64,000 bases of DNA, from contig NZ_CP053452.2 of assembly GCF_013128195.2 (NCBI RefSeq), forward strand, positions 3,968,001 to 4,032,000, written 5' to 3'. The notes below the pieces were generated by a model. That model was not told the origin of the DNA and made no database searches. It saw nothing but the letters and a program-made list of their open reading frames with translations. Source of the DNA: Frigoriglobus tundricola (GTDB lineage: Bacteria > Planctomycetota > Planctomycetia > Gemmatales > Gemmataceae). The position numbers and the translations under genes were made by a program. This document shows, piece after piece, positions 1-64,000 of the stretch (the stretch's first letter is position 1; each line of letters opens with the position of its first letter).

Positions 1-536
1 GCGAGAATCCACGTCCCACAGAAGAAAAGTGCTCCCACCCCAACGACAGCATAAATCACATCGGCCAGAAGGAATTTGAGAAATGAGTAGCGCGACGCCC
101 CAGCAATCATGAACACGCCCGTTCGCAGCGGAGGAAGGAAACGCGCGAGGAGCAGCAGCTTCATACCGTGCTGTTCGAATCTCCCTTCAAGCTGGCGCCG
201 CCGTTCGGTGCTGAGCACCTTCTGTACCCACCGGTACTCAAAGAGCTTCGGCCCCCACCTCCGACCCACCCCGTAAAGAAACGAGTCCGCAGCGATGATA
301 CCGAGGCCACAAGCCCCCCAGGCGAACGGCCACCACACGTCCTCGTGGACGGCGTGGACACCGGCGGCATAGAGGATACCGGCTTCCTCGGGTGCGGGCG
401 GGATGCCGATTCCCGTGAGGAGCAGCCACCCGAAAATCGACAAGTACCAGTACAAAGCGTCGGTCGTCATGGCCGGCCCCGCGGTGTGGAACACCTTCCG
501 CGGGGGTAATTGCACATCCCGTTCCAACAGACCCAT
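1..536 (-). CDS. DedA-family membrane protein, C-terminus beyond window edge
   Basis: Integral inner-membrane protein of the DedA/SNARE-associated family, whose members act in envelope homeostasis and lipid or undecaprenyl-phosphate flipping. About 178 residues are visible. The signature is the segment ARFLPPLRTGVFMIAGASR, the conserved DedA arginine/proline motif, near residue 130. Upstream, GIGIPPAPEEAGILYAAG matches the usual N-terminal PxPxE region, and hydrophobic stretches lie on both sides. The ATG follows the polX stop codon directly (TAAATG), so the two genes are probably co-transcribed. A second ATG 22 codons downstream is an alternative start. The 3' end lies outside the window. 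Family assignment is firm; the specific substrate is unknown. Confidence 0.85.
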   Translation of the reverse strand, partial: MGLLERDVQLPPRKVFHTAGPAMTTDALYWYLSIFGWLLLTGIGIPPAPEEAGILYAAGVHAVHEDVWWPFAWGACGLGIIAADSFLYGVGRRWGPKLFEYRWVQKVLSTERRRQLEGRFEQHGMKLLLLARFLPPLRTGVFMIAGASRYSFLKFLLADVIYAVVGVGALFFCGTWIL

Positions 537-2288
537 TTACGCGGGCGTCTTCTGCTTCCGCCGGTTCAGCTCCTTCATCACATCCGGGAGCGAGCGCGTG
601 TTGAAAACGTCGTCCTTCGTCAGCCACCCCCGTCGAGCGACCTGAACGCCGAACGTGTAGAGTCCGAGTTCCCCCGGGCTGTGGGCGTCCGGGTTGATGA
701 CAATGGGAATGCCCATCGCCTTCGCCCGCTTCACGTACCGCCAGTCGAGATCGAGGCGGGACGGCTGAGCGTTGATCTCGATCATCTTGCCGTGTTTCGC
801 GGCCGCCTTCAGGACCTCCTCCAGATTGATTTTGTACCCTTCGCGCTTGAGGAGCAGCCGGCCGGTGGCGTGGCCGAGCATGGTGACGGCCGGGTGCGCG
901 AGCGCTTTGCACACGCGCGCCGTCATCTCGGCCTCGGGCATGGCGAACAGCGAGTGAACGCTCGCCACCACGTAATCGAAACCCGCGAGTAACTCGTCGT
1001 CGTAGTCGAGCGACCCGTCCTCGAGGATGTCCACCTCACTGCCCTTGATAATGCGAACCCCCGAGAGCTTGGCGTTCACGCGATCGATCTCGGCCCACTG
1101 CTTGCGCACCGCGCCGGGTGGCAGGCCGCGGGCGATGGTGAGCGACTGCGAGTGATCGCCGACCCCGAAGTACTCCAACCCCAGCGCCTTCGTCGCGAGC
1201 GCCATTTGTTCGAGCGACGCGGTACCGTCGCTGGCCGTCGTGTGGTTGTGGAAGACGCCGCGAATATCGGAGTCTTTGACCAGGGCCGGAAGCGTCTTCT
1301 GCTCGCCGGCCTCGATTTCACCGGTGTCCTCGCGGAGTTCCGGTTCGATGTAGGGTAGGCCCAGCGCCGCGAAGATGTCGGCTTCGTCCTTGCACGGAAC
1401 GGACCGGGTCTCGTTCGCGAGCGCGTACTCGTTCAGCGTCAGGCCGCGATCGATGGCGCGCTGCCGCATGCGGATGTTGTGCTCCTTGCTGCCCGTGAAG
1501 TAGTGCAGGGCGAACGGGAACTGGTCGTCGGTCACGACGCGGAGGTCGGCCTGGAGGGTCGCCTTCTCGCCGCGGACGTGCATCGCGGCCAGGACGCTCG
1601 ACTTCGTCGGCCCCTGGGCGATCACCTGGACCACTTCGGTGATCTTCACGAACGCGTCCATGATCGGCTGCGGGCTCGCGCTGCTTACAAGAATGTCGAT
1701 GTCGCCCGTGGTCTCTTTGCGGCGGCGCAGGCTGCCGCAGAGTTCGGAGCGGATCACGCCGGGGAACGCCCGGACCTGTTCGAGCAGGGCGAGGCCGAGC
1801 GGCAGCGCGAGGTCGATCCGGACGCGGTGGCCGACCTTGTCGATGAACGCCAGGCCGTCGAGGATCTTCTGCTGAGTCTTGGCGCCGAAGCCTTTCTGCT
1901 TGGCCACCTCGCCCGCTTCGCACGCGGCTTTCAGCTTCTCGATGGTGTCGATCTGAAGGTTCGTGTGGAGCGCCTTCACCTTCTTCGGCCCCAGACCGGG
2001 GAGCCGGAGCATCTGGACGAGCCCTTCCGGAACGGAGGCGCGCAGCTCTTCGAGGTAGGGGAGTTTTCCGGTGGTGACGAGGGTGGTGATCTTCTCGGCG
2101 AGCGCGTCCCCGATGCCGCGAACCTCTTCGAGCTTGCCCTCGGCCACCATCTGGTTGAGGTCGCCGGGGAGCGACTGAAGGAGCCGCGCCGCGTTGTGGT
2201 AGGCGTTGGTTCGGAACGCGTTCTCGCCCTTCAGCTCGAGCAGGGTGCCGATCTCGTTGAGTGCGTCGGCAACGTCGTCCTTCGTCAT
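537..2288 (-). CDS. polX: DNA polymerase/3'-5' exonuclease PolX
   Basis: Family X DNA polymerase with a PHP nuclease domain, acting in gap-filling base-excision repair. The 583 residues match bacterial PolX length. Helix-hairpin-helix motifs lie near residues 55-62 (VRGIGDAL) and 95-102. The palm shows GSLRRR at 185-190 and the catalytic GDID at 195-198, with a further Asp near 249 (LQADLRVV). The C-terminal PHP domain has HNHT at about 347, GDHS at about 377 and a terminal NPDAHS, all metal ligands. A GAGGAG ribosome-binding site sits 8 bases before the ATG. The DedA gene follows immediately. Confidence 0.96.
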   Translation of the reverse strand: MTKDDVADALNEIGTLLELKGENAFRTNAYHNAARLLQSLPGDLNQMVAEGKLEEVRGIGDALAEKITTLVTTGKLPYLEELRASVPEGLVQMLRLPGLGPKKVKALHTNLQIDTIEKLKAACEAGEVAKQKGFGAKTQQKILDGLAFIDKVGHRVRIDLALPLGLALLEQVRAFPGVIRSELCGSLRRRKETTGDIDILVSSASPQPIMDAFVKITEVVQVIAQGPTKSSVLAAMHVRGEKATLQADLRVVTDDQFPFALHYFTGSKEHNIRMRQRAIDRGLTLNEYALANETRSVPCKDEADIFAALGLPYIEPELREDTGEIEAGEQKTLPALVKDSDIRGVFHNHTTASDGTASLEQMALATKALGLEYFGVGDHSQSLTIARGLPPGAVRKQWAEIDRVNAKLSGVRIIKGSEVDILEDGSLDYDDELLAGFDYVVASVHSLFAMPEAEMTARVCKALAHPAVTMLGHATGRLLLKREGYKINLEEVLKAAAKHGKMIEINAQPSRLDLDWRYVKRAKAMGIPIVINPDAHSPGELGLYTFGVQVARRGWLTKDDVFNTRSLPDVMKELNRRKQKTPA

Positions 2289-2420
2289 GACCAGAACTCC
2301 TCACGGGGGTGGTGTGAGGATACCAGACGCGAGCCGAAGTGGGGATGTTGGAGGTGGATGGCGCTCAACGGATGACACCAACGGCTCGCGTGAGAGCCGT
2401 CAGTGTGTTGTCACCTGCGC

Positions 2421-3452
2421 TCAGTTGGCCTCTCTCGTCAGCGTGCAGGCCGCCCAGAAAACCCACGGTTCGGTATCCGGTGCGAATACCCGCACGCTCC
2501 AGTCGAGAGTCACAGCCTGCATCCCTCCGCGATGTGGCGAGCCAGGGAGACGCGGGTCGCAGGATTTACCACTGCGTATCAACTGCACCGGTGTCGGAAA
2601 ATCGGCCGGTTGAGGTGTCGCTTCCATCCGCCCGATTCGCACCAGCATTTCTCCGCTGTGGTCGGCACGTATTGGTGGCAGCAGTCGCTCAGGAACGGCT
2701 TTGTCAGTGGACCACAGACCGGCAGGCTCGGTCGGTGTCAAAAGGGCAAACGCCGGCATCTGAGGGCTGTAGAATCCGACCCCCCACAAATTGAAAACGG
2801 CATCTCCCGCCTCCGGCCGGCAGACCTGCGGGCGCTCAGTGAAGAGGATCGCACCAGATGGCCAGTCCTCGAGTTTCCTGGTCCGACCGAGGGTTCCCCA
2901 GGGAAGAAGTCCATTGGCAGCATAGCTCACGGTGGCGTAATACCCAACCGTGCCATCCGGAACAGTGACCGGGATGTCGCGGAGGCCGTCGGCGGTAGTA
3001 TCCGCTGGGTCTATGAACGCACTCCAAACCTGATTGGCGTCGCCGCCAAATCGTGTGTATTCGGAGCCGTCCTTGTTTTGAAGGGTAAACGGGACTGAAG
3101 ACGGGGCGTGGTAGCTCGAAACCGACTCACCCGGACGGTACGTCGAGGCCGAGCATTCGAGATACGGGCCGAGGGTCGCGAAGACAGATCGGATGTCGGT
3201 CGAATGGGAAGCGCTACCCTGGTTCGTAAGCGGTGGTAGCTGGTTGTTGGCATCGTGGAAGTTGAGGACACCAAGAGCAATCTGTTTCAGGTTGTTTTGG
3301 CACGCCGTCTGAGCCGCTGTAGCCCGCACCTTCACAACCAAGGTAAGAGACAAGCCGGCGAGCAAAGCCAGGATGAGCACCACGAGGCCGAGCTCGATCC
3401 GCGAAATGGCAGAGCGGCACATTGTCAAACTGTGGCGCCGCAACCGGTCCAT
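2421..3452 (-). CDS. DUF1559 domain-containing protein with degenerate prepilin leader
   Basis: Planctomycete DUF1559 protein, 343 residues. The family normally has a type IV prepilin leader followed by a large extracytoplasmic domain. Here the N-terminal membrane helix is present (LGLVVLILALLAGLSLTLVV) and is followed by the typical CQNNLKQIALGVLNFHDAN block. The canonical GFTLIE cleavage motif is replaced by ISRIEL, and the C-terminal region ends with WVFWAACTL. Codon use is less GC-rich than in neighbouring genes. It stands alone between two other minus-strand genes. Function is unknown; because the leader is altered, normal prepilin processing cannot be assumed. Confidence 0.85.
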   Translation of the reverse strand: MDRLRRHSLTMCRSAISRIELGLVVLILALLAGLSLTLVVKVRATAAQTACQNNLKQIALGVLNFHDANNQLPPLTNQGSASHSTDIRSVFATLGPYLECSASTYRPGESVSSYHAPSSVPFTLQNKDGSEYTRFGGDANQVWSAFIDPADTTADGLRDIPVTVPDGTVGYYATVSYAANGLLPWGTLGRTRKLEDWPSGAILFTERPQVCRPEAGDAVFNLWGVGFYSPQMPAFALLTPTEPAGLWSTDKAVPERLLPPIRADHSGEMLVRIGRMEATPQPADFPTPVQLIRSGKSCDPRLPGSPHRGGMQAVTLDWSVRVFAPDTEPWVFWAACTLTREAN

Positions 3453-3493
3453 TTCTAGCTCCCGCTCGCGTGTGCTCGGGTGAAAGCAGAGAA

Positions 3494-3530
3494 TCCCGGT
3501 CCGTCCACCTGTGAGGGTAACGGACCGGGA
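3494..3530 (-). terminator. Possible terminator hairpin after the PseG-like gene
   Basis: An 11-bp perfect stem (TCCCGGTCCGT paired with ACGGACCGGGA) with a 15-base loop lies just downstream of the minus-strand PseG-like gene. There is no clear T-tract, so this is only a candidate. Confidence 0.4.
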
Positions 3531-3586
3531 CTGTGTCTACAACCGCTTCGCTCTCACCAGCCGGCTGACGCCGGCCGTTCGCCTGA

Positions 3587-4681
3587 TCAAGCCGCCGCCT
3601 TCAGTGGAGCCGCGCTGGCCGCACGCTGGCGGGACGGGCCGTGGAGCATGATCTCCAAACCGTTCACGATGCGGTCCGGGCCGCGCCCGTCGAACGTGTT
3701 CCGGGCACAGCGGGTCATTCCCTTCCGCTCCATCGGGTCGTCGAGGAGCAGGTCCACCGCCTCCTTCAACTGGTCGAAGGTCACGTCGGGCGCGTTGCCG
3801 AGGTACGTGGCGACGCCGTCCTCGTCGAGCTTCTTGCCGTTCCCCGCGTGCCGCTTCGTCTGGCTCAGGACCAGTTGCGGCACCCCGACCACGCACAGTT
3901 CCGGCGACCAGCCGTCACCCGCGGTGAGCGCGAAGTGGACCCGGACCAGTCGCGTCATCAGCTCCTTCGGCTCGGTCACCACCTCCACCTTCCCGGCGCT
4001 GGCATCGGCCAGTTCGAGGATCTCGTCGTACTTCGGATGATGCGTCCGGGCGGCAACGGTGACCTTCGCCACCTTCGGCATGTCGAGGAGCTGCTGGGTG
4101 CGGGTGAGGGTCTCGCCGCCGAGGTCGTCGTCGCCCATCGCAACGAGCGCGCGGAACGGTGCCGGCGGCTCCATCGCCCGAATCGTTCGCTGCCGGCGGA
4201 ACATCCCGCGGCAGAGCGCGTAGCGGTGTCCGAGCAGGAGCTGACACCCCGGTTCGACTCGGTAGGCCTTCCGCGTCGGGTACAGCGTCGGGTTGACCAC
4301 CAGATCGGCCGGGAACTTCATGTCGGCGGTGGAGTCGAACACCATCACGAGCGCGCCGGTCTTCCGCAGTTCGCGGAGGTAGTCCGCATCGTACCCGGTG
4401 CCCGCGACCACGACGGCCGCGGCGTTCATCTTCCGCACCTGGGCGATCGTGGCGTCCAGGTCGCCCGCGTCGCCCACCCGGCGCTCGGCCGGAACCCAGT
4501 CGTTGTTGCCGCGGTTGATGACGGTCGCGAGTGAGAGCGGATCGAGATAGCTGAGGAAGTGGGTCCCGCGGCGCCGGCGCTGAAGGGCGGCAGCGAGTGA
4601 GAGGCACTGGTAAAACGGCTCCCAGCCGTGTTCGGTCGTCCCGTCGCAGCGAAACAGAATCGGGCCACGAGTCGCGTCCAT
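3587..4681 (-). CDS. PseG/SpsG-like glycosyltransferase-fold protein
   Basis: GT-B-fold protein related to PseG/SpsG, the nucleotide-sugar hydrolases of nonulosonic acid and spore-coat polysaccharide synthesis. The start RCDGTTEHGWEPFYQCLSLA aligns with the family motif R-A-D-x3-IGxGHxxRCLxLA. Later segments include VFDSTADMKFPADLVVNPTL, LLGHRYALCR and a C-terminal nucleotide-binding block (ALTAGDGWSPELCVVGVPQL). The ATG at 4681 was chosen because an AGGAG lies 8 bases upstream; a longer reading is possible but implausible in composition. Length is 364 residues. The position of the PseG catalytic histidine holds a proline, so hydrolase activity is doubtful. It may instead transfer or bind a sugar nucleotide. 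Confidence 0.7.
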   Translation of the reverse strand: MDATRGPILFRCDGTTEHGWEPFYQCLSLAAALQRRRRGTHFLSYLDPLSLATVINRGNNDWVPAERRVGDAGDLDATIAQVRKMNAAAVVVAGTGYDADYLRELRKTGALVMVFDSTADMKFPADLVVNPTLYPTRKAYRVEPGCQLLLGHRYALCRGMFRRQRTIRAMEPPAPFRALVAMGDDDLGGETLTRTQQLLDMPKVAKVTVAARTHHPKYDEILELADASAGKVEVVTEPKELMTRLVRVHFALTAGDGWSPELCVVGVPQLVLSQTKRHAGNGKKLDEDGVATYLGNAPDVTFDQLKEAVDLLLDDPMERKGMTRCARNTFDGRGPDRIVNGLEIMLHGPSRQRAASAAPLKAAA

Positions 4682-5105
4682 GCGCATCGCTCCTGCACAA
4701 CCAGTATGGAAAGGTGCGCGTATGCCGCCACGGCCACGAGGGTAATCGTGGGTCGGTGCGGCGTCCGCACGAGCCGGTTGGTGTGGAGTTGCCCGTCGCC
4801 CGTGAGTCAACGCGGCGGCCAGCGCCGCGCGGGCGGGAGCGTGTCTCGACACCTCTTCTCCGGGTGGGCCGAGTGTCGGCCCTAACGATGCGCCTTCGGG
4901 TTCCGGTCCGTTGGCGCGTCGTGCTCAGGTGGCGGGTTCCGGTCCGTCAACCGAGCGGGCGGATCGTAATTCAGATTTCTCACAACCGACAAGGCCACTT
5001 TCTTCACACGCGGTCACACTGAAAACTCGGAGGGTTGCGCACCGAACGTATGGCGCCCAATTGGCTCATGCGTGGACGGGCGAGGCGGCGTTGGCCGACT
5101 GGCGC

Positions 5106-5303
5106 GCGAGCGGCGCGGCGTAAGCCGGCCGGTGTTGCGAGCTGCCCGGTGTGATGAGGTGAGTAGCCACTCACTGGGTTCTCGTGCGATCATTTTGAAA
5201 CACCGGCTGGCTGGCGCTCCGCCGCTCAAGATGTGCTTCGCGCTGTCAACCGGCGAGTCAACCACCGAGTAAACCACCGGCGGGCTTACGCCGCGCCGCT
5301 CGC
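5106..5303. repeat. Palindromic repeat, GCGTAAGCC family, copy 1
   Basis: Two 29-base arms (5106-5134 and 5275-5303) are inverted copies of each other with one mismatch. Their core is GCGGCGTAAGCC. The same core occurs at 16377-16525, and a related form lies inside scpB. The spacer is about 140 bases and has no gene. Confidence 0.75.
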
Positions 5304-5359
5304 GGGCAGACTCGCGCGTCAAGCGGGAAGAGCGGGCGCTATGTTCCGGTTGTGCCGAA

Positions 5360-5375
5360 CGTTCCACGTGGAACG
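5360..5375. promoter_or_regulatory. parS: parS centromere site 1
   Basis: The perfect 16-base palindrome CGTTCCACGTGGAACG matches the bacterial parS consensus (TGTTNCACGTGNAACA) at 14 central positions. It lies 122 bases before the parB start and is the expected nucleation site for ParB binding and spreading. Confidence 0.92.
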
Positions 5376-5430
5376 TCTACCCAGATTCACAACGAAGTCG
5401 GGAGGGTCTTGCCGTTCGCTTAATACGGAC

Positions 5431-5446
5431 CGTTCCACGTGGAACG
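5431..5446. promoter_or_regulatory. parS: parS centromere site 2
   Basis: A second identical 16-base palindrome, CGTTCCACGTGGAACG, lies 71 bases from the first (start to start) and 51 bases upstream of parB. Paired parS sites beside parB are typical of origin-proximal centromeres. Confidence 0.92.
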
Positions 5447-5496
5447 ACTCAAGTCGTCAGCCCTCGATTCCACTTCTCACAGCCGCGGAGGTTGCT

Positions 5497-6414
5497 ATGA
5501 AGCCGGCCGAACCGACCGATACCGGAGACCCTCGCATGGAAGCGACCGCCAAGCCCCGGATGGCCCGTGGGCTGAACGCCCTCCTCGGTGACGTCTCGAT
5601 GCCCGCCGACTCGGGCACGAGTCGGATCCCGATCGAGAAAATCGACCGCAACCCGTACCAGCCACGCAAGCAGTTCGACGCCGACGAACTCGCGGCACTC
5701 ACCGCCAGCGTGAGGACGCACGGCGTGCTGCAACCGGTGGTGGTCCGCAAGGTGGGCGACGGGTACCAGCTCATCGCCGGCGAGCGCCGGCTCCGCGCCG
5801 CCAAGGAGGCCGGCCTCAGCGATGTGCCGGTCCACCTGGTCGCCTTCGACGACCAGCAGGTGTTCGAGGCGGCCCTCGTTGAGAACATCCAGCGCACCGA
5901 CCTGAACCCCATCGAAAAGGCTCAGGGGTTCCGGGACTACATGGAGCGCTACAAGATCACGCAGGACCAGCTCGGCGCGCGGCTGGGTCTTGACCGCACG
6001 AGCGTGAGCAACTTTCTGGGTCTGCTGAACCTGCACGAAGAGGTGCAGACCGCCGTCCGCAACGGTCAGCTCACGATGGGGCACGCGAAGGTACTGAAGG
6101 GTGTCCCCGATCACGCCCAGCAACTCGCCTTCGCCAAAGAGGCGATGCTGAAGAACTGTTCCGTTCACGCGCTCGAGATGCTCGTCAAGCAGCACAAGCT
6201 CGCGGCGGCTAGTGCGGAGCCCGCCAGCGAGCCGGCCGCGCGTCCCGAGCCGGTCGAAAAGACGGCTCACGTTAAGGGACTCGAAGACGACCTGCGACAG
6301 CGGCTCGCGGTCAAGATCGAGATCAAAGTGAAGGCGAAGGACAAGGGCCAAATCGTGATCGGGTTCGACTCAAACGACGACTTCGAGCGGATCATTCAAG
6401 CGCTTCAGAAATGA
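5497..6414 (+). CDS. parB: ParB/RepB/Spo0J chromosome-partitioning protein
   Basis: CTP-dependent DNA clamp that loads at parS and spreads, organising the origin for segregation. The 305 residues include an N-terminal basic tail with GLNALLGD at about 25-32. The CTP-binding ParB/Srx domain has NPYQPRKQF at 52-60, GERRLR at 95-100 and ENIQRTDLNPIEKA at 129-142. A helix-turn-helix follows at about 155-180, and a C-terminal dimerisation domain ends in FERIIQALQK. The ATG was chosen because GGAGG lies 5 bases before it; the frame stays open further upstream across the parS sites, which argues against a longer form. No parA lies beside it, which is unusual. Confidence 0.95.
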   Translation: MKPAEPTDTGDPRMEATAKPRMARGLNALLGDVSMPADSGTSRIPIEKIDRNPYQPRKQFDADELAALTASVRTHGVLQPVVVRKVGDGYQLIAGERRLRAAKEAGLSDVPVHLVAFDDQQVFEAALVENIQRTDLNPIEKAQGFRDYMERYKITQDQLGARLGLDRTSVSNFLGLLNLHEEVQTAVRNGQLTMGHAKVLKGVPDHAQQLAFAKEAMLKNCSVHALEMLVKQHKLAAASAEPASEPAARPEPVEKTAHVKGLEDDLRQRLAVKIEIKVKAKDKGQIVIGFDSNDDFERIIQALQK

Positions 6415-6439
6415 CCTACCGAAAACACTTCCGCACACC

Positions 6440-6468
6440 AGCCCCGGCTCGCCGGGGCTGATTTCGTT
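6440..6468 (+). terminator. Rho-independent terminator of parB
   Basis: An 8-bp stem (AGCCCCGG/CCGGGGCT) with a CTCG loop lies 25 bases after the parB stop and is followed by a short T-rich stretch (GATTTCGTT). Confidence 0.65.
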
Positions 6469-6524
6469 CAGACGGCTACTTGCTCAGTTGAAACCCCGCG
6501 CACGTTGTTCCGCGGCCTGCACTC

Positions 6525-6704
6525 TTCAGCCCGAAGGGCTGGGACAGCATAGCCCCGGGCAACGCCCGGGGTGTGAGCCAGCGTATTTTTCAAGCTGAAG
6601 GCCTGACACACGCTATGCTGTCCCAGGCTTTCAGCCTGGAAGGCCATTCTCGACCGACCCCGGGCGTTGCCCGGGGCTATGCTGTCCCAGCCCTTCGGGC
6701 TGAA
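6525..6704. repeat. Repeat with 48-bp perfect inverted arms
   Basis: Arms 6525-6572 and 6657-6704 are perfect reverse complements over 48 bases. Each arm is itself made of small hairpins (CAGCCCGAAGGGCTG and CCCCGGGCAACGCCCGGGG) joined by GGACAGCATAG. The spacer holds a degenerate third copy of the CTATGCTGTCCCAG unit near 6613. No gene is present; this looks like a REP/MITE-type element. Confidence 0.85.
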
Positions 6705-6788
6705 AACGCACTGACCCTTTCAACAAAGCAACGGCTACTCATAGCGCCGTGTTGCTCTCTGCGGGCACGACTTCTTCTCTAGCGGCCT

Positions 6789-6833
6789 CTGTGAGGCCGG
6801 TGCGACTCGACTTTCGGAGCACCGGCCTCACAG
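6789..6833. repeat. 15-bp perfect inverted repeat
   Basis: Arms CTGTGAGGCCGGTGC (6789-6803) and its exact complement (6819-6833) flank a 15-base loop, upstream of the first secreted-protein gene. It could be a regulatory hairpin or a short mobile repeat. The rest of 6415-6951 shows no gene. Confidence 0.65.
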
Positions 6834-6951
6834 TGGCCAGCTACAGTACGAAATCCCGTGCGGCCGTATCACACCTCTCGGCATCTCTTGTCGCGTTCGG
6901 ATCGTTCGGATACCCTTGGGGTGACTTGAGAGTCCCACGGAGGGTGTTCGG

Positions 6952-7467
6952 ATGGCAACACGGATGTGTACGATGGCCGGGTTGGTCGTCGCGTTCGCGA
7001 GTGTCGCAGCGGGGCAGGACTTCAAACTCCACACCTCGACCGCGGGGAAATACAAAGCCAACTTCCCCGGCGAGGTGAAGAGCGAGACGACCGACATCCA
7101 GGCGGGGAACCAGACACTGAAGCTGACACTCGAGACGGTGGAGTTGAAGGGCGAGACGGTGTTCATGGTCAGCTACGTGGACGCCGCGGACGAAGTCGCC
7201 AAGCAACCGGCCGGCCCCCGGCTCGACAAAGTGCGAGACGGCAACAAGGGACCGACCGGAAAGGTTCTCGAAGACAAGGACGTGACCGTGGGCGCGGAGA
7301 AGTACCCGGGCCGCGACATTCTGCTTGAGACGCCGGGCAGGTTCATTCGCAACCGTGCCGTCATCGCCGGCAACCGCTTGTATCAGGTCATGGTGCAAGG
7401 GACGAAGGACGTCGTCACTTCGCCCTCGGCCGACAAATTCATCGCCTCGTTCGAGATCACCAAATAG
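6952..7467 (+). CDS. Secreted protein of unknown function, paralogue 1 of 3
   Basis: First of three tandem paralogous exported proteins. The 171 residues start with a signal peptide (hydrophobic MAGLVVAFASVAAGQD, predicted cleavage near residue 21). The mature part shares with its two neighbours a pattern of KYKANFPGE, then FMVSYVDAAD, KVRDGNKG, a KYPGRD motif, NRLYQVMVQG and a terminal FIASFEITK. The alternating pattern suggests a small beta-rich fold, perhaps similar to PsbP/DUF1795-like domains, but I do not recognise the family with certainty. The next gene follows after 10 bases, so the three probably form one transcript. Confidence 0.8.
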   Translation: MATRMCTMAGLVVAFASVAAGQDFKLHTSTAGKYKANFPGEVKSETTDIQAGNQTLKLTLETVELKGETVFMVSYVDAADEVAKQPAGPRLDKVRDGNKGPTGKVLEDKDVTVGAEKYPGRDILLETPGRFIRNRAVIAGNRLYQVMVQGTKDVVTSPSADKFIASFEITK

Positions 7468-7477
7468 GACTCCTGCA

Positions 7478-7996
7478 ATGAGACCGATCCTCGTGGGTAT
7501 CATTCTGGCCGCTTACACGACTCCGGCCCTCGCCGACCACGAGCGCTACACCTCCGACGACGGCAAGTTCGCTGCCGACTTCCCCGGCGCGCCCAAGGTG
7601 ACCGCCAAGACCACGCCCAGCGCGGTCGGTAACTTGCAGGTTCACGTGGCGACGTACGCGAACAGCGACGGCAGCACCTTCATGGTGAGCTACACCGATT
7701 TCCCCGATCCCGCTACGAAGCCCGACAACCTCGGCACCTTGTTCGATGGCATTCGCGACGGCGTGAAGGGACGTGACGGAAAAGTGGTGGGCGAGGAGAA
7801 GACCATCAAGTTCGGACCCAACAAATTGCCCGGCCGCGAATTCACCGTAGAGAAGGATAAGGGGAAGCAGCGCATCCGATATCGCGTCGTCGTCCGCGAC
7901 CGCCGCGTGTATCAGGTGGCCGTGATCGGCTCGCAGGACTTCACAAGCGGGAACGACGCGACCGCGTTTCTCGCGACCTTTGAACTCACGAAGTGA
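7478..7996 (+). CDS. Secreted protein of unknown function, paralogue 2 of 3
   Basis: Second paralogue, 172 residues, with a signal peptide (MRPILVGIILAAYTTPALAD, cleavage after ALA). Family pattern: KFAADFPGAPKV, FMVSYTDFPDP, GIRDGVKGRDGKV, LPGREFTVE, RRVYQVAVIG and FLATFELTK. The ATG at 7478 lies 10 bases after the previous stop and leads straight into the signal peptide, so the longer open frame upstream is not used. Function is unknown; the conserved spacing with paralogues 1 and 3 suggests duplication within one operon. Confidence 0.8.
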   Translation: MRPILVGIILAAYTTPALADHERYTSDDGKFAADFPGAPKVTAKTTPSAVGNLQVHVATYANSDGSTFMVSYTDFPDPATKPDNLGTLFDGIRDGVKGRDGKVVGEEKTIKFGPNKLPGREFTVEKDKGKQRIRYRVVVRDRRVYQVAVIGSQDFTSGNDATAFLATFELTK

Positions 7997-8034
7997 TCTT
8001 CCTAGCGGTCGGGTCCATCAAGATGAGGAGTGAC

Positions 8035-8541
8035 ATGATGCGGACGATGGTGGTGATCGCGGCTCTGGTGGCTTGTGCCGCTGGCCTCAGCGCTCAGGAC
8101 GCCAAGAAGTACGAGAAGGACGGGAAGTTCACCGCGAAGTTCCCCTCCACGCCAGAAGTGAAATCCGCGTCTGCCGGCGGCCTCAAGCTGAACGTCGTTG
8201 TCTCGGACTCCGCCGGGGGCAAGGGCGGCTTCATGGTCACGTACTCGGACATCCCGGCCGACAAACTCAAGGCCCCGACGCCCGAGCAAGTGCTCGAAAG
8301 CAGCGAAAAGGGACTGGCCGAGAACTTCAAAGCGAAGATCACCAAGTCGAGCGCGGCCCCACTGGGTCCGAAGAAGTACCCGGCCCGTGAGGTAACGGCC
8401 GAGCGAGAGGAATTCCACCTCCGCGGCACCATCGTGCTGGCCGGTGGTCGCTTGTACCAGGTGTACGCGTTCGGCTCGAAGGAGTTCGCGTCGAGCAAGG
8501 AGGCCAGCGATTTCCTGGCCTCGTTCGCTGTGACCGAGTGA
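8035..8541 (+). CDS. Secreted protein of unknown function, paralogue 3 of 3
   Basis: Third paralogue, 168 residues from the first of two adjacent ATGs (8035, 8038). GAGGAG ends 4 bases before the first and 7 before the second, so the second may be preferred. The signal peptide reads MVVIAALVACAAGLSAQD. The family pattern is kept: KFTAKFPSTPEV, FMVTYSDIPAD, a KYPAREV motif, GRLYQVYAFG and FLASFAVTE. It is the most diverged of the three. A tRNA gene follows 73 bases downstream. Confidence 0.78.
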   Translation: MMRTMVVIAALVACAAGLSAQDAKKYEKDGKFTAKFPSTPEVKSASAGGLKLNVVVSDSAGGKGGFMVTYSDIPADKLKAPTPEQVLESSEKGLAENFKAKITKSSAAPLGPKKYPAREVTAEREEFHLRGTIVLAGGRLYQVYAFGSKEFASSKEASDFLASFAVTE

Positions 8542-8614
8542 ACCTTGACTACCGGACGGCGGTCCGGATTGGTAGTATGAACGGAGCGGGTGGCGCAAAG
8601 TTGCCCGCGTGATT

Positions 8615-8688
8615 CGGGGCGTAGCGCAGCCTGGTAGCGCGCCTGCCTTGGGAGCAGGAGGCCGTGGGTTCAAATCCCGCCGCCCCGA
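8615..8688 (+). tRNA. tRNA-Pro (anticodon TGG)
   Basis: A complete 74-base cloverleaf. The acceptor stem is CGGGGCG/CGCCCCG, the D arm is GCGC-loop-GCGC, and the anticodon stem is CCTGC/GCAGG with loop CTTGGGA, giving anticodon TGG (proline). The T arm is GTGGG-TTCAAAT-CCCGC. The discriminator base is A, and CCA is not encoded. A TTGACT at 8545 could belong to its promoter, but the spacing to a -10 element is poor. Confidence 0.96.
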
Positions 8689-8965
8689 CTGAACGACACG
8701 TCTCATCGCGGACTTGTGGCGACACCCACGACGTCAGCGCTCCCAATTTGCCATTCAGATAGCTCGTGTTGTTGCTCTCGCAGTCTGTCTGTTCGTGACC
8801 TGCGACGGTACGGGCGCGCTAATTTTTCCTGGCGCGCGGCTCCGCGCGTAAGCCATTTGGTCAATTCCTGTCGGAATTACTTGCACTTCGCCAATCACGC
8901 TCTAGCTTCCCGGCCCCCGGATTGCGTATTCTTTTGGCAGACGTCCATTCCCGGCCGGGGGATTC

Positions 8966-9790
8966 ATGCACCGCCGCATCTTCCTCAAAGCCGCCGCTCT
9001 GGCTGCTGTCCCGAGTGCCGCCGCGACGGCGTCCTATGGCTTGTACGAAGCCGGATGGGTGGAAATCGCACGACCGAGACTCGCCTTGCCTCGGTTGCCC
9101 AAGGCGTTCGAGGGGCTGACGATTGCGTTTCTCACCGACATCCACTACGGGCCGTTCTCCACTATCGAATACGTCTCGTCCGTCGTCCGCACGACCCTCG
9201 CCCTGCGCCCGGACCTGATCCTTCTCGGCGGCGATTACTCACTGAAAGACGCCAAGTACATTCACCCGTGCTTCGAAGTGTTGGCCGGGCTCAGCGCGCC
9301 GCTCGGCGTCTACGGTGTGCTGGGAAACCACGACTACTGGCACGGGCTGGCGGAAACGCGAGCCGGATTCGAAAGGGCCGGGATCGTCGAGTTGACCAAC
9401 CGCGGCGTGTGGCTCGAGCGCGGGACCGGCCGGTTCCGTCTCGCCGGTGTGGACGATCTCTGGATGGGAAGGGTCGACTTCCCGCCGGCCCTCGCTGACG
9501 CGACGGTAGCGGATGCGTGTCTGGTCGTTAGCCACAATCCCGACGTAGCGGAGAAAGTCCGTGATCCCCGTGTCGGGCTCATGCTGAGCGGTCACACGCA
9601 CGGCGGCCAGGTCGTGTTTCCCGGCGGCGCGCCGTTCGTTCCGAGCCATTACGGTCAGAAGTACCTACACGGGCTGGTTCAAGCACCTGCCACGACCGTG
9701 TACGTGTCCCGCGGCCTCGGCTGTACCAGCATCCCCATTCGATTCGGCAGCCGGCCCGAACTCACTCTCATCACACTGACCGCCGGTTGA
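8966..9790 (+). CDS. Metallophosphoesterase (YaeI/YkuE type)
   Basis: Exported or membrane-bound metal-dependent phosphoesterase, 274 residues. The calcineurin-like motifs appear in order: DIHYG, GGDY, GNHDYW, SHNPD and SGHTHGGQ, which supply the two-metal site. The N-terminus MHRRIFLKAAALAA has the twin-arginine-like RRxFLK pattern common in this family. YkuE and YaeI relatives act on lipid-linked phosphates at the membrane, but the substrate here is not shown. The gene stands alone between tRNA-Pro and a TIGR03067 gene. Confidence 0.9.
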   Translation: MHRRIFLKAAALAAVPSAAATASYGLYEAGWVEIARPRLALPRLPKAFEGLTIAFLTDIHYGPFSTIEYVSSVVRTTLALRPDLILLGGDYSLKDAKYIHPCFEVLAGLSAPLGVYGVLGNHDYWHGLAETRAGFERAGIVELTNRGVWLERGTGRFRLAGVDDLWMGRVDFPPALADATVADACLVVSHNPDVAEKVRDPRVGLMLSGHTHGGQVVFPGGAPFVPSHYGQKYLHGLVQAPATTVYVSRGLGCTSIPIRFGSRPELTLITLTAG

Positions 9791-9894
9791 GCCGCGCACC
9801 CGCGGCGAAAGATCGGTGCTGCAGTCCCGTCCGTCCGCTATACCATTCCCTCGCCCGCACCGAACGCGGGCGACCTTCAACTCAAGGAGCGACC

Positions 9895-10314
9895 ATGCGC
9901 ACGCTGCTCGCGCTGGGACTGGTGGCCGCGGTATTCGGGGTCTCCTCGGCCGCCGACAAGGCCGACCCGACCAACGGCAAATGGGTGATCGAGTCCGTGA
10001 CCAAAGACGGCAAGTCGAACGACGCGCTCAAGGGCGCCACTCGCGAACACGCCGACGGCAAGTACACGATCACGCCGGCCAAAGACTCTAAGGCGCCGGT
10101 CACCACCGGCACCTACACGATCGACGCAACGAAGTCGCCGATCACCATCGACATGCAGCCCAAGGGCGGCACCTACGACGGCAAGACCCTGCACGGCATC
10201 GCGAAGCTCGACGGCGACACGCTGACGATCGCCTTCGCGGAACCCGGCAAGGACCGGCCGACGAAGTTCGAAGGGGCGGGTGTGGTGATGGCGGTGTGCA
10301 AGAAGGCGAAGTGA
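9895..10314 (+). CDS. TIGR03067 domain-containing secreted protein
   Basis: Small exported protein, 139 residues, with a signal peptide (MRTLLALGLVAAVFGVSSAAD). The mature part has the TIGR03067 layout: NGKWVIESVTKDGK, then GKYTI, GTYTIDATKSPITIDMQP, GKTLHGIAKLDGDTLTIAF and DRPTKFE. The domain is expanded in planctomycetes and its function is unknown. AAGGAG lies 5 bases before the ATG. Two more copies occur in the ruv cluster at 30118 and 30568. Confidence 0.88.
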   Translation: MRTLLALGLVAAVFGVSSAADKADPTNGKWVIESVTKDGKSNDALKGATREHADGKYTITPAKDSKAPVTTGTYTIDATKSPITIDMQPKGGTYDGKTLHGIAKLDGDTLTIAFAEPGKDRPTKFEGAGVVMAVCKKAK

Positions 10315-10325
10315 TCGAAAACGGG

Positions 10326-10354
10326 CGTGCTTCCGCAATCGAAGCGGAAGCACG
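10326..10354. terminator. Bidirectional hairpin between convergent genes
   Basis: An 11-bp perfect stem (CGTGCTTCCGC/GCGGAAGCACG) with a 7-base loop lies between the plus-strand TIGR03067 gene and the minus-strand Uma2 gene, where a shared terminator is expected. Confidence 0.7.
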
Positions 10355-10378
10355 TTCAGGGGGAAACGAAAGGGGCAT

Positions 10379-10993
10379 TCACGCGGTCCATGTTTGCCCG
10401 GTCGTGACGTGCGTGATAACGATGATCGGCCGTGACGCGCCAGGTTGAAGCTGAAAGGTAAGCGGAAGCGGCCCGCTGGCCAGAACGGCCGAACTCGCGA
10501 GGTTTGACGTGCCTACCAGCACCAGTTTGCCGGCCTGAAGTTGGTACATTTCGATCGACCACGGGTATCGATCCACAATCAGCACTTCGAGTGTGCTCAC
10601 CTTCGCGTAGAAGTCGAGTTTCAGGCGCGGGTCTTCGCCGGGGCTGACGATTTCGATCGCCAGGTCCGGCCCGCCGATCCAGTGCGTGCCGCAGTGCTTG
10701 GCCGGGTTCGTGTGGAGCACAACTAACACGTCCGGTTCGCGGTAGTTCTTTTCCCACCCGGCATCTCGGTCGCTCACGTTCGCACCAACGAGCGCAAGAT
10801 CTCCGGCCCCGCGGCTAATACCTCCCGCAAACGCGAGTGCGAAATCCATTGCCATGATCTGGTGTTCAATGTTCGGAAGTGGTGGTATGACGAGGACCCC
10901 TTCCCACACTTCATCGCGCTCGTTGGGCCACTGGTTCTCGCGCACGTCGCGAACGTGCTTCTCGAACAGCGGATCGTAAATCACCACGACCAT
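10379..10993 (-). CDS. Uma2-family (DUF820) putative endonuclease
   Basis: 204-residue protein of the Uma2/DUF820 family, a PD-(D/E)XK nuclease fold that is heavily amplified in planctomycetes and cyanobacteria. The core is visible as REPDVLVVLHTNP, GGPDLAIEIVSPGEDPR, LDFYAKVSTLEVLIVDRYP. These match the family pattern PDv, PdlviEvlSP, K..Y..gv.EywivD, with the acidic and lysine active-site residues kept. Biological role is unknown. It is a single-gene unit between two terminators. Confidence 0.88.
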   Translation of the reverse strand: MVVVIYDPLFEKHVRDVRENQWPNERDEVWEGVLVIPPLPNIEHQIMAMDFALAFAGGISRGAGDLALVGANVSDRDAGWEKNYREPDVLVVLHTNPAKHCGTHWIGGPDLAIEIVSPGEDPRLKLDFYAKVSTLEVLIVDRYPWSIEMYQLQAGKLVLVGTSNLASSAVLASGPLPLTFQLQPGASRPIIVITHVTTGQTWTA

Positions 10994-11005
10994 CGCTCAC
11001 CCCAC

Positions 11006-11033
11006 AAAAAGAGGCGGGGGCCGAAGCCCCCGC
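11006..11033 (-). terminator. Rho-independent terminator of the PVC cytochrome gene
   Basis: Read on the minus strand, an 8-bp stem GCGGGGGC/GCCCCCGC with a TTCG loop is followed by CTCTTTTT. It lies 16 bases after the stop of the large minus-strand gene. Confidence 0.85.
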
Positions 11034-11048
11034 TCACCAGCACCATTG

Positions 11049-14000
11049 TTACTTCTTTAACGGCTCCTTCAAGCCCGAGAGGAACTCCACGAGGTCGCGC
11101 AGATCGCGGTGCGTGAGCTTCTTGTGCAAGTCGTCGGGCATCGCGCTCGGTCCGGTGCGCCGGCTGACGATGTCATCGACCGGAATGGTCAACTCCTTCG
11201 CTTCCGCCGTCACGAGCTTCACATGGTTCTTGTCCTCGCTCTTGATGATGCCGCTGACGACGCGTTCGTCCGCGAGGGTCAGCACCACCGTCTCAAATCC
11301 CTTCGCGATCTTGGCGTTCGGCATCACCACCGCTTCGAGCAGGTAGCGGCGGTCCTTCTCCTTTTCAGCCGCGATGCCGTTGAGTGCCGGGCCGACGTCC
11401 CCGCCCTGGTTGTCGAGCTTGTGGCACCGCTGGCAGTACACGGCCGTGTTGTTCAGGAAGATGTCGCGCCCCCGCACCGCGTCGCCGCCCTCAAGTGAAT
11501 CGAAATAGGACGCGAGCTTGTCGCCCTTCGGCCCCTCCGTGAGTTTGGCCTGGGCCGACCGGTACTTCTCCACCTTCGGCTTGAGCGGGCTGTAGAGCTT
11601 GAGCTTGGAAGTCCCGGCCCGCTTCTCGGCGGCATCGAGAACATCGAGGACGAGCGCGGGCGCAACCTTGCCCGCGTTGAGCTGATCGAGCCACGTGTCG
11701 AGCAAGCGGTCGGTCTCTTCCGAACTCTTCTGGCCCGCCAGGATCGCGAACGCGCCTTGCTTCTCAGCGACCGATACTTTCGGATCGTCGAGAAGGCCGG
11801 GCAGGTCTTTCAGGACCGATGCCGGGTCGAGGTGCGCTTTGACCGCGCGTCCGGCGGCGCGGAGCTTGGGTTCCTCGCTGGCGAGTGCGAACGCCGCCAG
11901 TTCCTTCGTTCCGGGATCTTTGAGCGCCTCAACCGCATAGAGCGCTTCGACGCGTGTGCTAACGGGAGTCTTCGCGTCCTTCACAACGGCGGCCATCACC
12001 GGGCCGAACTCTTTCACGTTCAACTTCGCGGCGGCTTGAGCGGCTTCCTTGCGAACGACGTCCGTTCCGGCGAAGATGCCGGTTCCCGCTTTCAGCAACG
12101 CACCAACCGCGATCTTGGCATCACGCGGCGGGAGATCGAGCGTCAGCCCCGTGATCGGATCGCGCCGCGGCGGCTTCGGCCAGTCGGCGAGGAGCTTGAG
12201 AGCGAACGCGCGCACGTAATCCGCCTCGCTGGGCTTCGCCGCGAACCGCGCGACGCGCCCCGCGGCTTCGGCCGTCCCGAGGAAGTAATTCGCAGCCAGC
12301 GCGCGGAAGATGATCGCGTCGGGCTGAGTGGGCTTTTCGGCGAGCTTCGCCAAAGCCGCCATGCCCTCGTCGCCCAATCGCTCGTCGTAGATCGCCCGCG
12401 CCGCTTCCGCAACGATCCGCGGTTCGCTGTCGCTGAGGAACTCCGCGGCCTTGTCGCTCTTGAGTTTCCGTAATGCCAAGACCACCCCTAGTCGCACAGC
12501 CGGAGCATCGTACTTGTCCGCATCTTGCTTCTTGGCGAGTTTCCACACGTTTATAAGGTCTGCCGGACCCCGTGTCCAATAACCCAATCCCATCACGATT
12601 GTATGTCGAAGGTATGGGTCTTTGTCGTTATTAGCTCTGAGCATATCGAAGAACGGCGTGACGTAACCTTGCTCGGAGCGTGGGGTCACGGAAATGGGAG
12701 TCGGATCCCCGATCTTTGCGTATGCAATAACAGCCGCAGCCTTCACCCGATCATTCGGGTCGGCCAACAAGTCCCGAACTCCTACATGAAGGTCTCCCAG
12801 GTTGTCGATTTGCGCTCCGATATCATCGGGGCCGCCCCAAGCACGCGAATGCCTCCCGAAGAGGCTCCCGATTTCGTTACACGCGACACGCCGGACCTCA
12901 GAGTCCTTATCTTTCAGCGCTGCCAAAAGCGGCTTCGTTGCGGGTAAATACACCTGGTTCCGCGCCACGATGCCCAAGCCCCACACCGCGTGCAGTCGAG
13001 CGAGTTGGTTCTTCGAGTCCTTCAGGACGCCCACGAACGCCTTCGTTGCGTCCTCTGCCTTCCGTCCCGCCAACTCGAACTGCGCCTCTTGCCGCACCAA
13101 CTGGTGCGGGAATTCCAGCAGCTTCGCCAGTTCCGCAATGCTCTTCTTCTCGAAGCCCTCTGCGAGCAGCTTCTGCGCTTCTTCAACCTGCGGGTTCTTC
13201 ATCGCCTCCGGGTCGAACGCACGGAAGATCCGCCCCCGGTTCTGCGGCGCCCAGCCGCCGACCCAGTCGGACCAGTAGAACGCGCCGTCCGGCCCGAACT
13301 CGCAGTCGGTCGGGACCATCCCACGCACGAACGCTTCCGGCTTCGTAACCTCGAAGCTCGCCCCCTTCGGTTTCACCGATAACGCCCAGATCACACTGCT
13401 ACCGGGGTCCGAGGTGAAGTCGCAAGCGAAGAAGTGGTCCTTGTACTTGTCGTTCAGCCCGATGCCGGGGTAGTGCGTGATGCCGGCGGGACCATTACCG
13501 AGGTTCAGGAGCGGCGGAACGATCCAGGCGGGTTGACCGTCGTGTTGCGGCTCCCACAGCTTCTCGGTGTTCCACGCACCACGATTACCCTGTGGGACCG
13601 AGGGCGTGTGGTACAGCGTGCCGTACTGGAACCCACCGCGCCAGCCGCTGTCACCGCCCTCGACGATGTGAACCCAACGAGCGCGGTCGCCGCTGTCGCA
13701 GTTGTTGTCGAAAGTGAACAAATTGCCATAATCGTCGAACGCGATCTCCTGCGGGTTCCGCAGCCCGGAGTGAACAACCTCCAGATTCTTCCCGTCCGGG
13801 TCGCAGCGGAGAACGGCGCCGGTGTTCGGGTACGAAAGCTTCTTCCCCTCTTTCGTGGTCACATTGAAGCCGCGATCGCCCACGCTGAAGTAGAGCTTCC
13901 TGTCCGGTCCCATGCGGAGCCCGTGCAGGTCGTGACCGAGGAACTGCACCGTCGGGCCGAACCCCGTGAACAGCGACTTCTTCTCATCCGCCTTATTCGT

Positions 14001-14549
14001 ACCCTTCGTGTCTTTCAGTACATACAGGTCCGGGATGCAGGTGAGGTACACCTGACCTTTGCGGGCCAGCACGCCCGCGGCGAGTCCGTCCTGCGGTCGG
14101 TTGAAGCCGCCCGCGAACACCTCGCTCTTGTCCGCTCGCCCGCTTCCCGTGCTGTCCCACACGACGCGGACCTGGTCCTCGTACTTCTCGAATCCCTTGA
14201 AGTTGTGCTTCTTGTACATCGCCAGCAGGTCGTCGATCGAACGGTTCGCGAGGTCCTCGTCCAGCCAGTACATGTGCGCGCGCGTGTCGGGCACACCGTG
14301 TTCGAACCGGGTCGTTTCGGCGACGAACACGCGGCCCTTCTCGTCGAAGCAAAAGCTGACGGGGTTCATCATCAGCGGGGCCGCGGCCCACACATCGACC
14401 CTCATGCCCTTCTCAGCGAGCTTCACCTGCGCGAGTGCATCCGCGTCGCTGCCCTGTTTCGGCTGGGCCGACGCCTGTTGCTCGTTTGGGAAAAACGCGA
14501 TCACGGCAGCAAATGCAAGAAGTGGCAGAGCCACAAAAAGGCGGGACAT
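11049..14549 (-). CDS. PVC-type heme-binding CxxCH protein with propeller and HEAT repeats
   Basis: Large exported protein (1166 residues) of the planctomycete 'membrane-bound dehydrogenase' group. Layout: signal peptide (FVALPLLAFAAVIAFF), a sugar-dehydrogenase-like beta-propeller of about 400 residues (VSFCFDEKGRVFVAETTRF, LHGLRMGPDRKLYFSVGDRG, GLRNPQEIAFDDYGN), a HEAT-repeat region from about 480 to 960, then a C-terminal c-type cytochrome domain with CQRCH near 1035 and the VVMPNAKIAKGFE block. It probably oxidises a sugar or alcohol outside the cytoplasm and passes electrons to heme. GGAG lies 10 bases before the chosen ATG. Base composition is visibly lower in GC over about 12540-12950, unlike the rest. 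Confidence 0.9.
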   Translation of the reverse strand: MSRLFVALPLLAFAAVIAFFPNEQQASAQPKQGSDADALAQVKLAEKGMRVDVWAAAPLMMNPVSFCFDEKGRVFVAETTRFEHGVPDTRAHMYWLDEDLANRSIDDLLAMYKKHNFKGFEKYEDQVRVVWDSTGSGRADKSEVFAGGFNRPQDGLAAGVLARKGQVYLTCIPDLYVLKDTKGTNKADEKKSLFTGFGPTVQFLGHDLHGLRMGPDRKLYFSVGDRGFNVTTKEGKKLSYPNTGAVLRCDPDGKNLEVVHSGLRNPQEIAFDDYGNLFTFDNNCDSGDRARWVHIVEGGDSGWRGGFQYGTLYHTPSVPQGNRGAWNTEKLWEPQHDGQPAWIVPPLLNLGNGPAGITHYPGIGLNDKYKDHFFACDFTSDPGSSVIWALSVKPKGASFEVTKPEAFVRGMVPTDCEFGPDGAFYWSDWVGGWAPQNRGRIFRAFDPEAMKNPQVEEAQKLLAEGFEKKSIAELAKLLEFPHQLVRQEAQFELAGRKAEDATKAFVGVLKDSKNQLARLHAVWGLGIVARNQVYLPATKPLLAALKDKDSEVRRVACNEIGSLFGRHSRAWGGPDDIGAQIDNLGDLHVGVRDLLADPNDRVKAAAVIAYAKIGDPTPISVTPRSEQGYVTPFFDMLRANNDKDPYLRHTIVMGLGYWTRGPADLINVWKLAKKQDADKYDAPAVRLGVVLALRKLKSDKAAEFLSDSEPRIVAEAARAIYDERLGDEGMAALAKLAEKPTQPDAIIFRALAANYFLGTAEAAGRVARFAAKPSEADYVRAFALKLLADWPKPPRRDPITGLTLDLPPRDAKIAVGALLKAGTGIFAGTDVVRKEAAQAAAKLNVKEFGPVMAAVVKDAKTPVSTRVEALYAVEALKDPGTKELAAFALASEEPKLRAAGRAVKAHLDPASVLKDLPGLLDDPKVSVAEKQGAFAILAGQKSSEETDRLLDTWLDQLNAGKVAPALVLDVLDAAEKRAGTSKLKLYSPLKPKVEKYRSAQAKLTEGPKGDKLASYFDSLEGGDAVRGRDIFLNNTAVYCQRCHKLDNQGGDVGPALNGIAAEKEKDRRYLLEAVVMPNAKIAKGFETVVLTLADERVVSGIIKSEDKNHVKLVTAEAKELTIPVDDIVSRRTGPSAMPDDLHKKLTHRDLRDLVEFLSGLKEPLKK

Positions 14550-14960
14550 TGGGGAATTGCTCCAGAGGCGAGAATTCAGCGGATGTAATGAGGCTACCGC
14601 AGATGAGCGGGCGCGGCAACCGCGGGGAGTGCGTCCCAGACTTCCGGGTCGCCTGCGGCACTCGTGAGGCCCGTGACCGGACTTACAGTTGGGAACGAGC
14701 GGAAGGCGGTCGGTCGGGTACGCGGTACTAATCACACGCCGCGCCGATTGGGGGCGAAGCAGACGATGTGCGGCCCGACGTGCTAAGCCGGTACTTGAAC
14801 GAAACGCGGTTCACCCAGAAAGTATTATTCTTCCGAAGGACCAGCAGACAGAACCGAACCCCCCGGCCCCCTTCCCTAAGAGGGAAGGGGGAGAAACCCG
14901 GCGTTCGGAAGCCCCTCTCCCCTTGGGGGAGGGGTTGGGGAGGGGTTCGGTCCGATCGTC
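14550..14960. other. Intergenic region with palindromic repeat
   Basis: This 411-base gap between two minus-strand genes holds the CCCTCCCT-type repeat at 14853-14951. The part up to about 14850 shows no gene; it should include the promoter of the PVC cytochrome gene. Confidence 0.6.
14853..14951. repeat. CCTTCCCT/AGGGAAGG palindromic repeat, copy 1
   Basis: Ends ACCGAACCCC and GGGGTTCGGT are inverted copies. Inside lie two hairpins, CCCCCTTCCCT-AAG-AGGGAAGGGGG and CCCCTCTCCCC-TT-GGGGGAGGGG. Similar units occur inside the oxidoreductase gene at 19831 and beside dnaA at 62419. Confidence 0.8.
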
Positions 14961-16298
14961 CTAAGCCGGATCTCTCTCGGGTGCGGAGTTATTGTCTGCG
15001 GGTCCGCCAACTTGAGCGATATGGCTGGGCGTCCGCAGTACCAGAACAAACAGTACCAGGAGAGCGTAGGTGGGAATCGGGAAACAGATGAGGCTGAACA
15101 GAGGGGGAAACGGTTCGTCGGTACGGTCGCTCGACCCTACAGCCAGTAACGGTTCCATCAGCGAGACGAACAGGTTTTCTGGTATCCAAATGATCACGAG
15201 GATTGCGCCAAACAGCCAGCGCTGCCAACCGGAAGGAATTCGCGTCCAGACCAGACCCAGCGGCAGCGGCAGCAACGTGAAGTAGTGGGTCCACGAAAAC
15301 GGAGCGACCAAAATCATACCGACGATCGCCGCCGCAAAGGCGCGATCTCGGCTTTCCACAGAACGGGCGAGCCACGACGCCCGCGCCACGATGGCGACGA
15401 TCAGGAACCGGGAGGTGAGCGTCAGCGCCTGCCCCAGAACAGGGCTCGGCATCAGGGGAACGATCCCTTCGCCCGGATGTGGATCAAAGAGCCGCACCCA
15501 GAGGCCGTTCAGCGACACGTTACGCGATGAGCTCTGATAATGGGAGAGGCTCGGGAGCACGTCGCGGATATACGTCTCGAACTCGTGAACGCCGAGAATC
15601 ATCAAGGCGATCCCGTTGCCGATCAAGAACGCCATCGCACCGGTGATCAGCGCCAACCGGCGCCCCGCAAATAGGAAATAAACAAAGACGAACAACGGGT
15701 AGAGTTTCAAGCAAGCGGCCGCCCCCAGTGCGGCCCCGGCCCAACCCGGGCGCTCGCGGCGATCGGCCACCCAGGCCACCGTCATCAGGAACAGGACCGG
15801 GAAATTGAACTGCCCGAGCAACAGGTGGTAATAGAGCGGCCCGCAGAGCAGCAGTAAGACAATCGCTGGCAGCAGCGACCAGAGTTGAACCGGAATCTTT
15901 AAATCCCGGACGATTAACCCGACACTCAGCAAGAACAAGGGAAGGGTCAGTAGGTTCCAAACCAGATGCGCGGCCCCGTACCCGAGTGCCGCAGATGGCA
16001 ACGTCACAACAACGGCAGCGGGCGGGTGCGCGTTCCGGGGCAGTATCTCCTCGAGCTTGTCCGGACTGACGCCCGTGTGCCGTAAAAGGGCTTCGGTCTG
16101 GTCAGCGTAGACGGGGACCCCGGACCAGTAGTTCTTCGCCGACAGCCATTCTTGCGAAAAGTCCAAAAACCGGTTCTCGGGAGGCCGGAACTGACTGATG
16201 AACTGTGGACCCATCAGATACGCAACACCGCAGGCAGTGATGGCCCAGCTCGCGACTCGAACGGCGTTCCAGGACGAGTGGTCAGCCGGACCCATCAT
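14961..16298 (-). CDS. GT87-family (DUF2029) membrane glycosyltransferase
   Basis: Polytopic membrane protein, 445 residues, with about ten hydrophobic segments. Its N-terminal part has FLDFSQEWLSAKNYWSGVPV followed by RNAHPPAAVVVTLPSAAL. This is the GT87 pattern of an acidic DF motif after the first helix and a PP loop before the second, as in polyprenyl-phosphate-mannose-dependent transferases. It probably adds a hexose to a lipid or cell-surface glycan from the extracytoplasmic side. The donor and acceptor cannot be read from sequence. The ATG pair at 16298 follows a GGxGCTTAC repeat region without a strong ribosome-binding site. Confidence 0.8.
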   Translation of the reverse strand: MMGPADHSSWNAVRVASWAITACGVAYLMGPQFISQFRPPENRFLDFSQEWLSAKNYWSGVPVYADQTEALLRHTGVSPDKLEEILPRNAHPPAAVVVTLPSAALGYGAAHLVWNLLTLPLFLLSVGLIVRDLKIPVQLWSLLPAIVLLLLCGPLYYHLLLGQFNFPVLFLMTVAWVADRRERPGWAGAALGAAACLKLYPLFVFVYFLFAGRRLALITGAMAFLIGNGIALMILGVHEFETYIRDVLPSLSHYQSSSRNVSLNGLWVRLFDPHPGEGIVPLMPSPVLGQALTLTSRFLIVAIVARASWLARSVESRDRAFAAAIVGMILVAPFSWTHYFTLLPLPLGLVWTRIPSGWQRWLFGAILVIIWIPENLFVSLMEPLLAVGSSDRTDEPFPPLFSLICFPIPTYALLVLFVLVLRTPSHIAQVGGPADNNSAPERDPA

Positions 16299-16376
16299 TC
16301 GTTACCTTATTCGTTCAAAAAGCAACGTCCTTCGTCAATGAATATGCACCATTTTCGGGGGGTATTCAAGCGATCG

Positions 16377-16525
16377 GCGAGCGGGGGGCGTAAGCCCCCT
16401 GAGTAACGAGCCACATGGACCTGAACTCATTCACCTCGATAAGAACCGAATACGTCGAAACGAATCACGCTGATAGAGAGACGAATAGGTTGACGTAATG
16501 GAGGGGGGCTTACGCCCCCACTCGC
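16377..16525. repeat. Palindromic repeat, GCGTAAGCC family, copy 2
   Basis: Left arm GCGAGCGGGGGGCGTAAGCC (16377-16396, continuing to 16400) and right arm 16502-16525 are inverted copies with a few mismatches. The spacer of about 100 bases is AT-richer than its surroundings and has no gene. The right arm touches the stop codon of the acyl-CoA dehydrogenase gene. Confidence 0.75.
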
Positions 16526-18328
16526 CTAGAATTTCGCAATCGTGCTCTTCGCGCCCTCGAGCAGCGCCGAATCGTCGTTGTCGTCGAGGGCCGCGAAGCG
16601 CTCGCGGATGCGGCGGAACGCCAGCGTGAGGAAGTACTTGCCCGCTGCGGGGTCCGCGTGCGGATCAGCGACCGCGGGCTTGCCGTTGCTCGGCCTCGCC
16701 ACGAGCAGGTGGTCGAGCCGGGCCAGTACACAGGCGCTCACGTACAGGTCGATGGCGATGTCCGCGATGCGTTCGTGAACCAGTTCGGCTTGAGCGAAGT
16801 TCTCTTCCGTCTTCGCGGCCAGGAAGACGTGTGGCAGCTTTAGGCCGAACTCGCGAACCAGCTTACCGAGCGTGTGAGCGGAATCACGCAGTTCGGCCGA
16901 CTGGACCGGCACTTCGGGCGTGCCCGTTGTCATCCACGGGGCGACGAGCTTCGCGCCCACACCCAGCGCCGCGGGGATGCTCTTGAAGAACCCGCGCACG
17001 CCGCCAAGTGCTTGATCCTGAAGACCTTTGAGGTACATCCCCGGGCCGCGACAGCCGACCACCGCGATGAACGCCTTCAGTACGTCGTTGGCACCCTCGC
17101 CGATGGTGTTGATGCGCGCGTCCCGCATCCAGCGCTCGATGGGCTGGTCGCAGAAGTAACCCTTCCCGCCGTACACCTGGAGCGTGTCGTTCACGATCGT
17201 CCACAGGTGCTCGGTCGAGAACACTTTCAGAATGGCCGTTTCGAGCATGTAGTCCGGCGCGCCCTTGTCGATGAACGCTGCACACTCCGCCGTCGCCGCC
17301 TCCATAGCGAAGCAGTGCGCCGCGGCGAACGCGATCTTTTTCTGAACGAGATGGAACTCGGACAGCGATTGCTGGAACTGAACCCGCTTCTTCGCGTGGC
17401 CGGTCATCGCCTGGATGCACACCTTCGCGTGCCCGGTGCAGGTCGCGCCGAACGTCACCCGGCCGTAGTTCAACACGGTGAGCGCCGCCTGGAGCCCGCG
17501 GCCGATCTGGCCCAGGATGTTTTCCTTCGGCACCCGCATGTTCGTGAACCGCATTTTGCCCGTTGCGGTGCCGCGAATCCCGCACTTCTCCGCACGGGCC
17601 TCAACTACCTCAAAGCCCGGCATGTCCGGCGTCACCAGAAACGCCGTCACCTTCCCCTTCGGGTTCGACGGGTCCGGCGTCCGGGCCATCAGCGTCAGAA
17701 CGTGGGCGATGCCGCCGTTGGTAATGTAGTGCTTCGTGCCGTTGAGAATGTACGCCGAGCCGTCTTCGGTCGGAGTGGCGGTCGTCTTCACGTTCCCCGC
17801 ATCCGAACCGGCTTCGGGCTCGGTCAGGGCGAACGCGCAGAGTTTAGAGCCGTCGTAAAGGCCGGGCAGCCACTTCGCCTGTTGCTCCTTGGTGCCGAAC
17901 AGGCACAGCGCGCGCACGCCGATCGAATGGTGGGCGTTCACGAACACCGCCACGCTCGAATCGTGACCGCCAAGGATCTCCATCGTCTTCAAATATTGCT
18001 GCTGGCCGAAGCCCAAGCCGCCATATTGCCCCGGAATGGTCAGCTTGTACATGCCGATGTCGGCCAGGCCCTGAATCACGCTGTCGGGAATGCGGGCTTC
18101 ACGATCGATTTTCGCGGGGTCGATGGCGAAATCGGCGAACTCGCGGACTTTCGCTGCCATCTCGTCCGCCGCCGCCTGCTTATCAGGGGGGAGAGTCGGA
18201 TACGGGTAGAGCAGGTCCGATTTGAATTTGCCGAAGAACAGTGCCTTCGCGAAGCCGACGTCCGGGCCGGCGATCATTTCCTCGACGTCTTTGCGTTGCT
18301 CCGCGATCTGTTGTGCGGTCAGTGCCAT
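16526..18328 (-). CDS. Acyl-CoA dehydrogenase, VLCAD-like with C-terminal extension
   Basis: FAD-dependent acyl-CoA dehydrogenase for the first step of fatty-acid beta-oxidation. The 600 residues exceed the 380-residue short form and match the very-long-chain/ACAD9 type with an extra C-terminal helical domain. Visible blocks include GIPGQYGG-type text ([16 protein letters not shown]), [50 protein letters not shown] and [12 protein letters not shown]. The last carries the likely catalytic glutamate. Start ATG 18328 was chosen because the family N-terminus begins here. The frame stays open far upstream, but only as antisense of folE. No electron-transfer flavoprotein gene lies nearby. Confidence 0.93.
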
Positions 18329-18580
18329 CGAGGCGCTCCGTGGTGCGGACCGGGGGAGAGGACAGAGAGTGTCCGGCCGCGATACTCCTATTCTATCCGC
18401 TTTCGGTCGTTGAAAATCACCGGCCACCGGCGGAACACGAGCGGACCGGACCCCGGAACCGGTGAATCCCGACCTGCCCCCGGGGCGTACAATAGCGGCA
18501 GTTTTTCGGCCGGACCTCGGTGCCGCGTTGTTGCGACCGTGTGCCGGCCCCGGAGCCTGACCTTGAAGCCTACCGTTCGA

Positions 18581-19204
18581 ATGCCGGACTCTCACGACGA
18601 CGGGCCGCCCGCCCGGTCGAGCGATCTGGCCCCGCTGAAGATCGATCACGACCGCCTGCGCCGCGCCGTGCGCGAGATCCTCGCGGCCGTGGGCGAGGAC
18701 CCGGACCGCGAGGGGCTGATCGACACGCCCGACCGCGTGGCCCGCATGTACGCGGAGATCTTCGCCGGGTTGCACACCGATCCGGCCGTGTACCTGCAAA
18801 AGACCTTCACCCAGAAGCACGACGAGATGGTGCTGGTGAAGGACATCGAGTTCAGCAGCGTGTGCGAGCACCACCTGCTGCCGTTCATGGGGAAAGCGCA
18901 CATTGCTTACCTCCCGAACGGGCAAATCGTGGGGCTGTCGAAGCTCGCCCGCGTCGTTGATGCCGTCGCCCGCCGGCCCCAGGTGCAGGAGCGGATGACG
19001 GAGGAAATAGCCGACCTCCTGATGACGCACCTGAACGCCCGCGGCGTGGGCGTGATCGTGGAGGCGAGTCACTCGTGCATGACCGTCCGGGGCGTCCGCA
19101 AGCCGGCCGCGATGACCATCACGAGTTCGATGCGCGGCGGGTTCCTGAAAGACGCGGCCACGCGAGCGGAGCTGATGTCGCTCGTGTTCGGCGGGGCACG
19201 ATAG
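18581..19204 (+). CDS. folE: GTP cyclohydrolase I
   Basis: Converts GTP to 7,8-dihydroneopterin triphosphate, the first step of folate and pterin synthesis. The 207 residues carry the family blocks [58 protein letters not shown] and [14 protein letters not shown]. Zinc ligands are the Cys of VCEHH, the second His of that motif and the Cys of HSCM. The ATG at 18581 is used because upstream sequence in frame is antisense to the dehydrogenase gene. The ribosome-binding site is weak. It is divergent from the acyl-CoA dehydrogenase. Confidence 0.95.
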
Positions 19205-19290
19205 TGAGAGGTTCTGGCGGTTCCAAGTTCCAAGTTGAGCCGGGAGCGGTACTCTGAACCTGCCACCCGGACCCGCCGGAACTCGGAACC

Positions 19291-22200
19291 GTGCTCGACC
19301 CCAAACAAATCACCGACGACCTCCGCGGTCAGTTCCGCGGGCGGTTGCACTTCGACCGGCTCACGCGCGGCCTGTACTCCACGGACGCCAGCCCGTTCCA
19401 GATCGAGCCGCTCGCCGTGGCCGTTCCCGAAGATCCGGAGAGCCTCGCGACCCTCGTCCGCTACTGCCACGATCACACGATCGCAGCCGTCCCGCGTGGT
19501 GCGGGAACCGGACTGGCCGGTGAGTCGCTCGGCCCGGCCGTCGTCCTCGATCTGAGCGTTCACTTTCGCCGGGTTCTCGCCATCGGCGCCGACACGGTAA
19601 CGGTTCAACCGGGCGTGGTGCTAAACGACCTGAACGCGGAACTCGCGAAGATCGGCCGCCGCTTCGCCCCGGATCCCGCCAGCGGCGCCACCTGCACGGT
19701 CGGCGGTGTGGTGGCGACGAACGCCTCCGGCGGCAACGCGTTCCACCACGGCTACACCCGTGATTATGTCGCCGGGCTGGGCGTGATCTGGGATTCGGGA
19801 GAAGCGGGCCAGGTCGGCTCGGGGGAAAGACCGGCCCCCCTTCCTGAAGGGAGAGGGGAGAAAGACGAAGAACCCACCCCCAACCCCTCCCTAAAGGGAG
19901 GGGAGCGTTCCGATTCCCCCTTCCCTTCAGGGACGGGGGTCGGTTCATCGCGGACCGACACGATCTCGCAAGAAGTCACCGCGCTTCTCACCCGCCACTC
20001 CGAGCGCATCGCGGTCTCGCGCACACGCACGCCGTTCGACCGCTGCGGCTACCAGCTTCATGGTGTGCTGACCGCTGCAGGTGTCAATCTCGCAAAGCTA
20101 CTCGTCGGCTCGGAAGGCACACTCGCGATCACGACGGAAATTGTGCTCCGAACGGTGCCCCTGGCCGGAGGGACGTGTCTCACACTCTTGGGCTTTCCCA
20201 CGCTCGATGCGGCCGTTCGCGCGGGTCTCGCGCTGCGGCAATTCGGGCCGGTGGCGTGCGACCTGCTCGACCGCCGGCTCCTCTCGGTCACGCGCAACGT
20301 GGGGCTGCCGACCGTGGGCGCTGCGCTCGTGGTCGCGTTCGAGGCCGACACCGAGCGCGAGGCGAAGGAGCGCGCGTGGGGCGCCGTCGAAGCGCTCCGG
20401 CGCGAACACATCCTGCGGGTCCTCGCCGAGCCGACGTGCGAACCGGACGGGAGCGCTCATATCCGCGGCGTGCGGGACGCGGCGGTGTCGGGCCTGTACG
20501 GCTCCGGCGGGCAGCGCCCGGTGGCGTTCATTGAAGATGTGGGCGTTCCGGCCGATGTCCTCCCGGACTTTCTCACCCGCGTGCAGGACGTCCTCAAGCG
20601 CTTCGAAGTGAGTGGCACCTTCCTGGTACACGCGCTCACCGGGCAGGTTCACACCCGCCCGCTCCTCGATCTGAACGATCCGACGGACCGGGCAAAGTTG
20701 TGGCCGATCGCGGAAGCCGTTCACGGTCTCGCCCTGGCCCTCGGCGGCACCGTCAGCACGCAGCACGGCACCGGCATCGCCCGCACGCCCTGGGTCGATC
20801 AGCAGTGCGGTCCGCTCGTCCCGGTGTTCCGCGAACTGAAACGCATCTTCGACCCGAAGGGCATCCTCAACCCGGGCAAGATCGTCGGCCCCGATCCGAG
20901 CCGGGAAGCGTGGCCCCTGCGAACAGAAGTCAGAGGTCAGAGGTCAGAGGACGGAGAACAGAACCCAGGAAGCGGCACCAACGGCAGCGCCCCTGCCGAA
21001 CAGTCCCCCGAACTCCGCGCCCCGACTCCTCTGCTGATGTGGCCCTCGCCACCGATCGCCGAGGCGGGCCGGTGTAACGGGTGCGGCGACTGCCGAACCC
21101 GCACCCCCTCCGCACGAATGTGCCCGACGTTCCGCGCCACCGGAAACGAAGCGGCCACGCCACGGGCGATGGCCAACATGCTCCGCTTACTCACGGCCCC
21201 GGACACTGCGACACCGGAAGAGGTGCGTGCCGTCGCCGAGTGGTGCGTGAACTGCAAAATGTGCCGGGACGAGTGCGACGCGAAGATCGACATTCCCAAG
21301 CTGATGCTCGAAACGAAAGCGAAGCACCACGCGGACCACGGCCTCGACCGCGGCGAATGGACGCTCGCCCGTGCCGAATGGCTCGCGAGCGTGGGGAGCA
21401 ACTTCGCGCCGCTGGTCAATGGCCTCCTGGCCCGGAAGTCGGTCCGCTGGCTGACGGAAAAGCTGTTCGGCATCTCCCGCCACCGGCAGCTCCCCGCCTT
21501 CGCCCTCCGGAACTTCTTCCGCCGCGCTCGTGGCGCGGGCCTGACGAAGAAGCGCACCCCGCGGACCGAAGACTACAAACGTGACCGCCCCGATCCCTTG
21601 TCCGAATTCCGCATCTCGCCCTCAGCGCATCGCACGCCGAAGGTCGCGCTGTTCGTGGACGTGTTCGCGGCTTATAGCGACCCGCTCATCGGAACCGCAG
21701 CGGTTGCGGTGTTACAACACAACGGTATCGAGGTTTATGTGCCGCCCCGCCAGGTCGGGAGCGGGGTGTCCGCTTACGCGCGGGGCGACCTCGATACGGC
21801 TCGCGAGTTCGCCCTCCGCAACGTCCGCGTGTTCGCCGATCTCGCCCGTGAGGGGTACCGCATCGTTTCCCTGGAACCGACCGCGGCGCTGATGCTCGCA
21901 CAGGACTACCTCGACATCCTCGACGACCCCGACACCGCCGCCGTCGCGGCCAACACCGTCGAGCTCTCGACCTACCTCGGGGAACTGCACGCCGCCAAAC
22001 GGCTCCGCACCGACTTCCGCCGACTCGATGTGACACTGGGCCACCACATCCCGTGCCACCTGAAAGCCCTGCGCGGCCCGATCCAATCCCCCGGTCTGCT
22101 CGCACTCGTTCCGGGTGTCCGTGTCCATACGATTGACGCCGGGTGCTCGGGAATGGCCGGCACCTGGGGGCTGAAAGCCGAGAACTACGCGACTTCGATG

Positions 22201-22407
22201 GCGGCGGGAGCGGGAATGTTCGCGGAACTGAACCGCCCGCGTGTGCTTTTCGGCTCGACCGAGTGCAGCGCGTGCCGCCTTCAGATGCAAGAAGGGAGCG
22301 GGAAGCGGACCCTGCACCCGGTACAATATCTCGCCTACGCCTACGGGTTGCTCCCCGAACTGGAGCCGCGCTTCCACCGCCCACTCGGCGGTCTCGTGAG
22401 TGACTAA
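19291..22407 (+). CDS. FAD-linked oxidase fused to Fe-S and CCG domains (GlcD/GlcF type)
   Basis: A 1038-residue fusion. Residues 1-540 form a GlcD/vanillyl-alcohol-oxidase FAD domain (PRGAGTGLAGESLG, DPASGATCTVGGVVATNASGG, LVGSEGTLAITTEI, GTGIARTPWV, LNPGKIVG). A linker leads to a GlcF-like iron-sulfur part with CNGCGDCRTR...CP near 590 and CVNCKMCRDECD near 650, two 4Fe-4S clusters. The C-terminus has cysteine-rich blocks (HIPCHLKAL, DAGCSGMAG, FGSTECSACRLQM). It probably oxidises a 2-hydroxyacid such as glycolate or D-lactate and feeds electrons to the membrane. The start is GTG. Two stretches, at 19831-19943 and 20921-20962, are repeat DNA translated in frame. Confidence 0.9.
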   Translation: MLDPKQITDDLRGQFRGRLHFDRLTRGLYSTDASPFQIEPLAVAVPEDPESLATLVRYCHDHTIAAVPRGAGTGLAGESLGPAVVLDLSVHFRRVLAIGADTVTVQPGVVLNDLNAELAKIGRRFAPDPASGATCTVGGVVATNASGGNAFHHGYTRDYVAGLGVIWDSGEAGQVGSGERPAPLPEGRGEKDEEPTPNPSLKGGERSDSPFPSGTGVGSSRTDTISQEVTALLTRHSERIAVSRTRTPFDRCGYQLHGVLTAAGVNLAKLLVGSEGTLAITTEIVLRTVPLAGGTCLTLLGFPTLDAAVRAGLALRQFGPVACDLLDRRLLSVTRNVGLPTVGAALVVAFEADTEREAKERAWGAVEALRREHILRVLAEPTCEPDGSAHIRGVRDAAVSGLYGSGGQRPVAFIEDVGVPADVLPDFLTRVQDVLKRFEVSGTFLVHALTGQVHTRPLLDLNDPTDRAKLWPIAEAVHGLALALGGTVSTQHGTGIARTPWVDQQCGPLVPVFRELKRIFDPKGILNPGKIVGPDPSREAWPLRTEVRGQRSEDGEQNPGSGTNGSAPAEQSPELRAPTPLLMWPSPPIAEAGRCNGCGDCRTRTPSARMCPTFRATGNEAATPRAMANMLRLLTAPDTATPEEVRAVAEWCVNCKMCRDECDAKIDIPKLMLETKAKHHADHGLDRGEWTLARAEWLASVGSNFAPLVNGLLARKSVRWLTEKLFGISRHRQLPAFALRNFFRRARGAGLTKKRTPRTEDYKRDRPDPLSEFRISPSAHRTPKVALFVDVFAAYSDPLIGTAAVAVLQHNGIEVYVPPRQVGSGVSAYARGDLDTAREFALRNVRVFADLAREGYRIVSLEPTAALMLAQDYLDILDDPDTAAVAANTVELSTYLGELHAAKRLRTDFRRLDVTLGHHIPCHLKALRGPIQSPGLLALVPGVRVHTIDAGCSGMAGTWGLKAENYATSMAAGAGMFAELNRPRVLFGSTECSACRLQMQEGSGKRTLHPVQYLAYAYGLLPELEPRFHRPLGGLVSD
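19831..19943. repeat. CCTTCCCT/AGGGAAGG palindromic repeat inside a coding region, copy 2
   Basis: Three linked hairpin units (CCCCCCTTCCTGAAGGGAGA, CCCCTCCCTAAAGGGAGGGG and CCCCCTTCCCTTCAGGGAC) sit inside the FAD domain of the oxidoreductase. They keep the frame open and encode a low-complexity Pro/Gly/Glu/Ser stretch of about 38 residues. Confidence 0.85.
20921..20962. repeat. GTCAGAG short tandem repeat inside a coding region
   Basis: The 7-base unit GTCAGAG occurs three times in tandem (with a fourth variant GACGGAG), bounded by GAACAGAA at each end. It lies in the linker between the FAD and iron-sulfur parts and is translated in frame. Confidence 0.7.
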
Positions 22408-22410
22408 CCG

Positions 22411-22656
22411 ATGACCATCACCGTGAAACTCTTCGCCGGAATGGCGGACCTGGCCGGAAGTGACACGGCCGACGCGGAACTGCCCGAGGGCGCAACGGTC
22501 GCCGACTTGCGCCGCGAGCTGGGCAAGCAACTCCCTCTCGCCCGCACCCTCCTCAGCCGCTCGGCCGTGGCGGTGAACCATGACGTCGCGGAGAACGATC
22601 GTGTCCTCTCAGCAACCGACGAGTGCGCCGTCATCCCCCCCGTTAGCGGCGGGTGA
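22411..22656 (+). CDS. moaD: MoaD/ThiS-family sulfur carrier (molybdopterin synthase small subunit)
   Basis: Ubiquitin-like sulfur carrier, 81 residues, that supplies sulfur to cyclic pyranopterin to form molybdopterin. It shows the family start VKLFAGMADLAGSD, an AVNHDVAENDRVLSATDECAVIPPVSGG-type end and the terminal Gly-Gly needed for thiocarboxylation. It begins 3 bases after the oxidoreductase stop. The large subunit moaE is 450 bases downstream and moaA follows, so it belongs to a molybdopterin group. Confidence 0.92.
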   Translation: MTITVKLFAGMADLAGSDTADAELPEGATVADLRRELGKQLPLARTLLSRSAVAVNHDVAENDRVLSATDECAVIPPVSGG

Positions 22657-23083
22657 TGGCCGGGCGCACCGCCAGCAGTTCCGACATGGCCACAAACTCG
22701 TACTCGTCGGCGCGTGGCTGGTATCAGCAATCGTGTTCACGTTTATCATGACACGACCGTCTGGTACTACCCGTGCGCGATGGGAACAGCCGAACACAAC
22801 AAACTACGAGAGCCACGACCCTTACGTGCTGCACCTCACGGAACGCTCATCGTGGTGGAACGAATTCCACCGTCACCGATACTGCAACGTAGGTGTGGTG
22901 TCACACGTCCACGGCGATTCGCTCTACGGTCACTGGACCGAGTACGAGTTTCACAACTATCACAATGAGCCGGATTACTTCTTGCGCTGTGTCGTCACGT
23001 GGGCGCCGGACGGCGTAACGCTGACGGAACCGACCGGCCATAAGCTGTTCATCCCAAAGAATGCGTTCATCGGAGGCCGCTGA
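22580..23083 (+). CDS. Hypothetical single-pass membrane protein between moaD and moaE
   Basis: I do not recognise this protein. The frame encodes up to 167 residues. It has a basic N-terminal part, one membrane helix (KLVLVGAWLVSAIVFTFIM at about 40-58) and an extracytoplasmic tail rich in aromatic residues and histidine (HRHRYCNVGVVSHVHGDS, YEFHNYHNEPDYF). Third codon positions are GC-rich, supporting coding. The only ATG before the helix is at 22580, inside moaD, giving a 77-base overlap; a non-ATG start closer to the helix is possible. It ends 17 bases before moaE, so co-expression with the molybdopterin genes is likely. Confidence 0.55.
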   Translation: MTSRRTIVSSQQPTSAPSSPPLAAGDGRAHRQQFRHGHKLVLVGAWLVSAIVFTFIMTRPSGTTRARWEQPNTTNYESHDPYVLHLTERSSWWNEFHRHRYCNVGVVSHVHGDSLYGHWTEYEFHNYHNEPDYFLRCVVTWAPDGVTLTEPTGHKLFIPKNAFIGGR

Positions 23084-23100
23084 CACGCTACACTTCTGAT

Positions 23101-23529
23101 ATGTTCCGGCTCACGCACGCGGTCATCGACTACCACACACTCACGGATGCGGTGCGATCGCCGCACTGCGGGGCCGTTGTGCTGTTCCTCGGCACCGTCC
23201 GCGACCTCACGGGCGAACAGGTCACGGTTTTCCTCGACTACGACGCCTACGCCCCAATGGCGGAGAAAAAACTAGCCGAGATCGAGGCCGACGTGCGCCG
23301 CAAATGGCCGGTCGGTGAGATCGCAATGGTTCACCGCCTGGGCCGGCTCGGCGTGGGCGAAGTGAGCGTCGCAGTTGCCGTCAGTTGCCCGCACCGCGGC
23401 GACGCGTTCAACGCCTGCCGGTTCGCGATCGACACGTTGAAAGAACTCGTACCAATTTGGAAGAAGGAGAACGCACCGGACGGAACCGGAGAGTGGGTCC
23501 ACCCGTCCGCCAAACCTGGAGCCTCATGA
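23101..23529 (+). CDS. moaE: Molybdopterin synthase catalytic subunit
   Basis: Large subunit of molybdopterin synthase, 142 residues. Family blocks: GAVVLFLGTVRDLTGE, LDYDAYAPMAEKKLAEIE, VHRLGRLGVGEVSVAVAV, HRGDAFNACRFAIDTLKE and the conserved PIWKKE with the active-site lysines. Its stop overlaps the start of the next gene (ATGA), so the two are translationally coupled. Confidence 0.95.
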   Translation: MFRLTHAVIDYHTLTDAVRSPHCGAVVLFLGTVRDLTGEQVTVFLDYDAYAPMAEKKLAEIEADVRRKWPVGEIAMVHRLGRLGVGEVSVAVAVSCPHRGDAFNACRFAIDTLKELVPIWKKENAPDGTGEWVHPSAKPGAS

Positions 23530-24098
23530 GCGCCCTACCGACCGTGTACCTCGCCCGCCACGGCGAGACCGAGTGGTCCAAGTCCGGTCAGCACACCGGC
23601 CGCACCGACCTGCCGCTGACGGCCACCGGCGAAGCCTCGGCCCGCGTGCTCGGCACGCGACTCGCCCGTTTCACCTTCGACCACCTGTTCACAAGTCCGC
23701 GCTCGCGCGCCCGCCGCACGGCGGAACTGGCCGGGTACGCCCCCGAAGTGGACCCGGATTTGCAGGAATGGGACTACGGCGACTTCGAAGGACTCAAGAG
23801 CGCCGAGATCGCGGTAAAGCGGCCCGGGTGGAACCTCTTCCGCGACGGGGCACCCGGGGGTGAATCGCCGGAACAAGTCAGCGCTCGGGCCGATCGCCTC
23901 GTGAACAAGCTCAAGGGGTTGAACGGCAACGTGATCTGCTTCGCCCACGGTCACATCCTCCGCGTCATCGCGGCGCGCTGGATTGGCTACCCGGTGACCC
24001 TCGCCACCTCGATGCTGCTCGATACGGGCTCCCTCAGCATCCTCGGGTTCAACCACCACAAACTCGAAGAACCGGCGATTCGTGTTTGGAACAGCTAA
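23526..24098 (+). CDS. Histidine phosphatase family protein
   Basis: Phosphoglycerate-mutase-like phosphatase, 190 residues. The phosphorylated histidine is in LARHGETEWS near residue 11. Other conserved parts are TGRTDLPLT, SPRSRARRTAEL, EWDYGDFEG and the second catalytic histidine in FAHGHILRV. It overlaps moaE by 4 bases. Relatives dephosphorylate sugars, nucleotides or cobalamin intermediates; the substrate here is not evident and a link to cofactor metabolism is only suggested by the neighbours. Confidence 0.9.
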   Translation: MSALPTVYLARHGETEWSKSGQHTGRTDLPLTATGEASARVLGTRLARFTFDHLFTSPRSRARRTAELAGYAPEVDPDLQEWDYGDFEGLKSAEIAVKRPGWNLFRDGAPGGESPEQVSARADRLVNKLKGLNGNVICFAHGHILRVIAARWIGYPVTLATSMLLDTGSLSILGFNHHKLEEPAIRVWNS

Positions 24099-24138
24099 GA
24101 AGCGGCGGCGGAAAAGGCGGTTGTGGAGTGCCTCCATC

Positions 24139-24217
24139 GTAGTCATCACGCTCCGCGTGATGTCCACTGAGATCGAACCGCGTCGGTTGAGGACATCACG
24201 CGGAGCGTGATGACTAC
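24139..24217. repeat. CATCACGC/GCGTGATG repeat, copy 1
   Basis: Arms 24139-24165 and 24191-24217 are perfect 27-bp inverted copies. Each arm contains its own hairpin CATCACGC-TCC-GCGTGATG. The 25-base centre has no coding content. The same arms recur at 28787-28887. Confidence 0.88.
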
Positions 24218-24319
24218 GGTCCCGATCCGGCTCCGTTTCTTACTGTCTCTTTACGCCACCGTTTCTAACCGAGTCGGGATACCAAAGCTCAGAGTGAAGA
24301 ACAAAAAACGGACCGCAGC

Positions 24320-25378
24320 GTGAGCGCGCGATTTCCACTAACCCTGACGACCGATCGGACCGCGGCTTGGCACTCCGAGTTCCGCGCTCCCGGTTCCGCG
24401 CTCATAGACTCGTTCGGCCGCCGCCACAACAACCTGCGCGTGTCGGTCACCGACCGGTGCAACCTCCGCTGCACCTACTGTATGCCGGAAGACGTGACCT
24501 TTCAGAATCGCTCCGAACTGCTGACGTTCGAAGAAATTACGGCGTTCGTTCGCGTGGCGGCGTCACTCGGCGTGGATAAGGTGCGGCTCACCGGTGGTGA
24601 ACCACTCGTGCGGAAAGAGCTGCACGAACTCGTTCGAATGCTCAGTGCGGTACCGGGCATCAAGGACATCGGACTCACCACCAACGGCATCCTACTTGAA
24701 GAACAGGCCGGACCGCTCTTCGACGCCGGACTGCGGCGGTTGAACGTGTCACTGGATACGCTCGATCCCGTACGATTCCGCACCCTCACGCGCCGTGACG
24801 GCGTCGAGCGGGTACTCGCCGGCCTCGCCGCCGCAAAACGTGTCGGCTTCGCGCCGATCAAAGTGAATACAGTCGCGATCCGCGGATTCGCTGAGTACGA
24901 TGTGGTTCCGCTCGCCCGCTACTGTCGCTCCCACGACTTTGAGCTACGATTCATTGAATACATGCCGATCGGCGCGGAGGAATGGGAGCGCGATAAAGTC
25001 TTTTTCGCCCAGGAAATCCTCGACCTCATCGGCCGGGGGATCGGGGAACTGGTGCCGACTGACAATGACCCGTCGGCGCCCGCGTTAGAATATCGGTACC
25101 GGGACGGGGGCGGGTCCGTCGGGCTGATCGCGTCGGTGTCCCGACCGTTCTGCCAGAGCTGTAACCGCATGCGATTGACCGCGGACGGGAAACTGCGAAA
25201 CTGTCTGTTCGCTCTCGATGAAACGGACGTGAAAGGGTTACTTCGTTCGCCGACTAATAATGAACAGGCGATCGCTCAGGCGCTGCGGCACAGCGTATGG
25301 TCGAAGTGGGAGGGCCACGAGATCAACGCCGCGACCTTCGTGAAACCCGACCGCACCATGCACGCCATCGGCGGTTAA
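24320..25378 (+). CDS. moaA: GTP 3',8-cyclase MoaA
   Basis: Radical SAM enzyme that starts molybdenum cofactor synthesis from GTP. The 352 residues show the SAM-cluster motif CNLRCTYC near 49-56, LTGGEPLVRKE and TTNGILL. The second cluster has FCQSCNRMRLTADGKLRNC, and the C-terminus is Gly-Gly, as is typical. The start is GTG at 24320. The first 28 residues precede the usual family start (DSFGRRHNNLRVSVTDRC) and look low in complexity, so the true start is uncertain. It is separated from the histidine phosphatase by a palindromic repeat. Confidence 0.95.
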   Translation: MSARFPLTLTTDRTAAWHSEFRAPGSALIDSFGRRHNNLRVSVTDRCNLRCTYCMPEDVTFQNRSELLTFEEITAFVRVAASLGVDKVRLTGGEPLVRKELHELVRMLSAVPGIKDIGLTTNGILLEEQAGPLFDAGLRRLNVSLDTLDPVRFRTLTRRDGVERVLAGLAAAKRVGFAPIKVNTVAIRGFAEYDVVPLARYCRSHDFELRFIEYMPIGAEEWERDKVFFAQEILDLIGRGIGELVPTDNDPSAPALEYRYRDGGGSVGLIASVSRPFCQSCNRMRLTADGKLRNCLFALDETDVKGLLRSPTNNEQAIAQALRHSVWSKWEGHEINAATFVKPDRTMHAIGG

Positions 25379-25475
25379 GCCCCAACCTGTTCGCACCTGG
25401 ACCCGGTTCCAGGGGACGACTCGCGGACCGAGTTACCCACACACGCCATGACGGCTCTCGCCCGGGAGTCACACC

Positions 25476-25772
25476 ATGAGCCGATACGACGACGAATTTG
25501 ATGGCCCCGACGAGTCCGAAGAAACGGACCCGATCGTTCGTGAACTGCGCACCGAGATCATCCGCCTGGAAGCGCAGCTCGACCAGCTCCAGGCGAGCGT
25601 CCGCGAGCGCGCGACCGAAGCGGCCGAGATCCGGGCCAAACTGGCGGAACTCGAGTTCCTTCTCGAACGGCTCAAAGCCCATCGCCGCCGCGACGAAAAG
25701 CTGCTCCGGCTCCTCGTGTTCGTCACTGTCCTCTCGCTGACGATGTGCTTTTACACGTACCTCGCGATGTAA
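25476..25772 (+). CDS. Small coiled-coil protein with C-terminal membrane anchor
   Basis: I do not recognise a named family. The 98 residues consist of an acidic N-terminus (DDEFDGPDESEETDP), a long amphipathic coiled-coil from about 20 to 70 (heptads with LEAQLDQLQ, LAELEFLLERLK), a basic patch HRRRDEK and one hydrophobic helix at the end (LLRLLVFVTVLSLTMCFYTY). This is the layout of a tail-anchored membrane protein. It lies alone between moaA and ispF. Confidence 0.75.
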   Translation: MSRYDDEFDGPDESEETDPIVRELRTEIIRLEAQLDQLQASVRERATEAAEIRAKLAELEFLLERLKAHRRRDEKLLRLLVFVTVLSLTMCFYTYLAM

Positions 25773-25868
25773 CGCCCCGCGCACCGGGGTTGGCGTTGTC
25801 GCATTCGCCACCCCGTCGGTACAATCCCCACAATTGGAATTCACGACCTATTCCGTCGGAGCCTCGCG

Positions 25869-26348
25869 GTGCCATATCGCGTCGGCAGTGGACACGACAC
25901 GCATCGGCTCGCTGAGGGCCGCCCCCTCATCCTCGGCGGGGTCACGATCCCGCACACCAAGGGTCTCGTCGGCCACTCCGATGCGGACGCGGTGCTGCAC
26001 GCCGTAACCGACGCTCTCCTCGGTGCGGCCGGAATGGGCGACATCGGGGACGCGTACCCGGATACCGATCCGCAATGGAAAAATGCCGACTCTCGGCTAT
26101 TTCTCACGGAAACGCTCGCCCGGCTGAACCGGATGGGTTGGCGGCCCGTCAATCTGGACGTAACTGTGTTCGCCGAAGCGCCGAAGCTCGGGAGCGTGAA
26201 GGCCGCGATGAAAAACAGCCTGGCCGAACTTGTGGGGTTGCCCCCGGACGGCGTGAACGTCAAAGCGAAGACCGGCGAAAAGGTGGGGCACATCGGCCGC
26301 GGCGAAGCCATCGGCTGCCACGCCGTTGTGTTGATTGAAAAAGCCTGA
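25869..26348 (+). CDS. ispF: 2-C-methyl-D-erythritol 2,4-cyclodiphosphate synthase
   Basis: Fifth enzyme of the MEP isoprenoid pathway. The 159 residues carry GSGHDTHRL with the zinc ligands Asp and His, LGGVTIPHTKGLVGHSDADAVLHAVTDAL-type text, GDIGDAYPDTDP and KAKTGEKVGHIGRGEAI. The start is GTG. It is separated from cysS by a repeat-filled gap of 109 bases. ispF beside cysS is a common arrangement because many bacteria carry ispD-ispF-cysS. Confidence 0.95.
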   Translation: MPYRVGSGHDTHRLAEGRPLILGGVTIPHTKGLVGHSDADAVLHAVTDALLGAAGMGDIGDAYPDTDPQWKNADSRLFLTETLARLNRMGWRPVNLDVTVFAEAPKLGSVKAAMKNSLAELVGLPPDGVNVKAKTGEKVGHIGRGEAIGCHAVVLIEKA

Positions 26349-26445
26349 TTCACCGCAGAGAACGCGGAGAACGCGGCGACGAGTTTGAACGATTCGAACC
26401 GTCTTCCCGGATTTCCTCTGTGGTCTCTGCGGTCTCTGCGGTGAA
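26349..26445. repeat. CACCGCAGAG inverted repeat between ispF and cysS
   Basis: Ends TTCACCGCAGAG (26349-26360) and CTCTGCGGTGAA (26434-26445) are perfect inverted copies, with further imperfect pairing of the GCGGAGAACGCGG and GTGGTCTCTGCGG parts. It resembles an intergenic mobile repeat. Confidence 0.7.
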
Positions 26446-26457
26446 AGGATTTCTGGT

Positions 26458-28023
26458 ATGGCTCTGCAAGTGTACAGCACCCTGACCCGCAAAAAGGAGC
26501 CCTTCCACAAGAAGCCGGGCGACACGGTCACGATGTACGTCTGCGGGCCGACGGTGTACAAGCCGAGCCACATCGGGCACATGGTCGGCCCGGTCATCTT
26601 CGACACGGTCAAGCGCTACCTCACGTACCTCGGCTACCACGTAAAGTGGGTGGTCAACATCACCGACGTGGACGACAAGCTCATCGAACGCGCGGGGAAG
26701 CTGAACACCACGGTTCCCGAGCTGTCCGCGAGGATGACCGAGGACTACTTCGCGTGCCTGAAAGCGCTGAACGTCACCGGCATCGACCACTTCCCAAGGG
26801 CGACCGAACACATCGGCGGGATGATCGAGGTCATCCAGGCGCTCATCAAGAAGGACTACGCCTACGAAGTCGATGACGGCGTGTACTTCGACGTGTCGAA
26901 GGATAAGGACTACGGCGCCCTCAGCAACCGCGACCCGGAGCAGATGGAAGCCGGCGCGCGGCTCGAACCGAACGCCAGGAAGCGGAACCCGGGCGACTTC
27001 GCGCTCTGGAAGTCGAAGCCCGGCGAGCCGGTGGAAGTGCAGTTCGCCAGCCCCTTCAAGTGCGGCCGGGGCCGCCCGGGGTGGCACATCGAATGCACGT
27101 GCATGGCGATCAAGGAACTCGGCGAAACGCTCGACATCCACGGCGGTGGCTTGGACCTGCTGTTCCCGCACCACGAGAACGAGTTGGCCCAGAGCGAGTC
27201 GCTGACGGACAAGCCGTTCGCGCGCGTCTGGATGCACAACGGGCTGCTGAAGCTGAAAGATAAGGACGGTAAAGAAGCGAAAATGGCCGGCTCGATCGGG
27301 AACGTGCTGAACGTATGCGATGCGCTGAAGCACCTCTCGGGCGAGGTGATCCGCTTCTTCATGCTGAAGACGCACTACCGCACGCCCATCGACCTCGGCA
27401 TCTGGGACTGGAACAATCCCGCGACGCCGGTCCCGGAGGGCATGGTCGAAACGGGCACCGCGTACCGAACGTTCCTCCGCTTCGCGGAGCGCGTGCAGCG
27501 GGTCACCGGTAGGCCGTTCTCGGAGCTGACGGCTCCCGCGCGTTTCGAACCATCGCGTAAGTTCACACAGCCGGCGTTCTCGGAGGTCTACCAGCGGTTC
27601 CACGAGTACATGAGCGACGACTTCAACACCGGCGGCGTCACCGGCGTGCTGTTCGATCTCGTCACCTCACTGAACCGCAATGCGGATGTGGCGAAACTCG
27701 AAGACCCGGCGACGAACAACCCCGCAGCGAAGGCGGAGTTCATCGAAGGTGCGACGCTGGTTAAGGAGATCGCTCAGATTCTCGGCCTCACCTTCACTGC
27801 GGAAACGAAAGCGCTCGGTGGCGGCGATGCACTCGTCTCCGGACTGATGCAACTGCTCCTCGACCTGCGGAACAACCTGCGGGCGATCGCCAAGGAGGCC
27901 GCAAAGGACAATCCGCTCAAGAAGCCGCTGTTCGACCAGACGGACCTGATCCGGAAGCGGCTCGGTGAACTTAACGTGACCCTCGAAGACCGCCCCGGTG
28001 GTACCACGTGGCGCGTGGGCTGA
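26458..28023 (+). CDS. cysS: Cysteine-tRNA ligase
   Basis: Class I aminoacyl-tRNA synthetase that charges tRNA-Cys, 521 residues. The N-terminal YVCGPTVYKPSHIGHMVGP holds the HIGH motif and the first zinc cysteine. WVVNITDVDDKLIERA, GRPGWHIECTCMA and HGGGLDLLFPHHENELAQSE are typical, with the other zinc ligands. The second signature, normally KMSKS, reads KMAGSIGN near residue 275. The C-terminal helical domain and anticodon region are complete. The rest is normal, so the gene is probably functional. Confidence 0.95.
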   Translation: MALQVYSTLTRKKEPFHKKPGDTVTMYVCGPTVYKPSHIGHMVGPVIFDTVKRYLTYLGYHVKWVVNITDVDDKLIERAGKLNTTVPELSARMTEDYFACLKALNVTGIDHFPRATEHIGGMIEVIQALIKKDYAYEVDDGVYFDVSKDKDYGALSNRDPEQMEAGARLEPNARKRNPGDFALWKSKPGEPVEVQFASPFKCGRGRPGWHIECTCMAIKELGETLDIHGGGLDLLFPHHENELAQSESLTDKPFARVWMHNGLLKLKDKDGKEAKMAGSIGNVLNVCDALKHLSGEVIRFFMLKTHYRTPIDLGIWDWNNPATPVPEGMVETGTAYRTFLRFAERVQRVTGRPFSELTAPARFEPSRKFTQPAFSEVYQRFHEYMSDDFNTGGVTGVLFDLVTSLNRNADVAKLEDPATNNPAAKAEFIEGATLVKEIAQILGLTFTAETKALGGGDALVSGLMQLLLDLRNNLRAIAKEAAKDNPLKKPLFDQTDLIRKRLGELNVTLEDRPGGTTWRVG

Positions 28024-28054
28024 GCCGGACGCACGGAAATCGTCGCTCTGACAT

Positions 28055-28076
28055 TCCGGAGGAACCCGCCTCCGGA
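28055..28076 (+). terminator. Hairpin after cysS
   Basis: An 8-bp perfect stem TCCGGAGG/CCTCCGGA with a 6-base loop, 32 bases after the cysS stop. There is no T-tract, so its role as a terminator is uncertain. Confidence 0.35.
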
Positions 28077-28114
28077 TATCAGCGGGCTATCCACCTTCGC
28101 GACGGGACCGTTCC

Positions 28115-28747
28115 ATGACCACGCCCGCGACCCTCAGCGCCCCCATTCCGCGCCGCGTTCTCGGCCTCGACCCCGGCCTTCAAACCACCGGATACGGCCT
28201 GCTGGAAATCACCGACCGCGGGCCACGCGTCGTCGAAGCGGGCGTGATTCGCTCGGCCGACGGGCGCGCGACTGCCGACATGGCACCCCGCGTGAAGGCC
28301 CTTTACGATGGGTTGTGTGAGGTGCTGGACCAGTGGAAGCCCGTCGCGATGGCCGTCGAACAACTGTACGCGCACTACGACCACCCGCGCACCGCGATCC
28401 TCATGGCCCACGCCCGCGGCGTCTATTTTCTGGCCGGCGCGCAGCGTAATATACCGGTGATCAGTTACGCTGCCACGAAGGTGAAGAAACTGGTCACGGG
28501 CAGCGGCCGGGCGAGCAAGGAGCAAATGCAACACGCCATCGCCCGCGAACTCGGCCTCGCCGGGCCGCCCGAACCGCACGACGTGGCCGATGCGCTCGGC
28601 ATCGCCCTGTGTCACTACTTCGCCGGCGCGAACGGTGTCATGGGCGGCGCACGCGGGGCCACCTTCACGGGTGTGAACGTAAAGGCGCTACTCGGTGACG
28701 ACCCCGACGTCATCGAGCCGATCGAGAACCTCGAAACCGCTGACTGA
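28115..28747 (+). CDS. ruvC: Crossover junction endodeoxyribonuclease RuvC
   Basis: Holliday-junction resolvase, 210 residues. The RNase-H fold shows the catalytic Asp in RVLGLDPGLQTTGYGLLE, Glu in VAVEQLYAHYDHP, and the terminal acidic pair in HDVADALGIALCH. The loop AHARGVYFLAGAQRNIPV and KKLVTGSGRASKEQMQ are also conserved. About 35 extra residues follow the core. It heads a ruvC-ruvA-ruvB group. Confidence 0.95.
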   Translation: MTTPATLSAPIPRRVLGLDPGLQTTGYGLLEITDRGPRVVEAGVIRSADGRATADMAPRVKALYDGLCEVLDQWKPVAMAVEQLYAHYDHPRTAILMAHARGVYFLAGAQRNIPVISYAATKVKKLVTGSGRASKEQMQHAIARELGLAGPPEPHDVADALGIALCHYFAGANGVMGGARGATFTGVNVKALLGDDPDVIEPIENLETAD

Positions 28748-28786
28748 ACTGTGGTGGAACGAGCGGATGGTGTGAGATTCTTGACC

Positions 28787-28887
28787 GTAGTCATCACGCT
28801 CCGCGTGATGTCCGCTGAGGTCGGCCGGGTGTCGCTTCCCTCGAAACCGAGTGCGGCTGGGGACATCACGCGGAGCGTGATGACTAC
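28787..28887. repeat. CATCACGC/GCGTGATG repeat, copy 2
   Basis: Arms 28787-28813 and 28861-28887 are identical to those of copy 1 at 24139 (27 bp, perfect). The 47-base centre differs from copy 1. It separates ruvC from ruvA. Confidence 0.88.
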
Positions 28888-28956
28888 GATCAAGAGCCCG
28901 TTCTAACCCTACGTTCCTTTTCTGTCACCGTTTCTGCCGACCAGGGACGCCGCAGC

Positions 28957-29676
28957 ATGATTACCAAAATGACGGGTCTGCTCACTCGCGTCCTCGACGA
29001 CGAGGTGCGCCTCCAGGTCGGCCCGTTCGAGTATCAGGTGATGGTGTCCGAAGCCGTGCGCCGGCAGATCCAACTGCGCGTCGGCACGGAGATCACGTTT
29101 CACGTCTCGGAATACTTCGAGGGCAACTCGTCCGGCAGCCGCTTCGTCCCGCGGCGGATCGGCTTCAACACCGAGGCCGAACTCGACTTTTTTGATCTGT
29201 TCTGCACGGTCGAGAAGATCGGCGTAAAGAAGGCGCTGAAAGCGATGGCCCGACCGGTCAAGGAGATCGCGGACGCCATCAGCCGGCAGGACGCGCGGTG
29301 GTTGTCCACGCTGCCCGGCATCGGCGCCACGACCGCGGAGCAGATCGTCACCACGCTCAAGCGAAAGGTGACGCCGTTCATCATGCTCAGCACGCCCCCC
29401 GCGACCGAACCCGCCCCGGACGCCGTGGTGGACGATAAGGGAACGGGCAAGAAGAGCAAAGGTGCGAACAAGAAGGTCGATTCCGAACCGGCCGCGGCCG
29501 AAGCGTTGGTCACGCCGGCCGACGGCCGGCTGATCGAGGACGTGTACGAGGCGCTGATGGGCCTCGGGCTGAACCCGGTTGAAGCCCGCACGAAACTCGA
29601 CAGCCTGCTCACCTGCGGCAAGCCGTTCCGCTCGATGCAAGAAGCGATCACACTGATTTTTGCGCAGAAGGGGTAA
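28957..29676 (+). CDS. ruvA: Holliday junction branch migration protein RuvA
   Basis: Tetrameric junction-binding subunit of the RuvAB motor. The 239 residues are longer than the usual 200. Domain I has MTGLLTRVLDDEVRLQVG, domain II the two helix-hairpin-helix motifs (FCTVEKIGVKKALKAM and LSTLPGIGATTAEQIV), and domain III the C-terminal DVYEALMGLGLNPVEA. Between domains II and III is an unusually long charged linker rich in Lys, Pro and Ala (about 146-190). Confidence 0.94.
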   Translation: MITKMTGLLTRVLDDEVRLQVGPFEYQVMVSEAVRRQIQLRVGTEITFHVSEYFEGNSSGSRFVPRRIGFNTEAELDFFDLFCTVEKIGVKKALKAMARPVKEIADAISRQDARWLSTLPGIGATTAEQIVTTLKRKVTPFIMLSTPPATEPAPDAVVDDKGTGKKSKGANKKVDSEPAAAEALVTPADGRLIEDVYEALMGLGLNPVEARTKLDSLLTCGKPFRSMQEAITLIFAQKG

Positions 29677-29680
29677 ACCG

Positions 29681-30121
29681 ATGCGCGATCCGACCCGCCT
29701 CGACCGGATGATTGAGCGGCTCCGCGAGCTCTGGCACGCGCAGCCGGACATGCGATTGGGTCAGTTACTCGTGAACGTGATCCGACCGGGCGAGCCGTGC
29801 CCGCGCATCTTCTACGCCGAAGACACGGATACCGAGACCAAACTCGCAAAGTACCCCGAACCAGTCGCGGACCGAACCACTGGAAGCGGAATTTCGCTCG
29901 AACTCACCCGGTCCGAAGCGCTCGTACTGTTCGAGTTCGTCAATCGATTCACAGACACGGAACAGCTCACAATCGAACACCCGGCCGAAACCCGAGTTCT
30001 CTGGAGCGTCTGCGGCCTGCTCGAAAAACAGCTCGTCGAGTTGTTTGACCCGGCACGGGTCGAATTGGTCGCCCAGGCACGCGCGACCGTTCAACCCGAT
30101 ACGAGCGAGGAACTGCCGTGA
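29681..30121 (+). CDS. Hypothetical protein, DUF1040-like N-terminal half
   Basis: 146 residues, cytoplasmic. The N-terminal half (RLDRMIERLRELWHAQPDMR then LGQLLVNVIRPGEPCPRIFY) resembles the small DUF1040/YihD-like proteins found in many bacteria. The C-terminal half has an ELTRSEALVLFEFVNRF block followed by VLWSVCGLLEKQLVELFDP, which is not part of that family. Function is unknown. The start ATG lies 4 bases after the ruvA stop, and its stop overlaps the next GTG start (GTGA), so it is coupled with both neighbours. Confidence 0.75.
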   Translation: MRDPTRLDRMIERLRELWHAQPDMRLGQLLVNVIRPGEPCPRIFYAEDTDTETKLAKYPEPVADRTTGSGISLELTRSEALVLFEFVNRFTDTEQLTIEHPAETRVLWSVCGLLEKQLVELFDPARVELVAQARATVQPDTSEELP

Positions 30122-30549
30122 CGCCAATCGCTTACGCGCTCTCCGTGCTGTTCACGTTAGCGGCCTTAACCGCGGAGCCGGACAGCGAATTGACAGAGTT
30201 CCAGGGCGTGTGGGTCATTGCGGAGGCGTCTCTCGCGGGCCGCGACCACCTCGACGACTTCAAGGGAATGACGCTCACCGTGACCGACAGCAAGTACCAG
30301 ATCGACTTCAAAGAGAACTCCGACAAGGGAGCCCTCAAGATCGACGCGACCAAGAAGCCCAAGCAGATCGACCTGACGACGAGCCGCGCCGGGCCGTTCA
30401 AGGGGCGGACCCTGCCGGGCATTTACGAATTCAAAGGCGGCACGGTGGTGCTGTGTCTCAACAGCGAAAAGCCCGACCGGCCCTCTGCGTTCGAGGCGAA
30501 AGAAAAAACGCCCATCATGCTCCTCACCTTCCGGCGCGAGAAGAAGTAA
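30118..30549 (+). CDS. TIGR03067 domain-containing secreted protein
   Basis: 143 residues, GTG start overlapping the previous stop by 4 bases. A weak signal peptide (MTPIAYALSVLFTLAALTAE) leads into the TIGR03067 pattern: LTEFQGVWVIAEASLAGRD, KGMTLTVTDSKYQIDF, IDATKKPKQIDL, GRTLPGIYEFKGGTVVLCL and RPSAFEAK. It is a paralogue of the next gene. Its placement inside the ruv group is probably passive. Confidence 0.87.
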   Translation: MTPIAYALSVLFTLAALTAEPDSELTEFQGVWVIAEASLAGRDHLDDFKGMTLTVTDSKYQIDFKENSDKGALKIDATKKPKQIDLTTSRAGPFKGRTLPGIYEFKGGTVVLCLNSEKPDRPSAFEAKEKTPIMLLTFRREKK

Positions 30550-30567
30550 CCCCAACGGAGTGCTTTC

Positions 30568-31020
30568 ATGCCCGTGCGTGCCCTGTTCGTTGCGGCCCTC
30601 TGTGTCGGCCTGGCCACCCAGGTCTGTGCGGACGAAAAGAAGAACGAGACGGATCTCAAAGCGATGGTCGGAAAGTGGACAGTCGAAAAGGCCGAACTCG
30701 GTGGGAAGGATCTGACGGGCCAGTTCAAAACGCTGAAATTCGAGATCCGCGACGGCGGCAAGTACACCACGGAAATCGGCGACATTAAGGACGAAGGTGC
30801 GTTCACCATCGACGCCGCGAAGACCCCGAAAGAAGTCGACATCAAACCCGTCAGCGGCCCGAGCAAGGGCAAGACGCTGAAGGCCATTTACAAGATCGAC
30901 GGCGACTCGTTTGTCGTCTGCTACGAGTTCAACACCGAGTCCGGTACCCGGCCCGAGACGTTCGAGAGCAAGGCCAACTCCACGGCCCTTCTCGTCACCT
31001 ACAAGCGCGAAAAGAAGTAG
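30568..31020 (+). CDS. TIGR03067 domain-containing secreted protein
   Basis: 150 residues with a clear signal peptide (MPVRALFVAALCVGLATQVCAD). The mature domain follows the family order: MVGKWTVEKAELGGKDL, LKFEIRDGGKYTTEI, IDAAKTPKEVDI, GKTLKAIYKIDGDSFVVCYE, RPETFESK and YKREKK at the end. It lies 18 bases after its paralogue and 39 bases before ruvB. Function is unknown. Confidence 0.88.
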   Translation: MPVRALFVAALCVGLATQVCADEKKNETDLKAMVGKWTVEKAELGGKDLTGQFKTLKFEIRDGGKYTTEIGDIKDEGAFTIDAAKTPKEVDIKPVSGPSKGKTLKAIYKIDGDSFVVCYEFNTESGTRPETFESKANSTALLVTYKREKK

Positions 31021-31059
31021 CGGCGCTCGCGCCTTCACCCGCCACACAGGAACCCAGCG

Positions 31060-32100
31060 ATGGCCCGTGAGAAAGTGATCGGCCCCAGTTCGGGCGACGA
31101 CGAACGCAAACAGCACGACGCCGCCCTGCGCCCGAAGCTGCTCAAAGAGGTGATCGGGCAGCGGAAGGTGGCGGAGCGCCTGGAGATCGCCGTCCGGGCC
31201 TCGCAGAAGCTCAACGAGCCGCTCGGGCACATCCTCTTCGACGGCCCGCCGGGCCTCGGCAAGACCACCTTCGCCACGGTGCTGCCGAACGAACTCGGTA
31301 CGTCCATCCAGATGACCAGCGGGCCGGCGCTCTCCAAACCCGCGGACCTGCTGCCCTTCCTCACCAACCTGGAGGAAGGGTCCGTCCTGTTCATCGACGA
31401 GATCCACCGGATGCCGCGCGTGGTGGAAGAGTTCATCTACCCCGCGATGGAGGACTTTCGCATCGACATCGTGCTCGGCGAGGGCATGAGCGCGCGGACC
31501 ATCACGTACTCCCTCAAGCGGTTCACGCTGATCGGTGCCACCACCCGGAGCGGGATGCTCTCCGGCCCGATGCGCGACCGTTTCAAAATGCACGAGCACC
31601 TGGAGTTTTACAGCGTCGAGGAACTGGCCACCATCATCCGCATCAACTCCGGAAAGTTGAACACACCCATCACCGAGTCCGCGGCCCGGGAACTGGCCCG
31701 CCGCAGCCGCGGCACGCCGCGGGTGGCGAACTCGCGCCTCCACTGGACGCGAAGTTATTCCGCCGCGAAGCACGACGGGAGCATTTCGGAACCGATCGCG
31801 AAGGCGGCCCTCGACATGGCCGAAGTGGACAGCGACGGGCTGGACAAAAACGACCGCCGGTACCTGGAGATTCTCATCGACCTGTACGGCGGCGGCCCGA
31901 CCGGGGTGGAAGCGCTCGCGGCGACGATCAACCTCGCCTCGGACACCCTCTCGGACGAGATCGAGCCCTACCTGCTCCGCGAGCAGTACATCACGCGTTC
32001 GCCCCGCGGCCGCGTCGCAATGCCCCGCGCGTACACCGCGCTCGGCAAGCTCCCGCCGCGCCCCAAACCGGACGACAAGCAGGGGTCGCTGTTCGAGTGA
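31060..32100 (+). CDS. ruvB: Holliday junction branch migration ATPase RuvB
   Basis: AAA+ motor that pulls DNA through the RuvA-bound junction. The 346 residues have Walker [10 protein letters not shown], Walker B FIDEIHR, sensor [20 protein letters not shown] with the arginine finger, and the C-terminal winged helix ([20 protein letters not shown]). The sensor-II region reads [20 protein letters not shown], somewhat different from the usual IANRLLRRVRDY. It closes the ruv group. Confidence 0.96.
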
Positions 32101-32377
32101 AGGCGACCGGACCGGGCGCGGGCGCCCGGCTCCCACTCGCAGTCCTTCTCACATTTCGCGGCATCTCGCTTACGCACACATTATTTTCTCATTACTTCAA
32201 TTCCGTCATACGATAGCAATTTTCGCTCAGATCCGCGCGAATTATGTTGACGTGTCCGTCCACGCACCTGTAAAAGGAAACATGTTGGGGAGCGGTCTTT
32301 CTCGTCTTTTCCGCTCCGACTCGTCGATCGCTCATTACTCGCTTGGTCGGCCACATTTCTTTCTCACAGGTGCGACT

Positions 32378-33391
32378 ATGTTTCGTTCCCGGACCCCGCG
32401 CGGGTTCACACTCATCGAGCTGTTGGTGGTGATCGCGATCATCGCGATCCTGATCGGGCTCCTGTTGCCCGCCGTCCAAAAGGTGCGCGAGGCCGCCGCC
32501 CGCATGTCGTGCGGCAACAACGTCAAGCAGATGTGTCTGGCGCTCCACAACGCCCACGACACGAACAACACGCTCCCGCCGATGGCCGCGTACCAGTACG
32601 GCGGGGCGTACTACGCGCCGTTCTTCTTCCACCTGCTCCCGTTCATCGAACAGCAGAACGTTTACAAGGCGGCGACGATCGGCGGGTACGTCCTCCCGGA
32701 GTGGTCCACCCCCGGCCCGACCGGGTACCTGCGGCAGACCCGGATCAAGACCTACCAGTGCCCCTCGGACGCGACGCTCGGGACCAACCAGGCCACCGAC
32801 TGGTTCCCCGGCGACTCGAGCTACGGCGCCAACTTCCAGGTCTTCGGTAACCCCAACTTCAATCAGTCCACGACCGTCCGCTCCGACTGGGATGGCAAGA
32901 CCACCCTCGTTGCGATCACGGACGGTACGTCCAACACCATCGCCATTGCGGAAAAGTTGGCTTATTGCCCGGGGGTGACGACCGCGACTCTGGTCGGCCC
33001 CTACGTGAACGGCTCGAACTCCGCTGGTGGAACCTGGTGGATGCGGGGCATTTTCAACTCCGGTAACTTCACCGGCGCCGCGGACCCCGGCGGCGACGAC
33101 AGCTTCCCTGGTGACCGTGTGTCGGGGGTGTTTGCGGGGGGGAACAACACGTGGTCCGATGGAACGTACTGGTACACCGGCGTGGACTCCAAGCCCACGA
33201 TCTTCCGCGTTCCGGGTAACAACACGGAATCCGGCCCCTGCGACCGCGGACAAGCCTCTTCCTCGCACGGACTGATCCAGGTCGGCCTGTGCGACGGTAG
33301 TGTTCGGCTCATCAGCAGCAGCATCAGTGCCCAGACCTGGTGGGCCGCCTGCACCCGCAACGGCGGCGAAACCCTGAACTCCGACTGGTAA
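32378..33391 (+). CDS. DUF1559 prepilin-like protein
   Basis: Planctomycete prepilin-like protein, 337 residues. The leader [20 protein letters not shown] has an intact GFTLIE cleavage site near residues 8-13, followed by the membrane helix and the [20 protein letters not shown] block. The DUF1559 domain ends with [17 protein letters not shown] and a [11 protein letters not shown] tail. It is probably processed by a prepilin peptidase and displayed at the cell surface or assembled into a pseudopilus. ATG 32378 leads directly into the leader. A strong terminator follows. Confidence 0.93.
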
Positions 33392-33426
33392 TCCGATTCC
33401 AGCGGCACAGACTCGGACCGAACACG

Positions 33427-33462
33427 CGAACCCGACCATCTGGTCGGGTTCGTGCTTTTTTT
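33427..33462 (+). terminator. Rho-independent terminator after the DUF1559 gene
   Basis: A perfect 12-bp stem CGAACCCGACCA/TGGTCGGGTTCG with a 2-base centre, then TGC and seven Ts. It is the clearest terminator in the window. Confidence 0.93.
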
Positions 33463-33598
33463 CGCGACGTATGGCGGAAGATCCGTCGCACCTGCCCCGC
33501 TCGGTAGGTGTCTTGTTTTCCCAATTCACCGATGGTTCGGGGCGGCTCCGACCAAGTAGAGTTGAGCCGGCCGGATGCCGACCCCTGGGGACCCACTG

Positions 33599-35077
33599 AT
33601 GACCTTGCCCGCCCCGCGCATTTCGGGCTTCCTGGCCCCAATCCGCGACGCGGCCGCCAGCGACGCCGAATTGCTCGACCGGTTCGTCACGCACCGCGAC
33701 GGCCCGGCCTTCGCCGCCCTCGTCGCCCGACACGGGCCGATGGTGTTCGGCGTGTGCCGGCGCGTCCTCCGCGACTGGCACACCGCCGAGGACGCCTTCC
33801 AGGCCACGTTTCTGGTACTCGCCCGCAAAGCCGCGTCGATTCATCCCCCGGGGGCGGTGGCGGGTTGGCTCCACGGAGTGGCGTACCGCGTCGCGAAAGG
33901 CGCCCGGAGAACTGATCTGCGGATGACCGCGCGGGAGCGCCCAACAGCCGAACTCCCCGAACCGGCCGCGCCGACCGGCCCGGACACGGACCTCCGAACG
34001 GTCCTCGACGACGAGTTAAGAAAGCTCCCGAGCAAGTACCGCGATCTGCTCGTCGCGTGCGACCTGGAAGAGCGCCCACGGGCACCGGTAGCCGCGTCGC
34101 TGGGGATACCGGAAGGCACCCTCTCCAGCCGACTCACGACCGCGCGAAAGCTGCTGGCCCGGCGGCTGTCGAAGCGCGGCGTGGCGCCGGCCTTCACGGC
34201 CGGAATTGCACTCAACGGCCCGTCCGGGATCGCAAGCGAAGTGCCCCGAGCGGTCTGGGCGTCCGCAGCTCGATTCGGGAGCGCGGCCGGCACGGTGCCG
34301 TGCCGGGTCAGTTCCCTTACCAAAGGAGTGGTTCGAACAATGCCCCACCGTGTATTGCGTCCCATTGCGTGGCTCCTGATCTCGACATGCGGAGCGATCG
34401 GCGTGGCGCTCGCTGCGAGCGGCCCACCATCACCCGTTTCGAGGGTCCCCACAACGAAGCCTTGCGCGATCGCGTTCATCGCGCCACCGGAAATCGTCCC
34501 TCCACGCGTCGCGCCGAAGGCGACTCCCAAGCACCTCAACAAGCTGATGTTCAGCCGGGACGGGGATCTCGTAATGACCGACCCGGACGGGACGAACCAG
34601 AAACAACTGTTGGACGGGAAGAAGGTGACGTTTGCTTCGTTCCTGACGGCGGTTGCCCCCGACGGAACCCGTGCGTGTTCATTTTGGGTCAGCAGACACA
34701 AGGAAAATCGGATGTCCACAATCCTGGTCGTGAAACTCGACGACCAGGACACGGGAACCGACTACGCGGAGGACGGGGAACTGCTCCGGTGGTGCTGCTG
34801 GTCCGCAGACGGCACCCGACTCCTCATCAGCGACGCCGATGGCCCGGAACCACCCGATCGGTTCAAATTGACCCACCATGTGATCGACGTGGCTACTGGT
34901 AAACGAACAGAACTGGACCTTCCCGCCGACCACCTCGTGATCGACTGGGCACGCGACGGCTCGTTCCTGAGCCGCGTGGCCGTCCTCGACTCAGCAGAAA
35001 AGGTAGGAGCCTGGCATTTGTGGTTGCTCGGACCAGACGGGAAGCCAAAAGCCGAAATTCGACCCAACGACAAATCG
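33599..35077 (+). pseudogene. ECF sigma factor-beta-propeller gene, 5' part, split by IS1-family element
   Basis: The N-terminal half is an ECF-type RNA polymerase sigma factor. Region 2 has FAALVARHGPMVFGVCRRVL and HTAEDAFQATFLVLARKA; region 4 has LRKLPSKYRDLLVACDLEER and IPEGTLSSRLTTARKLLARR. A membrane helix (HRVLRPIAWLLISTCGAIG) follows near residue 260, then TolB/WD-like propeller repeats (LMFSRDGDLVMTDPDGTNQ, CCWSADGTRLLISDADG). This is the planctomycete layout of a sigma factor with a sensor domain. Translation now runs into the insertion and stops at 35128. Joining 35077 to 36297 restores one frame of about 615 residues. The truncated protein could still act as a sigma factor. Confidence 0.88.
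35070..35077. repeat. Target site duplication, left
   Basis: ACAAATCG directly before the left end of the IS1-family element, identical to 36289-36296. Confidence 0.93.
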
Positions 35078-35086
35078 GGTGGTGGG

Positions 35087-35887
35087 CTACCTGCATTGCA
35101 CCGCTGGCAGGGTCAACCATTCGGATAGCGCCCACACCCGATCGGTCAGTCCCGCGGCCATTGCCGGTGTTCTCTGGTGCCAGCGCCCGTCGGCACCCTT
35201 GTGGCGGAGCGTGCGGACCGGCCAGCAGAAGTTGTAGCTGAAGTAGCTGAAGGCGGTGGCCGCACGGTGCGTGTCCCAGTCCTTCGAGAACCCATAGCTC
35301 TTGCGCACCTTGCGGCTGCACCGATTCCGGTCCGTCCCGTTGTGTCGCTCCACGAAGCACGTGTTGACCGCCGTGCTCACCGCCGAGGCGAGTAGCGCGG
35401 CCGTGACCGCCACCACCGCCCCGAACACCACCCGCGTGCTCACCGCCACCACCCGGTTGTTCTCCCGCTCCTTGTGGACGGTCGCATAGGTGACCTCGGG
35501 CGGGATGACCCGGTGGGCCTTGCGCGGCCGACCGGGTCGCCCGGTTCGCGGCGGGGTCACCAAGTGCCCGTAGGTGTCCCGGATCGCCGAGGCGTACACC
35601 GGGTACTCGTCGGACGTCATGAGCCGCATCACTCGGCCCCCGGTGCGCCGGTGGAAGTCACGGACCAGGGCGTGGGTCGCGTCCTCGGTCCGCTTACCGA
35701 CCAACAGGCTCACGACCAATCGGCTCTCGGGATCGAGGGCCACGTGGTCCCAGCAGTCCCCGCGCCGGGTCTCGTCGGGGCCGCAGTTCTTCTCCTTACG
35801 GCCCACGAAATCCCACTTCTCATCGAACTGCACTTCGCGGGTCGTCGGGGGAAAAAGCCACGAGCTCGTCGTGCAACGCGCGGGCAT
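35087..35887 (-). CDS. IS1-family transposase, InsB-like catalytic part
   Basis: DDE transposase domain. Likely catalytic residues are Asp in VQFDEKWDFVGRKEKN, Asp in MRLMTSDEYPVY, and Glu in VNTCFVERHNGTDRNR, followed by KSYGFSKDWDTHRAATAFSY. The frame lies +1 relative to the InsA-like frame and overlaps it between 35820 and 35887. A fused protein would form by slippage at a TTTTTCCCCC run near 35850. The visible start codon lies within that overlap and gives a non-native N-terminus. Confidence 0.88.
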   Translation of the reverse strand: MPARCTTSSWLFPPTTREVQFDEKWDFVGRKEKNCGPDETRRGDCWDHVALDPESRLVVSLLVGKRTEDATHALVRDFHRRTGGRVMRLMTSDEYPVYASAIRDTYGHLVTPPRTGRPGRPRKAHRVIPPEVTYATVHKERENNRVVAVSTRVVFGAVVAVTAALLASAVSTAVNTCFVERHNGTDRNRCSRKVRKSYGFSKDWDTHRAATAFSYFSYNFCWPVRTLRHKGADGRWHQRTPAMAAGLTDRVWALSEWLTLPAVQCR

Positions 35888-36206
35888 GTTGGCCGGCCCG
35901 TCGGATGTACCGGGTCACCGTATTGGTATGAACCCCGGTGAGCCGTGCGGTCTTGCGGGTCCCGATCCCTTCGGCCACGTGAGCCAGAACCGCGGTCACC
36001 CGCGCGGCCGGCAGTCGGGCGTCGAACAGTGGGGTGCCCTTGCGCTCGGAGAACCGGGCCTTGCAGGTCCGGCACCGGAGCACCCGCGTCTTGTTCGGCC
36101 CATAACGGGCCGGCACGGTCAGGTTCCCGTGGTTCCGTTTCCCATGGTCGGGACAATGGGCATTGAGGCAACAGAAGCGGCTCAGGTCGTCCATGACGGA
36201 TCTCAA
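35820..36206 (-). CDS. IS1-family InsA-like DNA-binding part
   Basis: 128 residues with an N-terminal zinc finger (FCCLNAHCPDHG and LRCRTCKARFSERKGT) and a helix-turn-helix (RKTARLTGVHTNTVTRYIRR). This is the InsA layout, which binds the element ends. Its C-terminal part after ELVAF overlaps the InsB-like frame. Confidence 0.88.
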   Translation of the reverse strand: MRSVMDDLSRFCCLNAHCPDHGKRNHGNLTVPARYGPNKTRVLRCRTCKARFSERKGTPLFDARLPAARVTAVLAHVAEGIGTRKTARLTGVHTNTVTRYIRRAGQHARALHDELVAFSPDDPRSAVR

Positions 36207-36288
36207 TCCGTGGGAGCAAATGCCAACCGAGAAGCGGAATCCCTTACCATACCTCCGGTAACTCGTGCAAGGCTAAGAAGACACCACC

Positions 36289-36665
36289 ACAAATCGTGCT
36301 GGCCGGGAATCGGCACGTTCTCTCCTGACGGACAACGGGTCGTGTACTCGCTGTCTCCAAGGGACCCAGACAAAACACCGGACGCGGGCGGACTGGCCGT
36401 TTGCGACATCGTCACCGGTAAAAGCTCCCCGGTGGCGAACGTGCCACTGAACGCCAGGATCATTTCGGTGTGCTGGTCGCCGGACGGGAAAAAGCTCGCT
36501 TACTCCTGGCGCATCACCGAAGACCGAAAAAAGGAAAACCCGGACCTGCAAGAGGTCGAGTTCCACATCACGGTTTGCGACCCGGATGGGCAGAATCAGA
36601 AAACAGTCGCTTCGGAAAAAGGACAGGTACGGAGCTGCTCAATCGGACATGTGTACTGGCGCTGA
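36289..36665 (+). pseudogene. ECF sigma factor-beta-propeller gene, 3' part
   Basis: Begins with the second copy of the target duplication ACAAATCG. From 36297 it continues the propeller in the same frame as 33599-35077: GIGTFSPDGQRVVYSLSP, VCWSPDGKKLAYSWR and VCDPDGQNQKTVASE. It ends at TGA 36665. It has no start signal of its own and is the displaced C-terminus of the interrupted gene. Confidence 0.88.
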
Positions 36666-36673
36666 CAGTCCGG

Positions 36674-36696
36674 CCCCCGCGCTTCACGCGCGGGGG
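36674..36696. terminator. Hairpin between convergent genes
   Basis: A 9-bp perfect stem CCCCCGCGC/GCGCGGGGG with a 5-base loop. The stop codon of the minus-strand DUF454 gene lies in the loop, and the plus-strand propeller remnant ends 9 bases before it. Confidence 0.65.
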
Positions 36697-37133
36697 TCAC
36701 TCTTGATCGTGGGCACCACAAACACAATGGTGCCGATCCCGATCAGCGCCAGCACGCCGATGACCCACTTCGCCTTGATCGGCAGCGGCCCGTAGGTGAT
36801 GCTCAGGCTCACCACCGTCACCACCAGACACACCGCGACGATCTTCACCGGCCGGCGAATGCCGCGGTGCTCTTCCCAGTCGCGTAGCAGCTTCCCGAAT
36901 ATCGGCGACCGCTTCAGCCAGCGGTTCAGGCGCGGCGAGGACCGCGAAAAGCAGTAACTCGCGAGCAGCACCCACGGCGTCGTGGGCAGGCCGGGCAGGA
37001 TCGCGCCCAGGTACGCGAGTCCCACACACACCAGCCCGGCGCACACGTACAGGAACCGTTTCAACCCGGTCGCGACGGGCGGGTCCGACCGCCCGGGGGC
37101 AACCGGCGGGGGCGAAGCGCGCTCGTCCGGCAC
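36684..37133 (-). CDS. DUF454 (YbaN-type) inner-membrane protein
   Basis: Small integral membrane protein, 149 residues. The family core is clear: LVCVGLAYLGAILPGLPTTP, VLLASYCFSRSSPRLNRWL, SPIFGKLLRDWEEHRGIRR, followed by two C-terminal helices. Function of the family is unknown. The start is uncertain: GTG 37133 gives a normal length but lacks a close ribosome-binding site, and the frame stays open further upstream into the divergent HEAT gene. Confidence 0.85.
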   Translation of the reverse strand: MPDERASPPPVAPGRSDPPVATGLKRFLYVCAGLVCVGLAYLGAILPGLPTTPWVLLASYCFSRSSPRLNRWLKRSPIFGKLLRDWEEHRGIRRPVKIVAVCLVVTVVSLSITYGPLPIKAKWVIGVLALIGIGTIVFVVPTIKSDPRA

Positions 37134-37233
37134 ACCGCTAATGGCGGAACCCTTCCCGGTATTGGTTCGTCGAAGTGACGTAGAGTACGATGCTTTATAC
37201 GACGCAACCACCTCCCCCAACACCCACCCATCC

Positions 37234-39522
37234 ATGCGCCGAACCGCACCGCTCGCGCTCTTTTTTGGCCTGACGGTCGCCGCTGGCGGGTGCGGCAAGA
37301 AAGCGCCCGAAGTTTCTCCGGGGCCAGAAGGACGCACCGCCGTCCAACCAAGTGACCCGCCCGAGGACACCGCCGCTGCGCGGCTCAAGCTGCTGAGCAG
37401 TCTGAAGGGAACCAATCAGGAAGCCCGGCGCAAGGCCATCGAAGACCTGTCGTGGCTCGCGGAAGAAGACCCGGCCGTGCTGCCGGCACTCGTCGAACTG
37501 CTGAAAGATAAAAACACTGCGGGGTCGGGCCGAACGCTCGCTAACCAGATCAACAGCACCCGCGAAGCCGCCGCCCTCACCATTCTGAAATGCACGAACG
37601 GCGACCGGGTGATGAAAGAAAAGGGACTCGCCGCCCTCCGCGAAGGTCTCACCGATCCGGCCCCCGCCGTCCGCGAACACATCGCCTACACGATCGGTCA
37701 ACTTGGGCCTATCGCCAAGCCGCTCGCACCCGACGTTCAAATGCTCTGCACCGATCCCGACAAAAACGTCCGTGGAGTCGCCTTCGACACCCTCCGCGTA
37801 ACGGGTGTAGCCGATCCCGTCGCACTCGTGCGGCTGCTCACTCATACGGACGAAGACGTCGTCCTTCTGGCAAGCGAACTCGTCCCGCTGCTACCCGATG
37901 TACCAGTCGCCGCCATCGGACCGCTGACCGAAGCGCTTGTGGCTGAAAATCCGAACGTTCGCTACGCAGCGGCCGAGGGGCTTGCTACGGCCGGGCCAAA
38001 TGCGGCAGCCGCGGTTCAAGCACTGACGGATGCCGTGAAAAAGAGCTACCCCGCGGAGTTCGATCGCAAAACGGCCCGTCTCTCCGGCCCCGAAATGGCG
38101 TACTGGAAGGCACTCGGCCGGACTGGGGAGCCCGCGGTTGTCCCCACGGCGAAACTCCTTGATCATTCGAATTTGCTCGTCCGCATGCTCGCAGTGCGGA
38201 CACTGGGCGAAATCGGAGCCCCAGCGAAGGTAGCGAAAGACGCGCTGAAAAAAGCGCTCAACGACACGACTGTCAACGTCGCCGTCGAGGCCGCTGCCGC
38301 ACTCTGCAAGCTCGGCGAGGCGCAGGAAGACGCGGTCGCCCTGATGAAGCGAGCAATGGAGGCGACCGGCGAGGGCGTGGCGGGGTACGCTATTGAAGCG
38401 ATCCCGCGTCTGGGCGAAGTGGGCAAACCGCTCGTTCCGCTCGCCCTGGCCAAGATGGCGGACGCCGACCCGAACACCCGCCTGGCCGCCGTGTTGCTCG
38501 TCGGACTGCTCCCGCCATCGGAAGCGACGAAAGCCGCGTCGGACGTTGGCAAGCGCCTCACCGACGACGTTCCCGAGATCCGCAGCGCCGCCGGTCGGGT
38601 GCTCGAACAGCTCGGCCCGGTGGGTGCGCCCGCGGCCGACGCACTCGGCCGGGCGCTTCAAGCCGAGAAAGAAGAAAACATCCGCGACCAGTTCGTCGAA
38701 GCACTGGTCGCGATGGGTCCGGGAGCAAAGGCCGGACTCCCGGGCCTGCTGCCGCTCGTCGCGGAAAAGGGGCTACCGATACCACTTCGGACCAAAGCGA
38801 TCACGGGGTCGGTAACGGCCGATCCCGGTTCGCCGGACGTGGCCACCGCGCTCGAGAAGGCCGCGGGCGACAGCAACTTTGAGATTCGTGTCGCCGCAGC
38901 CGACGCAATGGGTCACCTCAACCCGCTCCCCGCCGCCCCGCTCGACAGACTGCTCAAGATGGCGAAGAACGACGCGAGAAACGACCCTCGGGTCGCCGCG
39001 CTGCGCGGGCTGACTACGGCCGGTATCCGAGCGAAGGCCGCGGGCGCCGAACTCGATGCGATCGTTGCCGGTCCGCAACCGGGGCTGGCTCTGCTGGCAC
39101 AGGTGGCCCGAGCCTCGGTCGATGGCAACCCGCAACGGGCCAGCGACGCCGTCCGCAAGGGGCTCACCGACCGCAATTCCCAGGTCCGCGCCGCTGCGGC
39201 CGAATCGCTCCTGTTCATTGGCCCCAAACCGATCGATTTACCCGCCCTCCTCAAACTCCTCATGGACGCGAACAGGCCGACACGCGTGGCGGCCGCCACC
39301 GGAGTCGGACGCATCGGCAGCGCCGCGAAGGACGCGGTTCCCCAATTGACACGCTTGCTCAACGACAACACCGGTGACGTCCGGATCGCCGCCGCGGCCG
39401 CACTGGGCGACATCGGAACCGCTCCCAAAGCCACGGTAGCGAAGCTCCGCGACCTCCAGCGGAACGACCCGGTGGCGAAATTCGCCGCGCAACGAGCTAT
39501 TAACAAGCTCGGGGAAAAGTGA
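37234..39522 (+). CDS. HEAT-repeat lipoprotein
   Basis: Exported lipoprotein, 762 residues. The leader MRRTAPLALFFGLTVAAGGC has a lipobox ending in Cys20. The rest is an array of HEAT/PBS-lyase-like repeats, each about 35-40 residues, with units such as DPAPAVREHIAYTIGQLGP, LVRMLAVRTLGEIGAPAK, NTRLAAVLLVGLLPP and DVRIAAAAALGDIG. Such arrays are protein-binding scaffolds. The partner is unknown. It is divergent from the DUF454 gene. Confidence 0.88.
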   Translation: MRRTAPLALFFGLTVAAGGCGKKAPEVSPGPEGRTAVQPSDPPEDTAAARLKLLSSLKGTNQEARRKAIEDLSWLAEEDPAVLPALVELLKDKNTAGSGRTLANQINSTREAAALTILKCTNGDRVMKEKGLAALREGLTDPAPAVREHIAYTIGQLGPIAKPLAPDVQMLCTDPDKNVRGVAFDTLRVTGVADPVALVRLLTHTDEDVVLLASELVPLLPDVPVAAIGPLTEALVAENPNVRYAAAEGLATAGPNAAAAVQALTDAVKKSYPAEFDRKTARLSGPEMAYWKALGRTGEPAVVPTAKLLDHSNLLVRMLAVRTLGEIGAPAKVAKDALKKALNDTTVNVAVEAAAALCKLGEAQEDAVALMKRAMEATGEGVAGYAIEAIPRLGEVGKPLVPLALAKMADADPNTRLAAVLLVGLLPPSEATKAASDVGKRLTDDVPEIRSAAGRVLEQLGPVGAPAADALGRALQAEKEENIRDQFVEALVAMGPGAKAGLPGLLPLVAEKGLPIPLRTKAITGSVTADPGSPDVATALEKAAGDSNFEIRVAAADAMGHLNPLPAAPLDRLLKMAKNDARNDPRVAALRGLTTAGIRAKAAGAELDAIVAGPQPGLALLAQVARASVDGNPQRASDAVRKGLTDRNSQVRAAAAESLLFIGPKPIDLPALLKLLMDANRPTRVAAATGVGRIGSAAKDAVPQLTRLLNDNTGDVRIAAAAALGDIGTAPKATVAKLRDLQRNDPVAKFAAQRAINKLGEK

Positions 39523-39633
39523 GCGGATTAACCAGGAGCAGTGGCCAGACTTGAACACCGAACAGCAGAACACGATCCCAATGAACTCAACAGAACGGCT
39601 GGCAACTTCGCCCAACTGGCTTCAAGGCTTGGG

Positions 39634-40293
39634 CTACGGTTCGATCGCGAGTTGATCGATCACCTGCTTGATGGCATCGGGCGCGGTGCCGGCGGCGCCG
39701 CTGTACTGCCGGCGGGCGCCGTCTTTGCCGATCACCACCGACGCACGGAACACCCACTGATTGTTCTCGCGCTCCAGGTTCCGGTCCGCGGGCTTAACCC
39801 CGTACTTCTGCTCCAACTGCTTGTAAAGCGAGTCGACGGCCTGGGGCGCTTCGAGATCACCGCCGGGGAGGGTGCCGCCGACCTGAGTGAGGGTCACGCC
39901 CGGCGATTCGATCTTCAACTCGTCCCCGTCTCGAATGCGCCCGGCCAGCGAAGCCGGCGTACTCGACGTGCCCAGGATGACCGGGCCCTTGAACCGCTCC
40001 GGATCGGCGTTGTAACCCACCTTGCCACCACCAGTTGGTGTCGTCAGCGGATCGGGTTTCCCACCAGCCGGTCCGGTCGCACGGTCCGGAATCGGCATAT
40101 TCTGTTTCGGAATGAGGTTCGGTCCGTAAACCAGCGGGTCCTTCCCGCGGGCCACGCCCGTCCCGTTCCCCTTCGCGTCCTTATCGCTCTTGCACCCGGC
40201 GAGGACGAGCAGCGCGACCGCGCCCGCGCACGCCGCCCACCGCCGCAAGGGGTGCGGAACGTCGCGTCGAGTGTGTCGTATGTCCCGCATCAT
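39634..40293 (-). CDS. Hypothetical lipoprotein
   Basis: 219 residues. An arginine-rich N-terminus is followed by a hydrophobic leader and lipobox (CAGAVALLVLAGC, Cys34). The mature part is Gly/Pro-rich, then has LERENNQWVFRASVVIGKDG and a terminal TAPDAIKQVIDQLA helix. I know similar planctomycete proteins only as uncharacterised. GGAGG lies 9 bases before the first of two adjacent ATGs. Confidence 0.75.
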   Translation of the reverse strand: MMRDIRHTRRDVPHPLRRWAACAGAVALLVLAGCKSDKDAKGNGTGVARGKDPLVYGPNLIPKQNMPIPDRATGPAGGKPDPLTTPTGGGKVGYNADPERFKGPVILGTSSTPASLAGRIRDGDELKIESPGVTLTQVGGTLPGGDLEAPQAVDSLYKQLEQKYGVKPADRNLERENNQWVFRASVVIGKDGARRQYSGAAGTAPDAIKQVIDQLAIEP

Positions 40294-40482
40294 CTTGACC
40301 CGCCTCCGGGGGCGGCTAAATCAGCCGTGCGTCCGGCAGCCACCACCTGTACTCTCCCCCACCAGGAGTCCACCGTCCATGTCGGGACGGCAGAAAGCGA
40401 CCGCCGGAAGGCGGTGCGGGTGTGGCGGGTGACCGGTGGGCAAACTTTGCCGGCTGAATAACCATCAGGTAAGGCGGGTGCA

Positions 40483-41547
40483 ATGGCGGTTCACAGGATC
40501 GCGGTGATCGGCGGGGACGGGATCGGGCCGGAGGTCATCGATCAGGCCATTCGGGCGGCCGAAGTCGCGGCCCGGAAACACGATGGCGCCGACCTCCAGT
40601 GGGCCAAGCTGCCCTGGAGCACCGCGTACTACAAGCAGCACGGCCGGATGCTCCCCGAGGACGGCTGGGACCAACTCAAAGCCTACGAAGCCATCCTCTT
40701 CGGTGCGGTGGGCGACCCCAGCGTGCCGGACAAAATTACGGTTCACGAGCTGCTGCTGCCCATGCGGCGGAAGTACGACCAGTACGTGAACCTGCGCCCG
40801 GCGTACCTCTTCGCCGGCGTGCCGTGCCCGCTCGCCGGCAAGAAGCCGGGCGAAATCGACATGCTCGTGTACCGCGAGAACACCGAGGGCGAGTACGCGC
40901 CCGTGGGCGGGAACCTCTACCCCGGCACCGAGAACCAGATCGCGGTCCAGACCGGCGTGTTCACGTGGAAGGGGTGCGAGCGCATCCTCCGCGCCGCGTT
41001 CGAGGCGGCCCGGAAGCGCCCGCGGAAGAAGCTCACGAGCATCACCAAATCGAACGCCCAGGTGTACGGCCTCGGCCTCTGGGACGACGTGTTCCACGCC
41101 GTCCGCAAGGACTACACCGACGTGGACAGCGGCTCGCTCCTCGTGGACGCCGCCGCGATGGACTTCGTGCGGAAACCGGAGTCGTTCGACGTGGTGGTCG
41201 CGAGCAACTTGTTCGGCGACATTCTGACGGACCTAAGCGCCGCCGTCACGGGTAGCATCGGGCTCGCGTCCAGCGCGAACATCAACCCGACGAAGAAGTT
41301 CCCGAGCATGTTCGAGCCGGTCCACGGCAGCGCGCCGGACATCGCCGGCAAGGGCATCGCGAACCCGCTGGCGGCGGTCCTCAGCGCGGCGCTGATGCTC
41401 GACCACCTCGGACTGGCACAGAGCGCGGCCGCCGTTCGCGCGGCCGTGGCGCACGTCCTGGCCACGGGCGCAGTGAGGACCCCCGACCTCGGCGGCTCCG
41501 CGACGACCACGCAAATGGGCGACGCGGTCGTTGCGGCTCTTGCGTGA
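40483..41547 (+). CDS. Tartrate/D-malate-type isocitrate/isopropylmalate dehydrogenase family enzyme
   Basis: NAD-dependent beta-decarboxylating dehydrogenase, 354 residues. It has the family start IAVIGGDGIGPEVIDQAI, the signature VVVASNLFGDILTDLSAAVTG-type block and FEPVHGSAPDIAGKGIANP. The substrate loop reads LVYRENTEGEYAPVGG, as in tartrate and D-malate dehydrogenases, not the ELTGGIYFG form of 3-isopropylmalate dehydrogenase. ITKSNAQVYGLGLWDDVF supports the same group. It therefore probably oxidises D-malate, tartrate or a related acid; LeuB activity is less likely. It stands alone, without leuC or leuD. Confidence 0.85.
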   Translation: MAVHRIAVIGGDGIGPEVIDQAIRAAEVAARKHDGADLQWAKLPWSTAYYKQHGRMLPEDGWDQLKAYEAILFGAVGDPSVPDKITVHELLLPMRRKYDQYVNLRPAYLFAGVPCPLAGKKPGEIDMLVYRENTEGEYAPVGGNLYPGTENQIAVQTGVFTWKGCERILRAAFEAARKRPRKKLTSITKSNAQVYGLGLWDDVFHAVRKDYTDVDSGSLLVDAAAMDFVRKPESFDVVVASNLFGDILTDLSAAVTGSIGLASSANINPTKKFPSMFEPVHGSAPDIAGKGIANPLAAVLSAALMLDHLGLAQSAAAVRAAVAHVLATGAVRTPDLGGSATTTQMGDAVVAALA

Positions 41548-41669
41548 CTTGAAAATTGGGACCACAGTCCGAATCGATACCAACACGTGTTAATTTTCGT
41601 GGGCACGCAACGGGTTATCGTGCCAGAGTAACGGTTACCCGTCCCCGCCTCAAACTGTGCAGGTGCCCC

Positions 41670-42056
41670 ATGCCCACCGGTCCCCAGATCATCCTCACCC
41701 TGAAGGTGCTGGTCGTCGCGGTGACGGTGTTACTCGCGCTCTCGCTCGTAGCGTTGGTGATGAAGAAGCCGCGGCTGCACGGGCAGATCAACACCGCGTT
41801 CTTCGCACTCACCATGCTCACCGTGCTGTGCTTCGAGGGCTTCCTCCAGGTGGTGAACGTGTCCGAGCTGTTCACCCCGGAGGCCCGACAGGCTCTGCGC
41901 GTCCACCTCTATTTCTCCGTTCCCTCGACTCTGCTCTTGCCCGTAATGATGGCGACCGGCAAGATGCACCGGCGCCGGCTCCACATCGCGTTCGGGCTCC
42001 TGTTCGTGACCCTTTGGACCGGCACCGTTATCACCGGCCTCGGGCTCCCCCACTAA
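41670..42056 (+). CDS. DUF420-like membrane protein
   Basis: 128 residues with four hydrophobic helices. The order of features (H in KKPRLHGQINTAFF, an FEGFLQV motif, then VHLYFSVPSTLLLPVMMATG, H in RRRLHIAFGLLFV and a WTGTVITGLGLPH end) fits small DUF420-type proteins, sometimes linked to cytochrome oxidase assembly. The conserved histidines could bind heme or metal, but this is inference. Its stop is followed within 1-7 bases by scpB. Confidence 0.72.
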   Translation: MPTGPQIILTLKVLVVAVTVLLALSLVALVMKKPRLHGQINTAFFALTMLTVLCFEGFLQVVNVSELFTPEARQALRVHLYFSVPSTLLLPVMMATGKMHRRRLHIAFGLLFVTLWTGTVITGLGLPH

Positions 42057-42062
42057 GTGCGT

Positions 42063-42863
42063 ATGGAACCGACCGAAGACCCGCCGCCGGAGCCGACCGA
42101 CCCGCTGGCGCTCGGGCAGGCGGCGGCGTCCCGGCTCGGCGGCGACTGGCAGATCGATGACATCGTCATTGAAGAAGGCGCCCCCGACGAGCGGGGGGCG
42201 TCGGCCCCCCGAGAAACCGAATCGGCCGTTGGTACGGCACCGACAGCGAACGCGGTAAGTGTTCAGGGCCGCGCGGAGGGTCCGATTCCTCGGGGGGCTC
42301 GCGCCCCGTTCTTCCCGTCGAGCGAATCGGAATCGCGCGAGGTGCCCCCGTCGCCCGAGCAACTCATCGAAGCCATGTTGTTCGTGGGCGGGAACCCGCT
42401 CTCGGCCGCCACCGCGTGTTCGGCGATTCGCGGGTTGACGGAGGACCGGTTCCAGGCGGCGATCGATCTCCTCAACCGCCGGTACCGCGCGCAACAACGT
42501 CCCTACGCGATCGACCCCCGCGGCGACGGTTACGTACTGGCCGTGCGGGCGCCGTACCGGAACCTGCGCGAACGCATCTTCGGCGGCCCGCGCGAAACGC
42601 GACTCGGTCAGCCGGCCCTCGACGTCCTCTCCGTGGTGGCGTACCGCCAGCCGGTCGGCAAAGCGGAAGTGGACACGATCCGCGGGACCGACTCCGGCCC
42701 GGTGCTCCGGCAACTGGTGCGGCTCGGCCTCGTTACGGTCCAGCACCGGGCGGAGGCAACCGGGCGCGAGGTGCGCTACGGCACCACTCCGCGGTTCCTT
42801 CAGGTTTTTGGTCTCGCGTCACTGGACGATTTGCCGCGGCTCGGAGAAGCTCAGTCGGGGTAG
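42063..42863 (+). CDS. scpB: SMC-Scp complex subunit ScpB
   Basis: Winged-helix kleisin partner of the bacterial condensin SMC-ScpAB. From about residue 98 the family is clear: EQLIEAMLFVGGNPLS, YAIDPRGDGYVLAVRAPYR, QPALDVLSVVAYRQPV, VRYGTTPRFLQVFGL and SLDDLPRL. The N-terminal 95 residues are a low-complexity extension that includes translated palindromic repeat DNA (42188-42308). ATG 42063 was chosen; a GTG two codons earlier is also possible. smc and scpA are not in the window. Confidence 0.92.
   Translation: MEPTEDPPPEPTDPLALGQAAASRLGGDWQIDDIVIEEGAPDERGASAPRETESAVGTAPTANAVSVQGRAEGPIPRGARAPFFPSSESESREVPPSPEQLIEAMLFVGGNPLSAATACSAIRGLTEDRFQAAIDLLNRRYRAQQRPYAIDPRGDGYVLAVRAPYRNLRERIFGGPRETRLGQPALDVLSVVAYRQPVGKAEVDTIRGTDSGPVLRQLVRLGLVTVQHRAEATGREVRYGTTPRFLQVFGLASLDDLPRLGEAQSG
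42188..42308. repeat. Palindromic repeat inside scpB
   Basis: Two hairpins, CGGGGGGC-GTCG-GCCCCCCG (42192-42211) and CGGGGGGC-TCG-CGCCCCG (42291-42308), face each other about 100 bases apart. They resemble the GCGTAAGCC-family arms at 16377. The frame of scpB continues through them. Confidence 0.65.
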
Positions 42864-42885
42864 CACCTTCACACGGGGAGCGGCC

Positions 42886-43749
42886 ATGTTCGAAATCGTC
42901 TACCGGTTCGACCCGGAGGGGCGGCACACGCCCGACCCGCCGACCGATGCGGCGTCCGCCCGCAAGCGGCTCGAAGAGGGGAACCACGAGTTCGCGGTCC
43001 TGAACGACCCGCGGACGAGCCCGCCGGGCACGCGCCGCGTGGTCCGCTTCGACGCCGACGATCTCGGCCTGCCGAACGCGGACGGGTCCGCGCCGAAGCA
43101 GGAGCCGTTCGCGGCGGTCCTCGGGTGCGCCGACGCCCGCGTGCCGACGGAAATGGTGTTCGGCCAGGGGTGCAACGACCTGTTCGTCGTGCGCGTCGCG
43201 GGAAACGTACTGGGGAGCGAGTGCCTCGGCAGTCTCGACTACAGCCTGACCGCGCTCGGCGCGAGCTTGAAACTCATCGCGGTGGTGGGCCACTCGCGGT
43301 GCGGGGCGGTGACGGCCGCCGTGGACGCGTTTCTGGAGCCGACGAAGTACCTCGCGGTGGCGTCGAGCCACCAGCTCCGGTCCGTGGTGGACCGCATCTT
43401 CGTCGGCGTTCGAGCGGCGCAGAAGGCGCTGGAACAGGCCTGGGGGCCGTCCGTGGTGACCCGGCCGGGCTACCGCATGGCGCTCATCGAAACGACGGTC
43501 GGACTGAACGCGGCCCTGACTGCGGCAACGGTGCGCCAGGAGTTCCGCGACCAGCTCGGCCCGCAGCGGGAGGTCGTTTACGGCGTATACGACCTGATCT
43601 CGCGCCAGGTGGGATTGCCGGTGGGCGTGCCCGGCGTGTCGCGCGTGAACGTCGGCCTGTTCGCCCCGCCGACGGATCTGAGCGGCTTCGAGCAACTCGG
43701 CGTCCTGTTCGCGTCCTCCGCGATCACCAAAGAGTTGCTCGGGGGGTAA
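42886..43749 (+). CDS. Beta-class carbonic anhydrase
   Basis: Zinc enzyme interconverting CO2 and bicarbonate, 287 residues. Zinc ligands appear in LGCADARVPTE (Cys and Asp) and VVGHSRCGAV (His and Cys), the classic CxDxR and HxxC pair. RVAGNVLGSECLGSLDYSL is also typical. About 75 residues precede the core and an extension of about 60 follows it. The ATG follows GGGGAG by 5 bases. It may act with the neighbouring bestrophin, a predicted anion channel. Confidence 0.93.
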   Translation: MFEIVYRFDPEGRHTPDPPTDAASARKRLEEGNHEFAVLNDPRTSPPGTRRVVRFDADDLGLPNADGSAPKQEPFAAVLGCADARVPTEMVFGQGCNDLFVVRVAGNVLGSECLGSLDYSLTALGASLKLIAVVGHSRCGAVTAAVDAFLEPTKYLAVASSHQLRSVVDRIFVGVRAAQKALEQAWGPSVVTRPGYRMALIETTVGLNAALTAATVRQEFRDQLGPQREVVYGVYDLISRQVGLPVGVPGVSRVNVGLFAPPTDLSGFEQLGVLFASSAITKELLGG

Positions 43750-43857
43750 AGAGAAGGGTTTTGCCCTCACCCGTGGTGCAGGCAAACCCTTTGCCCGCAC
43801 GGCACGGCAATCGCTATCGATTGACAGAACCCTCAGCCCACAAAAGCACGCTCCACC

Positions 43858-44712
43858 ATGGCCGAAAGATCCCGATCGTTCCGCGCATGGGTGTGGCCGC
43901 CGCCGCCGATCGCTCCAAGGCTGTGGATCGCTCTCGTCACCTCCGCCCTGTACTCGGCGATCGTCTGGGCGGTTTACCCGTTCGTTTTCACCGGCAAACA
44001 GGCGTGGGCCGACGAACTGGCCGTGGTGAATACGGCCGTGCTCGGCGTGCTGGTCAGCTTCCGCACGAAGATCGCCTACGACCGGTGGTGGGAGGGCCGA
44101 TTACTCTGGGGCCAACTCGTCAATAACTCGCGCAACCTGTGCCTCAAGGCCCGCGAACTCGCCCAGCTCGATGCGGCCGAACGGGCCGCGTTCGCGGGCC
44201 TCGTGTCCGCGTTCGCCGTCGCACTCAAGCGGCACCTGCGCGGGTCCGTTGTGTTGAGCGAGATCCCGGGCTGTGAACGCGATCCCGCGACCCCGGCGCA
44301 CGTCCCCGCGCACATCGCGGGACGGGCCATCGCCGCGGTCGCGCAGTGGCGCGCCGCCGGCCGCATCGACGGGCACATGTACCAAACGCTCGATGCCCAC
44401 ACGTCCGCCCTCATGGACATCTGCGGCGCCTGCGAGCGCGTCCGCAACACGCCGCTGCCGTCCTCGTACCTCTCGCTCTTGCGCCACGCGCTGATGCTGG
44501 GCTTCGCGTTCACGCCGTGGGCGCTGGTTCACTCCATCGATCTGATGGTGATACCGGTTCAGGCCGCGGCCGTGTACTTCCTGTTCGGAATCGAACTGAC
44601 CGCCGAAGAGGTGGAGCAGCCGTTCGGTTTCGACGGCGACGACTTACCGCTCGAAAAGTATTGCGAAACGATCCGGGCCAGCGCCGAGGACATACTTCGA
44701 CCGGGCACCTGA
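43858..44712 (+). CDS. Bestrophin-family (UPF0187) channel protein
   Basis: Bacterial bestrophin, 284 residues. RLWIALVTSALYSAIVWAVY leads to the hallmark VSFRTKIAYDRWWEGRLLWG and NNSRNLCLKARELA. Later membrane parts include PLPSSYLSLLRHALMLGFAF and VIPVQAAAVYFLFGIELTAEE, ending with EVEQPFGFDGDDLPLEKYCE. Bacterial members are ion channels (cation-selective in the one studied structurally), and bestrophins of algae carry bicarbonate. The adjacent carbonic anhydrase makes a bicarbonate role attractive but unproven. Confidence 0.92.
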   Translation: MAERSRSFRAWVWPPPPIAPRLWIALVTSALYSAIVWAVYPFVFTGKQAWADELAVVNTAVLGVLVSFRTKIAYDRWWEGRLLWGQLVNNSRNLCLKARELAQLDAAERAAFAGLVSAFAVALKRHLRGSVVLSEIPGCERDPATPAHVPAHIAGRAIAAVAQWRAAGRIDGHMYQTLDAHTSALMDICGACERVRNTPLPSSYLSLLRHALMLGFAFTPWALVHSIDLMVIPVQAAAVYFLFGIELTAEEVEQPFGFDGDDLPLEKYCETIRASAEDILRPGT

Positions 44713-44746
44713 CACGCGGCCCAATCGAGGCGGCTTGTTCTCTTTG

Positions 44747-44812
44747 ATTAGTGGGACGGGCTTTCCCGCCCGTGCTTTCGGGCACACAGGCGGGAAAGCC
44801 CGTCCCACTAAT
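44747..44812. terminator. Long hairpin between convergent genes, probable bidirectional terminator or repeat
   Basis: A perfect 24-bp stem (ATTAGTGGGACGGGCTTTCC continuing to 44770, paired with 44789-44812) has an 18-base loop that can form a small inner stem. It lies between the bestrophin gene and the convergent minus-strand gene. Its length suggests a mobile palindrome used as a terminator. Confidence 0.8.
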
Positions 44813-44848
44813 ATCAAACACGCTCAACGGGATCGCGCCTGACGCGCC

Positions 44849-45607
44849 TTACTTTACTTTCTGGGCGAACACCACTCTCCGCGCACCGCGGTCGATGCCG
44901 ACCAGCCCGCCCGTCTTCGGATCAGCCGCGATCCCCTGGCCCGGAAACGGGCACTCGAGCGCTTCCACCAGTTCCAGTTCCTTGCCGTCGGTTGGCACCT
45001 TCAGCCGGTACAGCACCTTGTAGTGATGGTGGCTGACGAGCAAGGTCCCGCCGTCCCAGATGCCGCCCGACGCGCTCATCTTGTCCCAGTCGTCCACGAC
45101 CGTTTTCGGGAACGTCCACCGCTGCACCTCCTTGAACCCGTCGGCGTACTTGACGAGGATCGTCTTCGCGTTGTCGGCCTGGTAGTGGGCGAAGCAGCAC
45201 CACCAGTTCTTCCCGTCATGAATGTTCCAGACGAGACTCCCGGGCGGCGTTTTGAAGTCGTGAAAGATGGTGAGCTTGTTCGTCTCCGGATCGTATATGC
45301 GGATCTCACTCGTCTCCGGCGTCTTGGGATAGTTCGAGTGCGCGCAGTAGACTTTGCCCTTCCAGACGAACGCACTGTTGAGGTGCTCGGCCTTGTCCTT
45401 GCTCGCGGCGAGTAATTTCCCGGTCGCGCGGTCGTACATCGCGACGGTCGTACTCGACACCACGAACACGTGGGCGTCGGTCGCCGCGGCGGCCTGCGTC
45501 GCGTGTTCGGACTTCAACCCGTCGCCGACGGCCTTCCAGCCCGGCTTGAGATCGAGTTTCGACTCGGCCGGTGCGGCGGTCCACAGGAGGAGCGAAACGA
45601 GGAACAT
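44849..45607 (-). CDS. Secreted propeller-like protein of unknown function
   Basis: 252 residues with a signal peptide (MFLVSLLLWTAAPAES). The mature part has repeated blade-like segments: ATDAHVFVVSSTTVAMYDRA, VWKGKVYCAHSNYPKTPETS, EIRIYDPETNKL, GGTLLVSHHHYKVLYRLKVP and GQGIAADPKTGGLVGIDRG. This suggests a five- or six-bladed beta-propeller. No catalytic signature is evident and the family has no name I recognise. GGAG lies 7 bases before the ATG. Confidence 0.8.
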   Translation of the reverse strand: MFLVSLLLWTAAPAESKLDLKPGWKAVGDGLKSEHATQAAAATDAHVFVVSSTTVAMYDRATGKLLAASKDKAEHLNSAFVWKGKVYCAHSNYPKTPETSEIRIYDPETNKLTIFHDFKTPPGSLVWNIHDGKNWWCCFAHYQADNAKTILVKYADGFKEVQRWTFPKTVVDDWDKMSASGGIWDGGTLLVSHHHYKVLYRLKVPTDGKELELVEALECPFPGQGIAADPKTGGLVGIDRGARRVVFAQKVK

Positions 45608-45705
45608 GAGAGGGCTCCGTAGGGTGGGCTTTTTCTTTGTCGCGGGCGACGGTATCTGCCGCAACCCGGCGGGAAAGGATTTCCGCCACACGCAGGACGC
45701 GTTTC

Positions 45706-46098
45706 ATGCGCAAGGTAGCGCTTTGGGCCGGAGTGCCCGCGGTGGTCGCGGTGGCGGGCGTGAGCCTGTGGTTCACGCTCGTCCCGGGCCGCTCGGGCGC
45801 GGGGTGAACCCCCGCGGGCTGCGGCCCCGTCGGCGGTCCGCCGATGTTCGACCAATTTGGCGGGTACGGATACGGGCAACCGGTGCCGTACTACGCACAA
45901 CCTCAGCCCCAACCGGTGCGGCAGCCCGTGCAGCCGCGGCCGCAACCGGTCGCGGTCAAACCGAAGCCGGGGCCCAAACCCGCGCCCGAAGTGGTGACGG
46001 CGGTAAGCGTACCATCACCCGCGCAGCTCGGTATCCAGCTCGCCGATGAACCCGTTGTGGTGCCGACGCCCAGCGACTTGGGTATTGATTTGAAGTGA
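45706..46098 (+). pseudogene. Small secreted Gly/Pro-rich protein gene with in-frame TGA
   Basis: ATG 45706 starts a signal-peptide-like segment (MRKVALWAGVPAVVAVAGVS then LWFTLVPG) that stops at TGA 45805. The same frame then continues without interruption as AGCGPVGGPP, MFDQFGGYGYGQ, a Pro/Gln-rich part and a C-terminal SPAQLGIQLADE, ending at 46098. The downstream half has an ATG (45844) but no ribosome-binding site or signal peptide. The likeliest reading is one exported protein of about 130 residues broken by a nonsense mutation; a sequencing error cannot be excluded. Confidence 0.6.
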
Positions 46099-46107
46099 GT
46101 ATGGGCC

Positions 46108-46138
46108 AACGGCCGGTGTGAGCCGGCCGTTAGCTTTT
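46108..46138. terminator. Terminator hairpin between convergent genes
   Basis: A 9-bp perfect stem AACGGCCGG/CCGGCCGTT with a 6-base loop, followed by AGCTTTT on the plus strand. It overlaps the last bases of the minus-strand gene at 46130. Confidence 0.7.
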
Positions 46139-46798
46139 GACCAGCTCCAGCACACCCCACAGCGACGGATCATCGCCGAACGGGAACTCCCATCCGACGC
46201 TCAAAAACTGGTCGCCGAGTTCCTGATCCCGAACGCAATAGTACACGCCGAGCCGCGGGTGTTCCTGTGGGTCGTAACCGTTCAGTGCCGCGGCCGGGAG
46301 GAACGCTTCCAGTCGGTAGCCGCCCTTAACACGATGAGCGCGAAACGGGACGTCCGCCAGGTTCGCCATCGGCGCGTCTTGTAGTGCCCGGTTAATCTTC
46401 GATTGTGTCAGAAACGGCTCGTCCTTGTCCGCCCCCCCGCCGGTCGGGAAAAACGCGAACTGGTGACAGTACCGGCTGCCGCGGTGACTGGCGCGGGCGT
46501 CGCGCGTATCGATCCACAGCCGCAACCCGTCCGAACCGCTCGGCTTGTCGGCGTCTCCGACCGGCAGTTGAGACTTCCCGCGCACTTCGACCTGCACCGC
46601 GAGCCCGAAATCGTTCCAGGCGAGCCGCACGTCGGCGAAGTTGTCCTTCTCGTCGAGAGCCGCGAAGTTGTCGAGCTGAGCGGTATCGGGCAGTTCGACC
46701 AAGTGTTCGTCCTCGTCCGTGTCGCGCGGCGCGTCCGTGACGAACGGGCACGGGTGGCACACGCGAACGAGGAACCGGTTCGGCACGATCGGCGGCAT
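46130..46798 (-). CDS. CBM9/DOMON-like domain protein
   Basis: 222 residues, no signal peptide. The central part fits a carbohydrate-binding CBM9-like fold: FAALDEKDNFADVRLAWNDF, LAVQVEVRGKSQLP, SDGLRLWIDTRDARASHRGS, RYCHQFAFFPTGGG and RLEAFLPAAALNGYDPQEHP. Homologues in planctomycetes are uncharacterised. GGAG lies 7 bases before the ATG. It sits 18 bases after a small aspartyl-protease-like gene, which suggests co-transcription. Confidence 0.72.
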   Translation of the reverse strand: MPPIVPNRFLVRVCHPCPFVTDAPRDTDEDEHLVELPDTAQLDNFAALDEKDNFADVRLAWNDFGLAVQVEVRGKSQLPVGDADKPSGSDGLRLWIDTRDARASHRGSRYCHQFAFFPTGGGADKDEPFLTQSKINRALQDAPMANLADVPFRAHRVKGGYRLEAFLPAAALNGYDPQEHPRLGVYYCVRDQELGDQFLSVGWEFPFGDDPSLWGVLELVKS

Positions 46799-46816
46799 CG
46801 CGGACTCCTTCCCGAT

Positions 46817-47161
46817 TCACGGAAACTCGACGAACTCGTTCGGTCCGTCGTACGTGAAACTCAATCGCTTCAGCACATCGCGGCCGAGCAGGATGTGAGT
46901 TTCCCTGGCGTGTTCGATGGCATCGACGGTCAAATCGCACACGTTCGGAATCACCACCCGAACGCGATAAACGTCCATCACGAACAGACTCGTACCGAAA
47001 CCTTGTGCCTGAACTTGGCGAACCGGGCACAGCTTCAACTGATGGATGAAGGTCAGCGGGATGACGGTGCAGTCCGCAGCGGTGTCCACGATCCCCACGA
47101 TTCCGGGCACCGTTTCGCTTCCGTCGGGCGCGACAAGATCGAGTGTTATGGTCTTCCCCAA
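46817..47161 (-). CDS. Retropepsin-like aspartyl protease domain protein, 5' end altered by IS3 element
   Basis: 114 residues of the clan AA/gag-pol-type aspartyl protease fold. The catalytic motif is IVDTAADCTVIP (DTAA where DTGA is usual), and the partner strand motif is THILLGRDVLKRL. The only available start is TTG 47161, which lies inside the inverted repeat of the adjacent IS3-family element. The original start and promoter may therefore have been lost. It is followed after 18 bases by the CBM9-like gene. Function is unknown. Confidence 0.62.
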   Translation of the reverse strand: MGKTITLDLVAPDGSETVPGIVGIVDTAADCTVIPLTFIHQLKLCPVRQVQAQGFGTSLFVMDVYRVRVVIPNVCDLTVDAIEHARETHILLGRDVLKRLSFTYDGPNEFVEFP

Positions 47162-47178
47162 AGAAAAAGGGCGCGGAG

Positions 47179-47997
47179 TTAAGGGTGTTTCTGGTTGTAC
47201 GTCCGTTCAAACTCAGCCGGAGATAAGAACCCCAGTGAGGAATGAAGGCGGACGCGGTTGTAGAACACTTCGAGGTACTCGAAGATGCTGCCCTTGGCCT
47301 GCTCCCGAGTGGTGTACTCCTCGTCATGGACGAGTTCTCGTTTGAGGCTCGCAAAGAAGCTCTCGACGGGAGCGTTATCCCAGCACTGGGCCACCCCGCT
47401 CATGCTGCACACGATCCCGTGCCCGGCCAGCACCCCTTGGTAATGGGCGCTGGCGTACTGGGTCCCCCGGTCCGAGTGCGACAACAGGCCCGCACCCGGG
47501 CACCGACGGGCCACCGCCATGTCCAACGCGTCCACCACCAGCCGGCTCTCCATCGACGCATCCATCGACCAACCCACGATCATCCGGCTGAACAGGTCCT
47601 CGACCACGGCCAGGTACAGCCACCCGTCGGCTGTTGGGATGTACGTGATGTCCGTGCCCCAGGCCCGGTTCGGCCCGTCCGGCTCGAAGTTCCGGTCCAG
47701 CACGTTCTCGAACACCGGCAGTTGGTGCCGCGAGTCGGTTGTGCGGACGAACCGCTTCGGGGCTTTGGCCCGGATTCCGTGCTCCCGCATCAGTTCGGCT
47801 ACCGTGTTCTCCGAGCACTCATGCCCGCGGGCATTCAACGCGGCCCTCATCCGCGGGCTCCCGTACCGGTGCTTCACCTCGGCGTGGACCGCCCGGATCT
47901 GGGACAGCAGCTCCCGACGCCACTGTTCGGTCGCGCTGTCGGGTCGGGTGGCCCAGGCGTAGTACCCGGACGCGGACACGTCCAGGGCATCGCACAT
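47179..47997 (-). CDS. IS3-family transposase OrfB
   Basis: 272 residues with the integrase (rve) core. DDE residues lie in WGTDITYIPTADG, LLSHSDRGTQYAS and CWDNAPVESFFASLKREL. The N-terminal part has GYYAWATRP and KHRYGSPRMRAALNARG, typical of the HTH_21 linker. Its frame extends upstream to the slippery A-run in orfA, so it is normally made as an OrfAB fusion by -1 frameshifting. Confidence 0.95.
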   Translation of the reverse strand: MCDALDVSASGYYAWATRPDSATEQWRRELLSQIRAVHAEVKHRYGSPRMRAALNARGHECSENTVAELMREHGIRAKAPKRFVRTTDSRHQLPVFENVLDRNFEPDGPNRAWGTDITYIPTADGWLYLAVVEDLFSRMIVGWSMDASMESRLVVDALDMAVARRCPGAGLLSHSDRGTQYASAHYQGVLAGHGIVCSMSGVAQCWDNAPVESFFASLKRELVHDEEYTTREQAKGSIFEYLEVFYNRVRLHSSLGFLSPAEFERTYNQKHP

Positions 47998-48044
47998 CCA
48001 CCGGACCGGCCACTGGTCCTCGTTGGCGGCGATGAACGCGAACG

Positions 48045-48335
48045 TCAGCTCGGCGGGTTCGCGAAATACGCCGCGGCTTTTTTTAACAGGTCCCGCTCGG
48101 CCTTGAGGCGCGTGACCTCGGCCCGCAGGCGCCGCAGCTCGTCGTCGCCCGGGGTGGCGTTGCCGTGCCCGGGGAACGCCCCGGCCCCGTCGGCTTGGGC
48201 GGCGCTCTTCCAGGCCCGCAGGCAGCCCTCGCTCACCCCCAGCTTGCGGGCCACTTCGGCCACGGACAGCTTCTGGTCGGTCAACATCTGGACCGCTTGC
48301 AACTTGAACTCGCGCGTGTACGTCTTGCGTGCCAT
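48045..48335 (-). CDS. IS3-family transposase OrfA
   Basis: 96 residues with a helix-turn-helix (YTREFKLQAVQMLTDQKLSV, EVARKLGVSEGCLRAWK) and a leucine-zipper part (DELRRLRAEVTRLKAERDLL). On the minus strand the run AAAAAAAG lies at 48078-48084, at the LLKKAAAY codons. This is the expected -1 frameshift site that joins OrfA to OrfB. Confidence 0.93.
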   Translation of the reverse strand: MARKTYTREFKLQAVQMLTDQKLSVAEVARKLGVSEGCLRAWKSAAQADGAGAFPGHGNATPGDDELRRLRAEVTRLKAERDLLKKAAAYFANPPS

Positions 48336-48399
48336 CGGTGTCCTCCTCCTTCGGAGTCTACACCCCTAACTTCGTGTCCACCAACTTTGGGGAAGCCCA

Positions 48400-48555
48400 G
48401 AAGAGTTACTCGGTCACCCCGACGACCCGGAGGGGAATAAAGAATATTCATACGGTTTCGGTGGACAAATCTACGGACTCATGCGGCGGGGCGAGTTCGT
48501 GGTCGCTAACGGCGGCTGGTGGTGCGACAAGCGCGGTCACGTTCACTCGACGTGA
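48400..48555 (+). pseudogene. C-terminal gene fragment at the edge of the IS3 element
   Basis: A plus-strand frame with no start codon runs from the IS end to TGA 48555. It reads EELLGHPDDPEGNKEYSYGF and then GGQIYGLMRRGEFVVANGGW, followed by WCDKRGHVHST. The composition and aromatic-rich pattern look like a genuine protein C-terminus. I do not recognise the family. The matching N-terminal part is not on the other side of the IS element, so it was probably lost by deletion. Confidence 0.5.
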
Positions 48556-48604
48556 AAAATCTGGGGGCGACTCAGCGACGTAGCTAAGGGTGATCGACAC
48601 GCGC

Positions 48605-49031
48605 TCAACCGGTCGGGAACTGTCGGAACGACGGAATGCGAGGAATCGGTTGGGGCTGGTCGGTAACGAGCCGCGCGTAAACCAGCACGCCCGGAAACTG
48701 TTGGTGCGCGGCGGTCAGCCCGCCGACTTCGGAATCCGCGACCGCAACGACTTTCCCCTCACGAAGAGCGACGAACTTCCCCGCGTACTACTTCAACTAC
48801 TCCGGCAGCATCCGCTCGAACGCCTCAAACTCGGCCGCGAGTGTTGGGTGGATGGCGCGCGTCGGAAACATCTTCGGCCGGTCGTCCGGCGGGAGCGTGA
48901 CCGTGAAGTCGACCGACGGCTCGCGCACGGTAATCTCCAACTCCGCGTCGCCGACGGGCGTCTCCGGCGGGAGCGTGCCGGTGACCTGCCGGTTCTCGGG
49001 AACATGTACTTTTTACGCGGACTGTTGGCAT
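48605..49031 (-). pseudogene. Degraded gene, DUF5678-like C-terminus
   Basis: A strong ribosome-binding site (GAGGAAGGA) precedes ATG 49031 (MPTVRVK). After seven codons the frame must shift by one base in a run of five As to continue as VHVPENRQVTGTLPPETPVG, LEITVREP and AEFEAFERMLPE. Two in-frame TAG codons follow at 48797-48799 and 48788-48790, and the frame goes on as YAGKFVALREGKVVAVADSE and GVLVYARLVTDQP to TGA 48605. The last part resembles DUF5678. One frameshift and two nonsense codons mark it as a decayed gene, perhaps once an antitoxin-like protein. Confidence 0.62.
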
Positions 49032-49049
49032 CGATCCTTCCTCGGAGTT

Positions 49050-50057
49050 TCAGTCCCCCATCGGATGGACGGGAGCGGTCACCGGCGGGTTCAGCAGGCT
49101 CCGCGCGAGCACTTCCTTCGCCTTGTCGAACTCCGGCTGCCAGAGGATCTCCGGCGATCGGTTCTTCATGCAGTCGCGGACCTTTTCCAGCGTGTTCCGC
49201 GCCATGTGCGGGCACTTGTTGCACGAACACGTGATCCCCGGCACGCCGAGGTACGCGTGCTGCGGGTACCGGCGCTCCAGCTCCCACATCATGTTCGCTT
49301 CGGTCGCGACCAGGAACTCCGTCGGCTCCTTGTACGTCGCGACGTGCTTAATCATCGCCTCCGTCCCGCCAGCGAAGTCAGCCAGTTGAAGGATGTTTTG
49401 CGGGCACTCGGGGTGGGCGATCGTCACCGCCTTCGGGTGCTCCTTCTTCTGCTTGATCAGGTCCACCACGCTGAAGATCTCGTGGACCATGCACGACCCG
49501 TCCCACAGGATCATGTCGCGCCCGGTGAGTTCCTGGAGGTAGCGCCCGAGGTGCTTGTCGGGCACGAACAGGATCTCGTACCCCGGCGGCACCTTGTTCC
49601 GCACCACGTCCTCCGCGTTCCCGCTGGTCACGACCCAGTCCGAGAGCGCCTTCACCTTGGCGGACGAGTTGATGTAGCACACCGTCTGGAACTTGCGGTC
49701 GTTGGCCCGGAGCACCTCCTGGTAGTGTTCGAGCTTGTCCGCCGGGCACGCGTCCACGAGGCTGCACCCGGCCTTGAGGTCGGGCAACAGCACGGTCTTC
49801 GCGGGGTTGAGCATCTTGGCCGTTTCGGCCATGAACAGCACGCCGCAGAACACGATGACGGGCGAATCGACCTTGGTCGCCTCGCGGGCGAGCTTCAGGC
49901 TGTCGCCGGTGATGTCGGCGAGGGCCTGGATCTCGCCCTCCTGGTAATAGTGGGCCAGGATCGTGGCGCCGAGTTGCTTCTTCAGGTCGAGGATTTCGGC
50001 GGAAACGTCGTCGAGAACGGGCGCGGGCGCGGGGGTGCGGGAATCAATTGCCGGCAT
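49050..50057 (-). CDS. nadA: Quinolinate synthase A
   Basis: 4Fe-4S enzyme that condenses iminoaspartate with dihydroxyacetone phosphate to quinolinate in NAD synthesis. The 335 residues carry LGATILAHYYQEGEIQALAD, the first cluster cysteine in LKAGCSLVDACPAD, VCYINSSAKVKALSDW, WDGSCMVHE, IAHPECPQNI and the last cysteines in ITCSCNKCPHMARNT. GGAG lies 8 bases before ATG 50057. nadB and nadC are not nearby. It is divergent from sthA. Confidence 0.96.
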   Translation of the reverse strand: MPAIDSRTPAPAPVLDDVSAEILDLKKQLGATILAHYYQEGEIQALADITGDSLKLAREATKVDSPVIVFCGVLFMAETAKMLNPAKTVLLPDLKAGCSLVDACPADKLEHYQEVLRANDRKFQTVCYINSSAKVKALSDWVVTSGNAEDVVRNKVPPGYEILFVPDKHLGRYLQELTGRDMILWDGSCMVHEIFSVVDLIKQKKEHPKAVTIAHPECPQNILQLADFAGGTEAMIKHVATYKEPTEFLVATEANMMWELERRYPQHAYLGVPGITCSCNKCPHMARNTLEKVRDCMKNRSPEILWQPEFDKAKEVLARSLLNPPVTAPVHPMGD

Positions 50058-50207
50058 GACGCGGCTCCTTGTTTTTACCGTGGCGGAGGGCCAACCCACT
50101 GAAACGCGGTTTGTCTATGGCATCATACGCACCGGGGGGCCGGGAAACGACGGGAATTTCGGGGCGCCCGCGGCTAAGATGTCCGCACCCGCACCCGGAG
50201 CCCCACC

Positions 50208-51647
50208 ATGCCCGCGAAAGAATACGACCTGGTCGTCATCGGGGCCGGGCCGGGCGGCGTCGCCGCCGCCGACACCGCCGCCCTGCTCGGCAAGCGCGTC
50301 GCTCTCATCGAACGGACCGCCACCATCGGGGGGGCCGCCGTCAACACCGGCACCATCCCCAGCAAAACGCTCCGCGAGACCGCCCTCGCCATCTCGGGCG
50401 TGAAGGCCCGCGCGCTGATCGGGGTGGACGTGTCCGTGCGCCGCGAGGCGAAGGTCGAAGACCTGCTCCGCCACGAGCGGGTCGTCACCGCGTCCGAATC
50501 GCACCAGATGCGGACGCTCCTGGACCGGTACGGGGTGACCGTCTACCGCGGCACGGGCAAGTTCGTGGACCCGAACACGGTCCGCGTGACGCACCCGTCC
50601 CCGCCGGGCGGGTTTACCGACCTGTGGGCGAGTAAGATCGTCGTCGCGATCGGCTCGATGCCCGTGCGCCCGGCGGTGTTCCCGTTCGAGAACCCCCGCG
50701 TCCACGACTCCGACGAGCTGCTCTACATCACATCGATCCCGCGGTCGCTGGCGGTGATCGGCGGCGGCGTGATCGGCAGCGAGTACGCCTGCATGTTCGC
50801 CGCGCTGGGGGTGCGTGTGCACCTGATCGACGGCCGCGACACGCTGCTCCCGTTCCTCGACCCCGACCTGTCCGAGGCGCTCAAGGACGCGATGGAGCGC
50901 CAGGGGATCGTGTTCTGGTGGAAGGACCAGGTGGACGCGTGCACGGCGCCGCGGACCGGCGAGATCGAGTTGCGGCTCAAATCGGGAAAGGAACTCGCGG
51001 TCGATCACGTGCTGGTGTGCGCGGGCCGGACGAGCGCCGCCGCGGCGCTGGCCCCCGAGGTCGCCGGCTTCGGGCTCACCCCCCGCGGCCTGATCCCGGT
51101 GGACGAGCACTTCCGCACGACCAACCCGAACGTCTACGCGGTCGGGGACGTGATCGGGTTCCCGGCGCTCGCCAGCACCAGCGCCGAGCAGGGCCGCGTC
51201 GCGGCGTGCCACGCGTTCGGGTCGCACGCGAAGGAGGCCCTGGCACAGTTCCTGCCGGCCGGCATCTACACCATCCCCGAAATCAGCGCGGTGGGCCTGA
51301 CCGAAGCGCAGGCCCGCGAAAAGGGCATCCCGATCGTCGTCGGCCGGGCCGACTACGACCAGAACCCGCGCGGCAAGATCATCGGTGACAAGCTCGGGTT
51401 CCTGAAACTGGTGTTCGCCCGCGAGGACCTGAAGCTGCTGGGCGTCCACGTGATCGGCGAGCAGGCGTCCGAACTCGTTCACATCGGGCTGATCGCGATG
51501 ATGACCGGCGGCGACGCGAACCTGTTCCTCGCGACCTGTTTCAACTACCCGACGCTCGGCGACCTGTACAAGCTGGCCACGCACGACGCGATCCTGAAGC
51601 GGAACGAGTTGCTCGGCCGGTCGCCGGCCTCGATGAGCCGCTGGTGA
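50208..51647 (+). CDS. sthA: Soluble pyridine nucleotide transhydrogenase
   Basis: FAD flavoprotein balancing NADPH and NADH, 479 residues. The FAD-binding start is [20 protein letters not shown]. The segment [17 protein letters not shown] lacks the CxxxxC redox disulfide of lipoamide dehydrogenases, which is the hallmark of Sth[21 protein letters not shown] is the NAD(P)-binding site, and [20 protein letters not shown] contacts FAD. The dimerisation domain closes with [17 protein letters not shown]. Confidence 0.93.
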
Positions 51648-51775
51648 CGCTTACGCAGTTATCGGTAATTGTCTCGCGGCCCCCAGCCGAGCCGGGTGTC
51701 TGCGCGGCCTCCAACCCGTTCCGTGTTCTGTAACGCCCCGTCACTTTCGCCTTGACCCAATCCCCGAAGTCGCCT

Positions 51776-52675
51776 ATGTCCACCGACCGCGTACCGGTTC
51801 ATGCGAGCGTGTTACCGGTCGAATCGCTCGAACGGCTCGACCCGCGACCGGGCGAAACGTGGGTCGATTGCACCGTCGGGGGCGGCGGGCACACGCGCCT
51901 CATCGCCGAGCGCGTCGGTCCGAACGGGCGTGTGCTGGGGCTGGACCAGGACCCGACCATGCTCGATCTCGCCCGCCCGCGAGTCGAGGGGCTGCCGGTC
52001 GAGCTGATGCACGCGAACTTCGACCAACTGGCCGACGTTCTGGCTGCCCGCGGGACCGGACCGGTGGACGGCGTGTTCGCCGACCTGGGGTTCAGCTCCG
52101 ACCAGTTGGCACAGTCGGCACGTGGGCTCAGTTTCCGCGAGGACGGGCCGCTCGACATGCGGCTCGATCCGACGAGCGGAGCAACCGCTGCGGACCTCGT
52201 TAACACGATGAGCGAGGCCGCCCTCGCGGACGTGTTCTGGGAATACGGCGAAGAGCGCCACAGCCGACGGGTGGCGAAACGAATCGTCGAGCGGCGCGCA
52301 ACGCGGCCGTTCGCAACGACGGCGGACTTCGCGGAGGTGGTCCGCCGGGCGGTCCCGCGGTCCGGTAGCATTGACCCCGCGACCCGCGTGTTTCAAGCTC
52401 TGCGGATCGCGGTGAACGACGAACTCGGCGCGCTGGACCGCCTGCTCGCCGGGTTGCCCCAAATGGTGAAACCGGGCGGCCGGGTCGGTTTCATCAGTTT
52501 CCACTCGCTCGAAGACCGGCGGGTGAAACACGCGTTCCGAACGGGCACCGTGTGGCGCCCCGTGAACAAGAAGCCGGTGGAAGCGGGCGACGCGGAGACG
52601 GCCCGCAACCCGCGGGCACGCAGCGCGAAATTACGAGTGGCTACAAGAATCGCTCCGGACGAACGGGACGTCTAA
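51776..52675 (+). CDS. rsmH: 16S rRNA (cytosine(1402)-N(4))-methyltransferase
   Basis: SAM-dependent methyltransferase for C1402 of 16S rRNA, formerly MraW. The 299 residues include VHASVLPVESLERLDPRPGE, the SAM site DCTVGGGGHTRLIAE, ADLGFSSDQLAQSARGLSFR, DGPLDMRLDP and FISFHSLEDRRVKHAF. ATG 51776 matches the family N-terminus; an upstream TTG is less likely. In many bacteria this gene starts the division and cell-wall cluster, but no mraZ, ftsL or ftsI is seen here. Confidence 0.95.
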   Translation: MSTDRVPVHASVLPVESLERLDPRPGETWVDCTVGGGGHTRLIAERVGPNGRVLGLDQDPTMLDLARPRVEGLPVELMHANFDQLADVLAARGTGPVDGVFADLGFSSDQLAQSARGLSFREDGPLDMRLDPTSGATAADLVNTMSEAALADVFWEYGEERHSRRVAKRIVERRATRPFATTADFAEVVRRAVPRSGSIDPATRVFQALRIAVNDELGALDRLLAGLPQMVKPGGRVGFISFHSLEDRRVKHAFRTGTVWRPVNKKPVEAGDAETARNPRARSAKLRVATRIAPDERDV

Positions 52676-52708
52676 GGTTCCGTTCCTGTGTTTCACACGA
52701 GGTCACGG

Positions 52709-54958
52709 ATGACCGAACCTATCACAGTCGATCTGCCGAAACCGGCGTTTCCGCGGTCCGCACCGCTCTCCTCACCGGGTCCGGCGCCCGCGCCGACCCC
52801 GGCTCTCGCTCCTATTATCGCACTCTTGCCGCGTGTCGATTCTCCGCCCAAGCCGGTGGACGCACCACCCAAGTTGGCGGACATTCCACTCAAGCCCGAA
52901 GCACCCAAGCCGACCGCTGCGGCGCCAACACCCGAAGCGCCCAAGCCCGCCGCCGCATTAGCCCCGGAGGCACCCAAGCCCGTCGCTGCGGTGCCCGCTC
53001 CGGCCGCGCCCCGACCCGAAGCACCCAAACCGGTTGCCGCAACGCCCGCACCACCTGCACCCAAACCCGCGGCGAGCGCCCCGACCGCACCCAAGCCCGA
53101 AGCGCCCAAACCAATGGCCACAACACCCGCCACGAATACGCCACCGAGCCCCTCCGCGCCGGCCGCGGCCTCGGTTGTGAACGGCGCAGTGCCGATGCAC
53201 TGGGGTAAGAAGCAACTGGTGGTCGGGGCGTCGGCCGTGTTCAGCATCCTTGCGGGAATCGGAGCCGTCCGGCTCATGTTCCCGGCGAAGCCAGCTTCTA
53301 CGCCTGACACTCCGGCTACGACTTGGGCTGCTGCTCAACCCACTTCCACAGAGAAAAGCCCGCCGCAACCAGTGCCGGCAGTCTTGCCTCCGGTAGGCAC
53401 CACTGATGGCGACAGGCAGCAAAATGTGTCTTCGGGCCAATTACCTGGTTCCATTCCCGTGGTCCCCATAGTTCCCGATACGCCTGCACCGGTCCTGGTC
53501 CCTCTGCCTAAGGACAATCGCGACCGCGGACTGGCAAAATCTGAGCCCGGAATTGGATCTCGCCCCAACAACCCTCCCGCTAATCGCGACTCCAGGGATT
53601 CGACAACACAGACGCGTGTCGAGATACCGGCGTACCCGCCACCTAACGTGGTTCCCATTGGCTTGTCAGAGCCCAACGTACAGCCAGTGCCACCCGCCCC
53701 GGTTTCGCCTCCGGCCCAACCCGCTCCTGTTGGTGGCTCGGTTACACCGGCCGCGCCCTCGGTTACACCGGCCGCGCCTCCTGGAGTAATTCTGCCAAGC
53801 GCTTTACCGGTTCCGAGCAGCACGCCGCCTCCGCCAACCAATACGACGCCGCCTCCTCCGAGCATCCCGGACTTTCCGCCCGATTTCGGTAACCAGCCCA
53901 CACCAGCGGCCCTTCCCAAACCCCAGACACCAATCGGTGGCGCGGGTCGCTCTTCCGGCGCTCCTATTACCGTCACGCCACTACCCACTCCTCCTGCAAC
54001 GACTCCAAACCTCAACGTACCCGTTGCGCCCGTCAATGTACCCACCCCTCCCCCGCCGACGGGTGTGGACCTTCTTCCCGCCGTTCCGGCAACGGGACCC
54101 GGTCAATTTGGCCCAAGCTCGGCAACACCCAAGGGACCGATCAAGCCATCCGATCCGTCAACACAGAACACGACACCACCAATCGTGCCTCAACCGCTGT
54201 TACCTCCCGCTAGCACCAGCGGGCTTCCGCCGGTCCCGCCAGCCGTCACGCTTAACCCGATACCAGTCATCCCGATTGGACAGACCAATCCTGCCGATGC
54301 CAAGCCACCGGTGCCCACACTCGAACCCAAAGCACCAACTGGTTTCGAAGACCCGAAGCAACCCGCCAAGTTACCGATTCCGGGGGCCGGCGGCGAGCGG
54401 CCGAAGCCGTCAATCGAGCCGCCGTTGCCGGCCCCGGTCGGGTCGTCAACCGGTTTCTCCAAAGCGAGCGGCACCACCGAAGTCAGACCCGTCGTCCCGA
54501 CGAGTCCGCCGCAAACGGCCTTTGATGTGGATCTGCACGAGCCGAAGGCGAACGACACCTACGAGTCGATCAGCCTCGAGTTCTACAACGACCGCCGGTA
54601 CGCCGCGGCGCTCCAAAAGTACAACAAGAACAAGCCGCTCACCGGCGGGGGCATGATCGAAGTGCCGCCCATTTACGTTCTCCGGAAACAGTCCCCGACA
54701 CCAGCGAGCGCACCACCTGCGGCTCAGCCGCAGTGGGGTCCGGTCCGGGGTGCGGGTGAGGCGCCCGTTCGTGCGATCGGTGCCAACCGCGGCGTGTACG
54801 TCGTCACGCAAAGCGGGATGACGATGAAAGACGTTGCCCGCATCAAGCTCGGTTCCGAGAAGCGGTGGCCCGACATCTACGACCTGAACCCGCAACTGCT
54901 TCCCAACAACCTGCCGGCGGGCAGCGAGTTGAAGCTCCCTCCGGACGCCCAGCCGTAG
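52709..54958 (+). CDS. Proline-rich single-pass membrane protein with C-terminal LysM-like domains
   Basis: 749 residues. The N-terminal 150 are cytoplasmic Pro/Ala/Lys repeats of the type EAPKPxAA. One membrane helix follows (KKQLVVGASAVFSILAGIG, about 168-190), then about 400 residues of extracytoplasmic Pro/Thr-rich sequence. The C-terminus has two LysM-like units: NDTYESISLEFYNDRRYAAA with YNKNKPLTGGGMIEVPP, and VVTQSGMTMKDVARIKLGSE with YDLNPQLLPNNLPAGSELKL. LysM suggests binding to peptidoglycan or another glycan across a long periplasmic spacer. It follows rsmH by 33 bases, where ftsL lies in many bacteria. GAGG precedes the ATG by 8 bases. Confidence 0.82.
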   Translation: MTEPITVDLPKPAFPRSAPLSSPGPAPAPTPALAPIIALLPRVDSPPKPVDAPPKLADIPLKPEAPKPTAAAPTPEAPKPAAALAPEAPKPVAAVPAPAAPRPEAPKPVAATPAPPAPKPAASAPTAPKPEAPKPMATTPATNTPPSPSAPAAASVVNGAVPMHWGKKQLVVGASAVFSILAGIGAVRLMFPAKPASTPDTPATTWAAAQPTSTEKSPPQPVPAVLPPVGTTDGDRQQNVSSGQLPGSIPVVPIVPDTPAPVLVPLPKDNRDRGLAKSEPGIGSRPNNPPANRDSRDSTTQTRVEIPAYPPPNVVPIGLSEPNVQPVPPAPVSPPAQPAPVGGSVTPAAPSVTPAAPPGVILPSALPVPSSTPPPPTNTTPPPPSIPDFPPDFGNQPTPAALPKPQTPIGGAGRSSGAPITVTPLPTPPATTPNLNVPVAPVNVPTPPPPTGVDLLPAVPATGPGQFGPSSATPKGPIKPSDPSTQNTTPPIVPQPLLPPASTSGLPPVPPAVTLNPIPVIPIGQTNPADAKPPVPTLEPKAPTGFEDPKQPAKLPIPGAGGERPKPSIEPPLPAPVGSSTGFSKASGTTEVRPVVPTSPPQTAFDVDLHEPKANDTYESISLEFYNDRRYAAALQKYNKNKPLTGGGMIEVPPIYVLRKQSPTPASAPPAAQPQWGPVRGAGEAPVRAIGANRGVYVVTQSGMTMKDVARIKLGSEKRWPDIYDLNPQLLPNNLPAGSELKLPPDAQP

Positions 54959-55076
54959 TGCCCGGCGTTTTCCACGCCGAGCGGGTGATGGGACCGCTCG
55001 ATTCCGGTATAGTGTCGCTACGCCGCGGGCGGGGCATCCTCCCGGCCGCGGCGGGGCGACCTATTCGGAGCGCGGG

Positions 55077-55436
55077 ATGAAGCGGATCGTGGTTTATGGC
55101 CTGATGAGTCTCTTCGCGCTCTCCGCGGCCGGGTGCAGTGGCCATGATGCGCTCATGAAAGAGCTGCTCATGAACCTCAACGTTCTCGCCGAGGTGATCG
55201 AAAAGCACGAGTCCAAAGAGAAGTTCGACGCCGCCTACGAGCGGACCACGACCACCGTCGAAAAAATCAACAAACTGAAACTGAGCAAAGAGGACCAGGA
55301 AGCGCTCTTCAAGCGGTACGAGCCCGAACTGAAGAAGGTGGCCGAGCGCATCCAGGAGGCCCAGAAGACACGCAAAGCCGAAGGCACCGACGACGATCTT
55401 CCGCCCGTCGTCATCGAGAACTTCCTGAAGAAGTGA
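55077..55436 (+). CDS. Small helical lipoprotein
   Basis: 119 residues with a lipoprotein leader (MKRIVVYGLMSLFALSAAGC, Cys20). The mature part is a charged helical protein with heptad-like spacing (LLMNLNVLAEVIEKHESKEK, VEKINKLKLSKEDQEALFKR, LKKVAERIQEAQK). It is probably anchored to a membrane and forms a helical bundle. No family is recognised. Its stop overlaps the upstream region of the next gene. Confidence 0.78.
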   Translation: MKRIVVYGLMSLFALSAAGCSGHDALMKELLMNLNVLAEVIEKHESKEKFDAAYERTTTTVEKINKLKLSKEDQEALFKRYEPELKKVAERIQEAQKTRKAEGTDDDLPPVVIENFLKK

Positions 55437-55462
55437 CGGCGTTTGTCGAAACGGTTAAACTA

Positions 55463-55510
55463 ACGGGGTGGCCGATCGGTCGCCCCGTCCCCGTTTCGGG
55501 AGCTGCCGTG
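55463..55510. repeat. Duplicated leader region with hairpin, copy 1
   Basis: A 48-base segment ending at a GTG start contains ACGGGGTGGCCGATCGGTCG and CCCCGT, which can form a stem, then CCCCGTTTCGGGAGCTGCC with the ribosome-binding site GGAG. The same layout and length recur at 56118-56165 before the next gene. Confidence 0.7.
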
Positions 55511-56086
55511 TTCTACTCCGTGACCCGTACCTGCCTGCTCCTCTGCGTCGCCGCTTTCACCATTTCCGTCGGCAGCGGCCAACCACTCGATGGCAATAAA
55601 GAAGGCCCGAAGCTCAGAACCGTGAGACCGACCTACACGGCGTTCCCCGACCTCAAATCTCGGAACTGGAGCGAAATCAAAGACGGCAAGGCCGCGCCGG
55701 TGCCGCCGGCACCCGCGATCGCGGCCGACGCCCCGCCGCTGCTCAAAGTGCGGTACGAGCAATTCCAGGAGGGGCTGGCCTTCCAGGACCGCGTGGAGGA
55801 GATCATCCGCCTCGGTGTGTACGATTCTCGATCGTTTCGCGAGTACCTGAGCATGACGACCGAGACCTACCGACTCGCGGCCGGACTCGAAGAGAAGCCG
55901 GCCAAGCGGGTGCCGTGGTACGAGACGCGCGTGGTCCGGCTGAAGGAGTTCGAAAAGTTCATCGAAATGCGCGTGCAGAACGGCTTCGATCCGCCGCAGA
56001 ACCTCCACGCGGCCCGCTTCAGCCGGCTCCAGGCGGAAGCGGACCTGCTCCAGCTCAAAGCCGAAGTCGAGAAGGCCGCGAAGTGA
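55508..56086 (+). CDS. Exported protein with one copy of a novel ~165-residue module
   Basis: 192 residues, GTG start chosen because GGAG lies 6 bases upstream and the signal peptide (CLLLCVAAFTISVGSG) follows directly. The mature protein is one module: YTAFPDLKS, ADAPPLLKVRYEQFQEGLAF, SFREYLSMTTETYRLAAGLE, PAKRVPWYETRVVRLKEFEK and LQAEADLLQLKAEVEKA. The pattern is mainly helical, with the fixed motif RVPWYE. The next gene carries three copies of the same module. I know no named family for it. Confidence 0.8.
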   Translation: MFYSVTRTCLLLCVAAFTISVGSGQPLDGNKEGPKLRTVRPTYTAFPDLKSRNWSEIKDGKAAPVPPAPAIAADAPPLLKVRYEQFQEGLAFQDRVEEIIRLGVYDSRSFREYLSMTTETYRLAAGLEEKPAKRVPWYETRVVRLKEFEKFIEMRVQNGFDPPQNLHAARFSRLQAEADLLQLKAEVEKAAK

Positions 56087-56117
56087 CTCCAGGCGGCTCA
56101 CAGGAACGGGTACAATC

Positions 56118-56165
56118 ACGGGGCGACCAATTAATCGCCCCGTCCCCGTTCCGGGAGCCGCCGTG
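56118..56165. repeat. Duplicated leader region with hairpin, copy 2
   Basis: ACGGGGCGA and TCGCCCCGT form a perfect 9-bp stem around CCAATTAA, followed by CCCCGTTCCGGGAGCCGCC and the GTG start. It has the same length and order as 55463-55510, showing that the duplication included the leader. Confidence 0.75.
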
Positions 56166-57869
56166 GTCAACGCGTTAACCCGCGTGGGTATGTTACTCCT
56201 CGCCGCCGCCCTTACCGCCTCCGCCGGGAGCGGGCAACCGCCCGGTGGGAAGGCACAAGACAACCTGATCAAAGCCGCGAGGGATTACTCTACCGCGTTC
56301 CCGGACCTGGAGCCGCCGATCACGCGAAGGGACGTGATCACGAACCCCGACGGTACCACTGTGGTCGTCACCACAGAAATTGGCGTCGTCCCGCTACCGG
56401 CGGTCCCGGCGCCTGCGGCCAACGCCCCGGCACTCCGCAAGGTGCGGGTCGAGCAATATCAGGAGGGCTCGGATTGTCTCGAACGCTTGAAAGTGATCAT
56501 CCGCACCGGGAATTACCGTCCGCAGGACTTTTGCGAGTACGTGCGCGTGGCGACGGAGGTTTACCGAGCCGCGGCCGAGATGGAAGACGAGCCGGCGCGG
56601 CGGGTGCCGTGGTACGAAGCCCGCGTGCGCAAGTTCAAAGAGGTCGAGCGGTTCATCCGGCTCCGCGTCGAGATCGGAACCGATCCGCCGGACCGGCTCG
56701 ACGTCGTCCGGTTCCACCGCTTCGGCGCCGAGGCGGAGCTGCTCGAACTGAAGGCCGGGCTCGAAAACCCCGGGCGCAAACCCGCCCGACTCCCCGCCGA
56801 CCCGAAAGGCGAACCGGTCCGCCTCGAGAAGGGGGCCGCGTACACCGCGTTCCCGGATCTGAAGCCCCCGGCCACTGAGAAGGGAGACGTCCCGACCCCA
56901 CAGCTCCCGACCCTCACGGCCGCAGACCCGCCGCTCCGCAAGGTTCAAATCGAGCAGGTTCGTAAGGGGCTGGCGTTCCTCGCGCACGTAAAAGAACAAG
57001 GCCCGATCGAAGATCTCACCCCGGAACTGTTTCGCGAATACCTGGACGTGGCAACCGAGACCTACCGGCTCGCGGCGGAATTGGAAGACACCCCCGCGCA
57101 GCGGGTGCCCTGGCACGAGACCCGGATCCGCAAGTTGAAACAGTTCGAGCAGCTCATCCTGCGGCGCGTCGAGAACGGAGTCGACCCGCGGCAGCGGCTG
57201 AACACCGCCCGATTCGACCGCCTTCAGGCGGAAGCGGACTTGCTCGGCCTTCAGGCCGATCTCTCGGCGGCCAAAGACGCCCGGCCGGTCGAAATCCCGA
57301 AACCCGTGCGCCCTAATGCTGGTGGTGAACCCGCCCCGCGTCCGCTACCGCGCGGCCCTGGCGCCCCCAACCGGTACACGGCGTTCCCCGACTTGAAACC
57401 GGCGACGCTGGAAAAGACGGAGATCAAGTCGTCGGACGGGAGTACCACGCCCGGCCTCGAAGAAACGGGCGGCGTCCCGGTCCCAGCGGTCCCGGTCCCG
57501 ACGGCCGACGCCCCGCCGCTCCGCCGGGTGCGATTCGTGCAAGCTCAAACTGGATCCGACTACCTTGAGCGCGTTAAATACAGAATGAAAACCGGTATTT
57601 ACAACTTGGCTATACTTCGTGAATTGCAGATCATAGCGGCCGACACGTACCGGCTCGCGGCGGAACTCGAGGGGGCGCCGGCCAAGCGGGTGCCGTGGTA
57701 CGAGGCCCGCGTCCGCAAACTCAAAGCGTTCGAGGAGTTCGTCCGGTCGCGCGTCGAGGACAAAGACGAAGCGCCACAGCGCCTGGACGTGGCCGGCTTC
57801 CAGCGGCTCCGGGCGGAAGCGGATTTGCTCAAGCTCAAGACCGAAATCGAAAAAGCCGGCGGGAAGTGA
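56163..57869 (+). CDS. Exported protein with three tandem copies of the ~165-residue module
   Basis: 568 residues, GTG start, with a signal peptide (VGMLLLAAALTASAGSG). Three copies of the module found in the previous gene begin at about residues 45 (STAFPDLEP), 220 (YTAFPDLKP) and 400 (YTAFPDLKP). Each carries LRKVR/LRRVR, a TETYRLAAELE-like helix, a RVPW(Y/H)E motif and a FxRLxAEADLLxLK end. Linkers between copies are Pro-rich. The repeated helical unit suggests a scaffold or binding role outside the cytoplasm. Part of copy three (about 57535-57640) is lower in GC than its surroundings. Confidence 0.82.
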   Translation: MVNALTRVGMLLLAAALTASAGSGQPPGGKAQDNLIKAARDYSTAFPDLEPPITRRDVITNPDGTTVVVTTEIGVVPLPAVPAPAANAPALRKVRVEQYQEGSDCLERLKVIIRTGNYRPQDFCEYVRVATEVYRAAAEMEDEPARRVPWYEARVRKFKEVERFIRLRVEIGTDPPDRLDVVRFHRFGAEAELLELKAGLENPGRKPARLPADPKGEPVRLEKGAAYTAFPDLKPPATEKGDVPTPQLPTLTAADPPLRKVQIEQVRKGLAFLAHVKEQGPIEDLTPELFREYLDVATETYRLAAELEDTPAQRVPWHETRIRKLKQFEQLILRRVENGVDPRQRLNTARFDRLQAEADLLGLQADLSAAKDARPVEIPKPVRPNAGGEPAPRPLPRGPGAPNRYTAFPDLKPATLEKTEIKSSDGSTTPGLEETGGVPVPAVPVPTADAPPLRRVRFVQAQTGSDYLERVKYRMKTGIYNLAILRELQIIAADTYRLAAELEGAPAKRVPWYEARVRKLKAFEEFVRSRVEDKDEAPQRLDVAGFQRLRAEADLLKLKTEIEKAGGK

Positions 57870-58055
57870 CTCAAAACGTGAGCGGCCGGGGGAATAAGGC
57901 CCCGACCACTCGTGCTTGTCTTTTTGAGTACCGAACGATTTCTGCCAAACGGCTTGGGACGTGATGAGCCCATCGAACCGCGACCGGTGGGGAACGGGCA
58001 ATCCACACTGGGAGTCGGTGGTTCGCCCGCGCCCTGCCGGTCGCGACTCGTTGTG

Positions 58056-60506
58056 TCACGCGCCGTAGTCGATCTCTTCCACGCTCTTGAGCGAGTTCTT
58101 GAAGATGAACGCGCGCCGGTCCTGAACCTCCTTGCCCATCAGCGTGCGGAACATCTCTTCTGCTTTGAACGCGTCGTTCAGTGTCACCTTCATCAGGGTG
58201 CGGTGTTCCGGGTCGAGCGTCGTCGCCCAGAGTTCCTCGGGGTCCATTTCGCCGAGCCCCTTGAACCGCGTCACCGACATCCCCTTTTCGCCCAGCTTGC
58301 GGATCTCCGCGACCAGCTCGCGCAGGCTCACCAGATCCTTGCGGGTGCCGTCGTGTTCGAGCGTGAACCGCACCGGCGGCTCGCGGCCCGCGATCCGCGG
58401 GAGCGGGATCAGGTCCTCCGGCCCGAACGTCAGCCCCTCGAACCCGGCCCCTCTCAGCTTCGTCACGGCCCGGTTGAGCGCCTTCAGATCGTGCCACTCG
58501 TCGAGCGTGTAGTCCTCGCCCGGAACCGGCTCGCGCTTCAGTTCGGCGGTGAGCGCCGCTTTGAACGCGGTCACCTCCTCCATCGTGCGAAACCAGTGGT
58601 CCTTCGCGGTCGCCCGCACGTGAACCTGGTGCGTGGGGAACACGCCGTCCACCCCTCGCGGAATGAACTCGTCGATCGGGTGCCCGCGGCGCTCGAGCCC
58701 GACCACCGCGGCCTCGGCCTCCGTGAGGGCCGGGAGCAGGCGCGTCAAATCGTCACCGGTGATCGTGCGGGCGTCGGTGCCCGGCTTGGTGACGTGCAGC
58801 GTCGTCGCCTTCAGCCCGCGGGCGGTCAACTCGCTACCCATCTCCTCGCGGCTCTGGATGAACCGCGTCTCCTTCTTTTGCACCACCTTGAACAGCGGCG
58901 GGCGGGCGACGAAGATGTGCCCCGTCTCGATCAGCTTCCGCATCTGGCGGAAGAAAAACGTGAGCAGCAGCGTGCGGATGTGCTGACCGTCCACGTCGGC
59001 GTCGGTGAGGATGATGATCTTCCCGTACCGCACCTTGCTCACGTCCTCCACGTTCTCGATGTCCACGCCGGTCGCCGCAATGAGCGCGGAGATTTCGTTG
59101 TTCTCCAGCAGCTTTTCGAGCTTCGCCTTCTCGACGTTCAGCACCTTGCCCTTGAGCGGCAGGATCGCCTGGAACTGCCGGTTCCGGCCGCTTTCCGCAC
59201 TGCCGCCGGCGGAATCACCCTCGACGAGGAACAGCTCGCTCTTTTCGCGCTCGCGGCTCGTGCAGTCGTAGAGCTTGCCCGGCAGCCCGCCGCCGCCGAG
59301 GAGGTTCTTGCGGCCGATGAGCGCCTCGCGCGCCTTCTTGGCCGCGAGCCGCAACTCGGCGGTGAGGGCCACCTTCTTGCAAATCTTCTGCGCCTCCTTC
59401 GGGTTCTTCTCCAGGTACTCCGAGAGCGCTTCGTACATCACGCCCGACACCAGCCCCTCGACGTCCGGGGTGGTCAGCTTCACCTTCGTCTGCGATTCGA
59501 AGCTCGGGTCCGGGTGGCTGATGCTGATGACGGCGGTCAGCCCCTCGCGAAAGTCGTCGCCGCGAATGTCCAGGTCCTTGAAGTGGTTCTCCTTCTTGCC
59601 GTAGGTGTTGATCGCCCGGGTCAGCCCGGAGCGGAACCCGGAGAGGTGCGTCCCGCCGTCCTTGTTGTAGGCGTTGTTGGTGAAGCACATCTCGATCTTG
59701 CTGTCGTTGTTGGTGTACTGCATGCAGACCTCGACGGTGACGCCGTCGATCTGCTTGTTGACGTAGACGGGCGGGTGAACCGGGGTCTCGGCGGTGTTCA
59801 GGAAGGCGACGTACTCGACGATGCCGAGGTCGGACGCGAACGTGTCGGCGCGGCCGTCGCGCTCGTCCTTGATACTGAGCGTCAGTCCGCGGTTGAGGTA
59901 GGCGATCTGCTGGAACCGGGTCGCCAGCTTCTCGTAGTCGAAGCCGAGCGCCCCGAAGATCTCCGGGTCCGGCTTGAACTTGATGGTGGTGCCGGTCTGG
60001 CCCGCGGGCGCCGGGCCGAGGTCCTGCAACTTGCTGCTCGCGTACCCGCGCTCGAACTCCATCTTGTACACGCGGCCGTCGCGGCGCACTTCCGCCTCGC
60101 ACCACTCGGACAGGGCGTTCATCGCCTTCGCGCCCATGCCGTGCAGGCCGGCCGAAACGCGGTACGCGGCGTTGTCGAACTTCCCGCTCGTGCCGGCGAT
60201 GGTCAGCGCCTCTTCGAGCGTCGATTTGCCGGTGTCCGCCTTGGTGCCCACGGGGATGCCGCGGCCGTCGTCCGCGACGGAGATGGACCCGTCCACGTCG
60301 ATGACCACGGTGATCACCTTGCAGTACCCGGCGAGCGCCTCATCGACGGAGTTGTAGACGATTTCGTAGACGAGGTGGTGCAGCCCCTCCACGTCGGTGT
60401 TGCCGACGTACATGCCGGGGTTCTGCCGGATGTGGGCGGCGTCCTTCAGCGTCTTCATGTGGTCTTCGGTGTACTGCCCGACCGCCGGCGTCGTCACGCT
60501 GCTCAT
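58056..60506 (-). CDS. gyrB: DNA gyrase subunit B
   Basis: ATPase subunit of type IIA topoisomerase, 816 residues. The GHKL domain has YEIVYNSVDEALAGYC, DDGRGIPVGTKAD and SAGLHGMGAKAMNALS. The Toprim domain has LFLVEGDSAGGSAESGRNRQ and ILTDADVDGQHIRTLLLTFF. An insert of about 170 residues, as in long-form GyrB, precedes the C-terminal RFKGLGEMDPEELWATTLDP. The end reads KSVEEIDYGA. ATG 60506 is preceded by AGGAGAGG at somewhat long spacing. It is the last gene of the dnaA-dnaN-DUF721-gyrB set; gyrA is not in the window. Confidence 0.96.
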   Translation of the reverse strand: MSSVTTPAVGQYTEDHMKTLKDAAHIRQNPGMYVGNTDVEGLHHLVYEIVYNSVDEALAGYCKVITVVIDVDGSISVADDGRGIPVGTKADTGKSTLEEALTIAGTSGKFDNAAYRVSAGLHGMGAKAMNALSEWCEAEVRRDGRVYKMEFERGYASSKLQDLGPAPAGQTGTTIKFKPDPEIFGALGFDYEKLATRFQQIAYLNRGLTLSIKDERDGRADTFASDLGIVEYVAFLNTAETPVHPPVYVNKQIDGVTVEVCMQYTNNDSKIEMCFTNNAYNKDGGTHLSGFRSGLTRAINTYGKKENHFKDLDIRGDDFREGLTAVISISHPDPSFESQTKVKLTTPDVEGLVSGVMYEALSEYLEKNPKEAQKICKKVALTAELRLAAKKAREALIGRKNLLGGGGLPGKLYDCTSREREKSELFLVEGDSAGGSAESGRNRQFQAILPLKGKVLNVEKAKLEKLLENNEISALIAATGVDIENVEDVSKVRYGKIIILTDADVDGQHIRTLLLTFFFRQMRKLIETGHIFVARPPLFKVVQKKETRFIQSREEMGSELTARGLKATTLHVTKPGTDARTITGDDLTRLLPALTEAEAAVVGLERRGHPIDEFIPRGVDGVFPTHQVHVRATAKDHWFRTMEEVTAFKAALTAELKREPVPGEDYTLDEWHDLKALNRAVTKLRGAGFEGLTFGPEDLIPLPRIAGREPPVRFTLEHDGTRKDLVSLRELVAEIRKLGEKGMSVTRFKGLGEMDPEELWATTLDPEHRTLMKVTLNDAFKAEEMFRTLMGKEVQDRRAFIFKNSLKSVEEIDYGA

Positions 60507-60583
60507 CGTGTTGGTAACCTCTCCTGTTAGTCGCCCAAATCGAACACACCGAGAACAGAAACTTTGTGCCCGCCCGAACGTGC

Positions 60584-60895
60584 TCACCAAGCGGCGGCAC
60601 GGAACTTCAGATCGGTGAGCGTAACGCCGGGCATGGCGGTGCGGAGCTTCGTTAACAGCCCGCGCTTGTGGAACTGCGCCAGCTCCGACATCAGCACCGC
60701 GTTCCGCACCGCGACCTCCAGCACCCCGCGCCGCATCCCGAGTACGTGCGTATCCTTCAACAGCTCCTCGCCGGCCACGGTGGCCCACGCCGACTCCAGC
60801 CGCAACCGATCGTTCTTGCGCCCCCACCCGCGGGACGTGAACAGCCGGCCGAGAATGTCGGCGAGGTTCTCCGGTCCGCGGTTTTCGTTGGCCAT
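60584..60895 (-). CDS. DUF721 / DciA-like protein
   Basis: 103 residues. The family pattern is visible in LADILGRLFTSRGWGRKNDR, LESAWATVAGEELLKDTHVL, RGVLEVAVRNAVLMSELAQF and LLTKLRTAMPGVTLTDLKFR. DUF721 includes DciA, the ancestral replicative-helicase operator found in bacteria that lack DnaC or DnaI. AGGAG lies 5 bases before ATG 60895. The gene sits between dnaN and gyrB, as in many bacteria where DUF721 follows recF, but recF itself is absent. Confidence 0.88.
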   Translation of the reverse strand: MANENRGPENLADILGRLFTSRGWGRKNDRLRLESAWATVAGEELLKDTHVLGMRRGVLEVAVRNAVLMSELAQFHKRGLLTKLRTAMPGVTLTDLKFRAAAW

Positions 60896-60944
60896 ACCCG
60901 CTCCTGGCAAACGGCTGGGGAGAGCACCTGAACCCCGAACTCAA

Positions 60945-62075
60945 TCACCCCGTCAGCGGCATCACGAGGTACGAGTACTGATCGCCGCATTTGAACAGCG
61001 CCGCCCGGCTGCCGGTGGACATCTCCAGCACCACCGTGGGTTCGTCTTCGAGCGCCCGGAGGAACTCAATCAGATACTGCGGGTCGAACGCGATCTCCGT
61101 TGGCGGTCCGTCGTACTCCGGCAGCGCCAGTGACACTTCGCTCGACCCGGTTTTCGCGCCGCGGGCCTTCATCGTGACCTGACCCGGCTCGAACGTCATG
61201 TCCACCCGCATGCTCTCCTCGTCCGTCATGATCGCGGACTGGCGCACGCGCGAGAGGAACTCCACCACGGGGAGAGAAATCTTCTGCACCGCCTCCTTGC
61301 GTGTCTTCGCGATGATGTCGCGGTACGGCGGGAACTTCCCCTGAACCAGCGAGGTGTAGATCATCGCCCGCTCGGTCTGGAACAGCGCGTCGTTGGTCCG
61401 CAGGCCGACGCGAACCAGCTCGTTGTCATCAACCAGATTGCGTTCGAGGAGCCCGACGGCCTTCAGCGGTACAAGGTGGACCGCCTTCACCGTATCGGTC
61501 GGGCCGTGAACGGTCGCCACCCCCTCACACACCGCGAGCCGCTTTGTGTCGGTCGCCACCAAGCGAGTCGTCTGGCCCTCGGCCTCCCACAGCACACCGG
61601 TCAGAGCGAACTTCGCGGTGGTGTCTTTCTTGTCCGCGGCGAACGCGGTCCGCTTGATGAGCGTTCGCAGGGTGCCGGCCGTGACCTCGTGGTACCGGCC
61701 CCCGTCGTCGAACGAGGGGATGTCGGGGAACTCGTCCACATCGAGGCTGAGCATCTCGTACCGGCCGCTCGCCTTTGCAACGACCGCTTCCTTACCCGCG
61801 TCCAGGCTGATGTCGGCGTCGCTGCTCTCGCGAAGGATTTGAATCAGTTGGTCCTTCGGCAGGATGCACGACCCCGCACGGGCCACGGTGATGCCACGTA
61901 GCTCGTAGCGAATGCCGACCCCCTGTGTCGGGTCGTAAGCGACGAGCAAGAGGGCGTCGTCGTGGGCGGTGGCCTTGATGTTCTTGAGCGCGGGGATGGT
62001 GGTGTGGGCCGGCACCGCGGCGGAGACCGCCTGACACGCCATCAGCAAACTGTCCCGCTGGCACGTCACTTTCAT
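60945..62075 (-). CDS. dnaN: DNA polymerase III sliding clamp
   Basis: Beta clamp, 376 residues, which keeps the replicative polymerase on DNA. The start MKVTCQRDSLLMACQAVSAA is typical. Three repeated clamp domains follow, with ILPKDQLIQILRESSDADIS, FALTGVLWEAEGQTTRLVAT, DTKRLAVCEG and FDPQYLIEFLRALEDE. It ends with YSYLVMPLTG. It follows the oriC-like region and precedes DUF721 by 49 bases. Confidence 0.96.
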   Translation of the reverse strand: MKVTCQRDSLLMACQAVSAAVPAHTTIPALKNIKATAHDDALLLVAYDPTQGVGIRYELRGITVARAGSCILPKDQLIQILRESSDADISLDAGKEAVVAKASGRYEMLSLDVDEFPDIPSFDDGGRYHEVTAGTLRTLIKRTAFAADKKDTTAKFALTGVLWEAEGQTTRLVATDTKRLAVCEGVATVHGPTDTVKAVHLVPLKAVGLLERNLVDDNELVRVGLRTNDALFQTERAMIYTSLVQGKFPPYRDIIAKTRKEAVQKISLPVVEFLSRVRQSAIMTDEESMRVDMTFEPGQVTMKARGAKTGSSEVSLALPEYDGPPTEIAFDPQYLIEFLRALEDEPTVVLEMSTGSRAALFKCGDQYSYLVMPLTG

Positions 62076-62176
62076 GGCGAACCCTCCTCCGCCTTCCTTG
62101 GGGTTTTGGCTTTCGCTACGCGAGCGTCAACCAGATACCTTTAGTTCTTAGTTTTAAACATCCAGTAGCAGTAGTA

Positions 62177-62204
62177 AGGTGCGCGCCCTTTCTGGCGCGC
62201 ACCT
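62177..62204. repeat. Hairpin in the origin region
   Basis: A perfect 11-bp stem AGGTGCGCGCC/GGCGCGCACCT with loop CTTTCT. It lies between the AT-rich stretch and the DnaA-box repeat. It could end transcription from dnaA or be structural in the origin. Confidence 0.7.
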
Positions 62205-62258
62205 GCGTCTACCGCATCGAAATCCCTGGTCGCACAGGCGTTTCACGCTCATACCCGG

Positions 62259-62290
62259 CCTGTGGACAACGTGGCGCGCGAGTGGCGCGC
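62259..62290. promoter_or_regulatory. Left arm of origin inverted repeat, DnaA box on minus strand
   Basis: Starts CCTGTGGACAACGTGGCGCG. It contains TGTGGACAA (62261-62269), the complement of the DnaA box TTGTCCACA, which differs from TTATCCACA at one tolerated position. The whole arm is the exact complement of 62373-62404. Confidence 0.8.
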
Positions 62291-62372
62291 TCGTGTGTGT
62301 CTGTGTTGCGCCAATTCGGGCGCCGGTTCGGCGTTTGCAACCACGACCAATGCGCGCCGGCTGGAGAAACTC

Positions 62373-62404
62373 GCGCGCCACTCGCGCGCCACGTTGTCCA
62401 CAGG
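62373..62404. promoter_or_regulatory. Right arm of origin inverted repeat, DnaA box on plus strand
   Basis: Ends with CGTTGTCCACAGG, containing the DnaA box TTGTCCACA at 62394-62402. The two boxes point away from each other, 124 bases apart, with an 82-base spacer between the arms. Confidence 0.8.
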
Positions 62405-62418
62405 TTGAAGAACCCCCA

Positions 62419-62520
62419 CGGCCCCCCTCCCTGAAGGGAAGGGGCGTTGTCCGGCTCCCCTCCCTGAAGGGAAGGGGCGTTGTCCGGCTCCCCTCCCTTC
62501 AGGGAGGGGTTGGGGTGGGT
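62419..62520. repeat. CCTTCCCT/AGGGAAGG palindromic repeat, copy 3, tandem
   Basis: Two direct copies of CCCCTCCCTGAAGGGAAGGG followed by GCGTTGTCCGGCT, then an inverted unit CCCCTCCCTTCAGGGAGGGG. It lies between the origin repeat and the 3' end of dnaA (7 bases from the stop). Confidence 0.82.
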
Positions 62521-62526
62521 TGCCTT

Positions 62527-63576
62527 TCATCCCAACCCCACACGAAGGTCGCTCACCCGCTTCGCCAGACCCAAGTCGCTAGCCATGTCTTCTTCCACCT
62601 TGCGGCACGCGTGCAGCACGGTTGTGTGGTCGCGTCCCCCGAACGCCACGCCGATGCGGGGAAGCGACAGGCCCGTCAGTTCGCGAGCGAGGTACATCGC
62701 GATTTGTCGCGGTTTCAGCACGCCGCGAAGCCGGCTCGTGCTGAGGATGTCCTTTTCACTCACTCCGAATGCCGATGCCACACCCTTTACGATCTGGGAA
62801 ACGTCGCCCGGGGCCGATGTCGGTTGTCCGGTTCCGACGAGTGTTTGTTCCACGTCCGTCCGGGTAAGCGGACCGGGGAAAGTTTTCGCGACCTGAGCCA
62901 GGTTTTGAAGGAAACCGAGTGTGGAACGAACTCCGCCGCCGGTCGCCTGGTCCGAGAGCCAATCGAGCGCTTCGGCCGTGAGTCGGACGCCCCTTGTTGC
63001 GGCGGCATCAGCGAGGATGACACGACGGCTCGGTGCCGAGAGCGGTTCGAGTTGCACGACCAGTCCGGCCGCGAGCCGGGAGGTCAGACGCCGCGGAAGG
63101 TGTGTCAGGCCCGCGGGACCGGCGCGGGCGGTGAGGATCGTGGCGCGGCGATGAGTGGCGCGACGGTCGATTAGCTCGCACGCCGCGTCCGCTCGGCGTT
63201 CGGTCAGGTGCTGGATGTCTTCCAGAGCGAGCACATCACAATCGAACAACTCGTCATCACCGAGTCCTTCGTCCGGCGAACGAGTCAGATCACCCGCTGA
63301 GACCGTCCGAAGGGTGATCCCGTTCGGTGCATTTGAGAGGCGTTCCGTAAGAGCCGCGATCAGTCGCGATTTCCCGGTCCCGGGTGTGCCGTGCAGGACA
63401 AGTGGGTTGACCGCAGGTCGCTTACCCGCAAGAACCGTGCGACACACCGATCGCACCGCACGCACTCCGACGCGATTTTCCGCCAGTACCAAAAAACCAT
63501 GCCAACGAGGCGACGAAAGAGCAGCTTGAGGGGCCTCGTTGCCGGGTCCAGTTGGAGTTTTCGTAACGGTGTTCAT
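62527..63576 (-). CDS. dnaA: Chromosomal replication initiator DnaA lacking domain I
   Basis: Origin-binding AAA+ initiator, 349 residues against the usual 430-470. The AAA+ core starts at about residue 25 (WHGFLVLAENRVGVRAVRSV). Walker A is GTPGTGKS at 63-70, Walker B LALEDIQHL, and the arginine finger lies in RRLTSRLAAGLVV. Domain IV is complete, with PRQIAMYLARELTGLSLPRI and the signature FGGRDHTTVLHACRKVE. The codon before ATG 63576 is TGA, so the reading cannot be extended to include domain I, which normally contacts the helicase. The ribosome-binding site is not obvious. Genes dnaN, DUF721 and gyrB follow on the same strand. Confidence 0.92.
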   Translation of the reverse strand: MNTVTKTPTGPGNEAPQAALSSPRWHGFLVLAENRVGVRAVRSVCRTVLAGKRPAVNPLVLHGTPGTGKSRLIAALTERLSNAPNGITLRTVSAGDLTRSPDEGLGDDELFDCDVLALEDIQHLTERRADAACELIDRRATHRRATILTARAGPAGLTHLPRRLTSRLAAGLVVQLEPLSAPSRRVILADAAATRGVRLTAEALDWLSDQATGGGVRSTLGFLQNLAQVAKTFPGPLTRTDVEQTLVGTGQPTSAPGDVSQIVKGVASAFGVSEKDILSTSRLRGVLKPRQIAMYLARELTGLSLPRIGVAFGGRDHTTVLHACRKVEEDMASDLGLAKRVSDLRVGLG

Positions 63577-63748
63577 TCAGTTCATATTTTATCCATTTCC
63601 GAGCACCGGGTAAAGGCCAATGAGGAGTCACTAACTGCTGAGTTTGCAATAAGTTGCGGATGATAAATTGTGACGTTCGGGACGAGCTTTTGAAGGCATT
63701 CGTGGGCCGAGAGTTTCGACTCCCGGACGGCCCGAATATCATAACCCA

Positions 63749-64000
63749 ATGCGCCTCGTCGATAAGCACCTACTTCGCGCCCTGCACGCTCCCGGTTGGG
63801 GAGGGTTCTGGCTGACGCATCTGTATGTAAGTGCGTTCTTTGCGCTCGTGGCGGGGTGCGCCATTGCGGTTCGGGAATCCGCATACACTCTGCTCGTGCC
63901 GCTCGTCTTGGTGCAGTCGTTTGTGATGCACGCGCTACTGATCGCGTTCCACGAATCGGCCCACGGCGGGCTGTGTCCGCTCCGATGGGTGAACGGTTAC
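63749..64000 (+). CDS. Fatty-acid desaturase family protein, N-terminal part
   Basis: The last 252 bases encode the first 84 residues of a membrane protein cut by the window edge. It has two hydrophobic helices (LYVSAFFALVAGCAIAV, LLVPLVLVQSFVMHALLIAF) followed by the histidine box HESAHGG, which matches the first HxxxH box of diiron fatty-acid desaturases and hydroxylases. It is divergent from dnaA with 172 bases between them. Family is probable; substrate is unknown. Confidence 0.72.
   Translation, partial: MRLVDKHLLRALHAPGWGGFWLTHLYVSAFFALVAGCAIAVRESAYTLLVPLVLVQSFVMHALLIAFHESAHGGLCPLRWVNGY

Follow-up and report, generated by a model that had tools for sequence, protein, structure and literature searches.

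The 64,000-nucleotide stretch of the Frigoriglobus tundricola chromosome that was analysed here (the window) carries four genes on its minus strand in the order dnaA-dnaN-dciA-gyrB, which is that of the classical origin locus. The short dnaA gene (62527..63576) is followed by dnaN, encoding the sliding clamp (60945..62075; Pfam PF00712, PF02767 and PF02768), by dciA, encoding the helicase operator (60584..60910; PF05258, E 6.7e-14), and by a gyrB frame with the Pfam gyrase B domains (58056..60944). Since the gyrB frame overlaps dciA, the true gyrB start probably lies near 60480. As described in the initial annotation, the dnaA product is a protein of 349 amino acids with an ATG start, immediately preceded by an in-frame TGA, and with its Walker A motif, GTPGTGKS, at residues 63-70. 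It consists of domains III and IV only, recognized by Pfam as Bac_DnaA (PF00308, E 4.1e-9, 37.3 bits versus a cut-off of 23) and Bac_DnaA_C (PF08299, E 1.2e-28, 99.4 bits versus a cut-off of 31.5), the latter comprising the box-binding helix-turn-helix that carries GGRDHTTVLHACRK. The cut-off of the NCBI equivalog TIGR00362 (343.9 bits) was missed both by the short protein (184.2 bits) and by the long copy described below (312.2 bits), and we therefore refer to the short protein as a DnaA-family paralogue rather than a standard DnaA. An AlphaFold model made from 31 short copies (mean pLDDT 89, pTM 0.73) had low confidence at residues 1-6 and 11-18 and showed the DnaA III-IV fold thereafter. 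The PDB entries closest in sequence and fold, domains III-IV of DnaA from Aquifex aeolicus (1l8q, 2hcb, 3r8f) and Bacillus subtilis (8btg), share this two-domain fold, although both proteins are generally understood to carry domain I, which the short DnaA naturally lacks. Hda, a DnaA-related regulator with domain III and no domain IV, is likewise a DnaA relative devoid of domain I and gave weaker PDB matches (3bos, 3sc3). However, the short DnaA reached only 69 bits against the NCBIfam Hda model (cut-off 194.8), and its strong domain IV (99 bits) indicates that it is not an Hda.

Domain I might seem to be missing merely through an assembly error or a wrongly chosen start, the domain being in truth encoded upstream. 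A domain-I profile made from the N-termini of long copies, which recovered all 37 long copies having been built from them, matched E. coli DnaA (2.8e-11) and, in other classes, 9 of 11 canonical (A) and 9 of 10 second (B) copies. The same profile detected domain I in none of the 31 short copies, that of the window included, even at E 1, the upstream side lying outside the view for the six rows that begin at the edge of a record or stretch. Two further domain-I profiles gave a best short-copy value of E 0.3, and when the window and the short-copy loci were translated in six frames and scanned with all three profiles, the best value was E 0.54, so that a recognisable domain I is not concealed there by a frameshift. 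Pfam DnaA_N matched most long copies (34 of 37) and most rows of the B set (8 of 11) and few A copies (2 of 11), and for the short copies it does not appear among the 25 families shown of 72. A search of the genome for a separate domain-I protein with PF11638 had no match up to E 10, this model also missing domain I of the genome's own long copy. Among the matches listed, the DnaA of relatives had similarly short lengths. With the in-frame TGA before the ATG, the empty six-frame searches around the gene and the similar length in other genomes all speaking against it, a hidden upstream domain I, whether behind a frameshift or another start, was rejected as extremely unlikely, and the earlier statement that no alternative start recovers the domain holds.

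The absence of domain I pertains to this protein and not to the organism. The short DnaA is not the only one. A second, full-length dnaA with domain I, which the initial annotation had named as a finding that would refute it, was found approximately 123 kb away (C1:3905420-3907123, minus strand), which means that the organism as a whole is not without this domain and that the initial annotation was correct for the protein alone. In the family to which F. tundricola belongs all 95 genomes matched the short protein, at least 79 of them with two or more matches (hand count). Across the class, for which 248 genomes of at least 90% completeness were taken in, two or more DnaA-type (domain-IV) proteins were counted by hand in 212 genomes and one in 36, and the order's other family had a single domain-IV protein in each of its 5 genomes. 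Thirty further genomes representing 23 genera matched both the long and the short query. In the four single-copy genomes whose sequences were inspected (G129, G149, G152 and G107), the copy that is kept is of the long type, suggesting that the long copy can suffice. Each of 11 genomes inspected from other classes also had two DnaA copies, in frames of 440-832 amino acids apart from one cut by a contig end, and up to 12 DnaA domain-IV matches were observed in G396, G403 and other genomes of families f42 and f62 of other classes.

The motifs of domains III and IV had been regarded as intact in the short DnaA, which proved right for the box-reading residues of domain IV and only partly right for domain III, where the Walker B Asp is replaced by Glu. 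We compared such positions under E. coli residue numbers and roles. In the 31 short copies the Walker A Lys (K178) is invariant, the Arg finger (R285) is present in 29 and the sensor-II Arg (R334) in 23, and the Walker B position is Asp (D235) in 10 and Glu in 20, as it is in the 349-residue protein; the box-reading Asp (D433) and H434 are each found in 30. The long copies have K178, D235 and R285 in 37/37 and R334 in 36/37, and R281 in none (Glu in 35). H434 occurs in all 37 of them and D433 in only one. This sole long copy with D433 (L095) comes from G152, which lacks the short copy; it is an isolated case, unmatched by G107, G129 and G149.

The 451-bp gap between the short dnaA and dnaN holds the window's only two exact TTGTCCACA sites, which form an inverted pair of DnaA boxes, one nearer the short dnaA (62394..62402, plus strand) and its partner 133 bp away, start to start (62261..62269, minus strand). 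Two TGGCGCGC repeats with an 11-bp period run inward from each box (62373..62391, minus strand, and 62272..62290, plus strand) and, like the boxes, are conserved in relatives. Near dnaN there is a DnaA-trio-like run, TTACTACTGCTACTG (62163..62177, minus strand), a length reached in 0 of 500 shuffles, and adjoining it an AT-rich stretch (62135..62160, minus strand) that may act as an unwinding element. Trio-like runs of at least 5 occurred in 13 of 45 regions versus 0.05 expected, mostly in one genus. Boxes, trio-like run and AT-rich DNA within one intergenic region resemble the basal unwinding system of DnaA boxes and DnaA-trios as outlined in the available part of PMC8287927, from which the present region differs in that its nearest exact box is some 80 bp from the trio-like run, the run being preceded by GCGCGCC/GGGCGCGC. 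These two motifs form an inverted pair (62181-62200) immediately before the run, at the place expected for a DnaA box. The palindrome-like repeat CCCTTCAGGGAGGGG was observed in six copies (at most one mismatch; none expected from shuffles) forming two clusters, at 19837-19937 and at 62424-62509, the second located between the short dnaA and the box pair. An RNA element between the boxes was considered and rejected, all matches up to E 0.5 lying far under the gathering scores.

With a box defined as at most one mismatch from TTNTCCACA, an inverted pair at 131-137 bp, a range chosen after the spacings had been viewed, was present in 36 of 45 distinct short dnaA-dnaN intergenic regions and missing from 9, in a set that excludes one region of less than 150 bp and loci without dnaN. 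Intergenic regions from other families contained such a pair in 6 of 12 cases. First-order shuffles (200 rounds) averaged 0.01 and never exceeded 1, and the counts in seven alternative spacing windows were 0 or 1. In 30 aligned regions the spacing was 133 bp in 22, 134 in 5, 135 in 2 and 123 in 1. The strict pattern TGTGGANAACNNGGCGCGC has a single occurrence on each strand of the F. tundricola genome, both of them in the short dnaA-dnaN gap, and was found in 33 of the 95 family genomes, exactly once per strand in 20, while the reversed control gave 3 hits. Upstream of dnaN in 16 genomes without the short copy, 13 had no boxes and one had unpaired boxes. The remaining two (L327 in G124 and L330 in G118, of one genus) had an inverted TTATCCACA pair with a spacing of 203 bp.

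In addition to these elements, gene position and strand composition were analyzed. Within 1.5-kb flanks (20 kb for the F. tundricola long copy), dnaN adjoined the short copy in 25 of 30 loci as well as in the window and was beside none of the 37 long copies; in other classes it adjoined 2 of 11 A copies and none of the 10 B copies. The cumulative GC skew of the contiguous 154-kb stretch 3,968,001-4,122,000 reached its minimum at 4,030,790, within the short gene. Since free two-step fits to the skew were ambiguous, the origin was instead fixed at each gene, and in this test, which treats windows as independent and samples G000 more densely around the short copy, the skew turned at the short copy in three of four sampled chromosomes. 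The right-left difference with the origin at the short copy was positive in G000 (permutation p 0.005, best rotation 4.03 Mb), G146 (p 0.006, best at 0.00) and G103 (p 0.037, best at 4.34 Mb of 4.81), and G051 showed no skew signal. Fixing the origin at the long copy gave 0.15 in G000; in G146 and G103, whose long copies are situated towards the opposite pole, the difference was reversed. AT skew agreed at p < 0.05 in G103 alone. The region thus combines two oriC hallmarks, a GC-skew minimum and a DnaA box cluster (G051 being without the skew signal), and from these features we infer that the segment between the short dnaA and dnaN is the putative oriC. A comparable arrangement has been described for another planctomycete, Kuenenia stuttgartiensis, which has three dnaA genes, one of them beside dnaN and gyrB where the skew places the origin (PMC7709395); however, neither a loss of domain I nor such an origin layout is mentioned in the available part of that report.

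In a tree of 91 rows based on domains III-IV, from which L066 (204-amino-acid frame) and L082 (partial) had been removed, the short copies formed one clade (31 rows, 100/96), as did the long copies of the class (37 rows, 82/97), and the two were joined at 92/62. A 347-amino-acid-frame short DnaA on a contig of an uncultured Planctomycetaceae bacterium (L245) grouped with the short copies in the outgroup tree described next. A DnaA-like protein of 518 amino acids with a degraded recognition motif (L110, from G283), which was assigned to no group, was placed beside the short clade. When 12 outgroup rows from other phyla were added, the rooted tree again separated short (15 rows, 100/100) and long copies (15 rows, 100/98). 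In it the class long copies grouped at 97/93 with 9 of the 10 B copies found in other classes, and the short copies lay outside this group. This duplication is accordingly older than the class, and the possibility that the short copy arose from the long one by a recent duplication at class level was rejected on this basis. The branch leading to the short copies is long (0.89) and falls on the B side, together with all B copies at 96/97, which argues against simple orthology with the canonical A copies. A union of short and A copies was not rejected by the AU test (p 0.297 in the 91-row tree, 0.116 in the outgroup tree). Orthology with the A copies is therefore not established, the trees preferring another place and only gene position and the domain IV residues speaking for it.

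Of 465 genome pairs, 464 showed faster evolution of the short than of the long copies, with a median of 1.84-fold, and this, along with motif decay in some rows and repeated absence, would be expected if the short gene were a relic of the ancestral dnaA, decaying while its long paralogue takes over, with the position beside dnaN and the boxes as leftovers. Yet dN/dS of the short copies was 0.12-0.21 (six pairs from four genomes; dS 0.8-1.5), indicating purifying selection, the equivalents of D433 and H434 are retained in 30 of 31 copies, and the gene is present over the class with a constant box spacing, which makes a decaying relic very unlikely. The short gene is a selected gene common to most of the class and located beside an origin-like region.

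We consider it reasonably probable (about 60%) that the short DnaA is one half of an old DnaA pair, an origin-bound core to which domain I is supplied in trans by the long copy, by DciA, or by both. Domains I and II would have been lost apparently once, in an ancestor of the class. The short protein would bind both members of the inverted TTNTCCACA pair, which are some 133 bp from each other, and may help to open the neighbouring trio-like, AT-rich DNA. Domain I has been regarded as a hub that recruits the replicative helicase (PMC8287927, available part), and loss of DciA blocked initiation after open-complex formation in the cells studied (PMC5109545, available part). Helicase loading could accordingly be provided by the full-length paralogue or possibly by the DciA encoded at the same locus. 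This reading is based on the full-length copy, the single short clade, the position beside dnaN, the skew, the box pairs, the retained D433, Walker A and Arg finger, and dN/dS; against it speak the lineages with a long copy alone, the trees placing the short copies nearer to long and B copies than to the canonical ones, their faster evolution, the frequent changes of R334 and D235, the skewless G051 and the 9 of 45 regions without a box pair.

The main rival to an origin-bound core is a regulator competing for the boxes, that is, a domain-I-less DnaA which occupies the same sites and blocks or times initiation by the full-length copy or controls its own operon's transcription; the box pair would then serve as an operator or belong to the origin as a regulatory element. 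The missing domain I, the altered Walker B motif, the faster evolution, the boxes directly upstream of dnaN and the lineages that have dispensed with the short copy would all fit such a role. Against it speak the Arg finger needed for filament formation, retained in 29 of 31 copies, the skew that turns at this locus, and the trio-like run and AT-rich stretch in the same gap, and we regard it as rather unlikely.

A more elaborate form of the preferred reading, in which an origin-bound short DnaA acts with its long paralogue, is suggested by the repeats. In E. coli oriC opposed arrays of weaker sites, about one helical turn per site, are anchored on strong boxes. The region described here is similar in having opposed, helical-turn-spaced repeat arrays anchored on boxes but differs in its two outer boxes at a fixed 133 bp, its GGCGCGC-type repeats and its two DnaA paralogues. 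The short DnaA might occupy the paired TTNTCCACA boxes while the long copy fills the inward 11-bp repeats and brings the helicase, so that DNA-reading and loading roles would be divided between the two DnaAs in a mixed complex. The long copy, with its changed recognition helix, would then read GGCGCGC repeats where it has Lys at E. coli position 432 and TGTCRA-like repeats elsewhere. In a comparison limited to genomes with a recognised box pair and uncorrected for genome base composition, 19 of 20 genomes with a Lys-432 long copy had GGCGCG-type arms, as did 5 of the 17 remaining genomes (Fisher p 6e-5); G098, G081 and G146, missed by the pattern, were scored by eye and added by hand. Exceptions were G004 (both arms), G052 and G053 (one arm), G005 (Lys without the motif), and G038 and G050 (out of phase or second repeat). 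Because only three independent changes underlie the association, a phylogeny-aware sign test gave p 1, and we do not accept it as proof. The association hints, at the level of sequence, that the long copy may read the repeats, and the two-initiator origin is a possible though doubtful proposal.

Titles and abstracts of the open-access literature, which leaves most subscription papers beyond its scope, contained no domain-I-less DnaA and no such origin layout, and the combination of box pair, inward 11-bp repeats and trio-like run on the predicted origin appears to have no description there. In summary, most of a bacterial class encodes a DnaA without domain I at the probable origin and, at another site, a second DnaA that has domain I and altered box-reading residues. 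With this pair, common in the class, the start of replication may be shared between two proteins. If the work is indeed divided between them, the pair would constitute a natural separation-of-function system for bacterial initiation, and the planctomycetes gain a concrete candidate origin.
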